Source: Cercospora beticola
Lineage: Eukaryota > Ascomycota > Dothideomycetes > Mycosphaerellales > Mycosphaerellaceae
Direction of reading: 5' to 3'
DNA length: 64,000 bases
NCBI RefSeq assembly: GCF_033473495.1
Contig: NC_088938.1
Location: forward strand, 1 to 64,000
The stretch's first letter is position 1, and each line of letters opens with the position of its first letter. The translations under genes were made by a program, and so were the position numbers. Positions 1 to 64,000 of the stretch are shown piece after piece. A model generated the notes under the pieces. It was not told where the DNA came from. It saw only the letters and a program-made list of their open reading frames with translations, and did not search any database.

Positions 1-180
1 ACCCTAACCCTAACCCTAACCCTAACCCTAACCCTAACCCTAACCCTAACCCTAACCCTAACCCTAACCCTAACCCTAACCCTAACCCTAACCCTAACCC
101 TAACCCTAACCCTAACCCTAACCCTAACCCTAACCCTAACCCTAACCCTAACCCTAACCCTAACCCTAACCCTAACCCTA
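1..180. repeat. Telomere repeat array (CCCTAA)n
   Basis: About 30 perfect tandem copies of CCCTAA run from the first base, the C-rich strand of a TTAGGG telomere read from the chromosome end inward. There are no degenerate copies. The array stops abruptly at AATAAATTTA, so the window starts at a true chromosome end. Confidence 0.99.
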
Positions 181-3100
181 AATAAATTTATTTCTTAGCT
201 ATAGTTAGAAGAACTTAGTAATATATATACTTAAAGTTAACTCTTTAGAAAATAAAATAGAAATAAAATAAAATAAATAGTACTTTAGTAAAAAGACTAT
301 ATCTAGTACTCTCTAAGAAGAACTTAGAATAATAGTTTAAAAAAATAGCTATATTTCTTAAAAAAGAAAACTTATACTTAACTATTAAGATCTTAATATC
401 TATTCTAATAACTAATAAAGTAAACTATAAAGCAATCTACTAGATTTAGCTTTATATTAGTAAAGAGAATAAAAAAATAGTATTAGAAAAAAAGATAGTA
501 AAAGCTATTTAGTAAAAGCTAAAAAAGAAATATAAGAATAATAAAGTATTAGAAAGAAAACTAGTATAGTAGTACTTTACTTTTTAAATAATAAGTTTAT
601 AGAGTATATTATAAGTATAGTTAAGCTTACTATTACTTAGAAAGAAAATAAAAGAGGCCTAGCTAGTAATAGTAGAAATAGTTAAACTTAAGAATAGAAT
701 CTAAGTTCTACTTAGTAGTCTATCTAAATTTTAGTTATTTATTAGAAATACTATAGATATCTAACTATACTTATTATCTAATAATATTCTTTCTATTTTA
801 GAAAAGAAAAAAGTAGAAATACTTAAATAACTTAAACTAGAGAAAGAATTAGAAATTTTAGCTTATACTATAAAAGCTATATAAAAATAATAATAAAGAA
901 GAAAAAGAATAGATAACTTCGAGTTATTTAAAACTAAATAGTATACTCTATATTAAAAGAAAAAATACTTACTATTAAGCTATTAGTATCTAGAACTTAT
1001 AAGAAATATAGTTTTAGCTTTTAGAAATATAAGTAAAGTAAAAGCTTTTACTATAATAGAGAATAAGACTAAGGAAAAGTAACTAGCTATTAAGAAATAA
1101 ACTATTAGAGAAAGTATTATAATTTAAGATTCTATAGATACTATATCTCTCTATCTAATAGTTAGACTTTAAGTAAATAGTACTTTAGGCTTTAGAAATT
1201 CTTAGTAGAAAGTATTTCTTTATAAGCTTATAGTAGATAGTAATCTAAGCTTTTCTAACTACTTACTTTAGAGAGTTTTACTTTGCTTTATTCTACTATA
1301 TCTAGATAGATTAGACCTCTATATTTAATAATTTATAGTATTTTAGAACTCTAGTAGTAAACTTAGTAGTAATAGTTAAAGAAACTTTAAAAAACCTATC
1401 TAGCTAGATAGTAATAGGTCTTATAAACTAGCTTATTTCTAGAAAGCTATTTCTAGTAGCTTTTTCTTTAATTAGAGTTTCTAATTAATAGTATACTTAG
1501 ATATACTTACTAGTTAATTATAGAATATCTAGTACTTATAAAAATAAAAGCTTATATACTAAATATATTATATTAATATACTAGCTATATAGAATAATAC
1601 TATACTATTATAAGCTATAGTATATCTAAGTAGCTTAGAAAACTAAATAGAAAGTAAATAGGTACTAAAGTATCTAGATATAAAAGTAAATTAGTAAAAT
1701 CTCTAGCTAGTATATAATATAATCTAAACTACTAGTTATTTCTCTACTATCTATACTTTACTAACCTCTATTATTAGTAGACTTAGTATACTTTATTTCT
1801 AATATAAATAACTATAAAATAGAGTACTTATAAGCTCTAGGTAGTAGACTCGAACTACTTAGTATAAGTAAAGTATACTAAGTATTCTTTTAAGAGCTAT
1901 AATTTAAATCTCTAACTAATAATAAAATTAATATTCTAACTAAAAAGATTAAAGTAATAATAGATATAGAAGTTAAGAAAGTTCTTATATATAAGAGAAA
2001 TAAGTATATAGTACTACTATAGAAATAAGTAGATCTACTCGAAAAGTAAGTAAGTATTTTAATAATATTACTTATATTACTTATATTACTAATATTATAC
2101 TCTAGAAGTAGCTAGAGATTTAGCTTACTAAAGCTATTATATATAGCAAAATTATAGAAGCTACTTATAAGAAGTATAATACTATTAAGGATACTCTTAT
2201 TAAAAAGTTTAAAGTAAAGAGAGCTAAGCTTACTATAAATAAAGTAATTAAAGCTAAGCTTACTAAGAAGCTCGAATAACTTATAACTAAATATAAGAAT
2301 AGCTAGAATATAAATAAAGTAGAATAAAAGAAGTAACTCGAGCTACTCTAGAATAGAAATAGTATATAGAAGACTTAGAGTTAGAAAAATAGAAGTAGTA
2401 GTTAAAAAGAAATATAAATAGAAATAGATATATAATATAAATACTAGAGAAGTACTAGAAGCTTATAAATAGAAATATAGATTCTAGGAGATACTATAAA
2501 GTTAGAGCTAAGTCTAGTCGGAACTTATACTATAAATTAAAACTCTAATATAAATAGTATAGTAAGTAATAATTAGGTCTTAGAGTTAGCTAATACTAAG
2601 TACTATATAGAAGGACGTAATATAAATTATAGTACTAATTACTAGAATATATATTCTCTAAAATACTACTACTTTAGTTATTTATACTACTTCTTTTAAT
2701 TATAGTATTAACTATACTCGATTCTTCTAATAAACTAGTCCTTCTCTAGTATTATAACTATAATATACCTAGTCTACTTATCTAGTTTAATATCTCTAAA
2801 CTAAACTTTTATATTCTAATATTACTAAGTAATATTAACTCTATTCTCTAAAGAATTCTTAAATTCTATTTTAATATAGAGATTATTATATAAAAAGCTT
2901 ATAAAGTCGTTAATTATTATTAGCTCTCTTCTATAGTAATTAAGAATAGTAGTACTAAGACCTATATAAATTAGTATAGATAATAGAATAATAAGAATAG
3001 CGAGCTAAACTATATAATAGTATAGAATTATTTCTAATTTTTCTATATTACTTAATATTACTTAAATACTATATTAGATCTTAGAGTTTATAATTAGTAT

Positions 3101-4560
3101 AGATATATCTAAGCTTACTATCTTATAAATAGGCCGAGAAAAATTCCTGCTTACTATATAAGAAGTAGTACTTATAAGCTAGTATATATTAATAAGCTAT
3201 AATAGTTTCTATAAGAAAAGTTTAGAACTAATATTATCTATTAGTCTCGAGGTATTCCTATATATAAATAGTATTTCTAGTATAAGAAAGAACTACTCTA
3301 GTATAGTATACTAGTTGTTATTCTCTAGAATAATAGCGTTTATAAACTACTAGAAAAAGCTTATAGTAATATTAGCTAAAACAAAGTTATTATAAGTATA
3401 ATTTATACTAATACTATCGAGGCTAGTTACTATAATAGAATAAGGCGGCTTAGGTAACCTTTAAATTATATTAACTATATAATTATATAAGCTTCTATAA
3501 TAAGCTACTTAGTTCTTAAAATAAGTTATTATTATATTATACTAGACTTCTATTCTAGTATAAACGCTATCTATAGTATATAATTAGAGTCTAATTATAT
3601 AAAGTATACTATTATTCTAGAAATAATTAGCTATAAGATCTCGTAGGATTCTCTTTTACTATTTATAGTATAGAAGTACTAGTTCTATAAATTCTATATA
3701 ATTATAGAATCTAGTAGAAGCGTTTAACGATAAGCTAGAAAGTATATATAGTATATATACTAATATCTCGTTACGAAATTTATATATACTAATAGTTATA
3801 TTATAATCGAAATAGAAATATAATACTTATATTATAAAAGTAGAGTCGGTATTCTCTAGTATTCTAATAATCGATATATCGAGAAGTATAGTATTAGTAA
3901 AGGATAATTACTAACTAGTATCGTACTAACTAGGTTTATCTAGGTCTAACTAGACTTCGAGTATCGGTATATAGAAGTTACTATATATATTTTACTACCT
4001 ATCTTTAGAATTATTAGAACTAGATAACGCTACTAGAAATACTAAGTTAGCTATAATACTCTAATATTCTTCTATATTAGCTTATATACTTAGTATCTTA
4101 CTACTATTATTATCTAAATAGTAGAATATACTTAGAGTTAAAATCGTTAAAAGTATAGAAGAGACTACTTATAGAGCCGATTAACTACTAAGAGAAGATA
4201 GATACTATATAAGTAGAATAGCTAGAGTCTAGATAGTAATTATATAGAGTCTAAGAAGAGATAAGAAAGTAGACTCTAATAACTAACTAGCTAGTAGGCT
4301 TTCTAGTAGTCCTATAGCTATAGATTCTTCTAATCTCTATAAAGTAATAGCTATTATTAATTGCCTAATAATAGTAGTAAATATAATTAGAAATATAGAG
4401 GGACTCTATATAAGATTAGTTAAGAGCTTCCTATTAAAATAAGGAAAAATATATAAATATAGTAGTATTAAGTAACTACTTTGCTTATTTATTGCCTTCT
4501 AGAGGCTAACTATCCTACCGATACGCTAGGTTAGCGAAGTATAGGAAGTAGATAGGTAGA
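181..4560. repeat. AT-rich, RIP-like degraded subtelomeric repeat
   Basis: No open frame of useful length exists on either strand. CpA and TpG are almost absent while TpA is extremely frequent (runs such as ctatagatatctaactata), the product pattern of RIP, which turns CpA into TpA on both strands. CpG is almost absent in the first 1.6 kb and reappears (mostly as TCGA) after about 1.85 kb, so there may be two source elements or two mutation histories. The original element cannot be recognised by eye; a retrotransposon or telomere-linked helicase relic are both possible. Composition returns to normal between about 4.5 and 4.65 kb. Confidence 0.85.
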
Positions 4561-4628
4561 AGACCCGTAAGAAGTAAAAGGCTTGCTTCTACGAGATTGC
4601 TCTTATAGCTCCGGCCCGAAATGCCGAT

Positions 4629-5117
4629 TTAATAATCAAGTCTGCACTTAGGTCGCAACATCGTCGCTTCACTAGGCTCGTCCGGAGCGTGTTGGATGGA
4701 TTCATGTTCGCGTATTGGCAAAGTGGCCGCATCTTCTTCTGCCAGGAGTTCCGTTTCGCGGTCTGAGCTGCTCGATCTGCTGTGCGCGGTTGAGTGTGAC
4801 TCCGGAGCTGGCTGGGAGACCGTTGTAGCACCAAGGTACACTGATGGATCAGACGTGGTCGCGACAGAGCGCTGGGGAGCTTCATCCCGAGTCGAGGCCG
4901 ACATGTTCGCTGACAGCGGTAAGCAGTAGGTCACGATACGTGACGGGGCGACGAAATCAATTATATATGGCCCAGTCGAACAGTGGCCCATAGCCTCGAT
5001 TTGTACAAAGGCTGGAGTCGTTACTGTAACTGCAGTCACGTACAACCGCGCTGCAGGTGCGACTCCTGCACAAGACTTCATTGGATAGATCTTGTTTGTG
5101 ACAGCATAGCTGAACAT
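4629..5117 (-). CDS. Hypothetical protein or 3' exon at the edge of the AT-rich block
   Basis: An open frame of 162 codons begins just outside the RIP-like block. It has a non-polar first half with a CSTGPYIIDF stretch and a Ser/Glu-rich polar second half. I recognise no family. It could be the last exon of a minus-strand gene whose 5' part lies in 5.1-5.8 kb, or chance. Overlapping frames on the other strand are of similar length, which lowers confidence. Confidence 0.2.
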   Translation of the reverse strand: MFSYAVTNKIYPMKSCAGVAPAARLYVTAVTVTTPAFVQIEAMGHCSTGPYIIDFVAPSRIVTYCLPLSANMSASTRDEAPQRSVATTSDPSVYLGATTVSQPAPESHSTAHSRSSSSDRETELLAEEDAATLPIREHESIQHAPDEPSEATMLRPKCRLDY

Positions 5118-5838
5118 TGTGGCTTGTCAAGCCTCATGCATCGCCACCTTTCCTTCTCCTCATATATCCATGTTTGCGGATCATTATTGCCCGGCGAATG
5201 AGGCTGTGTTTGGGCGACTGGTGTTCCGGGATGCTAATTTTGTGCGATAGGTAATCTCTGACCTTTACTCAGATAGTCATGAGGTCCGCCGCATCAGCTG
5301 CGACTGTGAACAAGGATGAAAATTTGCAGAGCACCGAGAGGAAGGGTGTCATTGCCAAGGAGAGGCGCTGATCAGTTTTGCAGATTGGCCAGAAGGGTTG
5401 ACGCTCGAAAGCTCCAGAGGTCGTGTAACCACACCTCGCATTGGCACCAGTTTGGCCGTGACTGCGAAGCACATGAAAGGCGACGCCCGCACCATAGATC
5501 GTGCCGTAGTGCTCAGGTCTCTGCAAGCTCTCAAATCAGCTTCCGATTGCCAATTATACCACCAAAGGCGTTGAGATCTGGACACTGTGCATAGTTATGT
5601 GCGAGAAGTAGTTTTGAAGGTCAAAGTCGTTCGGAAACGCGAAAATGGTAACAACACCCAGCCGTGCATAGCTTTCACAATGCCAGATGCGCCATGTGTC
5701 CCTCGCATACGCTCTTCATTAACCAGTGTCTACAAATAGGCGCTCACCACTGAACAGGAGCAGTGTGTCTGGTCACCACCCAGTAGCCCGGCAGGGTCTC
5801 TGTTCAAACGCAATCCTTATCGTTTTACGCCGCGATAA
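5118..5838. other. No confident gene
   Basis: Several overlapping frames of 70-100 codons lie on both strands around 5.27-5.59 kb, none with a recognisable motif. This stretch probably holds the 3' flank of the transporter that follows on the minus strand. Confidence 0.4.
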
Positions 5839-7302
5839 TCAGGTGTGGATTTGGTCTCGTTGTCTAAGTTTTGCTCCATATGCCCATATCATCCATGGCA
5901 ACGGCCATCCAATCACTACCGCAATTCCTGCGAGCAATGTATTCCCAAAGCCGTAGCCAAGACGGTGAAACATGCTCGGTGTGACTATCGAGAGCCCAAA
6001 TCCTACCAGACATCGCAGGATGTAGACACCCGCCATGGCGTCTGTAGCTCGCTGCTCGTATACATCAGCAATGTACAAGCTCGTGAATTGCAATACAATG
6101 ACCTCTCCCGCTGCGTACAGAGCCACACCAAGATCAGGTACGACTGGGAATAATCGCGACTGAGCAGACCATCCAAACAATAATAATCCGGCCGGTAATA
6201 AGAGTGCACCAAACACGAGAGCAGGCGTCCTGTACTCTGGTCGAGCAAGATCTACACGATCCGATTGCATCGTCAACTTGCGATACAACCATACATTGAA
6301 CGGCCGAACTCCGAGCGAACCACCGATCTCGCCCACAGCAATCGCTATGAAATTCAGGCTGGCCAGGTCAGACCGCTGACCATATCCATGTCCCCAAACA
6401 TCCTCAAAAGAGACAAAAGACATGTACACAATTGCATACGTCACAGCCGCGTACAGTGCCAGCAATTGCGTTGTTGCGTGCAAAGTAAAGATTCGCATCG
6501 GTCTTTGAAAAGCTTCGTTCACGGCTGCGAGAAGGATTTTCTTCTCTGCACCGCTGGTATCGCTACTCATCAGCGGAACATGTGTCTCTCGGAGAAATAT
6601 GACTCCGACAACCTGCACGATGGTACTTGCAATCGAAATGCAGAAAAATGACCACCGCCATGTCAAGTGCTTGGTGATGAAGGCTCCAACGATGGGTGCT
6701 ACAGCTGGACCTAGCTGGACCGGCAATGTGTATACGGGAATCATCCTCGTCCGTTCGTCTGCTGTCCAGCAATCGGTCAAGATGCCGATACCAAGCTGAG
6801 TTTGCAGTCAGTACCTCTGGTCTTGGTTCCGGCTCCACCAACATACCGTAACAGGCCCACTGCCTCCAAAACCACTGAGGAATCTGAACACGCTCAAGCT
6901 CCAGTTGGTATTTGCAACCCCAGCAGCCGTGTTGAAGATGACGAAAACGAGGCAACTACACTGCAATACGCGAACTCGCCCAAATGTCGATGACAGTGGC
7001 GCAATCAGAAGTGGGCCGAAAATATATCCGAGTAAGAATGCCGACAGAGGTAGTGCTGTCAGCTGACGGTTTCCCACTGTCCCAAACTCGCTCGCTATGA
7101 TTGGTAGCGCAAATGAAGGTGACGATGCCGCAAGAGACGAGACGAACCGGAGGCAACCAACGAGGAAGGTCGTGCGTAGTTTCTTCCCGTGGGACCAATC
7201 GCGAGCTGGGCGAGACTCTTCGTTCGGATCGTTGTGAGCAGGAGATTCAGCCTCATCTACAGACGATGATGGTTTCGCTCTGGAGGGTTGTTTTTCAGTC
7301 AT
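5839..7302 (-). CDS. MFS transporter, drug:H+ antiporter (DHA1) type
   Basis: Two exons (7302-6847 and 6795-5839) are joined across a 51-bp intron (6796-6846, GTATGT donor, CTGAC branch, CAG acceptor), giving about 470 residues. The join restores the transmembrane-4/5 region: SGFGGSGPVT runs into LGIGILTDCW and then QLGPAVAPIVGAF, the antiporter motif C. Motif A is seen as PLSSTFGRVR. A polar N-terminus of about 60 residues precedes the first membrane helix. The start was chosen at MTEKQ because upstream in-frame codons look like leader. It is transcribed away from the ferric reductase across a 512-bp shared promoter that holds an iron-GATA site, so export or uptake of an iron chelator is a reasonable inference; the substrate is unknown. 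Confidence 0.85.
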
Positions 7303-7814
7303 TTCGTCGATCTCAGCCTTGTCCTTTTGATTGGTCTGTGGAAAGCGAAAGTGATAATTGCAGAACTGGACGATACCAGATCCTCGAGCACCAAGAGAAT
7401 GTACACGACAATGCCGCCACGGGAGGTCGTCTTGAGAATTGATTCCAAAGTCGTCAGAATTGTTCATACGAGGTAGTGCCCGCTCCGAGACCGGCCCCAA
7501 TAAGTTCGTGTTCCTGGACGGAGCTCAATGCACCGCCAATGTCTCACAGGGTCCACGCAGATCATGCAAGGCTAGCCAAGGGCCAGGGGACCTGGACAAT
7601 TCGACATCCCGATTATCAGATCATCAATCAATAATCTGATGGCACGCTTTCATCGGCATATGCCGCGACATGGCCCCATGTTATCAGCCCTATCTCGACT
7701 ATTGGCGATCGATGTGGGCGGAAGAACTTCTGGCGCCTTCAGGCAGCCGATACTATCGTTCTCACAGTCGACGTCCCATCCGAAGCAACTTTCTGGTCAT
7801 CGAGCATATCCGTC
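7303..7814. promoter_or_regulatory. Bidirectional promoter, MFS transporter / ferric reductase
   Basis: A 512-bp divergent intergenic region. It holds the iron-GATA site at 7613-7621 and additional GATA cores at about 7682-7700 (TTATCA, CTATCT). No other gene is apparent in it. Confidence 0.6.
7613..7621 (-). promoter_or_regulatory. SRE-type iron GATA site (ATCWGATAA)
   Basis: TTATCAGAT on the plus strand is ATCTGATAA on the minus strand, a perfect match to the ATCWGATAA consensus bound by fungal iron-sensing GATA repressors (Urbs1/SRE/SreA family). A second ATCTGAT half-site lies at 7634-7640 in the opposite orientation, so the two form an inverted pair. The site is about 194 bp upstream of the ferric reductase start and 311 bp upstream of the MFS start. 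A 9-bp match can occur by chance; the gene context makes it credible. Confidence 0.6.
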
Positions 7815-10117
7815 GTGCTACTTACAAGTGCTCCGGCTCGGAGCATGCTACTACTGTTCTGCCTTCTCATAAACTGTATAGTGAGAGCACATCTGATACC
7901 GAAACCCGAGGATTCTCAGTACTGTGCAATAGCATGCTCAGCTATCATCGGCCGGATCAAATTCGAACAGAAACCAGCCGAAAACCCAGTCTGCTCTGGA
8001 GTGCTCGCAGTTCAATCAGTCTTCCATTGCGTCGACCATTATTGTGAGCTGGACGATATTAACCGGGGCTTGGACTATCTGAACTGGACATGTACTCAAG
8101 AGAAGCGCTCATTTTTGAGCCCATACCAGCTGGCCAGCACCAATAATTTGACTGTGATTAATGCTCAAGAGGCCAAAGGGACCCGGTACACACAGATTGT
8201 CATACCTAGCGAGGAGTACTACCAGACTGCACTGGGATCGACAGTGGGACACCTCTTCCGCTACCAGCAACTCGAGTTATTGACAATTTTATAGGTCACA
8301 CGATATGCTGCGACGGCAGCCTCTTGGAATTTTGCCTTCGGCTTATACGGCTTTTGGGGCGTAGTCATGCTAATAGGCATCTTGCAGCGAATTATTCGAG
8401 CAAGGCCTGCAAGACTTTTTCCCAGCAGTTGGCCAGCTCTACAACGTGTTCCAAGCGTCCCCTCTCCCGCGTTCAGCCCGCCTGGAAAAGTCGTGACCAC
8501 TATCATAATAGCCTACACAACGCTTTGCATCATCGCCTGTTTCCCCGCATACAAAACCTATCGGGGTAATATCTACTACGCCAGCGAAAGGATCGAGTTG
8601 GGGAAGTATATCTCCAATCGGCTGGGAATTTTGACTGCCGCTAATATTCCGCTCATTTGGTTGTTTGCTGCTCGAAATAATCCCCTTCTATGGGTATCTG
8701 GATGGTCTTACCCGGTTTTCAGTCAGTTTCATCGTTGGACCGCACGCATTACAGCTCTGCTGGCCATTGCACACGGGATAGGCTACTCAATCACGAATTC
8801 CTACAAAAAGACATATTACGTGACCTGGAATGAGAGCTACTGGCGTTGGGGAGTGATAGTGAGTAGATCAACCTCACACGAGCCTCGTGACGGGAATCAG
8901 ACTGACAACGGGCATCATAGGCGCTTCTCGCGATTTGTGTCCTCGCCGCTACATCCATTCCCATACTTCTGGCCCGCTACTACGACTTGTTCCTTATCAT
9001 GCATACGGCCTGCGCCGCTGTAGGCTTGGCCGGCGTCTACTATCATCACAACGAGCTCCTCGAAAGAAATACCTATCACCTGTTCGTCTGGATTGCCGTG
9101 GCCGTATGGATCGCGGAACGTCTGCTCCGGCTCGTCAGAATCACGCGGAACGGATATGCTCAGATCAATACTTATGCCAAGCTTACCCTTCCAGAAGGCT
9201 CAGACATGCTGAGGCTAGATGTCACAGAGCACTTCAAGAATTCGCATCATGCACCAGGGCTCGGACAGTACTATTTCATACGCGAGCCACTTCGGTGGAA
9301 AGGATGGGAAAGCCATCCCTTTACGCTCTGTTCTTGGCCTCTGAGTACTTCGGCTCCAAACAGTCGACTAGAGTTCTCGAAAGGCGCGGCGATTGAGACC
9401 AACGCACACAGGAGCAAGGAATCGAGTATGGGGTACTGTTTTCTAATCAGCCCTCGCAGGGGCTTTACAAGTAGATTGAAGAATCTAGCTTCAAGTCCCG
9501 CCTCCTCGTCTGCGATATCTCCGCAGAGGGTTGAACATCAAGGCAGGAACGTTCGTCTTTTGCTGGAAGGTCCTTACCCTGTTGCTACTCTCGCATTGGC
9601 CCCATCTGGTTCCATGCTTCTTCTGGTAGCAGGGGGCTCTGGGATCAGCTCTTGTATCCCTCGGCTCTATCAATACATCTCTCACGAAAATTACCTCGGA
9701 GTCCATCTGGTCTGGGTAGTCCGTTCCATGGGGACCTTCAACGACGTTCGCGAGCATGAGCTGGCCAGCTTGCTTATGAATGAGAAGCAGACGAGGGGTG
9801 TAGAGATCAGTGTTTACGTGACCTCCTCACCAGCTTCAGACAGTGGGCAAGGGCGGAACACAGAGCGAGCGAGTCGTGAAGCAGACGATCAGCCGCAAAA
9901 CACCCAGACCTTATACAAGACGTATTCTGGTCGGCCAGACCTCGACACTTTGATCAAAACCGAGTGCGAGAAGGCCAGTGTCAATTTCTCGTCTCTCAGC
10001 ATCTTCTGTTGTGGACCGCCTTCTTTAGCAATGAGATGTAGAGCTGCTACCAAAGCTTCAAAAAGTGCAGGGGGTGGGCCACCGACAGAGTTTGTTGCAC
10101 ATGAACATGGATGGTGA
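7815..10117 (+). CDS. Ferric/cupric reductase transmembrane protein (FRE family)
   Basis: Three exons (7815-8243, 8295-8858, 8921-10117) with phase-0 introns of 51 and 62 bp give about 729 residues, usual for plasma-membrane metalloreductases. A signal peptide (LLLFCLLINCIVRA) leads a Cys-containing ectodomain. The ferric-reductase domain has both haem-ligand pairs with H-X13-H spacing (HRWTARITALLAIAH and HTACAAVGLAGVYYH). The FAD motif is HPFTLCSW. The NADPH region has LLLVAGGSGIS and a C-terminal FCCGPPSLA. Splicing at 8920/8921 yields GVIALLAICVLAATSIP, a continuous membrane helix. It should reduce extracellular Fe(III) or Fe(III)-siderophore with NADPH. It lies between the MFS gene and the siderophore synthetase, downstream of an iron-GATA site. 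The start could be the second Met at 7845. Confidence 0.9.
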
Positions 10118-10917
10118 TCAGATGCATTAGCACGGTCGTCGGACATCAGCCATACAGGAGACTTTGATAGTGACTTCTCTTTAGTCCAGTCGCGCTGAGA
10201 GACCTTGATTTTGCAAGAGCCAAGATGATATGCTCAGCTGCAGCGACATTTCGAGACAGCGATATCATTCCAGGAGTGCCCTGAACTTCTCTTCCACTGT
10301 CTGCTCTTTGAAAACGCACAGGTGATGTTGCATTTCGACTTCGTACCGGGCCGGTCGAGCTCTCGTCGGCCTTTGTCGCTTCAAATAGAGTTTCAATGTC
10401 CTGATGTGAGCCAGTCGACCCATCCTTGGATAGTGCTTGGCGTCCGTGGCCTGGTTAGGGTCAAAACAGGGCAAACTTACATCTGTGCCAAGGCTCTAGC
10501 AATGTGGCCATGGTCCCATGTCACACTACCAGACATGTCTCGCCTTCACCGCGAATTGGCCGAGCTCAAGAGAGCGAAGAATCGCCCTTGGCATGCTTAC
10601 CTTGTAGTCTTGTAAGACATCGACCATGTCTGATGCAGGCTAAATGATGACAACATGATCACAACGATCCCTCATACCACCGTCCAGCTCATCATGTCCC
10701 GCCATTAAGCTACCAGACATACATGGGCTCTGAGAGAGTTTTGCGGTACTTTTCGAATGCCAGCAGGGAATTCGTGGGGCAGATGGACTTTGTCGTGGCG
10801 ATACCACACGCCACAGCCATAGCTACCAACATAAATTGCCGCATGTCATCGATGGGGCATAGCATCGCCATCTTATCTTATCTCATTCCTCAATCACATC
10901 GCCCTAGCGATTCTATA
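10118..10917. other. Intergenic, promoter of the siderophore synthetase
   Basis: About 800 bp with no convincing gene. A minus-strand frame (10265-10474) and a plus-strand frame (10322-10615) overlap each other, and neither shows a motif. An in-frame ATG at 10723 would extend the synthetase by 65 residues, but the added sequence does not look like part of the family. Confidence 0.4.
10872..10883 (-). promoter_or_regulatory. Tandem GATA motifs upstream of the siderophore synthetase
   Basis: CTTATCTTATCT on the plus strand reads AGATAAGATAAG on the minus strand: two overlapping HGATAR cores about 35 bp before the chosen start. Fungal GATA factors for iron or nitrogen bind such cores. It is not a full ATCWGATAA site. 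Confidence 0.35.
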
Positions 10918-12899
10918 ATGCCACATTCCAGCTTTCTTGACTCGGACAATATGTCCTTCCAGCAGGCACAAGATCTGCCAACCAAGGTTCGAGCCGCTTA
11001 TGAAGTCAGCTCACGCTTGATAGCTTCCCTTATCAATGAAGGCTTCCTGAAAGCGTCACCGTGCAAATGTCCTATATTGGAATTATCGCATGGTGCCTCC
11101 GGAATTCGCGTGTACGGTATCGCTGGCCATGAACAACAAGAGCTTTGGGTGGGAACATCAAGATCACATGGTTCAGGTGCCAGACTCTGGTACCCCGCCG
11201 ACTTCGTGTTCCCCGTCTGGATTCGCGATGAATCTTCGGGATGGTGCAAGGCACATCATCCTCGACAAATCGCGATCAGGGCCCGTGAGATGTCTTTGTT
11301 AGGTGCTGCAGAGATAGAAGGAGATTGGGAGGTGATTGTGAAACAGCTTGACTCTGCATTCAGCGACATGGGTATGTTCGCCCTGCGTACTCGTCATGAG
11401 GCGGAACTTGCGCTGACATCTGTTTACCAGTGACATGGTTACAATGGGGCGAGAGCAGACTCATTCCAACCATCGAATCGCCGACAATCGCATGGGAGCA
11501 AGCAGTGGTCGTTGGCCACCCCGTCAATCCGGTGCGTGTGGGATTAAGAGTCCAGATCCGTGGCTCGACGCTTACTTCACGACTGGACTACAGATAGGCC
11601 GTTCGATATTGGCGCACCACGGTGCCGAGTACTTGGAACCTTCGGAAGCAACAAGCCTCCTTCACCCGGGCATCTCACTGATAGCCATCGATCGCTCCAA
11701 GACTAAAATCACTGGACCTCTATGCTCTATCCTCAACAAGCTATTGTGTGAACTACAGCTGCCTCCGACTCAACAAAACGAGCTCACCATTCCGTGCCTC
11801 AGCAGACAGCTACCTGCCATTCAAGGCTTCTTCCCGACAGCCCGCGTGCTTCGAAGCGACGCATTCTTCGCGTCAGCACAAACCTCACTTCGCACAGTCC
11901 AGATGCCGGATCATTTCGGTTTGGACTACCACATCAAATTTGCCCTTTCCTACACCATTGGATCCAATCTGCGGACTATCACCCCTCATACGGTGGGGAT
12001 GAGCCAGGAACTATCGAATGTCATTGCAGACGCTGTAGCAGACGACACATGGATCTGTCAAGAGGTCGCCGGAGTGACAGGATCACAGAAGGATGCCAAG
12101 GCTGCGCGTCATTTGTCCTGTATGCTCCGCCAGAATCTCGAGCCACGCGCAAAAGCTCTCGGTCAAACTCTCATTGTCGTATCCGCATTACGTCAGGTCC
12201 CAGCTCACCAGTCCGAATGTATCGCAGCCCTGGTGTTCGATCTGAAAACGCCAGACTCGAAGCTCGCCTGGTTCAAACAATTCTCTTCCAAACTCCTCCA
12301 TGCAGTCCTCATTCCAGCCTTGCGATCCGGCATTGGCCTTGAAGCTCACGGTCAAAACAGCCTCATTCGTGTTGACATCGCAACCCGCGCCATCGTTGGA
12401 TTTTGCTTTCGCGACTTCGGCAGCTGCAAAATTCACATGCCTACGTTGAACCGCCGTGGTCACTATCTGGACACCATGAAGCCTGGGTGCTGGATACCTG
12501 CTGACAGAGAAGAAGAAGCTTGGGACCAGCTGCAGCATACCGTGTTCAATGAGCAGCTGCAGTCAATGATCGGCCAACTTAAGCTAGATCCAACCACCGC
12601 ATGGACGTTAGTACGGGATCAGCTCGACGACTTCTTCGCATCAAATATGGAATTCGAGGCAGCTTCTCGAATGCATGCCTACTTTACGCGTCCGATGGTG
12701 TCGTATAAGGCTCTCCTGCGCCTGGGATTCAACCTCAATGCTACTGAGGTAAGTCTTTCACTCGTGCGTATCCTCGTGAAGGGCTAACACGTGTATGCTC
12801 TGTGTCTAGGATATTTTTGTAGAAGTGCCAAATGCTCTACACTTCGAGGTGGTAAACTGTACTGGACTAGATGCTGCGAGGAAAATCCAGTTAGAGTGA
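10918..12899 (+). CDS. IucA/IucC-family NRPS-independent siderophore synthetase
   Basis: Four exons (10918-11371, 11431-11531, 11594-12748, 12810-12899; introns 59, 62 and 61 bp) give 599 residues, the normal size for NIS synthetases. These enzymes condense a carboxylic acid such as citrate with an amine or alcohol using ATP. The joins restore family landmarks: WEQAVVVGHPVNP at residues about 170-185, KFALSYTIGSNLRTITP, then the catalytic stretch GIGLEAHGQNSLIRVDIAT followed by FCFRDFGSCKIHMPTL. The C-terminal FhuF-like part ends with IFVEVPNALHF. The usual HPxHP motif reads HPVNP, with Asn for the second His. The start was set at MPHSSF; MSFQQ at 10951 is an alternative. Ferric reductase and MFS neighbours support a siderophore role. 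Fungal NIS enzymes are known from Mucoromycota (rhizoferrin synthetase); ascomycete siderophores are mostly NRPS-made. Confidence 0.88.
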
Positions 12900-14179
12900 G
12901 AGCAGGTGTAGCTCCGCCCTGAAGTCCCAACAACTCAATCAGACTTTTCACTTGACTTGCGACATGATGCCTTTGCTCAAGCTCAACCGTGACTCAGTGG
13001 ATGTAGGCGATCGCATCATCTCCGATTGAGCGTTCCAAGTCGTAATGTGGACTTCTTCATCTGGTCATCGCCGTCGGTTTTGGTTGAGAAGATCGCGGCG
13101 AGTCTGTCACAGCATGGACGCGTATCGGCATTTTGGGAATTGTCGACAGCTGGGGCTGCTGGTCCCAACTGAGGATCGAGGGCGGCATAATCTCCAGCCA
13201 GATTTCGTGAGAGGTAATGCGCTATTACTAGCAAAGTGCTCGCCGGTTAGCCAGCGGCAAAGAACGATGAAGGGAAGCCGGATCATGATTTCGCCGGCTC
13301 TGGCGCCACTCTCTGCATGGCAACGGCCGAACTTCACCGACTTCACGTCTCCCTCCTCCTCCTCCTTATGCAGCACGCTTCTCAGGCAACGGACAGAGAC
13401 GTGGTCATCACCACGTGGCCATTCTTGCAGACCGACGGCTCTGCGCAGCTCGAAGCTTGGAGCTGGGATGCCATGGGCGAATCAAAGCATGGCACTGGGA
13501 GGCCGCCCGCCACGTCACCGCGTGACACCGGCAGGGCAAATGCCGCAAGTGAGGGCGCTTCTCATCATTGACTGCGTTGGTAGGCTTAGCAGTCTCGCAA
13601 CAAACTCAAAACTACCTGCAACCGATCCTGCCTGGGCGCGTTGACGAATCATGGGTCGATTATATCTCCGCCCAAGACGTTCACGCTACCTGCGTCCGGC
13701 ATTTGTGGTTGCCTGCAACGATGACCGAGGGGCCCCTCCTGGCCGTCCACTTCGTTGACACTGCACAGCCCTTGAAAAAGCTTCGGAATCTGCTCCGATG
13801 AGCTGCCTGGATGGCGGCATACGACGTGGTAGTCTTCAAAAGCCGGCAGCTGCCTCTTCGATCTGCATTGTGATCCATCCGACAATGCTTACTGCGACAC
13901 AGGGCACTGGGGCACTGCTGGCCTCGGCACTCGGCCACGCCTTCCAGTCCAATGGTACGCCGTTTCGCGCTGGGCTCATGCGTACAACGGTCCAAGCTAG
14001 GCGGCACCGCCAACCTTCTACCATGCGCCCCCAATCATGATAAGCACTGTGCTGTTCGGCGACCAGAATACAATCTTTCCAAGGCATCGGATCCTTCTTC
14101 AATTTGATGGTGTCTTCTCGACCTCATATTGCTGCGTCGGAATTCCATCTAGAGCAGCGGACGCCCTTGCCGTCTGGGT
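12900..14179. other. No confident gene (1.28 kb)
   Basis: Only short overlapping frames on both strands are present. A plus-strand frame at 13317-13571 begins like a signal peptide and has a VVITTWPF string reminiscent of glycosylasparaginase, but the rest does not follow that family. The region may also hold a short 5' exon of the ankyrin gene that I could not define. Confidence 0.35.
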
Positions 14180-17100
14180 ATGGAGCCGCAACTCTTTCCG
14201 CGAGAGCGTGGCGATGCAGGAGGCGGTATCTACAACTCTCGGTCTCCAGCAGCGCCGCAGACGAAAGACTGCTTGCCATTCACGCATTTATGCGACTTGT
14301 TCAAGACTCTGGTACCACCCGACAGTGTGTTCGCCAGCTTACAGTCGATCGACGGCTCGTGTCAAGCAGAAATGTCGCGACTACGGGCAGTGCTGCCTAG
14401 CGCAGAAGTCCCTGCTACAACCGGTCCTATGGTGACGGCACAATGCAGTACGACCCGCCTTAAGCTACTCACCTATGCGGCTTCCAACAACCTAGCGGGC
14501 ATGGATGACCAACAAGGGCGAGCGTCGGCGAATGTATCAATCTTGCAGTATTTTGAAAGCTTATCAGCGAACCTCTTTCGAGCCTACGAAAACACATACC
14601 TTGGTCCGACGCTGTTCAGCAATGATATTTCGATGCGGCCAATAGCGGAGACCCTCTTCAAAGCGGCGGTAGGGACTGGCGACGTCGGAGTCGTCAGGCA
14701 GATTCTCTCGTCGCCGGAGTGCAGTCTCAAAATCAACGACGTGGTGGTTATCGAGGAAAGCAGTGGTGTTCCTTTTACGGCGTTGGAGTTCGCGGCCCAT
14801 TGTCAGAACCTTGCACTCGTGGAACTACTTGTCGACAACGGAGCTGATCTGGATGGTTATCGCACACGCTTGTGCAGCAATAAAGTGCGCGTCATTGGGG
14901 AGAATGCATCGATGAAAGGACGCTCGATCGCGGCTGAAGCACGGGTTCGCGGCAGTCTGGAATGCGCACTATGTCCAAGACTTCTCAATGACGAAGGGTG
15001 GAGCCCCCCTGGTTACAACCCTGATTTGATCAGTCACCTCATTGAATGTGGTGCCCGGATTCAACCTGTGAAGGATGGCTGGCCGTGCGAATATCTGTTG
15101 CACCAGATGGCTTTACCCGACCATGACAGCACTGTGGATCTTCTGGTCAGCCGGCTCATCAACTCGGCCAACCAGCGCAGCTGGATGGACAGCGGATTCT
15201 TTCATGTTGCTTTCGATAATCTGGAGCAGGCTGTACTGCACCGTCTCATCGATTACATGTGTAGTTGGGCATGCAATTTTGGTCACTGCGATCAGCCTCC
15301 AGGTGGTATGCCACCTCGGTTCCAATTCTGTCCGCCAAAGCTTGCCTGGAGATCTCCGCTCCAGTTTCCTCTTGGATCACAACGGCCTCTCACCACCCGC
15401 ACTAGGCCTCAATTCATTCTGGATATCTGCGCTGCTCGTGGACACCTGGAACTTGTCTGCCGGCTTCTTGACCTTGGTGCAGTCTGCAGCTCAGAGACAC
15501 TCAGCGTAGCAATAGCTGCCAACCAAGTCGAGGTAGCACAATACTTGATGCGCCCCTCATGCGCCAAGTCGTATGGATACTCATCGCTACTGAGTTCGAC
15601 TCCTCTTGCAGAAGCTATCTACCTCCAGAACACGACTCTACTCATGTCCTTTCCATCCCTCGCAGTTGGCGATCTCGATTTCGAGAGCTACCGAGCCATG
15701 GTGAGAGCTGCAGCTGCGATAGGGGATCTCGAAAGAGTGCGCATTCTTCTCGATTCGGAAAAGCCTGTGCACATCAACGCCGCCCAGCGCCAGCAAATTA
15801 CCAATATCGCCTTACTGGAGGCGTGTCACCAGAAACGAACGAGAGTGGTAAGACACCTTCTCGAAGCAAATGCCTGTGCCAGCAACACCCGTGTAACATT
15901 CGACGACAGCACATTCTTCACTCGGAGCGCACTGGGAATGGCGATCCAATCAGAGGATCTTGCATCGATCGGGGCCTTGATCGATCACGGCGCTTCAGAT
16001 GGGTTGGACTTCTACCAGATGACTGCTGTACAATATGCAATTCAAGCTGGGAATTCTTCTTTGACGAAGATGTTGGTTGCAGCTGGCTACAGTTCCAGCG
16101 GAGCTTTTGATGTTGCAGTAGAGGAGGGACATATGCAACTCGCAAGAGAGTTGCTTGGCATGGGTGCTTTGATTGGCTCGCATGCCCTGCGCGGCGCCGT
16201 GATGGCCCAAGATGTGGACTTGGTCGAGCTGATACTCGCGCATAACACGTTTCCTATAGATGTGAAAGCACTCGAGGATGCCGTAACTTTAGGCAACGAA
16301 CGTGTGATCAGTGTCTTGTACAGTCGCGCCGTGAAAGATGACCTACATTACGACCAAGGCCAACGAGTTGAAATACTGGAATCTCTGGTACGGTATGGAA
16401 AATCTGATCTACTGAGGCCTTTTCTGCAACGTGATAATGCCCGGATGTCACCTTCTGGGATCCAACTGGACTGGCTTATCCGTCCGCTACTGGCCGCCAT
16501 CGAATTCAACGGAAGCGCAGCGTTCGAACTCTCTCAGGCAGTGCTAGGAGCGGGCGCTAATCCCAACACTTTGTGTTCGCAGCATGAATTGGAAGCAAGC
16601 ACCAGGAGTCAACGTGACCGCCATGGTCCCTCGAAGGATACAGGTGAACGAATCGTTACTTCGGCCCTATTGGAAGCTATCCGTATTGGCAAGGAGGACA
16701 TCGTCCAATTGTTGATTGACTTTGGAGCGGATGCCAATATGTCTGCATCAAGAGGCTGCCGAAAGACCCCGCTACAGCAGGCTGCCGAATCCGGTTCTTT
16801 GACGCTCGTTGAGATGCTGTTATTGCATGGGGCCGACGTCAACGCGGCTGCAGCAGTGCGACATGGAACTACCGCGCTTCAGCTCGCTGCTAAGCTCGGA
16901 TACATCGGCCTTGCTGAATTACTGATTGAGCGTGGCGCTGATATTTGTGCTCCCGGTGCTGTGATCGGCGGACAGACGGCGTTTGCGTCGGCAGCTGACT
17001 GGGGAAGATTCGACATGATCAAATACCTTGCGTCTCGAGCCGAGATACCTGATGACGAGCTTCGGAATGCACAGAGATTGGCGCAAGCTAATGGGCATGG

Positions 17101-17836
17101 CGCAGTCGTTGAAGGAATCGAGTGCATGATGCTGCAACGACACAATCGGCCTCTCGATATAGGCTACCGTTCGACTGTCCCAAGCATCCACAAGGCAACT
17201 GTGCAGAACGCAAGCCATTTCGGAATGCCTGAAGACATTACGATGTCTAGCGGCAAGCAATCAGAAGCCTTAAGGTTCTTGTGCGCTATATTTCGCCGTG
17301 TACAACAAGAGAAAACGACACAACTCAACCAAAAAACGCCAACTGAAATACCAGGTGGCCCGGCAGTACGACTTTGGGAGGCAGGCTCGAGTGACGTGCA
17401 TCCGGGTTTCGAGTCGCCCAATGTCTGCTACGCCTCCTCAGACTCTCGTCAGGACCCTTCGACATCTTGGACGTCCAACATATCTCCACAGCCCAGAGCT
17501 ATGCCCTCTCACAAAAATATCATCGAGCTGGTTGGATTGAGCTCACAATACGTGTGCATAAAATGTCAAACGCAATTCTGCAATGCATCAGCTCTGAGTC
17601 GGCACAGACGTACGAAGCACACGGCTCCTACATCCAGGCAGGAATTCTCCTGCACACAGTGTGACCGAAGCTTTCGTCGCAAAGATCTGTGCGATCGCCA
17701 TCAAGCGGCACACAGCAAGAATTCCCAAATGTATGCACCTTGTCCACGGTGCAATTGGCCGCATCGAAAGGACTATCTGAAAAAGCATTTACTGATCTGT
17801 CGAGGCAAAGTTGCGGTTCAGGTGGTTGAGGGCTGA
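14180..17836 (+). CDS. Large ankyrin-repeat protein with C-terminal C2H2 zinc fingers
   Basis: One uninterrupted frame of 1218 residues. Ankyrin-like repeats span roughly residues 150-950; clear ones read TALEFAAHCQNLALVELLVDNGAD, KTPLQQAAESGSLTLVEMLL and TALQLAAKLGYIGLAELLIERGAD in part. The C-terminus (about residues 1115-1210) carries two good C2H2 fingers, CIKCQTQF..HRRTKH and CTQCDRSF..HQAAH, and a third Cys/His group CPRCNWPHRKDYLKKHLLIC. Fungal proteins of this layout are common, usually uncharacterised, and sometimes have an N-terminal domain on an earlier exon, so the true start may lie upstream. It sits 268 bp from the tail-to-tail precursor peptide gene; whether it regulates that locus is unknown. 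Confidence 0.75.
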   Translation: MEPQLFPRERGDAGGGIYNSRSPAAPQTKDCLPFTHLCDLFKTLVPPDSVFASLQSIDGSCQAEMSRLRAVLPSAEVPATTGPMVTAQCSTTRLKLLTYAASNNLAGMDDQQGRASANVSILQYFESLSANLFRAYENTYLGPTLFSNDISMRPIAETLFKAAVGTGDVGVVRQILSSPECSLKINDVVVIEESSGVPFTALEFAAHCQNLALVELLVDNGADLDGYRTRLCSNKVRVIGENASMKGRSIAAEARVRGSLECALCPRLLNDEGWSPPGYNPDLISHLIECGARIQPVKDGWPCEYLLHQMALPDHDSTVDLLVSRLINSANQRSWMDSGFFHVAFDNLEQAVLHRLIDYMCSWACNFGHCDQPPGGMPPRFQFCPPKLAWRSPLQFPLGSQRPLTTRTRPQFILDICAARGHLELVCRLLDLGAVCSSETLSVAIAANQVEVAQYLMRPSCAKSYGYSSLLSSTPLAEAIYLQNTTLLMSFPSLAVGDLDFESYRAMVRAAAAIGDLERVRILLDSEKPVHINAAQRQQITNIALLEACHQKRTRVVRHLLEANACASNTRVTFDDSTFFTRSALGMAIQSEDLASIGALIDHGASDGLDFYQMTAVQYAIQAGNSSLTKMLVAAGYSSSGAFDVAVEEGHMQLARELLGMGALIGSHALRGAVMAQDVDLVELILAHNTFPIDVKALEDAVTLGNERVISVLYSRAVKDDLHYDQGQRVEILESLVRYGKSDLLRPFLQRDNARMSPSGIQLDWLIRPLLAAIEFNGSAAFELSQAVLGAGANPNTLCSQHELEASTRSQRDRHGPSKDTGERIVTSALLEAIRIGKEDIVQLLIDFGADANMSASRGCRKTPLQQAAESGSLTLVEMLLLHGADVNAAAAVRHGTTALQLAAKLGYIGLAELLIERGADICAPGAVIGGQTAFASAADWGRFDMIKYLASRAEIPDDELRNAQRLAQANGHGAVVEGIECMMLQRHNRPLDIGYRSTVPSIHKATVQNASHFGMPEDITMSSGKQSEALRFLCAIFRRVQQEKTTQLNQKTPTEIPGGPAVRLWEAGSSDVHPGFESPNVCYASSDSRQDPSTSWTSNISPQPRAMPSHKNIIELVGLSSQYVCIKCQTQFCNASALSRHRRTKHTAPTSRQEFSCTQCDRSFRRKDLCDRHQAAHSKNSQMYAPCPRCNWPHRKDYLKKHLLICRGKVAVQVVEG

Positions 17837-18103
17837 GAGGCGGGAATCTTGGATTCCGAGGACAGCAGGAGGGCACATTTAAAAATTGTTCGCGAATTGC
17901 AAATTGCCATGGACTATCGTCAATTCATTCGATACATGAATTCATAAGTCCTTCCACCATGTCAGGGTCTAAAGCGGAAGACCACGATTCTGCTTCTGCC
18001 TGCATTCTGCCAGATTCAAAGGCCTTCGTTGACGAGAACTCTGGTCGACTCCCTGAGGTCGGATTCTAGTTCGACCGTCCGTCCTCTTGTCAGACGTTGC
18101 CCT

Positions 18104-18430
18104 CTAGTACTGCGCCTCTCTTGGTGGGTTCTCGCTGCGCTTGTACTGCGCCTCTCGTGGAGGATTCTCACTGCGCTTGTATTGAGCCTCCCGGGGCGGG
18201 TTCTCACTGCGCTTGTACTGTGCTTCTCTGGGAGGGTTCTCGCTCCGCTTGTACTGCGCCTCCCGTGGGGGCCTCTCTTGGGCATATCTTGCCGAGTTCT
18301 CGCTCCGCTTGTACTGCGCTTCCCGCGGAGGTCTCTCTTGGGCATATCTTGCTAAGTTCTCGCTACGCTTGTACTGCGCTTCCCGCGGGGGTCTCTCTTG
18401 GGCCCACCGTGGTGAATTCTCGCTACGCTT
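18104..18430 (-). repeat. In-frame 36/60-bp coding repeats of precursor A
   Basis: The repeats are visible in the DNA as recurring gagaaccc...gaggcgcagtacaagcgcag units. Units of 36 bp encode the decamer plus KR; three tandem units of 60 bp carry an extra ARYAQERP-like block. Near-identity of neighbouring units suggests recent unequal exchange. Confidence 0.85.
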
Positions 18431-18656
18431 GTATTGAGCCTCACGAGGAGGATTCTCGCTGCGTGTCTCCAGACCAGCCGGCTCCCTAAGCAGCAAGTCA
18501 CCTGCGATACGTTCATGAGCATCCTGTCGAGTGAGGAATACCGCTGACGTCAAGTCGAAACAATGCTCAGAAGTATTGTATTCAGTACGTACCAGTTGGC
18601 AAGGCTGCGGCAACAGTCGCGAGTGCTGCGAAAGCGATGGTCAAAGGGCTCTTCAT
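18104..18656 (-). CDS. Secreted Kex2-type repeat precursor peptide A (RiPP-like)
   Basis: Two exons (18656-18593 and 18543-18104) with a 49-bp intron (GTACGT donor, CAG acceptor) encode 167 residues. A signal peptide MKSPLTIAFAALATVAAALP leads a short propeptide, then eight consecutive units each beginning SEN and ending EAQY. Seven of the eight are followed by Lys-Arg, the Kex2 site. Units 1 and 5-8 are the decamer SENPPREAQY; units 2-4 are longer, e.g. SENSPRWAQERPPREAQY. The stop follows the last EAQY directly, so every unit would be released whole. This is the layout of Kex2-processed fungal precursors (dikaritin RiPPs, epichloecyclin-type, pheromones). No Trp/Cys pheromone consensus is present. 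A UstYa gene starts 1.77 kb away in divergent orientation, which favours a modified Tyr-containing peptide. The product and activity are unknown. Confidence 0.85.
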
Positions 18657-20423
18657 CTTGGTGGTGGAGAGCTCAACGGACGTTTTTGAATGCCGTGCGA
18701 AGAAAGTGTTCCTGAATCTGATGTGAATGCCTTGGAGCAATCGAAGAGGAGGCCCGCTTCTTATCAGTCTTTCTTGGTTGCAATCGCTGGGATCCCTTCC
18801 CGTCGGCAAGACTAGCGCTGACAAGTGAATGTACTGGAACACAGCAACCTGCCTTTTCGAGCTTGGTATTGGACTAGTCTGTCACATGCACTGCAGACTG
18901 CGGTCAATGGCATAGACTTATGCACACCATCACCAAGGGTTATGGTGCTTGCCACTTCTGAGTCAAGTCGGACGTGGGTCCACACTAGAGCGGTCTCAGA
19001 TGGGCGAAGTCGACTTGGACGGACACTCGATCGTACAGCATCTGCAAGACTCGGACTTGTTGCCGCAATGCAGGAATGTTGGTGAAGAGAGATCACTGGC
19101 CGCCAAACTTGTTCCAGTTTGTCTCGTATCCACTCCTCCTGTTTTGAGATCGGATATGGGCTTCCGTGAACGATTGAATCCGCAGGTGACACCCGCGACT
19201 CCTGTTCCACGCTTGGAAAGGCGTAGCAATTCCTCATGTCCATTAACAATCACGCAAACATGGCTGATAAGACGACACAAGGTGCGATAACGTGGTCTCA
19301 CTTGACTAATCTGGCCATGAGTCAACTACTCCTGATTGTTGAAGCTGCAGCGGACTACGATTCGACGCGTCAAAGTCGCCGCCGCTACAGACATCCTTCA
19401 GCATGCCCGGCCGAAACAGACGTGACGTCGACTGTCAGCTGCTGAGCATTGCTTTGATTGGTGGCTTCCGCTGCCAACAAGTACCGACGCCTACGATTTG
19501 ACTTCAATGCAGCGAGGTGCATTAGCTATGCATGAAGATAGCGGACCCGGGCATCACTAACGCCATTGGCCAGACTCTCCGCTTCGTTGGTATGCCATTG
19601 ATCCCATATTCACTTTGCTTGGCCAATGTGCTTGGCACTCTTATGCATTCGACCGCAATGTACAGATTGCTATTGGAGGTGCAATTGCTTTCTCCGATAC
19701 TTGATTGAACTCGCATTTTTGTTGCACAGTAACTCAACAGACACACAAGGCTCGTGTTATCGATCGTCCGCTTTTCCACGAATTACCCGAGACAGATGTG
19801 AGACAGTCTCCGCAAGCGCTTCACCGACGCTTCGTGATCAGCGAAGTCGCGGCGATAGAACGGACACAGCACGTCGCAGGTGATGAGGGGCGAATCGCGG
19901 GGTATACTGCACTGCCCTCAATCATCATGACTAGGACATATTACGTCTTCAGCATTTGAATGCTATACCCGGATCCATCTCGGCAAATTGCTCCAACTAG
20001 AAGCTTCCAGACTCCAAAAAGAGACATTTTCAATGCAAACTTGACTAAAAGTGCTGCTGTAGTTTTGTGTCTTCGACTGTTGTGCGCATGGACAAGCGTG
20101 TATTGGCCCACGTACGATGTTTCCCAGACCCGTCACCCTATCAGCCGGCGTTCTGGACATTTCCTCCAGAATGTAGGAATGGCCGAAACCGTATCAGTCG
20201 CATGCGAGACCCAAGATTAGGTCGACATGTCTGTCAGATCCCACATGGCCGTCGGCACATGCTTGACCAACACTAATACCTGAACCCTAAACTTGCTAGA
20301 AGACTCAAGCTTAGCTGCATATGCTACGCCTACCAAGTGACGGACCGACTGGGACCGTTCTTGAAGCTGCACCTGATAGCTAACATCGCACTGTAGAGTC
20401 TCTCATAGCTCATTGACCTCTTG
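18657..20423. promoter_or_regulatory. Divergent spacer between precursor A and UstYa A
   Basis: 1.77 kb without a recognisable gene; frames reach 145 codons at most and none shows a domain. It must contain both promoters. Its length matches the 1.80 kb spacer at the second precursor/UstYa pair. Confidence 0.5.
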
Positions 20424-21590
20424 ATGCATATCGCTCATACGATGGCTTATACGTACCACGACACCAGCTCTCAATCGGATTTGGAGTCTGTCCCATTCAT
20501 CTCTGAGGAGAAGACACAACGAAGGCATGGCTCCATCCTAAGCCGAGTTGCATTCGCAGCCAGGAGTGTGAAGAGAGATGTCGTGGTCGCCGTGCTGTCT
20601 GCCCTCTTCACGGCGTTAGTAATACGCAGCTACGAACATTTCTTTGCTATAGAGACTAAATCGTGCGAGGACATGCAATATGGCAGTACGTCTGGCGTGC
20701 GGCATTTCACCTTCAATTGACATACGTTACTGACTTTGCACAGAAGATTCACCCATTGGCACGATCGACCGGTCGTTCCATACAGAGACATTTCCCGCGT
20801 TCGACTACAGCTCAAGTCTTTACACTCAACATCCTTCGGAAGGCGATGTCGACGCAAGATGGGATGCTCTTGGGGTAGATTGTAAGCCACCGCAACAATA
20901 CTGCGCTTTGAGTAACCCGTACTGACAAGTCCGCATAGCTGGCCACTTTCTAGTCCCAGTCTCAGAAGGTGACAAATATGGCTTCGACAAAAGCCGTCAT
21001 GTCATCATGCCAGAAGAAGTAGTCGGACAGGAATCATACATTGTCTCGCTGGATGTGATGCATCATTTACACTGTTTGGTAAGCTCCGCAAAATCCAAAT
21101 CCAGAACCTGATGGTTTCTGACCGCAAACTCCAGGACACACTCAGAATAGCTCTCTGGTACAATCGAGAATGGTACCTCGAAAACACCAACGAGCACGCA
21201 TCTCACGCTGTCCATGTTGCTCACACAAGTCAGTTCCCCCCATTCTACTCCCTCCTTCACACCCCTAACATCATCCCAGACCACTGCCTCGACGCCCTCC
21301 GCGAACGCATAATGTGCCTCTCCGACGTAACATTCATCCCTTCAATCTGGATCGACCGCGAAGGCTGGATCCTTCCCGACTTCGAACGTGAACATAAATG
21401 CCACAATTTTGACGCCGTGAGAGATTGGGCTTACGCGAATCAAATGCCCGAAGCTGTCAGAAACCATACTTATATTCCTGGACCAAATGCGCAACTCACA
21501 ACGCTTCCGGGATTCTACGATGAATATCCAGAGAGGAGGAATAAGGATCATAAGGCGATGAGTGGGGAGGAGGAGCATCATCATGGGTAG
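20424..21590 (+). CDS. UstYa-family (DUF3328) oxidase A
   Basis: Five exons (20424-20685, 20744-20881, 20939-21078, 21135-21228, 21280-21590) give 314 residues. An N-terminal cytosolic tail is followed by one membrane helix (VVVAVLSALFTALVIRSY), then the DUF3328 domain. Both HxxHC motifs are present: HHLHC at 175-179, and HTNHC at 210-214. The second forms only if the pyrimidine-rich 51-bp segment 21229-21279 is removed as an intron; retention keeps the frame but loses the first His. A CLSDVTFIPSIW stretch and a CHNFDAVRDW stretch follow, as in the family. UstYa proteins oxidatively cyclise or modify ribosomal peptides in ustiloxin, asperipin and cyclochlorotine pathways. The start could also be the Met at 20442. 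The likely substrate is precursor A, divergent from it. Confidence 0.88.
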
Positions 21591-21629
21591 AACAGTCTCG
21601 TGAAAGGAAAGTCTTTTCTACCCAGCAAT

Positions 21630-22088
21630 GCGATAGACTGTCGCAGTGCAACAGCCGCAGTGCATCGGCGCAGTAGTTTATCGCAGTGCATTACCGCAGT
21701 GCATTACCGCAGTGCATTACCGCAGTGCATTACCGCAGTGCATTACCGCAGTGCATTACCGCAGTGCATTACCGCAGTGCATTACCGCAGTGCATTACCG
21801 CAGTGCATTACCGCAGTGCATTACCGCAGTGCATTACCGCAGTGCATTATTGCAGTGCAATACCGCAGTGCAATACCGCAGTGCAATACCGCAGTGCAAT
21901 ACCGCAGTGCAATACCGCAGTGCAATACCGCAGTCCATTAGCGCAGTGCATCGGCGGAGTGTATTATTGCAGTGCATTATTGCAGTGCATTATTGCAGTG
22001 CAGTATCGCAGTGCAATGCCGCAGTGCATTAGCGGAGTGCATTATTGCAGTGCATCGGTGGAGTGCATCACCGCAGTGCGATAGACTG
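21630..22088. repeat. 13-bp minisatellite GCAGTGCATTACC
   Basis: About 34 tandem copies of a 13-bp unit. A homogeneous block of GCAGTGCATTACC is followed by variant blocks (CAATACC, CATTATT, CATCGG). Both ends carry the same 11-mer GCGATAGACTG (21630-21640 and 22078-22088). Because 13 is not a multiple of 3, all three plus frames stay open; these frames are an artefact of the repeat. It starts 40 bp after the UstYa A stop and ends about 90 bp before the stop of the facing permease gene. Confidence 0.95.
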
Positions 22089-22174
22089 AACAACGAAACC
22101 GATCCGCAACATCATCATATCATAACATTCTGTTCATACAATCTATGTTCCGTACCGAACAAGGTCCTGCCTCA

Positions 22175-23971
22175 CTAATGTGAGAACCTAAAATCCAACC
22201 TCTTCGCGCCCTCATCCTTGGTATTCCTCACGTAATCCACCTTCTCCTCGCCCGTTAATTTCGACCAAGCTGCTTCCCTTCTCTTATTCCTCGTGATGTA
22301 ATAGAACTTGACAAACCATAGCAACACAATATTGAAGCAGCAGATACCCAAAAGGATTCTGTTGCCTCGGATGTAATATGGTCGATCGTTTTCTCGGTAG
22401 ATGTTGACGCCGATGATGTTGCCAGATTGGACGAACCTAAGAAGACAGATGGGTCAGTACGGCGATGTCATGCTGTGAGTGGGAGAAGAGAACTTACATG
22501 TTATACAGCGCAGCAGAGACAGCTCTCGTTCGCACTGAGTTGGAGTTCCTGCTATTCCATGACACCACAATAGCATGGCAGTAAGGGTACGACAGCAAGC
22601 CAGTTAGCAAAGCGTATCGTACCCAGTCCGAAGCCGAGCCGCCAAGTGCCACAATAGCCGCGAGCCAAGGGAAGATCCAGATGTTCGAAAGCGAAGAGAT
22701 GAAGGCCCGCTCGTTGAACTTCTCCGACACCCATGAGATGATGAGCAGATTGACACCAAACATGAATTGCGACGGAATGGTGAGCAAATTGGCCTCAAAA
22801 GTGCTCCAGCCCATTTGTCGCAAGATGAAAGACAGGTAGTTCTGCGGTGGGCTGGGTGGAATGTAGTTCGTCAGACCAACAAGGTACAAGGGCCAGAGGT
22901 CGTAATCCTTGACGCACTTCCACAATCTGTCAAGCGTGACGGCTTGTCGATTGTTCATATCACCCTTGGAAGGATCATCACGCAGCAGGCGATTGACCAG
23001 GATCTTCTCTTCTCGCTCAGTGAACCAGCCATTCTTTCCACGGACCCAGCCTTTGGTTTGACTGATCGAAGCGGGCATGAGTCCCCAAGACACGATGCCC
23101 GCAACCGCAGTGACACATCCCTCGATCAGAAAAAGCCACTGCCAGCCACTCCAGCCTTGAAGGCCGCGCATCTGGAGGATACCAGCTGCCAAGAGGGACC
23201 CAAGAATATTGCAAGTACTGAGCACGGTCCAGAACCATGAGAGACGGATCGGGAGCTCCTTGCTATTGTACCAGTAGGTGATGTACAGCACAGTGTCCGG
23301 AATGAAGCCTCCCATGAGCAGACCAAGGATGCATCTGACAGCATAGTACCCCGCCTTGTTCGTCAATCCAGCTTGTGCTGCCGAAGTGATGGACCAGCCG
23401 AGGATGATGAATGGTATCCAGATGTCGGGTCCAAGCTTCTTGGAGATGAGTCCAGATGGCAGTTCAGCGGCCAGGAAAGAGACAAGAAAGATGGTTTGAC
23501 CTGTGTTGAAATCGTTCGTGTCCATACCAAGCTCCTCGAGCATGTTATCGGAAATGGCTGCATGGTCGTTAGTCGGCATTACAACAACTCTGAACGACGG
23601 TATGTACCTCGATTGATGTTCCTTCTGTTCAAGTCCAGTGCCATGAACATGACCCAGCACCAGGACATGATTCGAAAATCGACTTTGCGCCTCAACTTCA
23701 GTTCTTCGTCTGCGCTCCACGTCAAGGTTGGATCGAAACGATGACGGCCTTCATATTCAGCCTTCTCGTAGACGCCTCGCCAGTAGTCCGCAACCTTCGG
23801 CTCGGAGAAGACATGATGACTGTCGCTTCCATAGTCTCCCTGGACAAGATCCTCCGATCGCAATGAGGGTGTTGAGTTCTGCAAAGAATCCGTCCCAATC
23901 TGAACATCCTTTGCAGTGAGCCCAGCCGTAGGCGCGACCTCGTGCGACAATTTATCCGAATGCGACGCCAT
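22175..23971 (-). CDS. MFS transporter, anion:cation symporter (Dal5/allantoate permease type)
   Basis: Three exons (23971-23608, 23557-22498, 22436-22175; introns 50 and 61 bp) encode 561 residues. A polar N-terminus of about 95 residues precedes twelve membrane helices. Joins restore ALDLNRRNINR-AISDNMLEELGM at helix 1 and SAALYN-MFVQSGNIIGVNIY at helix 11, both typical of Dal5-like permeases, as are the motif-A-like LGPDIWIPF and the MGGFIPDTVLYITYWY stretch. These carriers import small anions such as allantoate, nicotinate, pantothenate or di/tripeptides; the substrate here is unknown. It converges on the UstYa A gene across the minisatellite, so a role in precursor or product transport is possible but unproven. 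Confidence 0.88.
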
Positions 23972-25778
23972 AGCCGCGGAGATGTCGAAAAAAGGATGAT
24001 GCGAAACCTACCTTGACCCAAAACAAGGGCGACTTATTCTTATGTATAAGACGAACTGTTCCCACATGTTTGGCACGAGCTGGCCACTACCGAAGACGCG
24101 ATCGTCAAAGCGTCTAGGAAAAACTTCATCTTGCGCAATTCAGCCAAACGATGAGAAGAGCAGTAGCTTTGTCTTGCCCAGAAAGACGAGGGGGCATCGA
24201 TGGCATTGGCAAAGGAGTTTTGGGCGAATACAAAGGCAATGCGTGCGCTGCAATAGGAGCTCGTGCCTCTTATCGCCTAGTGGCGACTTGGCAGGCAGGG
24301 CAGTGATGCGGACATGCATCGCGAATGGGGATGAAATGTGCCTGTTGAGGTGCTGCTAGAGAATTCCGAGCGTTCGCGAAGGCATGTGTGCCACGATTTT
24401 CCACGTGGAAGACGATGTCGTGATACTTGGCAGAATGTTGTCAATAAGCGATGAGCCGAAAATGCCTGTTCCCAGAACTTCACCCGATCGTTGGAGAGGC
24501 CGTGGTATACCGTTCGCGTCTATGTCGGAGTATCAGTACATGGGATGGTCTCTCGCATTTCTGTTACGGGGCAGCACGTCGTGGTAGAGGGACATATTGA
24601 AGTATAGAAAGCACCCAACGAGAGCTTGGGAAGGCAGGAACTTCACCTCGACATTTTCCGACAAAGCGGCTTGACCGAGCTGCTGTATCACATATCATCA
24701 TTTCGATGCTCCTGCTTGCGGCGGCTACGCGTCTACTGTCCGTTCGTAGCAGCCGCGTCGTGTTGCCGGTACGATGGTTTGCAGGCGGCATCGCCAACAG
24801 GCGGACATGGGGGTCCAGCCGATAATCTGGCGCCTTGGGTGTCATCGTCTTCATCAATCGCGTTCAGCGATGCATCTGCTCTTTTCGCCACCGTGGGATG
24901 GCTCTCAACGTCTCCTTTCCTGCCATGCATCCTGCTCTTGAAGGCTATATACTGTGCTTTGCGGCGAGTGAACACCTCAGACGCGTATCTGCCGAGCTCT
25001 TCACAGAGCGCGCTCGCTTCCAGATCACGGTTGCGTTGGGGATGTTCGATTGAGGTAGGGAATGTTGGATGTCGCTGGAGGCCGAAGATTTGAGCAGAGT
25101 GCTCATGTGAAGAGCAGACGTCGTGGATGGAGAAGGGACGGAGGATGGTTGTTGTTGACGCCATCAAATACGGACTAAGCAGGTCCACTAGAACTCAGCG
25201 AATTCATGTCAACAGCCAGAGCGGACACGAAACAGAATCCGCACAAGCTATCGAAAGAGTTGGGTCCGCGAAAGACGAAAATTGCTCTTCTCGCCACAGT
25301 GGGATGGCTGCCATCTCAACGTCCTCTCCGGCTATGCGTCCTGCTCCTCCAAGTCCGTTGGTGGTGCGTCGTCCTGCGAGTGGCCATCTAAAGCGCATGT
25401 CTGCCGAAGTCTTCACCTTCCAGGCCATGGCGGTTTCGACTATTCGAAGAGAGGAGAGAAAGGCGGTCTTCTAGGTGAAGATTGAAAGGGTGAAGTGACT
25501 ACTGATGCGAAGAACTGAGGTCGTGAAGCTGCCAAGTGACAGTCATCGAATATTGAGTAATAAGCTCGGCCACTAATTGTCGGCTTTCCCCAAACGAGCG
25601 GACATCAATAGCAGGAACGCGACATGAACATCCAAGCAGCTGGCGTACCAACGACGGCACTGAATCGAGGGGCAAGGACTATATCTAGTCGTTGGAACGG
25701 CCGAGTAAGAAGTGGCAAGGGATTCAGCTGCCAAAATCTACATATGTACTCTCTTCCACGCCGACTTCATCACCGAAT
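23972..25778. other. No confident gene (1.8 kb), contains a diverged tandem duplication
   Basis: Two related segments lie at about 24876-25012 and 25283-25420. Both contain CTCTTYTCGCCAC-GTGGGATGGCT and a conserved tail ending in a CTTCAC string, with several indels between copies. The longest minus-strand frame (24733-25188, 151 codons) is not conserved in the second copy, so coding use is doubtful. Confidence 0.45.
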
Positions 25779-27571
25779 CTACGTCCTGACAGGCACCACA
25801 GATCTGATCCTCATCAGAGCAGCGATCTCCTCATCGATCAACGGACCCTTGTAATGCTTCTTCGCATACGCATAAAAGTACGCTGCGCTCAAGATCAGTA
25901 CACCGCCTGTAATCACGACCGAATAATTCATGGTCGATGCCGTGACTTTGTACGTCGGAGGCCAAACACTCCAGAAGATAACAAAGGTCATGTAGCAGCA
26001 GGCGTACAAGTTGTTCAGGATACCCCAGATTCCAGGAACATGCCATGGACCCCACACCAGACGAGTCTCGGCGACAACAGTGCTGCCATCTGTGCTTTCA
26101 TCCGAAGTTGTTGGTGATTTGACGATACGTCCATCTTCGACCAGATCGCGCGCCGACGAAGAAGAGAGATCCTCCTGATCACTGCCGTGAGGTGCGATGT
26201 TGCCGTTGATGCGGTGGTAAAGCAGGAATGATGCCGGAACCAAGTAGCTGCCATAGAATCCGGTGATGGTAAGTGACACCACATCGTTGAAAGCTGTTTC
26301 AGATCCGATGTAGATGAGGGTCAATAAAGCAGCGATTCCGGTCACGGCCAGCACCGCCACCCACGGTATCTTCGTCTTCAGCGTCAATCGGGAGAGTGCG
26401 GGAGAGAAAGGTAGACCACGATCACGGGCGAAGGACCAGGTCATTCTGGATGCGGTTGTCGTGATACCATTCGAGCAGGCGATGGTCACCGCAATCACAA
26501 TTGCCGTCATGGCAACAGTTCCGCCCACATTTTGGACACTGTTCTGGAAGATCTGGATGAATGGAAATCCCGTTTTCGTATTGAGGACCGAGTCTGTATC
26601 GCCCAGGCAGTACAGAATTGTGACCTAGGTCAATGATTAGAAGTCTCACTTTTGCTCTTGAACGGGGACTACTTACCAGCATTACGAATCCGACGAGACC
26701 ATTGATGAGCATGGCGCCCAGGATCGCCTTTGGTATTGCGGTCGCCGCGTTTGCGACTTCCTCTGCCATGTGTACACTGTGTGCATGTAAGCATCAGAAC
26801 TGAGGGCATTGGCCCTGCTCTCCGAACTCACCTAGCATCCGCTCCGACAAATGTTGCGACATTGCCAAGGAAGCCTACACAATACGACAATCCTTGAGTG
26901 GGCCAGCCACCTTCGTTCATCGAAGTCCTCCACACGAACTCATTCGACTTCAGAGAAGGCGTCATCACCCACAAAGTCACCAGTACCGCCACGAAGCCGC
27001 AGAGGTGAAAGATCATGACGCCGAAGTTAAACTTGGGCAACCAATGTGGCAACACGAGGTTCATGAACATGCAAAACGCTATCACAGCCCACGTCAAGAG
27101 CGTCCCGTGCCACCTCTTCTCAGCATAATCCGGATGATTCAGAATGAGCACTCCTTGAATAATCGTGCCGCCAAACAACGTCTCAGTCGCAACTGTCGCA
27201 ATCCAGGCCAAAGTTGTCAACCAGCCCGTGACGTAACTGGACACAACTTTGTACTCCGGAGGAGCCAGCATGTACACCCAATAGTACTGACCGCCAGCGA
27301 TCGGAGCCATGGATGCGAGTTCGGATATGACTGTGTACACGGAAGCTGTGGAGGACCAAGCGATGATGAAGCCGTAGACATTGCCAGAAGGTCCACCGTT
27401 CAGGAAGGCCTGACTGAACAGTGCGAGGACAGTCTCCCAGGTGATCAGCTCGCAAATAGCAAAACCGAGAAGAGTAGCGAAGCTGAAGCGGCGTTCGAGA
27501 ACCTGTTTCTTGCCGAGGAGCGCAAGAGCTGCGACGTCTGTGGAATCGCGGTCGCTGGATTGAGGAGACAT
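25779..27571 (-). CDS. Amino-acid/GABA/choline-type permease (APC superfamily)
   Basis: Three exons (27571-26832, 26776-26677, 26624-25779; introns 55 and 52 bp) encode 561 residues with twelve hydrophobic helices. Family marks include ERRFSFATLLGFAICELITWE in helix 1, an ELASMAPIAGGQYYWVYMLAP stretch, and HMAEEVANAATAIPKAILGAM after the first join; SGNVYG and GPWHVPGIWGI are also typical of fungal GABA/choline permeases. It imports an amino acid or quaternary amine across the plasma membrane. The start was set at MSPQSS; an upstream in-frame Met at 27601 is possible. There is no functional link to neighbours beyond proximity. Confidence 0.9.
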
Positions 27572-28366
27572 GATGTAAACGAGCTGGCGCCGGGTCACCA
27601 CTCTGTTGCGTTCCGATTGGCGGTGTCGTGTCTCTCGGGTCCTTCCAGTGGAAGTCCAGTATCACTCAGCGAATGGCTTTGAGTAGGAGGCAGAAGAACA
27701 GTGGCTCGAAGTCCATGAGAGGTCTGCAATGAATGTCGAGGAGGACCGCAATCGGTCAGCTACTTGGTCCGCTTCGGCGTCCGGACGGATGAACAGGGAA
27801 AAGTTGGGCGAAGAAAGACGGTGTTGCGTGGAGTTTTGATGAGGTCTCGGCTAGCTGAGGAAGGTGGATCGAAAGCTTGAAACTCAAAATTGGAATCACG
27901 TGGGTACCCTGGAGAGGTTTCGAAGTCTCTACCAGGGCTGAGCGTCGTTGCTGTGGTCTTTCCAGCTAGACGATGAGAGTATTAGCAGACGTGGCAGCGA
28001 TGAAAGGGTGCACTCCTTGTGAAGTGGTTTCTCCGCATATGGACTTCTCCAGCAATAACAGCGACTCCGCGATCTATCAATAAACAGTGGGGGTACACTG
28101 GTCGGCGGCCTTGCCATCAGGCACTTCCAATGGTGTCAGATGTATCTGTAGAAGTTCAGTGGTGGAAAAGCAGAATAGATGTCTCACATCAAGCTCTACT
28201 AAGCTCATCAAGCACTGTTGCTTGACTTCCGAGGTGCAGCCCGGTGACGCCACCGACATGGTCTGTGTGTTTCTCTTGGCGGAAAGAGCTCCGGTCAGCA
28301 ATCTCCTTGCCCTTCAACTCCAACTCCAACTCCAACCTTACCAATTCATGTCCCACTCCATCTGCC
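27572..28366. other. Intergenic, no gene seen
   Basis: 795 bp holding the 5' region of the permease and the 3' flank of the DUF7580 gene. Overlapping short frames on both strands lack motifs. Confidence 0.5.
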
Positions 28367-30083
28367 TCACCAAGACTGAGCATCTTGCACATCCTTCTCC
28401 AGTACAGCAACCACTCTCTCATACACTGCCTGCCGAAATTCCGCATTGGCAAGACCGACGTTTCGCTGATCAAATTCGCAATGGACACAACGGCGGACGA
28501 CATCACCCCAATGGCCTCCCGCTATCCCATATACTTCGTCGACCAGCCGTGAAGCTGTCAAAAAGTCCGAAAGCTTGTGCTTCACGCCATTTGGGGTGAG
28601 GTCTTCAGGAGCTCGAAGATCATCCAGAGTATGCCCCATGCATAGTTCGATAAGCAATACGCCTAGAGCAAAGGTCGCCTCATCTCGAATCAGACTGCAA
28701 GTCTCGAAGTATGCCTGCGATACTCGCGAAGGTCCATAAAGCTGTTGCGTCACGAATGGGCGACTCAAAAGCACTCCACTCGGTTGCCGAAACACTGTGA
28801 TCTCTCGCTTGCCCCATTGACCGTTTGAGAGCCAAGCTGTGCCGGATAGCGTCAACATTCCAGAGGCCAAAGAGAGAGCCAGAATCCGCTTGTCCAAGTC
28901 GCTCACCCATGATCGTTGTGGGCCATCCAGGACATCAGCAAGCGAGATGGCGGACAGAGACGCCCCAATAATCATGCGGCGACCTGGCCAGAACAAGCCC
29001 AGCTGAAAGTTGTTCTGGATGTCAGCCATGTACCCAAGACATGCTGCTTGCTGCAGGCCTTTCAGACCGCCCAGGCCTGTGCAGACATCGCTGATCTCAT
29101 GCAGCGGACTGTTGTATTGTCGCACCGTCGCCGCTTTGCCCGAGCGGGTTCGCGTCAATCGCGGCAGAGACTGCATTCCGTTCCTTGGATGAGATGCAAG
29201 ATTGAGCATTCGAATGTCAGTTTCCTCCAACTCCCATACCGATGACCCTGCTGGTCGATCTGCGCCACAATGTTCGAACACCACTTTGAACGTCGGCGAG
29301 TCGGCCAGTTGCAGTTCTTCGTCATCAGATTGTGCGGCAAAAGGCTTCATGCACAAATTGACCCTGTGTTTTTCTTTACAAGATCTCGACAGACCCGCAC
29401 TCAATGACTCAAATATGCTCACGGCATGATTTCGCAGATCCTGATAGTGGGAGACGACACGTGCTGGGTGCCTGGACTGGCGACTGAGAGTGCTTGATTG
29501 CGCCGCGAGCTTGAGGAGACGGCCATTGCAGCCTTTGATGGTGTCTAGTTGTTCTTGGTACTTCTTCATTCTCAGGCCAAACTTCAGCCGTTTCAGCCCT
29601 TCCGCGATGGATCTCCGTTCCATGGAGAATGGACCCTATGAATGGTCAGCTGGTGACCAGGAACTTCTTTCACCAGACGCCGTGCTCGTCACTCACCTTG
29701 CCGTTTCCATCAAGCTGCAATGCTTCCATCAGGTCCCGCAAGGCTTCCTCAATCCGCTGTACGGATTTGAAAAACACATCGTAAGAACGTTGCAGTCCTT
29801 CACGAAGTCGCCGGTCCACATCAGAATCATACCAGCTCGAGCCTCCCAACTGTGTCAACAGATGATTGCAGATTTGTGCTCCGAGGGTATCTGAGAGCAA
29901 CGTCTCCAAGGTGTTCATAAACAATACTTGCTCTACCTCTAGATCGGTCCGAAGATAGTGAAAGTGCTCGCGAATGTGGCTCAGCTTTCGAATCGTTCCC
30001 ACGCCGTCGGCGTAGTGCTCAAGGCCAGAGATGGCCAGTGGAATTGTCGCAAGGACCAATCCAGCGATTTCGATGCCAGACAT
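28367..30083 (-). CDS. DUF7580-type protein with HeLo-like N-terminus
   Basis: Two exons (30083-29697, 29635-28367) with a 61-bp intron (GTGAGT donor) encode 551 residues. The N-terminus MSGIEIAGLVLATIPLAISGLEHYADG is the amphipathic start seen in fungal HeLo-like/DUF7580 proteins. The middle is helical (RRSIAEGLKRLKFGLRMKKYQ). The C-terminal half resembles a degenerate kinase fold: LSLASGMLTLSGTAWL, YFETCSLIRDEATFALGVLLIELCMGHTL and a final CVHCEFD stretch. No catalytic HRD or DFG triad is visible, so it is probably a pseudokinase. Family members are often linked to fungal incompatibility and immunity, with little direct proof. It is divergent from a ubiquitin-like-domain gene 269 bp away. 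Confidence 0.75.
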
Positions 30084-30352
30084 GGTGTATGAATGAAGTT
30101 CAAACAAGTTCAACAGCTCGCTGAGAAGCTGACAATCCTTCGGAGTGCAGCTGTCGTACAAGACTCACTCAGCTCATGCAGCATGGCTTAGCGAGGCTAT
30201 CGGTCTACCAATAAGGCGGTCATCCTGCTCGAGCCGCCGCTGTGGGGCATGCGCCTCTAGCGTAACTCGCGTACATCGTGCAAAACAAGTACGTCGACGC
30301 TCTCAGCAACTATCAGACTACACACTGTCCAGATGTCTAATCTGACTTCAAC
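30084..30352. promoter_or_regulatory. Bidirectional promoter, DUF7580 gene / ULD gene
   Basis: 269 bp between two divergent start codons; no gene fits in it. Confidence 0.5.
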
Positions 30353-33300
30353 ATGACAACAAGCCAGTATCTACCGCATGGAGTCATCGCAGAGAGAATC
30401 GAGAGCTGCGTGACCAAGTTTGAGTCCACGATAAAAAGACATCAGGACAAAAGCCAGCAAAGCTGTGTCACTAGCCTGAAGAACGAGCAGTTTCGCTTCA
30501 AAGCATGGGTATCGCAGGCGGCCACGGACATGCCTGCTGACCAGAATGGCCAGGCCTACAGTTTAAGAGACACGCAGGGCCTTCGAGATCAACTTCTGTC
30601 CTTGCTACAGAAACTCGCGGACAGTCTGGATCAAGCTTATGATGCAGCCGAAGTTGACAATGACCAAGTATCAGCGGCAGCGGGCGATAAAGATGATGAA
30701 GATGACATCTCACTCGACTTTGAATATGATCCGGCGCCGAATGACCTCGGATCCAACCAAACACGCCATATTGGCGACGTAGTCGATCAGCTTTACCGTC
30801 TGAACTTGGCACTGCGGAAGCCCGCTGGCACCGACTATCTGAAGTCTACCGAAGCTTCCGCTGCGTTTGAATATCTGCATTTTGATGAGGAGCACGTTCG
30901 TCAAGACTTTCCGAGCGCTCCAGCGTTCTTGATCAAGCGACTGGCGGAGTGCATTTCTCGCCGCAGGCAGCTCCTCCGGCATTGGCAGAACAATGAACCC
31001 AGCCACGATCATCGCACTAGCGACGGCCCAGACTCTTCTGTCGAGGACGATGAGTCTGACTTTATGGGTTTAGGCCCGTCGTCCGAGGTCGCCCAGACCG
31101 AGGCATCTGCAGTAACTATTAGCACTCTGTGGCGCTCTGCAGCTAGCATTTCTAGCAGACCACGCGTAGACTCGGCTCCGGTATTTTCGCTGAAGGTGCC
31201 ACCAATTCCACAGCAGCAAGGGCAAGATCGCTTGAGATGTCCTATCTGCTCTTGCAACGTGTCTGTCACGACTGAAAAACAATGGCGGTCAGCAAAACTT
31301 CCATTCCGCAAAAGGTTCAACATGCTGACAACATCGCAGAACTCATGTCTTCCACGATCTGCAACCATACGCATGTACCTACGAACTATGTACAAGTCCG
31401 CATCGAGCCTACTCGAGCCCTCGCGAATGGCAGCAACACCTGATTTCATCGCATCCGATCAGTTGGCGATGTCCTTTCGACTGTGACTGCGTTTTCACTG
31501 CTGTACAAGACCTCGAACACCATATTGTGGAACATCACAAAGTCACGAACGACATCTTGACACTAAAGACAATCTCCGACGCATGTGCAACTCCGCAAGA
31601 AGCGGCGTCGAGCCCCAGATGCCCACTTTGCCAGTGCATCTGCCCATCTCAGCGACACTGGTTCAAGCACGTTCAAGCGCATCAGCGGCAGCTTGCATTG
31701 TTTTCTTTACCGCAGCATCTGCTTGTGGCTGCATCTGATGACGAGTCTGACAGCACAGGAATCGAGGAGACGAGAAGGACCCATCCCAGGATACACTTCG
31801 TCGATCCTGGGGACATGGGCATACGAAACACCAAACACATTCTTGCAGGGGAAGCTCCAGAACTTTCGTCGAATGACATGGGGACCGAGGACTCTTTGAC
31901 GAAGGCGATGGAAGAGCTTCAGACAACGCTTCACGACGACCTCAAAGCCGGCAAAGTGCTTGATGCAATTATTCCCTTGACGTTGGAGTTATACAGTAGA
32001 AGGAAGAAGCCTCGTAAACAGGATCAGTACGAGGAACTCGAGTCACGATATTTGAAACTCCTAGCTGCCACCACGACCGGGCGGTCAAGAGAGGAGCAAA
32101 CAGCAGTCGTTGCCAAGGTTGCTGGGAAGTATGGCAATTTGAACAGTGGAGACGATTTGCGACACGAATTGGGGAAAGAGCTGCGGAAGGGAACTCAGAA
32201 TCAAAACCGGACATCACAAGCACAGCCGTCCGAGCTGTCTTCTGGGAGAATCTATCAGTCGATTGGAGAAGGCTCTGCTGGCGGCCGGATTTCTCGCCCT
32301 ATCTCAAATGACATATCGCAGCCTGCGTCAGCAAAGTCAAAGGTCGAAAGTTCAATGCTGGAGACTCCTCGTCCAAACCTTTCACATGACCATGAGAAGT
32401 ACATCACGGCAGTGAGCTTCTGCGACACCCTCGGCAACTGGTTTCGATTCCCTTTTGCCGTTGTGCGCGACTGGGCCGCCATGCAACGATGCATTCTACA
32501 GGCTTCCAAAGGCACTGGAGAAGACCATGAGGCCTTAGTACGGGACGGCAAGTACTCTCTGGTTGACAGCAATGGTTTTGTGATACTGCCAGAATTCTGG
32601 TCGGATAACGTCTGGCCTGGCCTAGTGGTGCATATGCAGATGTGGGTGCAACCGCGCAAGTCCAAGAAATCGAAGACAGCTTCCAAGAAGCGCTCCAAAA
32701 ATCACAAGCGGAATTCCTCCCCGGATAACAAGAGGGTGAGCGAGGACTCTCCAACAGGAGACAAATATCCAGAAGATGAATACATTCGCGCGGTGAGCTA
32801 CCAAAGAGACAGAGGAGAACCCCTGCGCCCATCGCTACGCCGAGCCGCGAGTGCCAACGAGTATCCACCGAAACCACTGGGATCGATACGAGAAGAGCCC
32901 CCCTCAAACGAATCACGCGTTTCCTGGGCCGACTCTACGGTTTCACGTGAGCGTGAGCGAGAGCGCGAGCGAGAGCGTGTGCACAGCGAATCCGAATCCA
33001 GTCGTTCGCGTTCCCGCTCTCCCCCGAGAACTCGACATCACTCGTTTCACGGCCCAATACCCAGACCTTCTGGTCCAACAGAGCCCGTCGAAGCCTTCTA
33101 CGGGCCCCATCAAAATCCTTTTCGGCATCCCCCACAACCTTATGTGCAAGACTACGATAGCGACCTTGACTACAGGTACGACAATCTGCATCGCAGCAGC
33201 CGGAGAAGCTCGGATTACCCAGTCGCGGACGGGGGGTACTACAACTCTGAGTACAATAAGCGGCCACTGAGTCCAGTGCCGCCTCCCCCTCGACGTTCGG

Positions 33301-33464
33301 AAACGGACAGTGGTTACGGAGGAAGTGTTCGATATCCCGGGAGTGCGCCTTCATCAGCCGTTCCGTCTCCCCACTACACACAGCTCGAAGACCGCAGAGG
33401 GAGACGAAGAGATACAGGTCCGGATCGCTACGCAGTCGAGAGGGAGGTGATCGGACGTCGATAA
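30353..33464 (+). CDS. Zinc-finger and ubiquitin-like-domain (ULD_2-type) regulatory-like protein
   Basis: Two exons (30353-31287, 31340-33464) with a 52-bp intron encode 1019 residues. The join restores QWRTHVFHDLQPYACTYELC, followed by CPFDCDCVF..HHIVEHH and CPLCQCICPSQRHWFKHVQAHQ, a Cys/His series common in large fungal signalling proteins. Near residues 680-770, ITAVSFCDTLGNWFRFPFAVVRDWAAMQ through VILPEFWSDNVWPGLVVHMQMW matches the fungal ubiquitin-like ULD_2 pattern. The C-terminal 250 residues are disordered, with an Arg-Glu run near 32945-32982 and RS-rich segments. The donor reads GTCAGC, weak but giving the family-like sequence. Function unknown; the divergent DUF7580 partner suggests shared expression. 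Confidence 0.75.
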
Positions 33465-33614
33465 GCAGGAATGAAGAGTCTCTGGCGAAAGACCTTTAGC
33501 CAGTACAATTGACGCAATGTGGCACATGGGACCACTATCCGCGAGAATGAAGAAAGTGAGATGAGCACGAAACTTGCAATTCATTCAGCACTATTCTAGG
33601 ACTTCCTCTCAACA

Positions 33615-36341
33615 TCAGTCTCGATGCCGCCTCGCTCGCCTCTTGCGGATATCAACCGCGGACTCTCCTCTGAACAAAGTCCTCCCACGAGCACATTCTG
33701 ATCCTCGTTGCAAATGATGAAGTCGCTGCCTCCTAGGCCGTGACCAAGCATCTACGTCCGCCGGGCTCTCACTGTGCATCAATTCCAGAGACTCCGCTCC
33801 ATCGCTCCCCATGCTCGAAGTCTGCTGCAAGCGTCGTGCATTCCCTGCAGAACGAAAGGTCTGCTGCGACGTGAAAGCTGCTCTCTTGAGGTACGCCTCC
33901 GTGCCATCGATGCCAGTAGCCAGCTTGGCTTGAGCTGATGTCGCACCTGATGGGCCCCCAACATCGTTCTCACGAGTATCAAAGACAATCTCCATTTTGT
34001 GCATCGGGCTTGGCGGTCGTTTTGGTGGCTTGTACCTTCCATGCAGTGGACAGATCGCTTTACCTCCACTCTTGTGCTTTGGGTGCAGAGGGCACAGCGG
34101 ACTCTTGGGTAGATGATCGGGAACGTTCTGTTCGAAGCCGAGTACAACTTCGTCGCATTCTTCATCGTCTTCTTCCATCGTTTGATCGATGAAAGCTCGG
34201 ATTGCTTGCTGCTCGGCCCGAATACTGTCGTAGTACCGCTTGCTGAATGGCGTTTGCTCAAAATTCGTCACGATCAAGTCGTCGGGCCTGATGGGTCGAG
34301 GCTGGCGTGGCTGTGGTGGAGCCTGCTGAGGAGAAGACATTTGATGCGAGAACGATGGCTTATCATCGTCTTCAGTGTCTATGTCTCCCGACTGTGGCTG
34401 ACTGTCACGCGAGGATATTCGGACCAGCTTGCCGTTGCGCACGTTGATTGCAGCTAACGAGGGACGCAGCTTCAACTTTGCGAATGATCTCTTTGCTTTC
34501 ATAAGTGGCGTCTGGCGCTGAACTTCTTCTCCTGATGATGAGTCGCGATTGCTTGCAAGGATGCCAAGCGAAGACACTTTGCGAATCCCATTGACCAAGC
34601 TCTTCCAAGTGCTAGGCTTCTTTCGCAAGATGGGCTCCTGGAATGTGAGGGCGTGACTTTGTTTCGACTTCAAGTTGGGCAATGCGAGACCTGCGATCGA
34701 GGGTCGCTGCTTTAGTGTCTCGCACCGATGGGGCTGGTCTTCTACCGAGTTGTGGGAAGCGGTTTCCGACTCTGATGAATGTGGTATGGTAGAGACGAAG
34801 CCAGGCCGCACCTGGCTTGGTGCGCTGAAGGACGCCTCTCCCTCCAGAATGCTGCTATGTTTGAGCATTGAAGTTTTCTGAGGTCTTGACATTGGCGACA
34901 ATGCCTCAGAGGAAGATCGCTTGTGGTGTCTTGGTCGAGAGAAAAGTGGTGACGGCGTTGCGCGATCCGGCTTCATTTCTGCCGCCGAAGTATGACCGGG
35001 CGATCCGTGGCCGGGTGATGGTGTCAAAGACTTCGAGCTGTCGTCACGAAGGAATCTCGTCCGCCCGAAGTACGATGGTGAATGCAGCTCTGGCACAAGC
35101 GAACGCGTATACTCGCCTTTGCTGTCAGCAGGACTGCTCAGCGTGATTCCAGGTGTCAAAGGCGGGAGAGGCACGTCCATCCACTCAGGAGACTCTGTCG
35201 ATGCGATATTCGAGGGCAGTTTTCCAGAACCCTGTTTGCTCGACGACTTGTGATGATGCCCATGATCGTCTCTTTCTTTGAAGATGCTTCTTCTGAAGAG
35301 TTTGAAGAATGCATTCGACTTGCGCGTTGCCACGACTGACGTCGTCGTTCCCATAGTTGAGCTTCTTTGCAACTGCTCGCTCGGAAGCGGTGTGTCCTGT
35401 GCGTTGGGTGGGTCTGACCTTGGTACGAAGTAGTCCAAAGCTTCGCGGTCTTCATCAGAAATTGGTGTCCGCAAGGGTACAAATTCTTTGCAGTATGTTA
35501 TTTCCGGTATCCAAGTTTGAAAGTAAGAATTGCCGTGGCTGGAAGCAGATTCATTCACTAAATCGCACTCTTGTTCTTGGGGCGTAACATCATGGTAGTG
35601 CTTTCTCATGCCCCTCAAGTCCCTCCTGCTGCTATTCTTGCTGCTTTGATGGCTCGAGCCTCGCTTCCCTCTGGATCGAGATCTTTGCTCGTTTAGTCGA
35701 TTTTCGCGAGCTGTGCGCCGAATTGTTTCGTACTCGTGCAGGTGTTCGAGGCTCAATACTCTTGATCCGGTCTGCAACGGCGCAGCGTCTGTACTGGTGG
35801 TCAAAGGATGAGGAGGAGATGGATGCGGCGGATCAGCACGAGAAAGGACTGGTCGCGACGCCGCAGTCTTGAGAGTGTGTGTTGGCTGTCTTCCTTCTGT
35901 GATGAGGCTCTTGAATCGGAGAGTCTGTACTTTGCGCAACGGCTTCGGCGGTGGCTCAGCTTTCAGTAGCTCGGGTAGTGTCAAGGCGATGGGTCTTTCC
36001 ATTGGCGGTGGCGTGATATGCTTCGTTGTAGACTCCACGTATCCGGTGTCTTCGACGACTCTTGGTCCCGCTATTCGTTGCGCTGCGTCAATGATGACTG
36101 GCTTCTTCACTGCTGATGCTCTCGGCTTGAGGTGTTGGGGCGGTTTGCTGCTCTTCCGTAGCAATCTCAAATCTGGTTTCTTTCTTCTGAAGATGTAGGC
36201 GTAACTGCTTGCATAGGACGACTGTGAAGTGATGGAGGATATAGTGCTGGAGGAGTGACGGGAATGCTGCGATCGGGGTGTGGGTGGGTGTACGCTGGCT
36301 AGCGATCTGGGGAAACTTGATCTTGCCAAGAGAGATCGCAT
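33615..36341 (-). CDS. Long disordered Ser/Pro-rich protein
   Basis: A single frame, given here from an in-frame Met at 36341 (908 residues); another Met lies at 36794 and the frame stays open to 37325 without an ATG before 36794. Composition is Ser, Pro, Arg and Lys-rich with few hydrophobic stretches. It has short conserved-looking blocks such as SYFQTWIPEITYCKEFVPLRTPISDEDREALDYFVP in part, PFSKRYYDSIRAEQQAIRAFIDQTM, and two CPLHP/CPLHG pairs (CPLHPKHKSGG, CPLHGRYKP). I do not recognise a domain. The CPLH repeats may bind metal. The start is uncertain because a same-strand frame at 36548-36883 overlaps the longer version. Confidence 0.65.
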   Translation of the reverse strand: MRSLLARSSFPRSLASVHPPTPRSQHSRHSSSTISSITSQSSYASSYAYIFRRKKPDLRLLRKSSKPPQHLKPRASAVKKPVIIDAAQRIAGPRVVEDTGYVESTTKHITPPPMERPIALTLPELLKAEPPPKPLRKVQTLRFKSLITEGRQPTHTLKTAASRPVLSRADPPHPSPPHPLTTSTDAAPLQTGSRVLSLEHLHEYETIRRTARENRLNEQRSRSRGKRGSSHQSSKNSSRRDLRGMRKHYHDVTPQEQECDLVNESASSHGNSYFQTWIPEITYCKEFVPLRTPISDEDREALDYFVPRSDPPNAQDTPLPSEQLQRSSTMGTTTSVVATRKSNAFFKLFRRSIFKERDDHGHHHKSSSKQGSGKLPSNIASTESPEWMDVPLPPLTPGITLSSPADSKGEYTRSLVPELHSPSYFGRTRFLRDDSSKSLTPSPGHGSPGHTSAAEMKPDRATPSPLFSRPRHHKRSSSEALSPMSRPQKTSMLKHSSILEGEASFSAPSQVRPGFVSTIPHSSESETASHNSVEDQPHRCETLKQRPSIAGLALPNLKSKQSHALTFQEPILRKKPSTWKSLVNGIRKVSSLGILASNRDSSSGEEVQRQTPLMKAKRSFAKLKLRPSLAAINVRNGKLVRISSRDSQPQSGDIDTEDDDKPSFSHQMSSPQQAPPQPRQPRPIRPDDLIVTNFEQTPFSKRYYDSIRAEQQAIRAFIDQTMEEDDEECDEVVLGFEQNVPDHLPKSPLCPLHPKHKSGGKAICPLHGRYKPPKRPPSPMHKMEIVFDTRENDVGGPSGATSAQAKLATGIDGTEAYLKRAAFTSQQTFRSAGNARRLQQTSSMGSDGAESLELMHSESPADVDAWSRPRRQRLHHLQRGSECARGRTLFRGESAVDIRKRRARRHRD

Positions 36342-36547
36342 CTGTGTTTTGTATTCGGCGATGGGATCAGGACTCGAGATCAGAATGCCGGCATCGGCGC
36401 CAGCACTCCCTCCCACGAGCTGTGATGGTACTTGCGGGGAGGCGCGCGGCCATTGTGACGGCGATTCCGCTCTCGATCCAGACTCCGGTCGGTAGAGGGC
36501 AGTCTCTTGTGTGTCCGCCCTGTTGTCTCGGGAGAGCGTTCGTCGTC

Positions 36548-36883
36548 CTAGTAGCGATGGCGACTCCGGTGACGATCTTCGCGACGGCGACTCTCGTGAC
36601 GTCTCGTCGAAGACTGGCGGTTGCGAGGGACGTAGGCCACGTCCGGCGGCGAACGGGAACGATGATGTGCCTTCCTCGCCTGGTATTCTGCCGCCTCCTT
36701 TTGATCCTGCTCCAGCTGCGCCATCGCTTGCTTGGTCTTGGCTTTGGTCTTGCTGCTGTAGTTGTGGAAGCAGCACATGGGGTAGAGGCTGCATAGTCCC
36801 GCCGTCAACAGCGAGACGAACAGGAAGACACCCTTGCCGTTCCTGTGCTTTTCGTTGTGTTTCGTGTAAATGCTTGGCGGCAT
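36548..36883 (-). CDS. Small single-pass membrane protein, hypothetical
   Basis: A 111-codon frame from ATG. Basic N-terminus (MPPSIYTKHNEKHRNGKG), one membrane helix (VFLFVSLLTAGLCSLYPMCCF), a predicted helix rich in Lys/Gln/Glu and a basic Arg/Ser/His tail. This order looks like a real tail-oriented membrane protein. It shares the strand but not the frame with the 5' extension of the long disordered protein, so it could be its first exon joined by an intron I could not place, or an independent gene. Confidence 0.4.
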   Translation of the reverse strand: MPPSIYTKHNEKHRNGKGVFLFVSLLTAGLCSLYPMCCFHNYSSKTKAKTKQAMAQLEQDQKEAAEYQARKAHHRSRSPPDVAYVPRNRQSSTRRHESRRREDRHRSRHRY

Positions 36884-37722
36884 CTTCGATGATGGTGAGG
36901 CTGTAGGATCTTAGGGGGTGCGGTGGTTTGTCGGAGTCGGAAATGGTTGCTGATGTTGGCGGTCCAGGTGGCGCTGGACGAAGTTGTGATGGCGGCGCGA
37001 TGTTGATGGAAGTGTTGCGCGTGATCGCGGTAGTCGTGCTGGCGCAAACGAGGACGGATCGCCACGTGCTTGATGTTGTTCGGCGAAGAGCGGTCGGAGT
37101 GCGAAGTGCTTGCGGAAGTAGTCGCAAGTGCGGATTGGTGTCAGAGGTGAAAGGGCGATCGGGCTTGTTTGGAGGAAGAAGTGACGGCGTCAGGAAACAA
37201 GGTTTGGCTGGAAAGGTGAATATTGAGCAGCAACAAATTCGGCGCAAAACCAGCTCGCAACCATCACGCCGCGAATCCAGGCACGCTTGCGCTCTGCACT
37301 GCCACTGCCACGTGAAGAAGTACACAGTCGCACATGATGATCAAACAGCTTACATCTGCAACACAACACGTGGGATCACCAACACAAGCGAGCAACAGAG
37401 CACATGACGATCACGGACATGAAAGCACAGGAGATGGAAGTTCTGATGAGCTTAGAGTCGTTTCTGTCGATTTCTTGCAGTATCTGAGAAGCATTCTACG
37501 AGCTGTAGCCATCTCTCATCTGCATGCTGTATGTGTGTAGCACTCGCCGGCGCATCTCTCTCGATGCCCTTGTGCTCATGTCATCAAGTCGTAAGAAAAG
37601 CATCTGTGACGACGCCCTGTGAGTCTCATCGTCCATCACCCCTGCCAAGTAGCCTCAATGGGCCACATGACGACCGAGTGGATGTTGGGAGAAGTGGATA
37701 TGTAAAGTGGTCGAGTCAAGAT
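36884..37722. other. Intergenic, no gene seen
   Basis: 839 bp of promoter-like sequence between the disordered-protein gene and the 3' end of the double-psi barrel gene. The minus frame here lacks an ATG and reads like untranslated sequence. Confidence 0.45.
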
Positions 37723-38232
37723 TTAGACCTGAAAAAGCAAAGAGTAAAGCAGTCAGCATGTGCCTCGAAAGAGTCAGGGGAATTGAGGAGCATGACTTAC
37801 CCAGTTCCACTCGAGGTCGTGGTAGCGGGTCGGGGCAGCACCGTTGGTGATGTCGTTCCAAGCACCGCCGGCGAAGTCGAGGGAATTGTCCTCACAGCCG
37901 CCGCAGCTGTCGACGACGGTGACGGTGACAGTCTTGCCGGTCTCTGGCAACGTGGCACGGATCTGCTTGCCGCAGTATGGGTTGTTGTTCGGGTTGGTGC
38001 CGATGACAGCGGCCGCGTACATCTTGTGGCCAATGGCACAGACGTACTCACCCTCGGAGGAGACCTTGCCGCAAGCACCTGCAGAGAGAAAGGAGGTCAG
38101 TTCGCTGCTGTTGGGCTGCAGTGGTTCGAGCTAATACATACCCATGCCGGCGTTGTAGTAAGTCAGGTCGCCGGTGATGGCCATGGCGGCGCCGAGGGTG
38201 ATGGCAGAAGCGATCATCTTGGTGAACTGCAT
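37723..38232 (-). CDS. Secreted double-psi beta-barrel (RlpA/expansin-like) protein
   Basis: Three exons (38232-38142, 38078-37801, 37728-37723; introns 63 and 72 bp) encode 124 residues. A signal peptide MQFTKMIASAITLGAAMA is followed by ITGDLTYYNAGMGACG, an internal CAIGHKMY, NPYCGKQIRATLPETGKTVTVTVVDSCGGCEDNSLDFAGGAW in part, and a terminal LEWNWV. This is the small DPBB fold found in barwin, RlpA-like and expansin-like fungal proteins, with the conserved VVDxCxGC and final W. Such proteins are secreted and bind polysaccharide or act as effectors or antagonists; catalysis is not expected. The last coding exon is only GTC TAA, completing the conserved WNWV ending. Confidence 0.88.
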
Positions 38233-40338
38233 CTTGACTGTGAAGATGGAGTGATAGAAGTGTTTGTGTGTTGTTGAATGTGTTGTTGGATGGGTGGAAG
38301 TGGTGAGTGGTCTGGGTTGCTGGTGGTAGTGTGTTGTTGTGGTGGAAAGAAGTTTGGGTTGAGCCAGCAAGAAAGGGGCCTTTTTGTGGTGCGCCTTCGG
38401 AACAGAACGGCAAGGAGTGGGCCGTCACAGGCAGACTCATATGCAAGATTATCGTGTGTTTGCTGAAGTGAAGCTCGACGCGGAATTCACTCTTTGACCT
38501 TGGGTCCGGTCACATTCAACAGAGTAAGGGCCAATGCCTGTGTCGCGTATTTAGAAGTGATGAAGTCGATTATATGTCGCAGGGCGCACAATATGAACCA
38601 GGGTGGTATAGCAGGCTGGCCTCAAACTGCCAGTCGCAGCCATTTGAGCTGGTTGAGTGCGAGTATCCTTGGCAACGTTGTGCCTAGCCATTTTGGGTCA
38701 ACGGGAGGAACGCGCTCAGTTCACTTTGAGCATACAGCGCCCACTGTGAGCAGTGATTTTGTCGAGCGAGTTGTAGACAAGGTGCTGTAGATCCATCGGG
38801 CCACGGAGACAGCAGAACATCGGTTCCCAGGAGCAGCCAAAATTGCGTTTGGTTCGCAGCAGCGATCAGCGGAGCCCGGCAGGAACAGATTGACAACTCT
38901 CAGCAGTCTCAAAATCTCGAGCGGCGTATCAGACGCTTTGCGGCCACATCTGCTCCAATGACGGTAGACTTGACGGGATATAGTTCCATCTGATCATCCT
39001 GAAATCCAAAGTGTTGCGATCCAACGAATGCATGTTCCAGAATCAACACTCAATAGATATCAGCTGTAGACAGATGCTTTGCTGATCCACCATCAGCCGT
39101 ATCATCGCCTTCTCTCGAACTGCCCGCGGCGTGGCTACTCCTCCACTCCATCCTCTTGATCAGCGATCCAGTTGCAGAGACCTCCGGGGAGTCAAAAGCG
39201 ACGGGCCTTCCGATTAAGCGGCAGAGAAGACGAACACAATCTATGTTGGCTTCCAAGCAAAACATCATGAGCTCAACCCCCTTCCACGTCTGATTCGGTT
39301 GGCTCGTTCAGGACTGCATCTCGACGATTTCTTGAATGGCACGACTGCGTTACCAGGTCTCTAATCCGTGCAAGTTCTCAGAGCTTGAGCGCCAATACTT
39401 CATTCCGGCACAGGTTGCATCGTGAACAGTGGCCCCCAGAAACAGCGAAATTCCAGCACAGAATTTGGGGAGGCAAGAGTGCGCCGGGGAGGTGACCACG
39501 ACATCGCGCGTCGAATACATGGCCAGTGTGCTTGATTCATACGACTTGAGTCTTTCGGTATGCATCATTGGGTGTTGGGTCGCGCTTGAGCGCCGCGTGT
39601 AGCGCCGGCCGTGAATGTTGAAGCAGAGGTGAAGTCGGAGCAAAGTTCAGCCATGCATGTGGAGTGTGGAGACGCCCGACCATCGCAACTTCCGCCAACC
39701 GCTCTCCGCCTGCCTTCCTTTTGCAGCCACAACTCAACGAATGGATTGTTGATGTGCAAGTACTGAGGATCAGACACAGTCAGAACAATATGATAGCAAA
39801 GAATGAGCACGAGTTTATGGTGGCTGAAGTGCCTTGTTGAGAAACGTCGCGTGGGCTGAAGCCCGAAACGGCTGAGAGCACGACAGGAGGGCGTGAAGTG
39901 TCAGAGTCTCCCAGCCTTAATATATTAGCTGCATCATAAGGAGTTTGCTGTCTTCCTTCCGCTCAAAAATGAATAGAGCAAACGATGGAACACCTCTGAC
40001 GCAGAGGAAACGAGGAGACGCCTGCCGAATACCCTTCGCGATCTGGAGGCCAATGTCCAATATCTTCATTTTCATTCTCATTACTCCGTTCTGTATGCAG
40101 TATGCCGTGCTGTCTTTCTCTTTGTCCCATCCGTACAATCCATACAAAGTCGTTCGTCCTTTATCGACAAAAGAACAGCAAAAAGAAAAGGCGATGATCT
40201 GTTCTGTACAAACGATCACACCAGCCGGGCAGCGAACCGGTATGTAAAGCGCCTGAGATCCAGACATAGGATGGCAGCTGATGAGGACGGCCGGCGATTA
40301 TCCAACAAGAAACAAGTCGGAATGAGGCAGGCCCTCAT
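38233..40338. other. No confident gene (2.1 kb)
   Basis: Minus-strand frames at 39050-39268, 39350-39643 and 39565-39810 are short, mutually out of phase and motif-free. A CT-rich stretch near 38232-38420 is probably the leader of the double-psi barrel gene. Degraded coding sequence cannot be excluded. Confidence 0.4.
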
Positions 40339-41624
40339 CTACGCGTATTCAGGCGCGCTTCCACCAGGCAAGGCTTGCGCCGAGCTGGTAGGCATGCCTC
40401 CATGACCGCCGTCTCTCATGACTTCAAGAGTCTGAGGGAAGTAAGGCTCGACGCCCCAATTTCTCAGGTATGCTCCCGTCTTCTCAATGCGCTTGATTTC
40501 GCGCTGCACGCCCCAGCTGTCGCCTTCCTCGCGGAAACGACCCTTCACGACGTCGACCATGGCCTCATCAAGACGTCCATAGAATGCCTTCCTTTCCATA
40601 ATGTCTTCCTCATCACCATTCTCTAGTCCTCCGTGGCTGTTGAGGTTGCCGCCGAGCTTCAGCAGCAGATCGAAAGCGTATCTCGGCCCGGAGGGAAGGG
40701 ACGATAGGCGGCTGATGTCGGGAAGGAACTTCAGCATGCAAGCGCTGAAGGAGGGCGTAGGAAGGGAATCGTTGAGGTCGTCTTGGAGACGGTGAAGGTC
40801 GAAGTTGACGATGGTGATCTTGCGGTCCAGCTGGGCATTCAGTGTGGCAGCCGCGTGGGTGGGCGAGGATGCGTGTGACGCTGAGTCCATGATTTGGGCG
40901 ATCGCGGGAGGCACGTCTGCGAAATTATGTTAGCTTTGAGTGTGCATTGAAGGTTCCGGCAGTCCTGGCATGCGCCATTGAGCTGGCTTGTGGTCGTTTC
41001 GCAACGAAAGTCACGGGCGAACGCCATCAAGAGCGCGACCAACACCTTCCCACACTCACCTGGTCGTAGCCCTCGCTTGTCAATCCAAGCATGCACTTCA
41101 TTCTGCTGCCTCTCCAAGCTCGCAATGTACGCTCTCAAATCCGCAATCTCGCTCTCCAAACCTTCAATCTTGTCACTGTAAGGTCGCACCGCCTGGTTGA
41201 ACGCCTCAATCAGCAGATTCGGCGCAGCAGCATCGCTCTTGCCAGCCTGCGGTGCATCATATCCATTACTCGCTGCCCTCGTCCGATCCGACAGATTCTC
41301 TCTATATCCACCACTCGCAAACGCATTCCCGGCCTGCTGGTTCGCAACCTCCACCGGACGATCGCGCCTGCTGTACATGTCTCCTCCAGACGTCTCCTTG
41401 CCGAACCCGTCACCTAAGCGCGGACCCTTCTCGCTGTGCGCGCTGGCAGGAGGACGGTCGTAGTCGTCCCCGGCAACAATGGCTCGATCGCGGGGAGGTT
41501 CCGAGTGGGCGTAGCCCTGGTCGTCGTAGGTCTTACTGTCGTGTCGCGAATCGTAATTATTGTCGACGTAGGATTGCGAATTGGAGCGACTGCGACTGCG
41601 GGAGAGGCGTTTGAAGAAGACCAT
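40339..41624 (-). CDS. Conserved-looking hypothetical coiled-coil protein
   Basis: Two exons (41624-41060, 40916-40339) with a 143-bp intron encode 380 residues. The first 150 residues are disordered, with RSRSRSNSQS and many Tyr/Asp. A helical segment follows: LLIEAFNQAVRPYSDKIEGLESEIADLRAYIASLERQQNEVHAWIDKRG in part, a coiled coil. The second exon is compact and helical (ITIVNFDLHRLQDDLND, MLKFLPDISRLSSLPSGPRYAFDLLLKLGG, FREEGDSWGVQREIKRIEKTGAYLRNWG). This looks like a genuine fungal protein, but I do not know its family. Confidence 0.72.
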
Positions 41625-44600
41625 AATGCGAAGCGCAAAGAGTGGCGCGCAACGAGAAGAAGAGAGGGGAAGCGAAGGAAGGGGGAAGGGTGTGCTGAGA
41701 GTGGACAAGGCGCCTTTTCCCGTGGTCGAAGCTTAACGAGTTTCGGGGAGGTTGGACGTTGGGCGGATGTCTCGATGGAACGAGGCGTCGGAAGCGCAGC
41801 AGCGTGGAAGCGAATGGATGATTTGGTGGGAGCAGTGACGCGGTGCAGGCCGTCTTTTGGGAGAGGTTGGGCAGAAGCTGTGAAGTCGGGTGGCTGGAGG
41901 CAAGCAAACGACCTACTTTGGGCGACGGTGACACGACGACAGGGGAGCGCTTCGTTTACGCAGTGATGGTCTACGGAAGCACCGCCGGAGTGGATGGCTG
42001 CAGCGTTGCGATGCCACTTGATATCGACGACAACGCTCTGTGCCGTGGCCATTCGCTCTGCCAACGACGGTGGAGTCTCCAATGGCCGCGTGGTTCGGCG
42101 ATCGGCAAGGATGACGAGCGGGAAAGGAGCTGCTTCCGACGCGGCCATAGCTTCTCCTGCAACTTCTCGTTCAACAACTTCATCTTCCAAGCACGTCCAT
42201 CATACTTGCACGCATCTCCTGCAGTATCCATGTTGCCTTGGCGACTCGCACTGAAAGCTGGCACAAGATTTGCAGCGCACGTGATCGGGCAAATGGAGAA
42301 GATGGGGCAGCATCGACTATGCACCTCGTCTCGCTCTCCAATTCGGTATTCATTGCATGCTATATCGAACGTGTTCCACCTCAAGCACTAAGGCACAGCT
42401 CTCGCGCGAGAGTCGCACGTACGATCCACCGAGCAGTGCGAGCATTCGCGCCCGAAGCACGTAGGGAAAAGACATCAAAGATCGTAGCTTCTCAAAAGCT
42501 CCACGTCGACCGCCCTGGCATCTCCTCCTCGGTCTGAAGTTGCTGATGTTTCGCAACAGCTGCGGTAGCCCGAGGAGCAATGCTTCTGTAGCTACAGTCG
42601 TGCCACGAGCTGCGAGCGCAGAGCTTTCCTGCAGTATCAGCTGCTTCAGCCTCTGGGACGCCAGCAGCCCGATAGCCAGAAGAGGTGGCAGGTACAAGGT
42701 GTAGATGGTAGTGGGAGTTTCGGCCCAACATTAATATGTCGAGCTGAGTACCAGAGGCGATGCGCTCGGTAGTTCCATATTCTAGAGACGACTTTCTCGA
42801 CACTTGATAACTCGAAGAAGAGCAGCAAAGCCCCGAGAAGCCGGGTTTCTCCACCTTACGGTGAGATGACTGACCACGATTGTCAATGCTACATCGAAAG
42901 GCCTGGTGACGCTCGTGCGGTTCCAGATGACTTAGGGCTCCTCCCCAATAATCACAACCTGACTTGAGGGCTTCAATAACATCAGTCCATGTCCGACCAT
43001 GCACTTTCAATGCTGGTTACTATGCACAGAGCTCAGCACGCCTGAATCTACGGACTTCGCCACCGCGATGACTTCGCTACTTTCCACAGATCTCCCTGTG
43101 CTTCGGTGCAACTTAGGGCTACTCATGTGGCCACGACCACACCGGAAAAGCGACATCAGGCTTGGGGGCGTCCGATTTCGACAAATCCATGGCCGACAGA
43201 TGTGCTACAAGCTTAGTGCATTAGCGCGTACGCAACTTTGTTAAAGAGACCAGAGGGCCACAAGGGCCAGTCCAACTACCAAAAGTTAAGGCTACACCTT
43301 TGGAAGACAGCATCTCCGATGGACCAACCCATTCCCGATAGCCTTTGATTCGCCTTGAACATTGACGGAGAAATGCAAGTAGACTCAATACCTGTCGTCG
43401 AGCAGTGTCGCCAAGGAAGACAATTGTTCCGGATAAGCTCATGAAAATACAGACAGTTTTAAATACCGTCAGACCCCGACTCCCTCTGCGCTCCGACTGA
43501 CCGAGTAGCTTGTTAATGCATAGTGTCTGTTGCATGTATCTTCTTTAAGTCCGGTCCGAGTACCATGACTAGACAAAAGTCGTGGCGGCGGGGAGTGAGA
43601 ACCCTGACCTTAAGCATCATGTGGAAAGATACGCACTAGCTGCACGTCGCACCCTTTATAGTTCGAAAGTCTGAGTCGAATAGTACTAGCTTGGAGGTTG
43701 CCTTTTGTGACTTTAGTACAGCCCACGGACAACGGTGGACGACTAGACATCTGGCGGGATCAATCGTCCACTAGATTCGCAGGTCTACCAGGCTCAGCCC
43801 TCGACCTGGCCTGAGGTGCCTTTCTCTTAAGTAACCAGCATCGAGTCACACCCTATTCAGAAGTCTGATGTCACTGACATCTTTTCTACCAGATACGGTA
43901 GCCAACGTGAAGCTAGTTCTTGGATGACGAAAAATCGATTCAATTGGTTTACGATGAGGCTAATGTCACTATAAACTTTATAGTGCTGGACCTGCTACGC
44001 AACAACGCCTAACCCCGCCTACACCCCTTGATCTGTAAGCTACGGGCTAACAGCTTACTACACGTCAGGCTGCAGAGTCTATGCTTAAGCTTTAAAGCTT
44101 CGAATCTACCTGGCATCACCCCTTGCATAGCATTAAATGGGACCAAGAAGGTTCCAGCGTATGAAAAGGTTAACTTCAAGCGGGATCAAGAATGGCATGT
44201 GTGTCCCTGCCCTGGCGTTGACCGCCGTAACGCAACAGACGCTGGAGATCGTTCTTCCTTAATCGGTATTCCGGCATAGTCAAGCCTGATCAGATGATTG
44301 AACTCAATTCAAAGCCTAATCCGTACTATCTTCGGACCGATGAAGGCTGCTCGAGACGGTAGTAGAAGGCAATCTTCGGAGCTTAGAGTCCTTTCAAAAG
44401 CTTCTCTGTGTATGGAAACCCTGAGCCTACGGCATCTAGTGATTCAGAGGAAGATGGAGGTCGTCAACTCTAATGGCATTCATTCCACGTCACTCATGTT
44501 CGGCGCCAAAGTTCCTGACACTGACCCAATTCCTGCAAGTCCTAGGTCGCTCAAACTTAGGCGTTTGCGTGCCCAGCTTAGATTGTGCGATATCTATGTT

Positions 44601-45065
44601 AGCATGACAAAGAATTAATTGACGCAAAGCGTCCATGTAGTGTGCTAGATGAGTCTCGGCGTCGTCTATCCAGCCACGGAAATGAGGGCTCTTTGTCGCG
44701 AGAATAGGCAACGTTGTAGCAAAGCCCCTGGCGCAGATAGTCGACACAGGGAAGCTGATGAAACAGAACAGTGTGGCTTCAAAGCCCGCTCCAGAGGTGC
44801 CAGAGTGCGTGCACAATTTGCCACTGTGTCTCAGGCGGGAGGCGAAAAGGGCAACGACTCGCAATCTCGAAGATGAAGACAGGACATTTGCATTTTTGGT
44901 AGCGACCTAGGTCTGAAGTAGCTTCAGAACCAAATTCGTACAGGTTGTGACCGGCAAAGGGCGATTCGAATGCCACTCTCTCTGTACTAGTTTACACAGG
45001 AGGGACCAAACAGGAGGGAAATTAGAACTCATCACAATACTCGCAGTCTCGACGGTTGCATTCGC
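41625..45065. other. No confident gene (3.4 kb)
   Basis: Overlapping frames up to 258 codons near 41.4-42.4 kb are shadows or untranslated leader. From 43.2 to 45.0 kb frames are short and stops are frequent in all phases. A perfect 19-bp palindrome CACTATAAACTTTATAGTG lies at 43967-43985. No tRNA or transposase is visible. Confidence 0.4.
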
Positions 45066-46097
45066 TTAGCCCCAGTGCAACTTGTGACCCGCAGCTTTCA
45101 TCTTCTTGATCCACTCACTGTTCCTGTGAAGTACCTCCCATGCCTCAACTGACGCCGGCCGTTCAACGACGTCTACTGGCTTGGGCGTTGTCATCGTCAT
45201 CTGTCGAACAGCCTCTCTGGAGATCTTTTTTGCAGCTGTCCACTCCTCAAAGTCGTCCCATCGCATGCACATCCGATGCGTCCGGAATTCTGGGAAAGGT
45301 GCGCTTTGTCCTTCTTGCCAGACCATGCGGGTGGCCTGCATAGACGGCAAGCAGGTCAGTTCCTGTCTCAAGATGTCGAGGCAGTGGGTAAAGTGATCCC
45401 AATGGATGGCGTTCAGTGGCCTTCCTCCTCCGCTACATGATAGTCAGTAAGAGCTTCATCTCAAGCCTTTAGGGTCGAACCTTACAAGTAGTAATCAAAA
45501 TTGATATATGCATTTTTCCGCATTTCGTTGAGGCAATGAAACACATGGTAGGCGTGATATTCCATCAAATACTTGTTTGGGTCATCTGGCCATTGCACAG
45601 CTGACTCGAGCGGCCTGTCCATCTTGACAAGCTCTTCTTTAGTCAAGAGAAGATATCTCGGCTCCGAGATGGAGTCCCATGCCTCGTCTACGACTGGTGA
45701 CGGGTCTTGGCGCCAAATGTTCGTCTTGTTGCCCCAGAGATCTCCTCCGAGAGTCGTGTATTCAACGCGCGGGCGAAAGCCATTGTAGAGTGGAGCTATC
45801 GTTCAATCAGCATCATTGGCTCGATTTTGATTGTCCATTCATGGAGACGGAGACTGTACAGTATGCGTCCACCGCTGCTAAGCCCTCGATGAGTGGCTTC
45901 CCCACAAATTTGTGCGCATAGGAACGAGTCGCCAGAAGGGTCGTTAAGACGCCGAGTGACGCCGACAGCATACAACACCACGGTAATCGCGTCCGTCTGC
46001 GCTGAGTGGCCTGTTGCTCTACGACATCTCCATTCACTGAATGATCGCTTTCGGGCAACGCACGATACTGATGCTTGTTTGTCGTGAGGAAACCCAT
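45066..46097 (-). CDS. UstYa-family (DUF3328) oxidase B
   Basis: Three exons (46097-45860, 45795-45486, 45432-45066; introns 64 and 53 bp) encode 304 residues. An N-terminal cytosolic tail and one membrane helix (LPWCCMLSASLGVLTTLLA) precede the domain. The first join gives DAY-SPLYNGFRPRVEYTTLGG, a usual UstYa opening. Both catalytic-type motifs are complete: HVFHC at 163-167 and HFTHC at 196-200, separated by a second join (NFDYY-FGGGRPLNAIHW). The end (MCMRWDDFEEW) matches the family Trp region. It should be a membrane-anchored oxidase modifying a secreted or ER-lumen peptide. The head-to-head neighbour is precursor B, making that its likely substrate. The domain is clearly the same family as UstYa A but a distant member. 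Confidence 0.88.
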
Positions 46098-47898
46098 TGA
46101 AAAGGTCGTTGTCGCGGAGAGCTTGCGAATCCGGCGTCCTGGCAGTAGGATGATATAGCAGCCACGACCTTTACGACCGGATAGAAGCTGAAAGTATCAC
46201 AGAAGCTATTTCGTAAGCCCCACTCCGAACCTCGCGGGACATGGCACCAGCGGAAAGAGAGTACAACGGCGCGACTGTCGTAGATTTGAGCCCCTAATCA
46301 GTTGCGACGTGGAGATCGAACGACGAATCGATAGTATGCTTTCCTCACAGCAAAGAATGCAACGCTAGCATGGATCTTGAGCCCAAACAACGCGAGCGAC
46401 AATTCACCCCAAAGCAAAAAAATGGCGGGACGTATGCGCTCTGTCGTCGTCTTACCGTTTCTGGTACCCGCGCCGCCCTGGTTATGAATGCCGCGCTAGA
46501 ACATGGTTGATACTGCATTCTCCAGCAAGGCAGCGATGAAGGCATTCGTGACGCTTTAGCATATTGACTTGATCCTCACCTAGAGCGGCTTGCATGGGCG
46601 CCCATTGTTAGGGCATTCAGCCGTGCCCTAAGGATTCGTTTCTCGCATGCAGAATAAACACCTTCTGGGCTGGGATAGCCGCAGTGCGAGGGATAGAGCA
46701 ATCCGCGGTCTTTTATCGATTGTGGAAAGAACATGTCAAGCTTTGTGGGGCCCCAGGTCATCCCCGCGACAACGTGGAGAACCTCAGGTGCAATATCGAC
46801 GCAACGGAAGCAACCATGTAAAGTCAATTTGCGATCGGTACGTGACATCGATTGTATCGAGTACCGCTACTTTCAGGCATACTCTCCGCCGTACAACGCA
46901 GCACTACAACGTAGCCGAAGATTTTACTTGGTTTGCAGGCGGTGATTATCCCTTCTTTAAACCATACCGGAATCTTGAAAACACAGAAGTAAAGTCAGAT
47001 ACGCGAATTACGGATACTCCATGGTAGTCCCAGTCCGTGTCTGGAATTGAGCCCGGAACTAATCTCTCTACGCGGAACAGAAGTTGCAATACCGGTTGGG
47101 TATTATCTCTAGAGTTCACTTTCTAACGGACGTGCTATATTTTGGGAAAAGCAGTATAGCGCTGAAAATTCTCCCCGAAACGCGGTATGCGCTCTTTGGT
47201 ACACCATAGAACATTATCTTGGCGATGTTCACTAGTCTCATATCGCAGTAGACGCTCGACATAACTTCTCCCGTCTGTTGGGAGCCGAGCCCAAAATCGA
47301 TAATATGCCCGTAACGATCCGAATGAGCGAGACGACCAATGATCCCACTCCCGACTGTCTGTCATGACGCCCTACATATCGCTACGTCGATCTCAACACC
47401 GGCCTGACGGCGGATGCACTGGCCTGGCAATAATTAGCAGTGGTTCAGCACTTAGGGCAGTGCAGTACGAACAAGCAGGCGATCACATCGCATTCCACAC
47501 AAGATACAGGAATAGGATCAGTAGGCCAGGAATACGCTGCATGTCTTGATTGGAAGGCTCGCTTGCAGTAGCTCCAGCCCTCAAACACGATGAGGGCAAC
47601 CGATGAGTCGACGTACCATGTCGCGTTTCTCAGAAGGCATATCCAGTGAGGGAACTCTACCCAGTCTGCACAAGACGATCATGCGGACGACACAGACTTC
47701 TGGCAAGGTGTTCCCCACCGAGAAGTGCTCCGAACGTATCATGCTTCGGTCGATGAAAGGTAGATATCAGCCGGAAGAATATATAAAATATCTCCAAGTC
47801 ATCGTGTGTTGATGGGTGTCAGTGTGCTCAGCAAGTCCTCCTACATTTGCACTACCACGAAAGGGAATATCAGTCTGTGCCTCGACTTCACCTGCACC
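46098..47898. promoter_or_regulatory. Divergent spacer between UstYa B and precursor B
   Basis: 1.80 kb with no convincing gene; frames up to 126 codons show no domain. It contains both promoters. Confidence 0.5.
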
Positions 47899-48442
47899 AT
47901 GCATTTAGCTGTACTCCTCGTTGTAACCGCGGCTTGCAGTAAGAATAAAGATATTATGCACAGGGCGCACTGATAGCAGCTAATACGATTCCACAGGTGC
48001 TGCAGTACTGCCAGCACGGTCGCCAGACACTGATGAGGCTGCAGCGTACAAGTTCTTCTCCGATGGACCGTACGGAGGCCCCATCAAGGAAGTCGCGAAT
48101 GTCAAGCGGGCGAAAGATGAAGCGGCTGCGTACAAGTTCTTCTCCGATGGACCGTACGGAGGCCCCATCAAGGAAGTCGCGAATGTCAAGCGGGCGAAAG
48201 ATGAAGCGGCTGCGTACAAGTTCTTCTCCGATGGACCGTACGGAGGCCCCATCAAGGAAGTCGCGAATGTCAAGCGGGCGAAAGATGAAGCGGCTGCGTA
48301 CAAGTTCTTCTCCGATGGACCGTACGGAGGCCCCATCAAGGAAGTCGCGAATGTCAAGCGGGCGAAAGATGAAGAGCCTGCGTACGGGTTCTTCTCCGAT
48401 GCACCGTACGTAGGCCCCATCAAGGAAGTCGCGAATGTCTAA
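47899..48442 (+). CDS. Secreted Kex2-type repeat precursor peptide B (RiPP-like)
   Basis: Two exons (47899-47938, 47997-48442) with a 58-bp intron (GTAAGA donor, CTAAT branch, CAG acceptor) encode 161 residues. A signal peptide MHLAVLLVVTAACSAA is followed by LPARSPD and five tandem 28-residue units. Each unit has a core-like segment YKFFSDGPYGGP, then IKEVANV and Lys-Arg (Kex2 site), then AKDEAA. The last unit is diverged (YGFFSDAPYVGP) and ends directly at the stop after ANV without KR. Aromatic-rich, Gly/Pro-containing segments inside acidic/basic spacers with KR cuts are typical of dikaritin-type RiPP precursors processed by Kex2 and UstYa oxidases. UstYa B is divergent from it. The exact core, crosslinks and activity are unknown. 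Confidence 0.87.
48038..48430 (+). repeat. Five 84-bp coding repeats of precursor B
   Basis: Units of 84 bp (28 codons). Copies 2 to 4 look identical and copy 1 nearly so; copy 5 carries several substitutions, clustered in the core-coding part. Open frames appear in other phases on both strands merely because 84 is divisible by 3. Confidence 0.93.
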
Positions 48443-49552
48443 CGAGGGCATGATGAAGCAGCGGCCGCCAAAGGGCGACCGCGAGTCGAAAACGATTGAA
48501 AGATGAGCGGTAGCCTTTCCCGTTGTCGTTAGCAGCCCGAATGATGTTTTGGAAATAGAGAATGAGGACACTCTTTTCGCCGATGGAACATTTGCGAGAA
48601 GAATCAAGCAAGTTATGTACTTTGTTACCCGACTCTTAAAAGATCGTGATGTGAGACCTTTCTTCCTCGACCACTAGCGTCGTGCGAGTTCGGTGGCCAA
48701 TCGCCTGGATGAGTAAGACACTATGCTCCGAGTTGCAGACGTCGGCGACAGAGCCGGCATGGTGAAAGTTTTGTTGCGATTCTCGGGGCGTAACAATGTG
48801 GTGGTGGTCGTTCAGCCGAACTCGGACTCGAATTCGCGACTGGCGCCTACCACGCCGCTGGCCCGTTCCGTTCCGTTGCGTCGAGCTGTCTTCCTCTTCC
48901 TCTTCCTCTTCCTCTTGACGTTGGCATTAGCCCCCAACCCAACACCTCTATTCCCCCGCCCAGCCATCTTCAGCACGTCCACCCCACTCGCACGCGTCTA
49001 CTGCGATATCCATGCTATCTTGGTAACTGGTGCGGAGAGCTGACAGCGCGTGATGGCGCGTCGCAACGACAGGTAGGATCTCGTTCGCACGAACAGCATG
49101 TCTTCATCATCTCCACTTCAGCGATGTTCTCTATCCTGCAAACGCGTCGCACTACTGCTTCATCGCCCTTCAACAGTGATTCTGCTCACAGGACAGTTTG
49201 CTGAGATTCGCCTGAAATATACCTCTTCAAAGACACCTGCCTACTCCGATTCAGGGAACAGAACGTTGGAGAAGTCTAGATCTTCTCGAGAAACGGTGAA
49301 GATCATGTCGCAACTTCTCCACATGCGCGACAAGATGCTGGACGTTTTAAAATTCGATTTACGGCAGATAGTGAACTGAAGCCAAGACGTCCACCCGGAG
49401 AGCGAAACAAGCTCCCCATTGATCACCTTCCACACCATCAACGCAACCTGCCTCGACCCACTCGTCCTCCGCTTACACGACCTCACTCCAAAGACATTCT
49501 CACAACGCACCGTCAACCCAAGAGGCGGAAAACATGGTGTGCCAAACAGGGT
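48443..49552. other. No confident gene; possible 5' part of the next gene
   Basis: A plus-strand frame at 49098-49379 begins with an ATG and an Arg/Ser-rich, presequence-like stretch, and could be a first exon of the interrupted gene downstream. A frame at 48723-49043 has a Phe/Leu run (FLFLFLFLL) but no other sign of being real. Confidence 0.35.
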
Positions 49553-50878
49553 ATGACAGAAGACGAGGAGCGTGGCTTCAAGGAGATCGAAAATATATGG
49601 GAGCGACTCAAACTTGCTGAGATTGTGTATGACAAACATGGCACTCCGGTCGTGTCAACTGGCAGCGGTGTCGAAGAAATAGAGGAGGGCAAGGAAGAAA
49701 AGTAAGAACGCTTAGCGACTGCTGCGAACTTGGGCGCCAGCAAAGTCCTGCGTTGCCTGCAGAGCTTGAACACAACCCCGATATATGTTCACGAGATCGA
49801 TGAAGACGGCTATGACGTGAGCGGTTATCGCCCGTCTACTTTGGACAAGGTCTTGACTGAGAATCTGTGCCGCTCATTGTGCTGGCACTTGGAAGCCGAG
49901 CGACTCTTTGAATCACTTCACAATTTCGGAAAGTTGAGTCCAAGCCCAATTTTGGACTGGGTCAATGAAGGAGAAAGCGCGTTCGCACGTGCTCCGCCAG
50001 GCGCGATATACTATTGGCCTGGCGCAATGCTCCAAGCCCACCTGCGAGCCACTCTGTACTGGCACGAATCTCCCGATGTCTCGATCGATGTATTGGCCAG
50101 GTTTCAGGGACGCAATTTGACGAGATCTCTCACTGCCATGGTATGCACCTCTTCGCAAATCAGAAATCACTGCGAGCGAAATGAATCGTACGACAAATTC
50201 CTTGGGTTGGAGCTCTCCCGTTTACAACGCGCAATCGCCATGCTCTGGCATCCCATCGACCCAGACGCTCTTCCCCTGACGAAGGCCTACATAGAAATGC
50301 GAGCACGCAAGAAGAACTCAAAGGAAGCACGCGCCCTTACTAATGCGAATATCCCAATAAAATCGAAGTTCGACCGCGACGTTATCCGCGCGTCATACAT
50401 CCTCCTCCTTCAAGACGAAGAACAACAAGTCGATCAACTACTGCAGAGCATTCCGATGAGCGTCACTGGATTTGAAGCCCGACAGCGACGCGTGAAGCTA
50501 TTTGATGAATATCATCACGATCCTCGCTTGCAGAAATTGCATGAGCAATGTCCTCGTCTGGAGAAGATCTGGAATGTGCTGAATGAGAGGAAAGCGTTCT
50601 ATGAGAGTCAGATGAGACAGGCTGAAAAGATGAGAGAGAGACGTAAGGCGAAGGAGCAAGAGGAGATGGCGCTGGAGAATCCTTTTCAGGGAGAGAAGCC
50701 TGCGAAACAGCCTGCGCGATACCAGGTTGCTAAAAGGCACCAGGAGCTCCAGGCGCATAATGAGCGTCAAGCACAACAACGGAAGGATCTTCCACTTCAT
50801 GAAACGCGGGTCATAAAGGTCATTAAGCCTGAGAAGGAGGAGGAGGAGGAGGAGGAGGATGATGTCGTTCGCCAATGA
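49553..50878 (+). pseudogene. Hypothetical protein, paralogue of the next gene, interrupted by TAA
   Basis: The frame from 49553 (MTEDEERGFKEIENIWERL) meets TAA at 49703-49705 and continues in the same phase to 50878. The region after the stop aligns with the next gene: LGASKVLRCLQSL versus VGASKIVRYLQNL; LCRSLCWHLEAE versus LADFLCWHLEAE; IAMLWHPIDPDALPL versus VAMLHHPTAPDALPL. The stop lies just before the conserved GASK block. A 39-bp intron starting at GTAAGA (49702-49740) would keep phase but remove that block and be unusually short, so a nonsense mutation is as likely. The C-terminus is a long charged coiled coil ending in a poly-Glu run. The paralogue's presequence suggests a mitochondrial origin. 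Function unknown. Confidence 0.5.
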
Positions 50879-51285
50879 GTATGCTCGGTGGTGTATCAAG
50901 CCTCGATCGCCGTCTGATGCTACCGATAGGACATATGTAGAGCTAGAAGATCCGCTTACGAGCAGATGGCATTTCACACGAGTGTGTAATGTGAAGCAGA
51001 GGACATGCCGCGACTGGCATTTTACTTTCACACCCGAATTCTGTTGAGTGGAGATCTCACTGATCGCAAATCATGACTGCTCATCTTAGTGGGCAGTAAA
51101 CTCCTCAAACGATGCCGCCCTCAATGTGCATCAGTCACAAAGCAGAGGCATGCCATCGATGAAAGTCGTACAAGCATACGCACACGCGACGTGTTTTGCC
51201 AAGCTTCTGGTCAGATGTGGGTCAAGCGGTAAGAATCATCCGACCTCACGTCTTCGCCTCCTGCCTTCATCAATACCATTGCGCA
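50879..51285. other. Intergenic, no gene seen
   Basis: About 400 bp between the two paralogues. The frame of the second gene is open from 51196 but has no ATG before 51286. Confidence 0.4.
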
Positions 51286-52320
51286 ATGCATCAATTCGTG
51301 GCAAGAATGTCGACACCACGTCGACTGCTTACCATCGCTCCGCGGCTGTGGCGTTGCGAAGCTATCTCAGCTCGATTGGGGATCCGATTCACGCACTCTG
51401 CAACCCCTGCAGTGCATCCAGCACATCCTAAACGGCATAGAATCGATGTTTTCCGGTACAGGCTGGCCCCCAAATTCGGCAAACCCCGTTTCAACAGTGG
51501 CGATGAGATCTTGGAAGCGTCAGAGAGGACCAAGATCTATCCCAAAGAACCACGAGCACTTCTACAAACCTCCTACCACAAGATTAAGCTCCTCCCTTTT
51601 GAAGAACAAGCGAGTGCCGCCGCAGATGTCGGCGCGAGCAAAATTGTACGCTACTTGCAGAACCTCGATCTCGATACACGGAATGAAGTTGTCACTTCAC
51701 AACTCGCAGACTTTTTGTGCTGGCACTTGGAAGCGGAATATTCGCAGCAGATCCCCCGCACAGATTCTGCTGCGCCCGAGTTCTCTTCTCCTGTGACAGA
51801 ATGGCTCGATGAAGCGTGCTCGCGATCTTGGCAGAGCTGGTCCAGCTCAACGGACTACTGGGCCACCAGGGTCCTCGCCTCGCACGTCAAAGCCATCATG
51901 TACTGGCACATGGACTTTACCTCGGCGGTCCGCATTGTAGAGCGATGCAACGACCATATGCACACCGGTCGAGCTATAGGCTACTTACACGACGCTCTCA
52001 CCACATCATCTCTGGTTACGGATCCGCACAATCGGTCTTTGAAGATATCTGAAGAATCTTTCAACCGCTATCTGAAGATTGCCAATTCCGAAGGCCGGCA
52101 CGCCGTTGCTATGCTGCATCATCCTACGGCGCCCGATGCACTGCCCCTCTATCGCTTGCATCAAGCTGCGCCGCCGACGATTCCTGGCAAACTTGGGAAT
52201 TACCATGCACGACCTGAGCAATACGCGAGAGCTTCTGAGCTTCTTCGGGAACAGGGAATGGAGGACGAAGCCAATGATATGTATCAAGCTTGGGATGGTA
52301 TTAATGGTGGAAGTGCGTAG
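51286..52320 (+). CDS. Hypothetical protein with mitochondrial-type presequence, intact paralogue
   Basis: An intronless frame of 344 residues from the first in-frame ATG. The N-terminus MHQFVARMSTPRRLLTIAPR continues with Arg/Ala/Ser and no acids, as in mitochondrial targeting sequences. The body is helical with conserved blocks shared with the interrupted upstream paralogue (GASKIVRYLQNL, FLCWHLEAE, MYWHMDF, AVAMLHHPTAPDALPLYR). The end (YARASELLREQGMEDEANDMYQAW) resembles a helical repeat. I know no function for the family. Tandem placement points to local duplication. Confidence 0.7.
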   Translation: MHQFVARMSTPRRLLTIAPRLWRCEAISARLGIRFTHSATPAVHPAHPKRHRIDVFRYRLAPKFGKPRFNSGDEILEASERTKIYPKEPRALLQTSYHKIKLLPFEEQASAAADVGASKIVRYLQNLDLDTRNEVVTSQLADFLCWHLEAEYSQQIPRTDSAAPEFSSPVTEWLDEACSRSWQSWSSSTDYWATRVLASHVKAIMYWHMDFTSAVRIVERCNDHMHTGRAIGYLHDALTTSSLVTDPHNRSLKISEESFNRYLKIANSEGRHAVAMLHHPTAPDALPLYRLHQAAPPTIPGKLGNYHARPEQYARASELLREQGMEDEANDMYQAWDGINGGSA

Positions 52321-52428
52321 TCATGCTCGGTCTCCGTGAACAGAATACAAGTAGTCCAACACGGCCAACAGTTGCGATTGCAGTCAATTCCAAGCTCGAA
52401 ACCGGTTGCCAAGGTCAGCATACAAGTG

Positions 52429-54816
52429 TCAGCATTTGATACGCTCAACGAAAAGCGATACATTGTCCAACATTGCTGGCAGGAAGTTATATGACGAACG
52501 CACACCAGCGAAAGTGCCAAACCGGGTTTTGGGTATCAATTGCTGCTGGCGAATAAGGCACTTAATGCTGTCAGTCTTGGCTACCTGGTCTGCAGTCATG
52601 CCGTCTGCATCCCGCAGACTTGAAGGAAAACCAATTCTCAGCAATGTGTAAACAGCGCAGAACGCTCCTGCTCGTGCCGCATCATGGAGGAGCAGCTTGG
52701 TCTTGACTTCGGGAGACCAGATCTTGCAAATGTATCTTTTGCTGGAAGTACGACATATATGGGACAAGTCCATTTGCAATTGTACATACTGCACATTGAG
52801 CTGGTCGATCCGGCAGTTCCAGAGCATTCCCGTGCCGAAGGATATTTTGTAAGATGATGTTGCAAGCTCGCGGAGTCCATACGACCAAAGGTGAAACTGG
52901 TCATAGTAGTGTTGATCGTGGATGGCCGTCCAGTACTCATATGCAGAGGACATCAACTTCGCCAGGAACTTCCGGCAAAGAATCTCTCCCGGCTCGATGT
53001 TCTGGGCGTTTTTGATAACGTAACAGAAAGCATACTTTCGAAGCCGGCTTCTCCAGACGAAGGTAGGATCTGTCTCCTGGTCTTTCATTCGTTCGTGTAC
53101 TTTGACACGTGGATCGTGTTCACAATCCCCCAACCGGCGTCTTGTGAAAATATAAAGCCTCAGCAGTTCTGATTCCGTCCACTGAGTTTGAAGCAGAGCA
53201 AGACCGATATCCGAATGGGAATACAGCAAGCCGGTGGTCTTGATGCTGGAAAATGCTCTCGACTGCAGTGTCTGAAGTCCTCCCTGGAGAAGGTAGTCGC
53301 GCACAGACACGTGTGCGAAGGTCACTTGGAGATACATCTACCAGGCGTGGCTGGAGGTCTGAATCCCTCTGTATACACTGGACCTGGATGACGGCCTCGA
53401 GATAAACCTTGAAGAGTGGGTCATGCGGGGTCTTATGAAGTGCAAGTAGGCCCAATGAGAGCCTCTTCACTTTCTCCAGCCACTGTTCCATCTCGATTGG
53501 AAAATGCTGCGTATCTCTCAAGAATTCATATTTCGGAAGGCCGGCAACATCTGGTCTCAGTGCTAAGCCAGCCTGAAGTTCTCCACATGTCAGGGGCCGA
53601 AACGCAGAGGACACCCAGCTGAACACTGCGAGCAGAAGCCTAGCATCCAGGACGGACAACCTTTTCAGCAATGTACCGTAGAGTGCAGTCAGTCCTGAGG
53701 GCAACCGTGCCAGCTCTTCTAAGAGAGCACGGGCCGTAAGGCAAACATCGCCGAAGTCATGCTGTATCCTCAAGAGCTCATCTGCCGCGAGAGCTGCCCA
53801 TCTGAAGGATCCCTGGCATTTTTGCAAAAGCTCAATCACCAGCGTAGATCGGATGCCCTCTTCAAAGTTCCCTAACTGGACATTCAGTTGCGCTTGAATG
53901 TCTCGTGAAGTCTGAGTTTTCAGATCAATATACCGTACCAGCTTACGATCCACGTTGCCGGTAGGCCTGCTCGCAATACAGAGGGAGATCTTGGGGCTAC
54001 TGCGAACGACACTTTTGAGGAATGTCCAGACAGCTTGCCGCTCCTCAGGCTTGCATTCGTCCAGGGCATCAATCAATATTGTGATGGGACACTGCGCTGT
54101 AGTGCTCAACGCACTGGTCCTCAATAGACTTTGCAGCTCAACTTCCGTCCATTTCCAGGAGCCCGTAGAGTGTCCAGGGCTTCCGTCTTGTTCGCATCTT
54201 TTTCTGAAGTCGGATCTCTTCGAGAATTGTACCATCGTCCGGTCATCGGCGGCAAGAATCTGGTGAAGCAATGCATGTAGCATCGCAAGCAACGAACTCT
54301 CCCATCCTACGCCTCTCATGAAGAAGAAGGACAAGTTATGTGCCTGACTCTTGCGCAGCGCCTTTCGCACTAGATCCAGCATGAGCGTCGATTTTCCAGT
54401 CCCGGATTCGCCTTCGATGTACAGAAATCCGGCATTATGCAGCCATGTTTTATAATCTTAATGATCGAGGATCCAATCACAGGTTCCGGGCGTTTTCTCC
54501 TGTAGGCCAGGTCTGCTTCGCATATTGGATGTTGCAAGGGATCGCAAACATTCTCTGTAGCGTCAGCCAGTCTTTCACGTGGCTCCCAACAAGCGCGCTT
54601 ACGATTCGACCAGAATATCCTTTCCTCCCTCTTTTCTCGAGTCTCGGTCTCGAAGTCGTACTCTCCCTCTTCGTCGGTTTCCTGTTGGTCTTCGGCGCTC
54701 CTCACTTCTCCGTGAGCCTCCGCTTGGCCGCCAAAAATAAATACTGAATTCTCGATGTGATTGGCCTGGATCGCGTTCTCGTTCTGCGAAAACCTGCCAG
54801 TGTACGTGCGGGCCAT
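52429..54816 (-). CDS. NACHT-type NLR (STAND NTPase) with N-terminal amyloid-like motif; in-frame stop
   Basis: Three exons (54816-54603, 54552-53377, 53324-52429; introns 50 and 52 bp) would encode about 760 residues. Residues 1-30 hold a short motif (IQANHIENSVFIFG) like one at the end of the divergent HeLo protein. A CLRSLATSNM / TCDWILDH block, Walker A GESGTGKSTLM, Walker B ITILIDALDEC and an SRP sensor (CIASRPTGN) define the NACHT core. The second join gives IQV-QLTFAHVSVRDYLL, the usual post-NACHT winged-helix text. One weak ankyrin-like repeat (KLLLHDAARAGAFCAVYTLLRIG) is near the C-terminus. A TAA at 54458-54460 interrupts exon 2 between ILDH and DYKTWLHNAG, upstream of Walker A; either the allele is dead or an unusual splice removes it. 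CAA to TAA would be a RIP-type change. Confidence 0.7.
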
Positions 54817-54922
54817 CGCTGCCAGCGTGTAAAGGCCTAAAGTTCGACCCGCATTCCATCAAGCCACTTGTCTAACGGTCTCTCGGGCCAACGTGGCCCG
54901 TAGAGCTCGACGTCATCTTTCC
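54817..54922. promoter_or_regulatory. Very short bidirectional promoter, NLR / HeLo
   Basis: Only 106 bp separate the two divergent ATGs, so the two genes must share control elements. The HeLo start could be a little further in, which would lengthen this. Confidence 0.45.
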
Positions 54923-55918
54923 ATGCTGTGTAGCAGTGGTTTACGACTGATTGGTCCCCTGCTTCAACGTGGCAGGTCACGCTTCGCAGTTCTTAGCCCC
55001 ACCAAGCTGAACGGAATTGTCAGTAACCATGTACCGCACCATATTCCATTTGAGCTCAGCATCTCTTTCACACTACAGCAAGACACGGCCGAAGCTGTGG
55101 GTCTAGCGATAGCTCTCGCGGGACTTTTTAATGATGCAATCGAGTGTTTCCAGTACTATTCCATAGGACGAGACTTCAAAGACAGCCTCGCAACAGAGCA
55201 GATCAAGCTGCACAACGCCGAACTGCGCCTCTCACGATGGGGAAAGTCGATTGGGATATCGGGAGACATCCGCGACTCCTCGTCAGTGAGGACACCAGGT
55301 TTGCTCCCTTCTTTCAACGTGCAAAACCTACGTGCCGGGGCGGACAAGCTTGAGCATATCATCGCCCTGCTCAAGAAGGCGAACGTCAAGTCTGCCAAAT
55401 ACTCCGCGGGCCAGGCAGGTAGACCAAGTGGCATTGAGGATAACCCAAGTGCAGTCAGTGGCACTGCAACCAAGCTTCTCACAGATATGCGTCACATCTC
55501 GATCGATCGCATGACCAGACAGTTGAGGACGAAGACGAAGTGGGCGCTCGGTGGCCGCGAGCAGGTACAGCAATTGGTCAGCAGCATTACAGAACAAGTC
55601 AAAGATCTCGAGGACCTATACGCCAGTCCAAGCTCCCCGCGCGACGTTCTGGCAGACGAAGAAGTCAATGGAATCAGCCCGCAACGCGAGACTATTGCTT
55701 TGCTGTCAGAGTCTGCAAGGAGCCGAGAGGTGCAGGATACAATACTTGAAACGGCTCTGAGGAAGAAGTTGGATGAGTTGGCACCTAGCCGAAACACTTT
55801 CTACGCACACTACAACGGGCATAACGATAGCTGTGTGCAGAGTTCACAGATTACGGGCGGTTGTTTCATTATGGGGGCAAAGAGTGCCGAAATCTCGCCT
55901 CCTGGGCAACGGCCGTAG
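54923..55918 (+). CDS. HeLo-domain (HET-s/LopB-like) cell-death effector candidate
   Basis: About 331 residues from the ATG at 54923. From about residue 58, EAVGLAIALAGLFNDAIECFQYYSIGRDF and LKLHNAELRLSRWGKS-type text (here KLHNAELRLSRWGKSIGI) match the HeLo domain. This is the membrane-targeting helical domain of HET-S and related fungal cell-death proteins. The C-terminal tail after LAPSRNTFYAHYNG contains VQSSQITGGCFIMG (55835-55876), similar to the N-terminal motif of the adjacent NLR. HeLo domains normally begin at or near the protein start, so a short first exon ending before the CACTACAG at 55070-55077 may replace the present N-terminus. Expected to act at the plasma membrane when seeded by its NLR partner. 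Confidence 0.78.
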   Translation: MLCSSGLRLIGPLLQRGRSRFAVLSPTKLNGIVSNHVPHHIPFELSISFTLQQDTAEAVGLAIALAGLFNDAIECFQYYSIGRDFKDSLATEQIKLHNAELRLSRWGKSIGISGDIRDSSSVRTPGLLPSFNVQNLRAGADKLEHIIALLKKANVKSAKYSAGQAGRPSGIEDNPSAVSGTATKLLTDMRHISIDRMTRQLRTKTKWALGGREQVQQLVSSITEQVKDLEDLYASPSSPRDVLADEEVNGISPQRETIALLSESARSREVQDTILETALRKKLDELAPSRNTFYAHYNGHNDSCVQSSQITGGCFIMGAKSAEISPPGQRP

Positions 55919-56092
55919 CTAGCAATGGGATCTTCAATTTCTGGCTGAAGACCACTTCGAGACGCCTCTGACGACCCAAACATCATTGGGAAGTAACCTG
56001 ATGACTTCTCAGACTCCTTCTGATACGCAGTATCCTTCACTATCACCTACTGGCGAGGGGTCCCTCAGGCTGACGTGCCCTCTCAATCCAGT

Positions 56093-56293
56093 TTACGGAT
56101 CGAAAATTGGGGAGCTTGCTGGAAGCTGCCAGTCGAGCGTCCAGCCCCGATAAGGCATTGGTCCAGTATAGTCGCACTCATCTCGTATAGCCAGTTCGAA
56201 GAGCATGAGGAATCGGTGCCAAGGTAGTTGCGCGGCAGACTCATGGGCTCCATAGCCGGTGTCGTAGTGTACCCAAGTGAAGCAGTAACATCG
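56093..56293 (-). pseudogene. Tyrosinase fragment (CuA region)
   Basis: Sixty-six in-frame codons read as a tyrosinase central-domain piece: QLPWHRFLMLFELAIRDEC then DYTGPMPY and ASSPIFDP, ending at TAA (56093-56095). The WHR with its following FxxxFE..R.EC pattern is diagnostic. The usual PYWDW reads PYRGW, and neither the first Cu ligands nor the CuB half are found nearby. A splice donor (CCGTAAAC) overlaps the stop, but no continuation is seen downstream. It is most likely a relic. Tyrosinases occur in ustiloxin-type RiPP clusters, which makes it of interest here. Confidence 0.6.
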
Positions 56294-56636
56294 ACTGCAG
56301 CATGAGAGCGAAGTGTCTCACACAAATGCAATCAACTATGCACTGGTATGTGTGCATATGAAGAAAGCTGCGACGCCAAAGCCTACTCGCGGGCTTAGCA
56401 GTCAAGTGACCGTCAATCAAGTACCAGGTTTGAGATATTTCATGGCTGTCAGCAGTCGCAATAGCATCAGCAGCAGCCTGGCTTCGGCCACCGAAACTTG
56501 AGACTAGGCAGGGCGTGCGGTGGGCGCATCGAAAGAAGCGTAGAAGCAAGCAGGTGAATACAGTAACGACCAATTTCACAGCCATACACTTCCCCTGCGA
56601 CGAAATCCAACCCCGTCCCCGAATACTCTCTATCCC
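56294..56636. other. No confident gene
   Basis: A minus-strand frame from 56585 begins MAVKLVVTVFTCLLLRFF, signal-peptide-like, and could be the 5' end of the tyrosinase relic, but no join into the WHR frame was found. Confidence 0.3.
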
Positions 56637-57019
56637 TCACCCTCCCCTTCCCTTTTCCCCCTCAACTCCTTCACCCACCCACAAATGCATCGCTCCACAA
56701 CTCCCCCCAAAATTCTTTTCCTCTTCAATACACGCCACTCTAAAGCGATAGATCTCCTTCGGAGTCGGCAAATAACCACACTCCTCCCTATTATTCTTCG
56801 TATTGACATATGATTTCGCAGCTTTGATAGCGTTACACGAGTCCGTAGTCGTCCATGGGGATTTCCAAGATTTGGCAATTTGCAAGAGCAGCGCCAGTCG
56901 TGGATGATGCTTGAATCGCGGGGGTTAGTAGAAGTGACTGCTGGGGTGGAGGTGGTTTTTAAGTACCTTGTTACCTTTAAGCGTAGTGTAAGTAGAGTGA
57001 GAATGATCGGCGGTTTCAT
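56637..57019 (-). CDS. Possible small secreted Cys-containing protein
   Basis: Two proposed exons (57019-56975, 56909-56637) with a 65-bp intron (GTAACA donor, TACTAAC branch, AAG acceptor) give 105 residues. The N-terminus is hydrophobic (PPIILTLLTL). Exon 2 has four Cys in a compact context (DSCNAIKAAKSYVN, EECGYLPTPKEIYRFRVACIEE, GGSCGAMHLW). The size and Cys pattern suit a secreted effector-type protein. The acceptor is weak and no family is recognised. Confidence 0.35.
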
Positions 57020-57854
57020 GATAGGGTGCGGATTCCACGCGGGCTTTTTGGGGTAGGTTAGGAATCGCTCTTGGGATAGTTGGGATGAGCACTTTGCAGA
57101 GAGCATGCCGTATTTTGGAACATGCCACGATCGGAAGCTTGATTAAAAAAAGAACTGTGTAGACGAAAACGAAAGAAGACGGACGATTGAGAGTTCGTGT
57201 CCGACTGCATTCGTATGTCGCTATGTCCAGCAGAAGTTGGGAACTCTTTCATTCGGGGCCGGCCAAAGGGTCTCCGTTGCGTATTCGACCAGCAGCAGTA
57301 TATTCTTGCAATAGCAGTTTTGGGTCTTCTCCGGGAGGTCTTGATCTTGGTGCGTGAAATGCCACCCCCGTCTCACGTTGCCGTCCTGCTCGCGAGAATA
57401 TATTCGTGTCTGCATAACAATTGCTTTTCTTGTAGTAGCGAGATCGATCAAACTTCATTCCGAAGTCTCGTCAAAGTGCGTGTTGGGGTTTTCTCTCCCT
57501 AGTCAGTCTTTACCCCTCTCCTTGGGGCTCGCATTATTCTGCTTGTGAAGCTGCAAACTGCGCCCCACGCGCTGGAGTGGGGTTCAGACACGATATACCA
57601 GAACACCAACAGCGATGTACTGTTGGCATTGGCTGTTAACCTCATTCCCAACGCGACGCTCTAGGCAAAGAAAGCCCTACCGGGGGTCGGTGAATGAAAA
57701 CCATCACATCCGCATGAACTGAGAACCTCAGACAATTGTAGTCTCTTTGAAATCAGCAATTCGCATTTGCATTTCCATATCACGACATTCTACCCTGCGA
57801 GATCTCCAAATCATCGCTGTTTCCACCAAGACCGTAGTCCACGTCCACCATACT
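57020..57854. other. Intergenic, no gene seen
   Basis: 835 bp between the small secreted candidate and the 3' end of the CPS gene; short frames only. Confidence 0.45.
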
Positions 57855-59360
57855 CTACAAAGGCTTTCCACCAATGAAATCACTCCACCTCCTCACCTCC
57901 TTGGGAATACCTTCCTTCTTTGGCAACTTCTCACTCATACACTGCGCAAACAAAACGGCAGTCCTTGGCTCCATGAAAAGCGGATGACCAAAGTCCACAG
58001 CATTGCGACGCATGACATAATCCTCATCGGTCATACTGCTAGCCCTCCTCTTGGCCAAGTTGAAAACACCACGAATATCATACTTCTCAAAGACCTGTCG
58101 AAGTTCCTGCTTGTTGTCCTTGGGGAACTCAATGACTTCGACATTGACAGATCCATCCTTGGAAGTGCTCTCAAGGTGCTTCTTGATTTCGTGGTTGGCA
58201 GCGTAGAGCTTGTAGCCGAGAGGGTTGAGGTAGTCGACAATCTTGCCGAGGTCTTCGGTTTGAGTGTCACCACCGAAGAGGAGACCCTCACCAGGTTGAG
58301 GAACACGGAAGTTCATCATACTTTGTACAGCAGTCCAGTAGGCCTCAACGAGATCAGTACCGAAGCAAGCCATCTCACCAGTGGAAGACATCTCGACGCC
58401 AAGGTATGGGTCAGCACCAGCGAGACGAGTCCAAGCGAATTGAGGAACCTTGACGGCGAGGTAGTCGCGCTGGACCTCCATGAGATCGACGGGCTCTGGA
58501 ACATCCTTGCCGAGAAGGGCACGAGTGGCGACATCAATGAAGTTGGTTCCGAGGACCTTGCTGACGAATGGGAAGGAACGAGAGGCACGCAGGTTGCACT
58601 CGATGACCTTGAGGAGTGGCTCACCACCCTCTGGGTTCGCAGCAGAGATGATTTGCATGTTGAAAGGACCAGTAATCGACCAAGCCTTGGCGACCTTTTG
58701 AGCGATCTCCTTGACACGCTCGATAGTGCGCTTTGGCAGGTTGGCAGGAGGAAGGATCAAAGAAGCGTCACCAGAGTGGACACCAGCGTTCTCGACGTGC
58801 TCAGACACCGCGTGAACGAGTAACTTTCCATCGTGTGCCACACCATCGCAGTCGATTTCCTGAGCGCCCTCAATGAACTTGGTGATAACAACTGGGTGGT
58901 CACCGCTGACTTGGCTGGCCGCAAGAAGCTTCTCCTCGAGCTCTTCTTCAGAGCGGATAACAGTCATGGCCGCACCAGAAAGGACGTAAGATGGACGGAC
59001 AAGGACCGGGTAGCCAACCTGTTCAGCGAATGCCTTGGCATCGTTGTAGTTGGTGAGTTCCTTCCAGGCAGGCTGATCCACTCCGATAGATTCCAAGATT
59101 TGCGAGAACTTCTGCCTGTCTTCGGCCTTGTCGATATCCTCGGGGTTGGTACCAAGCACCTTGGCCTTGCCAGTTTCCTGGAGCTTGAGGGCAATGTTCT
59201 GTGGCAGCTGGCCGCCCACAGAGACCACAACGCCGGAAGCACATTCCATTTCGTAGATATCCATGACACGTTCGTAGCTGAGCTCTTCAAAGTAGAGACG
59301 GTCGGGAACGTCGAAGTCTGTGCTGTACGTCTCGGGATTAAACGGCACGGTTGTTAGCAT
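57855..59360 (-). CDS. Carbamoyl-phosphate synthase large chain, C-terminal part
   Basis: Continues the CPS large chain from the conserved NPETYSTDFDVPDRLYFEEL to the C-terminus (about 496 family residues). It holds the rest of the second ATP-grasp domain (PVLVRPSYVLSGAAMTVI, EIDCDGVAHDGK, VIECNLRASRSFPFVSK) and the allosteric MGS-like domain at the end. The first family residues abut an in-frame ATG (59360; MLTTVP then FNPET). No AG dinucleotide lies in the roughly 50 bp before NPET, so a normal intron acceptor is missing. A CT-rich stretch precedes the ATG as in fungal leaders. Either this half is translated separately from 59360, or a non-canonical acceptor joins it to the upstream half. 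The reaction (second phosphorylation, carbamoyl phosphate release) needs both halves. Confidence 0.88.
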   Translation of the reverse strand: MLTTVPFNPETYSTDFDVPDRLYFEELSYERVMDIYEMECASGVVVSVGGQLPQNIALKLQETGKAKVLGTNPEDIDKAEDRQKFSQILESIGVDQPAWKELTNYNDAKAFAEQVGYPVLVRPSYVLSGAAMTVIRSEEELEEKLLAASQVSGDHPVVITKFIEGAQEIDCDGVAHDGKLLVHAVSEHVENAGVHSGDASLILPPANLPKRTIERVKEIAQKVAKAWSITGPFNMQIISAANPEGGEPLLKVIECNLRASRSFPFVSKVLGTNFIDVATRALLGKDVPEPVDLMEVQRDYLAVKVPQFAWTRLAGADPYLGVEMSSTGEMACFGTDLVEAYWTAVQSMMNFRVPQPGEGLLFGGDTQTEDLGKIVDYLNPLGYKLYAANHEIKKHLESTSKDGSVNVEVIEFPKDNKQELRQVFEKYDIRGVFNLAKRRASSMTDEDYVMRRNAVDFGHPLFMEPRTAVLFAQCMSEKLPKKEGIPKEVRRWSDFIGGKPL

Positions 59361-59755
59361 GGGTACAACAAGTGTAAGATGGGTACAAGTATCAAGTGTT
59401 TGTGTGAGTGAAGTGAAGAAAAAGTGAAAATCATTAGTGCCTCCGACGGTCTCTCCCTCGCCAGCTATGTCTCTAGTGACGCTCATGACCAGACAGATCG
59501 GCAGTTATTCAGAAAAAGATGAACCCAGATGAAGATATTCCATGTGGTTGCCAGTGTCTCCGACATTCCCGCCAGCCCATCCATGCCCGGAGTCACCTCC
59601 ATGACCAGGCACAGACGCAAGCGTGCAGAGAAAGGTGGAGATTGTCCAGAATGATGCGCAGGAATGTGTTGCTCAGATGCATTGCATGCATCGTGTAAGA
59701 CGTTGGACAGTGGACAGTGTCCAGGTGTTGAGCAGTGTAGTCGTGACTGGTATAT

Positions 59756-59778
59756 CGTGTAACACGTTGAAGAGTGTC
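59756..59778. repeat. Direct repeat, left copy (nested gene flank)
   Basis: CGTGTAACACGTTGAAGAGT then GTC. It matches the copy at 61046-61068 at 20 of 23 positions in the same orientation. It ends 3 bp before the stop codon of the nested gene. Confidence 0.6.
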
Positions 59779-59781
59779 GAC

Positions 59782-60936
59782 TCATTCAGCCTGGTTGAAA
59801 GAGTCGTCGTCGTCCTCATCCTCAGCTTGCTCGGCAGCCTCAGCGGCAGCCTTGAGCTTCTCCTGGTGACCGTTCGTCTTGCAGTGACGAGTGAAGTTGC
59901 TCTTGTTGGCGGACGGCATATTGCAAAGACCGCAGAAGAATGGTGACAGGTGCTTGTTCAGCATTCTCTCGTGCTTGTCGGACACCATGTGGTCATCGTA
60001 GACCTGCTTGGATTGGAAAGCGATACTGCAGTCGTCGCACCAGTACTTCTTCGCTGCAATGTCTCTCTTAATACGGGCTCGCTGGGTATCGGCATGCATC
60101 TTGGGATTGAGCTTGCGTGATTTCTGAACGCGGCGAACTGAGGCATCCATGTAGTCGGAGTAGTTGGTTTCCATCTGCTTGTGATGCCAGTTGGTAGCAT
60201 TCTCCGCCTTCAGTTTGATGCGTTTGGCCTCACGTGTCTCGCCGAGTGCCTCGAGTTCTTCTTGTGTAAGGTCAAAGTCGCCGCGGATGCCTTCATCGAG
60301 TGCGCTGTGTGAACATAGACCGTTATACTCCAGACTGTGGCGGTCCCACGGGCAAATATGAGACAGGCCGAAATCTCGCCCGCGGCGCTTAAATGCCCAG
60401 AAGACGTAGGAGAAGACAGCTTCGAACCCAATTATAAAGAGGCGGTATAGTGGGACGAGGATAAAGATTGGTCTTGGTATCCAGCAAAGCATGCCCTTGT
60501 GTATAATGACGAAACCCGCGTCGAGAGAAGCTGCGACGTAGCGCGGGAGAAGAAGGAAGTTATCGTATTGTTGCATACGCTGTCGTGCACCCTGTTCAAA
60601 GGACGTCGCGGATCCGATGTAGACTCTGAAGCGCCTGCCGGGTTTGTACAGAACGAGCAAGTAGCAAGACCAGATATCCTTCAGAAAGTCTTCATTGGTC
60701 GGGAGAGTCTTGAAGAAGTCGACGGTAGGCAAATTGGGTCCAACGAGTAACTCGTACAGGCCAGGTGCAAAGGTCATGCCAGTAGTCTGGGCAGCAGCTT
60801 GGACACTGTCTAGGCTTGTGAAGTAATGATCAAAGAGCGGGTTCTTGTGTGCCATGTCCGTGCCTGTGAGTACGCCGAAGAACATGTTGCACATGAGCAG
60901 GAGCATTGCCGCAACTGTGGCGGTGGTGCCAGCCAT
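59782..60936 (-). CDS. GIY-YIG-like and zinc-finger protein nested in the CPS gene
   Basis: An intronless frame of 384 residues from ATG at 60936 (good CCAACATGG context). A hydrophobic N-terminus (VAAMLLLMCNMFFGVLTG) is followed near residue 90 by SCYLLVLYKPGRRFRVYIGS and a downstream Arg (QGARQRMQQYD), the pattern of a GIY-YIG nuclease core with YIG intact and GIY degenerate. A second hydrophobic stretch and the conserved-looking CPWDRHSLEYNGLCSHS follow. Two U1-like C2H2 fingers end the protein (CDDCSIAFQSKQVYDDHMVSDKH and CGLCNMPSANKSNFTRHCKTNGH), then an acidic tail. I recall similar multi-copy proteins in Pezizomycotina but no assigned function. Its place inside a housekeeping gene suggests a homing or selfish element, an inference. 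Confidence 0.75.
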   Translation of the reverse strand: MAGTTATVAAMLLLMCNMFFGVLTGTDMAHKNPLFDHYFTSLDSVQAAAQTTGMTFAPGLYELLVGPNLPTVDFFKTLPTNEDFLKDIWSCYLLVLYKPGRRFRVYIGSATSFEQGARQRMQQYDNFLLLPRYVAASLDAGFVIIHKGMLCWIPRPIFILVPLYRLFIIGFEAVFSYVFWAFKRRGRDFGLSHICPWDRHSLEYNGLCSHSALDEGIRGDFDLTQEELEALGETREAKRIKLKAENATNWHHKQMETNYSDYMDASVRRVQKSRKLNPKMHADTQRARIKRDIAAKKYWCDDCSIAFQSKQVYDDHMVSDKHERMLNKHLSPFFCGLCNMPSANKSNFTRHCKTNGHQEKLKAAAEAAEQAEDEDDDDSFNQAE

Positions 60937-61045
60937 GTTGGCGGCAGTAGATTGATTGGAGCTGTGCAACGTGTTAGACGTTTCAGCCAGGCGGAAAAGA
61001 GCGCTCTGTCCTTACTCACCTTGAAACGAGTGTATCTGCGCTCAA

Positions 61046-61068
61046 CGTGTGACACGTTGGATAGTGTC
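61046..61068. repeat. Direct repeat, right copy (nested gene flank)
   Basis: CGTGTGACACGTTGGATAGT then GTC, same orientation as the copy at 59756-59778. A partial third copy with ACGTTGGACAGTG lies at 59699-59712. Confidence 0.6.
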
Positions 61069-61602
61069 CGGCGCTGCGCAGCGCGCTGTATTGATCTTGT
61101 GGCGAGTGTGCGGCGACGGTGGGATGGTGGTGGAGGGAGGTGGTGGTGGATGTGCGACGACAAGTCCGCGAGAAGAGCGTCAGGGTGGAGGTACAGGACC
61201 ACCCACCACCTTCCTGCCATGTTGTGGAAGGTGCTCCAGGCAGAAACCTAGTGAGGGAAGGCACGTCGCGGAAAGTGCGCCTTGGTCCATGGTCCAGTTC
61301 ATCCAGTGAGCGAAGTCACGTCTGGCAGGTGCTCCGAGCAAATATTCCGGCAGGTGGCGGGAGAGACGTCGGAGACAGCGTGCACAGTGGGTTATGGGCT
61401 AAGTGAGGGATTTGGGGGTGGGGTGTCAACTGAGGATGGACTGGATACTCGGTCGCCAGAAGGAATGCCTTTCTCCGAGGACAGAAGTGTTTTTCTGCTC
61501 ACCATGTCGCCACCAGGCACAAATGCGAAGTGGAAACACGACGAATCGGAGATGAGACAACCATCTAGCGACGACGAGTAGAAAACGAAATAGTGTACTC
61601 AC

Positions 61603-63633
61603 GTTAATCATAATCGTCCTCTTGCCCTGCTCCTTTAGCGAGAGCGTAGCGTTCACAGCACACCAATCGAACTCAACCGAGCTTCCAATACGGTAAACAC
61701 CAGATCCAAGAACGATAATTCCCTTGTCGTCGAAAGTTACATCGTGGCTGGAAGCATTGTAAGTCGTGTAGAGGTAGTTAGTGTCAGCCGGGAATTCAGC
61801 AGCCAGAGTATCAATTCGCTTAACCCAAGGCTTGAGGCCAAAGTTCTTGCGGCGGGCACGAACTTCGTCTTCAGTAGAGTTGACAGCGCGAGCGATCTGC
61901 TTGTCGCTGAAACCTTGCTTCTTAGCCTTGAGCATGAGTTCCTTCTTGACGCCGAAGAGAGATCCGATGGCTTCGAGTTCCTTGGTGGTGTCGACGATGT
62001 TTTGAATCTTGTACAGGAACCACTTGTCAATCTTGCTGAGATCGTGCACCTTGTCGACAGAGTAACCCTCGTGGAGCATAGCTTGACCAACAGCGAGCCA
62101 GCGGCGATCGGTGGGGTTCTTGAGCACTTCATCCAGATCCTCGAACTTGTCACCCTGGAGACCATCGAACTTGGGATCGACTTGACGAATAGCCTTTTGG
62201 AAAGATTCCTCAAAGGTACGACCGATAGCCATGACCTCACCGATAGACTTCATGGAAGAGCCAATGTTGCGGTTGACATTCTGAAACTTGACCAAATCCC
62301 AGCGAGGAATCTTGGTAACGATGTAATCCAGCGAAGGTTCGAAGTTGGCAGTGGTGGTGCGAGTGACGGCATTGGGCAGTTCAGGCAGAGTGTGACCGAG
62401 ACCGATCTTCGCAGCAGTGTATGCCAGAGGGTACCCAGTAGCCTTGGAAGCGAGAGCAGAGGAACGAGAGAGACGGGCGTTGACCTCGATGACCCTGTAG
62501 TCGAGTCCATCGGGCTGGAGAGCGTACTGAACGTTACATTCTCCAACCACACCCAAGTGACGAATGATCTTGATAGCAGCAGTTCGCAGCATGTGGTACT
62601 CCTCATCGCTCAGCGTTTGAGAAGGCGAGACGACGATGGAGTCACCAGTGTGCACCCCCAGAGGGTCGAAGTTCTCCATGTTGCAGACCGTGATACAGTT
62701 GTCCGAAGCGTCTCGCACGACCTCGTACTCAGCCTCTTTCCAGCCCTTGAGAGATTTCTCAACCAAGATCTGAGGAGACAGAGTCAGAGAGCGAGCAGCC
62801 ATGTTTCGAAGCTCTTCTGGGTTGTCGGCGAAACCTGAACCGAGACCACCAAGTGCGAAAGCAGCTCGCACAATGATGGGGTATCCGACTTCCTCAGCAG
62901 CCTTGAGAGCATCCTCGACAGTCTCGACGGCAATACTCTCGGCAATGGGGATGTTGATTTCCTTGAGGGCCTTCGCGAACAAGTCACGATCCTCGGAAGT
63001 CTTCAGCGTCTGCACGCTTGTGCCGAGCACCTTGACGCCGTATCTCTCGAAGATTCCCATCTCATCCATCTTCACACCCAAATTGAGGGCGGTCTGACCA
63101 CCAAAGGACAGGAAAATGCCATCTGGCCTCTCTTTCTCGATCACGTAGGTGACATATTCGGGTGTGACTGGGAGGTAGTAGACCTCGTCGGCGAGCACGT
63201 GGGAGGTCTGGATGGTAGCGATGTTGGGGTTGATGAGCACGGACTTGATGCCGGCTTCTTTGAGAGCTTTGAGAGCTTGCGAGCCGGAGTAGTCGAACTC
63301 GCCGGCCTGGCCAATGGAGAGACCTCCAGAGCCGATGACGAGGACTTTGTTAACATCGACGAGGTCTTGTCCGCCGGCGATAGCGCCGCTCTCGAGGTAT
63401 GCTTTGGCATTGGGTGCCACGTCGGCCTTGCTGGCAGCGCGTTTGGCGGAGCGGGCAAAGCTGCGGACCTGAGTCTGCGCGTGCTTCGCAGCTGGCTGTT
63501 TGGCTGTGCAGCGTGCAACAGGCTTGGTGGTAAGGGTTCGTCGAGCTATGCGGGGAGCATTTTGCTTGATGGAGGAGTGGAAGAGGTCGTGGTGCAGCTG
63601 GCGGGCGAATCGCCCACTGACAGCGGCGGCCAT
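61603..63633 (-). CDS. Carbamoyl-phosphate synthase large chain, N-terminal part (mitochondrial, arginine-type)
   Basis: 677 codons from ATG at 63633 (CCGCCATGG context) to the donor after TIMIN. The first 75 residues are Arg/Ala/Ser-rich with few acids, a mitochondrial presequence, which marks the arginine-pathway enzyme rather than the URA2 fusion. The carboxyphosphate ATP-grasp domain follows ([71 protein letters not shown]), then the oligomerisation domain. The start of the second synthetase unit is last ([20 protein letters not shown]). The frame runs on for about 60 unrelated residues if unspliced. With the downstream half it totals about 1170 residues, normal for fungal CPS. It makes carbamoyl phosphate with the glutaminase small chain. 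Confidence 0.93.
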
Positions 63634-64000
63634 GGCGGACTGCAGTTTCAGCACCCGCAGGCTTTCCACAAGTGGTCACTGATGTAGTCTACCGCATTCC
63701 TGTCAGCGCGCAGTCAGGCGTGGGAGAGAGGACAGGAGAATTTCGAGAGGTGGAAGGGTGGTGCGATGGTGCTCTGATTGCGGGAGCTCGTCGGGGGAGG
63801 CAGAAAGCGGTGACCACACCAACGGCCCTGGGAATGCGCACTCACCTTGCGAAGTGAAGATGGTTGGAGCAAACACCATGGAGACGAATGCGCTCAGCGA
63901 GGGATCAGTGGGACATGCCACTTCCAGCGAAATGGCAGAGGATGGGAGAGGGAAAAAGGACGAAAAATGACTGGCGAAGCTCCGGGTGATGAAGGTTTTC
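63634..64000. promoter_or_regulatory. Upstream region of the CPS gene
   Basis: 367 bp to the window end. No coding feature is convincing. It probably contains the CPS leader and promoter. Confidence 0.4.

Follow-up and report, generated by a model that had tools for sequence, protein, structure and literature searches.

The window analysed here comprises positions 1 to 64,000 of contig NC_088938.1 of Cercospora beticola (assembly GCF_033473495.1), 64,000 nucleotides in all. Its minus strand carries the arginine-specific CPS large-chain gene (cpa2), whose coding sequence breaks after ...TIMIN (61603) and picks up at FNPET (59342). The first coding part contains a mitochondrial-type leader, the first synthetase half, the oligomerisation domain and the beginning of the second pre-ATP-grasp domain. 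An earlier sequence-only reading had described a CPS large-chain gene cut at an invariant site between MIN and NPET by a gene-bearing segment, and our analysis confirmed this break, with 2,260 nt lying between the two parts. At this site, the motif N-Y-N-P-E was read in 116 of 120 listed relatives, a count in which a spliced gene model would give the same reading. Of the full-length CPS sequences compared, that of Cercospora zeae-maydis was the nearest. A single arginine-type CPS was found in the C. beticola genome. The features of the locus are listed in the table.

Table. Features of the interrupted cpa2 locus (positions within the 64,000-nt window)
Feature	Position	Strand	Basis
cpa2 exon 1	61603..63633	-	Pfam, PDB alignments, TIGR01369 positions 4-595
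Intervening sequence, 2,260 nt	59343..61602	-	Sequence inspection and script
Candidate 58-nt intron directly 5' of the ATG of the nested gene (GTGAGT...CTAAC...CACAG)	60962..61019	-	Sequence only
Nested gene, homing-endonuclease-like, 384 codons and stop	59782..60936	-	ORF, homologues, alignment, AlphaFold2 model, fold match
Predicted GIY-YIG nuclease domain, residues about 87-212	60301..60678	-	Predicted fold, motif
Two C2H2 zinc fingers, residues 297-322 and 333-359	59860..60048	-	Pfam
Stretch without counterpart in the 240-nt pyrimidine-CPS intron	59499..61371	-	Two local alignments
Intron tail homologous to the pyrimidine-CPS intron tail	59350..59498	-	Local alignment
cpa2 exon 2, TTT AAT CCC GAG (F-NPET...) through stop codon	57855..59342	-	Pfam, PDB alignments, TIGR01369 positions 597-1052

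The sequence-only reading had further placed a full same-strand gene with GIY-YIG-like and zinc-finger parts inside the segment. This description held, as the 384-codon open reading frame is intact and its product showed both a fold match and C2H2 Pfam matches. The AlphaFold2 model of the protein reached a mean pLDDT of 92.9, and in structural comparison its middle domain was closest to the catalytic domain of I-TevI (GIY-YIG). The catalytic set of GIY-YIG enzymes consists of Tyr, Tyr, Arg and Glu; the domain keeps Tyr92, Tyr106, Gly108, Arg120 and Glu172, and its GIY motif reads SCY. The zinc fingers matched PF12171 (31 bits) and PF12874 (23.6 bits), each above its cut-off, and PF25095 scored 23.5 bits, under its cut-off of 27.7. 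The PF01541 profile had no match to the nested protein at E ≤ 1, a sequence-profile miss that leaves the fold possible. It was also absent from the best 25 of 81 Pfam families for 34 family members, and its sole match in the C. beticola genome lay at C7:854487. Profile comparison with T4 I-TevII gave no match to the nested family. Among the best 25 of 72 PHROGs families, the nested protein matched three, one of them a zinc-finger family and the others without a known function; in that same set, one of the 34 members matched an HNH endonuclease family (E 0.015) and two matched NinG (best E 1.1). By predicted fold and motif, the nested protein is classed as a GIY-YIG endonuclease with C2H2 fingers. 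The GC3 of its gene was 0.651, against 0.644 in cpa2 exon 1, and the candidate 58-nt intron would suggest a spliced 5' leader.

Relatives of the nested protein were detected at the same site of the pyrimidine CPS gene in Colletotrichum and Pseudogymnoascus and near that site in Blastomyces, in all cases within mis-joined public gene models. Models of this kind also placed relatives in pyruvate carboxylase, aconitase and a gene named GCN1. When the C. beticola genome was searched for other copies of the 384-residue protein, a check that the sequence-only reading had put forward, we found a second copy inside a GT..AG intron (GTGAGT...CTCAG) of pyruvate carboxylase together with three decayed pieces. 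No DNA common to the CPS and pyruvate carboxylase introns scored above shuffles. Further DNA copies of the cpa2 intron were not found in a search that was insensitive, since it also missed the paralogous pyrimidine-CPS tail. Viral contigs gave 19 pattern matches to the nested family, of which 0 were confirmed, and prokaryote genome contigs gave no pattern match.

We then compared cpa2 with its pyrimidine CPS paralogue in C. beticola, which carries an endonuclease-free intron of 240 nt (GTAAGT...AAG) at the identical phase-0 site. The tails of the two introns were identical in 108 of 131 ungapped columns, with 24 gap columns; the alignment score of 60 compared with maxima of 29 in 300 simple shuffles and 28 in 400 random window segments. 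Third codon positions near the site were identical between the two paralogues in 58 of 150 cases (35/90 on the 5' side and 23/60 on the 3' side). Recent gene conversion of the exons was rejected, because third-position identity did not rise near the site. The upstream match of the two introns (61372-61421) was marginal, with a score of 31 against a shuffled maximum of 29. The stretch lacking a counterpart in the shorter intron would correspond to an endonuclease cassette. Because the tails match far better than nearby third codon positions, it was apparently the intron as such that passed between the arginine and pyrimidine CPS genes, and for the same reason the introns look far younger in sequence than the duplication that produced the two genes. 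These comparisons bear on the possibility that an ordinary old spliceosomal intron of both CPS genes received, once, an unrelated or domesticated nuclease gene. Intron positions can indeed be very old, and the shared phase-0 site would fit such a history. We nevertheless consider it unlikely, given the disparity between tails and third positions, the N-Y-N-P-E reading in most relatives (with the reservation on spliced models given above), and the recurrence of the nested family in several unrelated genes, where it occupies conserved sites. This recurrence contradicts a case that the sequence-only reading had named as its refutation, an old intron whose nested gene is unrelated to other insertions.

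The intervening sequence of cpa2 has the donor GTGAGT (61602-61597) and a branch-like GCTAAC. The homologous acceptor position, however, reads CG (59344-59343) rather than AG, at the place where the paralogous intron ends in ...GCTAACAACGACCAAG, and the nearest AG upstream of the expected acceptor breaks the frame. Group I or II ribozymes were ruled out as the insert, as an Rfam cmscan of three sequences (19,895 bases, E ≤ 1) matched no intron family. The lone match in that scan was a sub-threshold mycobacterial sRNA. No micro-exon carrying the missing Y-N-P-E was present within the intron. An insertion with TTAA duplication (TTAA stands at both junctions) was discarded by reasoning alone, since the restored site would lose two conserved residues. 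In our reading the cpa2 copy would be spliced even with CG at this position.

The missing AG leaves room for a truly split CPS, with an N-terminal half ending shortly past MIN, a C-terminal half starting from the in-frame ATG at 59360, and an independent gene between them. Placed 18 nt before exon 2, this ATG would read MLTTVPFNPET..., and the open frames of both halves run past the break. Such a break would, however, fall within a pre-ATP-grasp domain, both halves would be needed because only one arginine-type CPS was found, and the strong donor, the branch-like site and the AG end of the paralogous intron at the same place are features of an intron. The origin of a split CPS, which the sequence-only reading had raised, gained no positive support, and even with the 3' splice site reading CG we regard it as very unlikely. 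Slightly less probable still is an assembly or consensus error, either a misplaced insert or a base error in the acceptor of a real intron. CG acceptors are very rare and the paralogous copy has AG, which would favour a base error; a misplaced insert is opposed by the same-site insertions in other species and by the similar GC3 of nested gene and exon 1. A single-base error at the acceptor would only strengthen the homing-intron reading. Least credible is the idea that a host nuclease serving some other function was nested by chance, as the intact ORF with host-like GC3 and the repair role of another GIY-YIG protein, Slx1, might allow. The family has diverged, has left decayed pieces in this genome and turns up repeatedly at conserved gene sites, which is the pattern of homing endonucleases.

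Taken together, the insert is very probably a spliceosomal intron with a homing-endonuclease gene, similar to the shintrons discussed below, that interrupts the nuclear arginine CPS gene at a site which does not vary. From the sequence, the segment had been suggested to be a nuclear intron that is mobile and bears a GIY-YIG gene. This suggestion is supported by the I-TevI fold match, the occupation of this CPS site in further fungi, the pyruvate carboxylase copy and the homologous intron tail of the paralogue. We infer DNA recognition, cleavage and homing by the nested protein, and movement of the intron from comparison. The zinc fingers and linker would recognise the conserved N-Y-N-P-E-T codons in uninterrupted CPS alleles or paralogues, and the GIY-YIG domain would cut there. 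Repair off the filled copy would then copy the whole intron into the cut site, and the spliceosome would take the intron out of the pre-mRNA, so that the enzyme survives.

With moderate confidence, we extend this to a broader reading, in which ascomycetes carry widespread mobile spliceosomal introns with GIY-YIG/C2H2 homing endonucleases that invade invariant housekeeping-gene motifs, jump between paralogues, lose the endonuclease and persist as short introns. The gain and movement of spliceosomal introns is a long-standing question, and the ascomycete family, if the reading is true, would represent a cellular, protein-driven route of gain. A cellular fungal family whose filled, endonuclease-free and decayed members share one genome would make spliceosomal-intron homing testable at the bench. 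It would also account for both faulty gene models and short introns where the conserved motifs of CPS, pyruvate carboxylase and aconitase lie. Among open-licence PMC papers, we found no spliceosomal introns with homing endonucleases other than those of mirusviruses.

Spliceosomal introns also spread as introners and stwintrons, which are not known to us to rely on homing endonucleases that they encode. GIY-YIG homing endonucleases such as I-TevI reside in group I introns of phage T4 and fungal mitochondria, whereas the fungal host intron looks spliceosomal rather than ribozymic, and the nested gene has host-exon-like GC3 and C-terminal C2H2 fingers. A close parallel is provided by mirusvirus shintrons, which combine spliceosomal splice sites with endonuclease genes (132 of 334 GIY-YIG), prefer certain target genes and lack a group I/II RNA signature (PMC12768974, Nat Microbiol 2025); the same paper states that this association was previously unobserved. 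The C. beticola insert likewise has a predicted endonuclease gene in an intervening sequence without group I/II signature, but its family differs from the shintrons there described in occupying metabolic housekeeping genes of a cellular nuclear genome and in having C2H2 fingers. The WHO elements and HO of yeasts are nuclear fungal homing elements aimed at the housekeeping gene FBA1, and share with our family a nuclease with zinc fingers and the presence of decayed copies next to intact ones. In WHO proteins an intein is fused to zinc fingers, unlike in the GIY-YIG nested protein, and WHO keeps its gene whole by replacing and duplicating the 3' end, where the cpa2 insert would do so by an intron (PMC7282813). 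In Ustilago maydis, a GIY-YIG homing endonuclease gene likewise lies within a nuclear protein gene, the telomeric RecQ gene; according to PMC7593156, however, that case is a lone insertion that came from mitochondria and was judged non-functional, with a truncated host gene and no spliced intron.

The arginine-specific, mitochondrial-type carbamoyl-phosphate synthase (CPS) large chain sits on the minus strand at the end of the window, which is the start of contig 4 in a 36.07-Mb genome of 10 contigs, fungal to judge from its nearest CPS relatives. The sequence-only reading had placed a cut between MIN and NPET in this gene, and the NCBIfam TIGR01369 matches of the two exons bore this out, with a single TTT codon between the matched parts. 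Joining the exons restored a stop-free frame of 1,172 codons. Among six relatives compared with its product over the full length, P0100 from Cercospora zeae-maydis is 95.8% identical and P0101 is 93.3% identical. At the place of the TTT codon, 116 of the 120 relatives listed, out of 7,944 passing E <= 0.001, carry Y, while two carry F and one D; in the remaining one, P0215 from Cryoendolithus, the sequence is MIN-LTPPM-YNPET, as if the gene model had handled an intron at the site badly. Directly before the site (61603-61626) the window encodes GKRTIMIN, where GKKTVMIN is found in 90 of 117 sequences counted; among these, KRT recurs only in P0215, and co-conversion or target resistance is possible. 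Odd joins at or near NYNPET in the public CPS models P0091 (Glarea), P0095 (Blastomyces) and P0215 suggest further unrecognised introns or acceptors there.

Coordinates of the interrupted CPS gene, its insert and members of the nested-gene family
Feature	Coordinates	Strand	Remarks
CPS exon 1	63633-61603	-	TIGR01369 match up to position 595
Insert (arginine intron)	59343-61602	-	
Nested gene	59782-60936	-	384 codons; predicted GIY-YIG endonuclease with C2H2 fingers
CPS exon 2	59342-57855	-	TIGR01369 match from position 597
Family member in pyruvate carboxylase intron (contig C9)	L016:4984-6036		ORF open; conserved Arg replaced by Gly
Decayed nested-gene pieces	L017:4357-4857; L018:4603-4998; L019:4706-4951		stops inside or at both sides

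The insert of 2,260 nt begins with GTGAGT, has no Rfam match to a group I or group II intron, and has a tail with a branch-like site (GCTAAC) and 98 nt free of AG. From the insert's own AG frequency such a stretch has a chance of about 0.008, yet an AG-free stretch of 112 nt occurs elsewhere in the insert. The single real problem for the intron reading is that the final two bases are CG, not AG. Splicing at the next downstream AG would delete F-N-P-E, the closest upstream AG breaks the frame, and the nearest two frame-keeping AGs add 36 or 38 residues. The CG may be a base error, a non-canonical acceptor or the mark of a damaged copy. Near-palindromic CGTGTNACACGTTG-like motifs bracket the nested gene (59690-59712, 59754-59776, 60962-60980 and 61044-61066); of five exact matches genome-wide on both strands, the insert accounts for three, including an overlapping pair on opposite strands. 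The motifs may mark the ends of the cassette or serve in regulation.

In the paralogous pyrimidine CPS (contig C5), exactly the same phase-0 position is occupied by a 240-nt intron (GTAAGT...GCTAACAACGACCAAG). Its last part aligned to 59498-59350 of the arginine intron (149 nt, ending seven nt short of the intron end) with a score of 60, against maxima of 29 in 300 simple shuffles and 28 in 400 random window segments; the two sequences agree in 108 of the 131 ungapped columns, with 24 gap columns besides. Third codon positions of the two genes match at 35 of 90 sites 5' of the insertion and at 23 of the 60 nearest sites 3' of it, where the count stops as the ungapped comparison then falls out of register (1 and 4 of 15). 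Since the tails match well above the third codon positions, the intron sequence seems, on this comparison, to have been shared far later than the genes diverged. An upstream intron stretch gave a marginal match (31 vs 29). On the simplest reading, one intron arrived in both paralogues, with the endonuclease cassette (about 59499-61371) missing or lost from the pyrimidine copy.

Other copies of the 384-residue protein, which the sequence-only reading had proposed to look for, do exist in this genome. Three protein queries recovered, besides the window copy, one further copy at C9:1023570 and three decayed pieces (C7:1470398, C3:3816602 and C3:3099205). The last is a weak match, at E 0.036 for the window protein and 1e-7 for P0003. 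The C9 copy lies inside pyruvate carboxylase, between exons identified by TIGR01235 (...CYSGDFL, GTGAGT..., ...CTCAG, NPKKKYNLEYY). Its stop codon stands about 20 nt 5' of the 3' splice site, adjoining branch-like sequence. No host gene split around the decayed pieces was seen among the frames listed, and these apparently lie outside recognisable genes.

A plain search with the nested protein returned 89 proteins including itself. Organism names were shown for 10, namely Hortaea, Elasticomyces (twice), Cephalotrichum, Colletotrichum, Flavoplaca, Cadophora, Fusarium, Pleopsidium and Lipomyces, all of which we take to be ascomycetes; both Elasticomyces entries bear the name cpa2, and the one from Pleopsidium is called aconitase. 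For mis-joined gene models, the query was padded with CPS exon 1 and the nested protein alone was scored, which yielded eight long proteins among 8,000 candidates scored. Host positions in these fungi are known from gene models, and splice points are therefore approximate. In Colletotrichum, the CPS part of pyrimidine CPS models breaks off at position 595 or 596 of TIGR01369, where family sequence takes over; family sequence precedes CPS from position 596 in Pseudogymnoascus and from 599 in Blastomyces. The Glarea model has a family member 5' of a CPS exon starting near position 527, and is irregular at the MIN site as well. Other hosts are pyruvate carboxylase in Oculimacula (model ending near TIGR01235 position 396), aconitase in Elasticomyces and Pleopsidium (TIGR01340 positions 415 and 251) and a Lachnellula gene named GCN1 by its source.

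In a quick-method tree of 98 family members, 85 of them unlabelled, a 27-row clade (SH-aLRT 99) gathered every one of the five CPS-site rows, together with the CPS row from Glarea and a single one of the two Elasticomyces cpa2 rows; the five rows whose hosts are pyruvate carboxylase, aconitase or GCN1 all fall outside it. Within the CPS-site group, two rows, both from Colletotrichum, are near-copies. The five CPS-site rows do not form a clade of their own (3 changes, where shuffling gave 4.1 on average and came out as low in 98 of 500 runs).

This anatomy fits a homing intron with a spliceosomal RNA part. The reading is supported by a predicted GIY-YIG nuclease with zinc fingers, by insertion at invariant codons, by recurrence at the same site across species and paralogues, and by a single genome that holds intact and impaired copies alongside decayed and endonuclease-free ones. 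We infer that the nested nuclease would cleave DNA, that the intron would be copied and that the window copy would be spliced. A search of open-licence PMC papers by title and abstract start found no report of spliceosomal homing introns in cellular protein genes. Within the literature searched, one paper, on mirusviruses, uses the term 'shintron' for such elements (PMC12768974). The nearest fungal nuclear cases found are the WHO elements (PMC7282813) and a case in U. maydis (PMC7593156).
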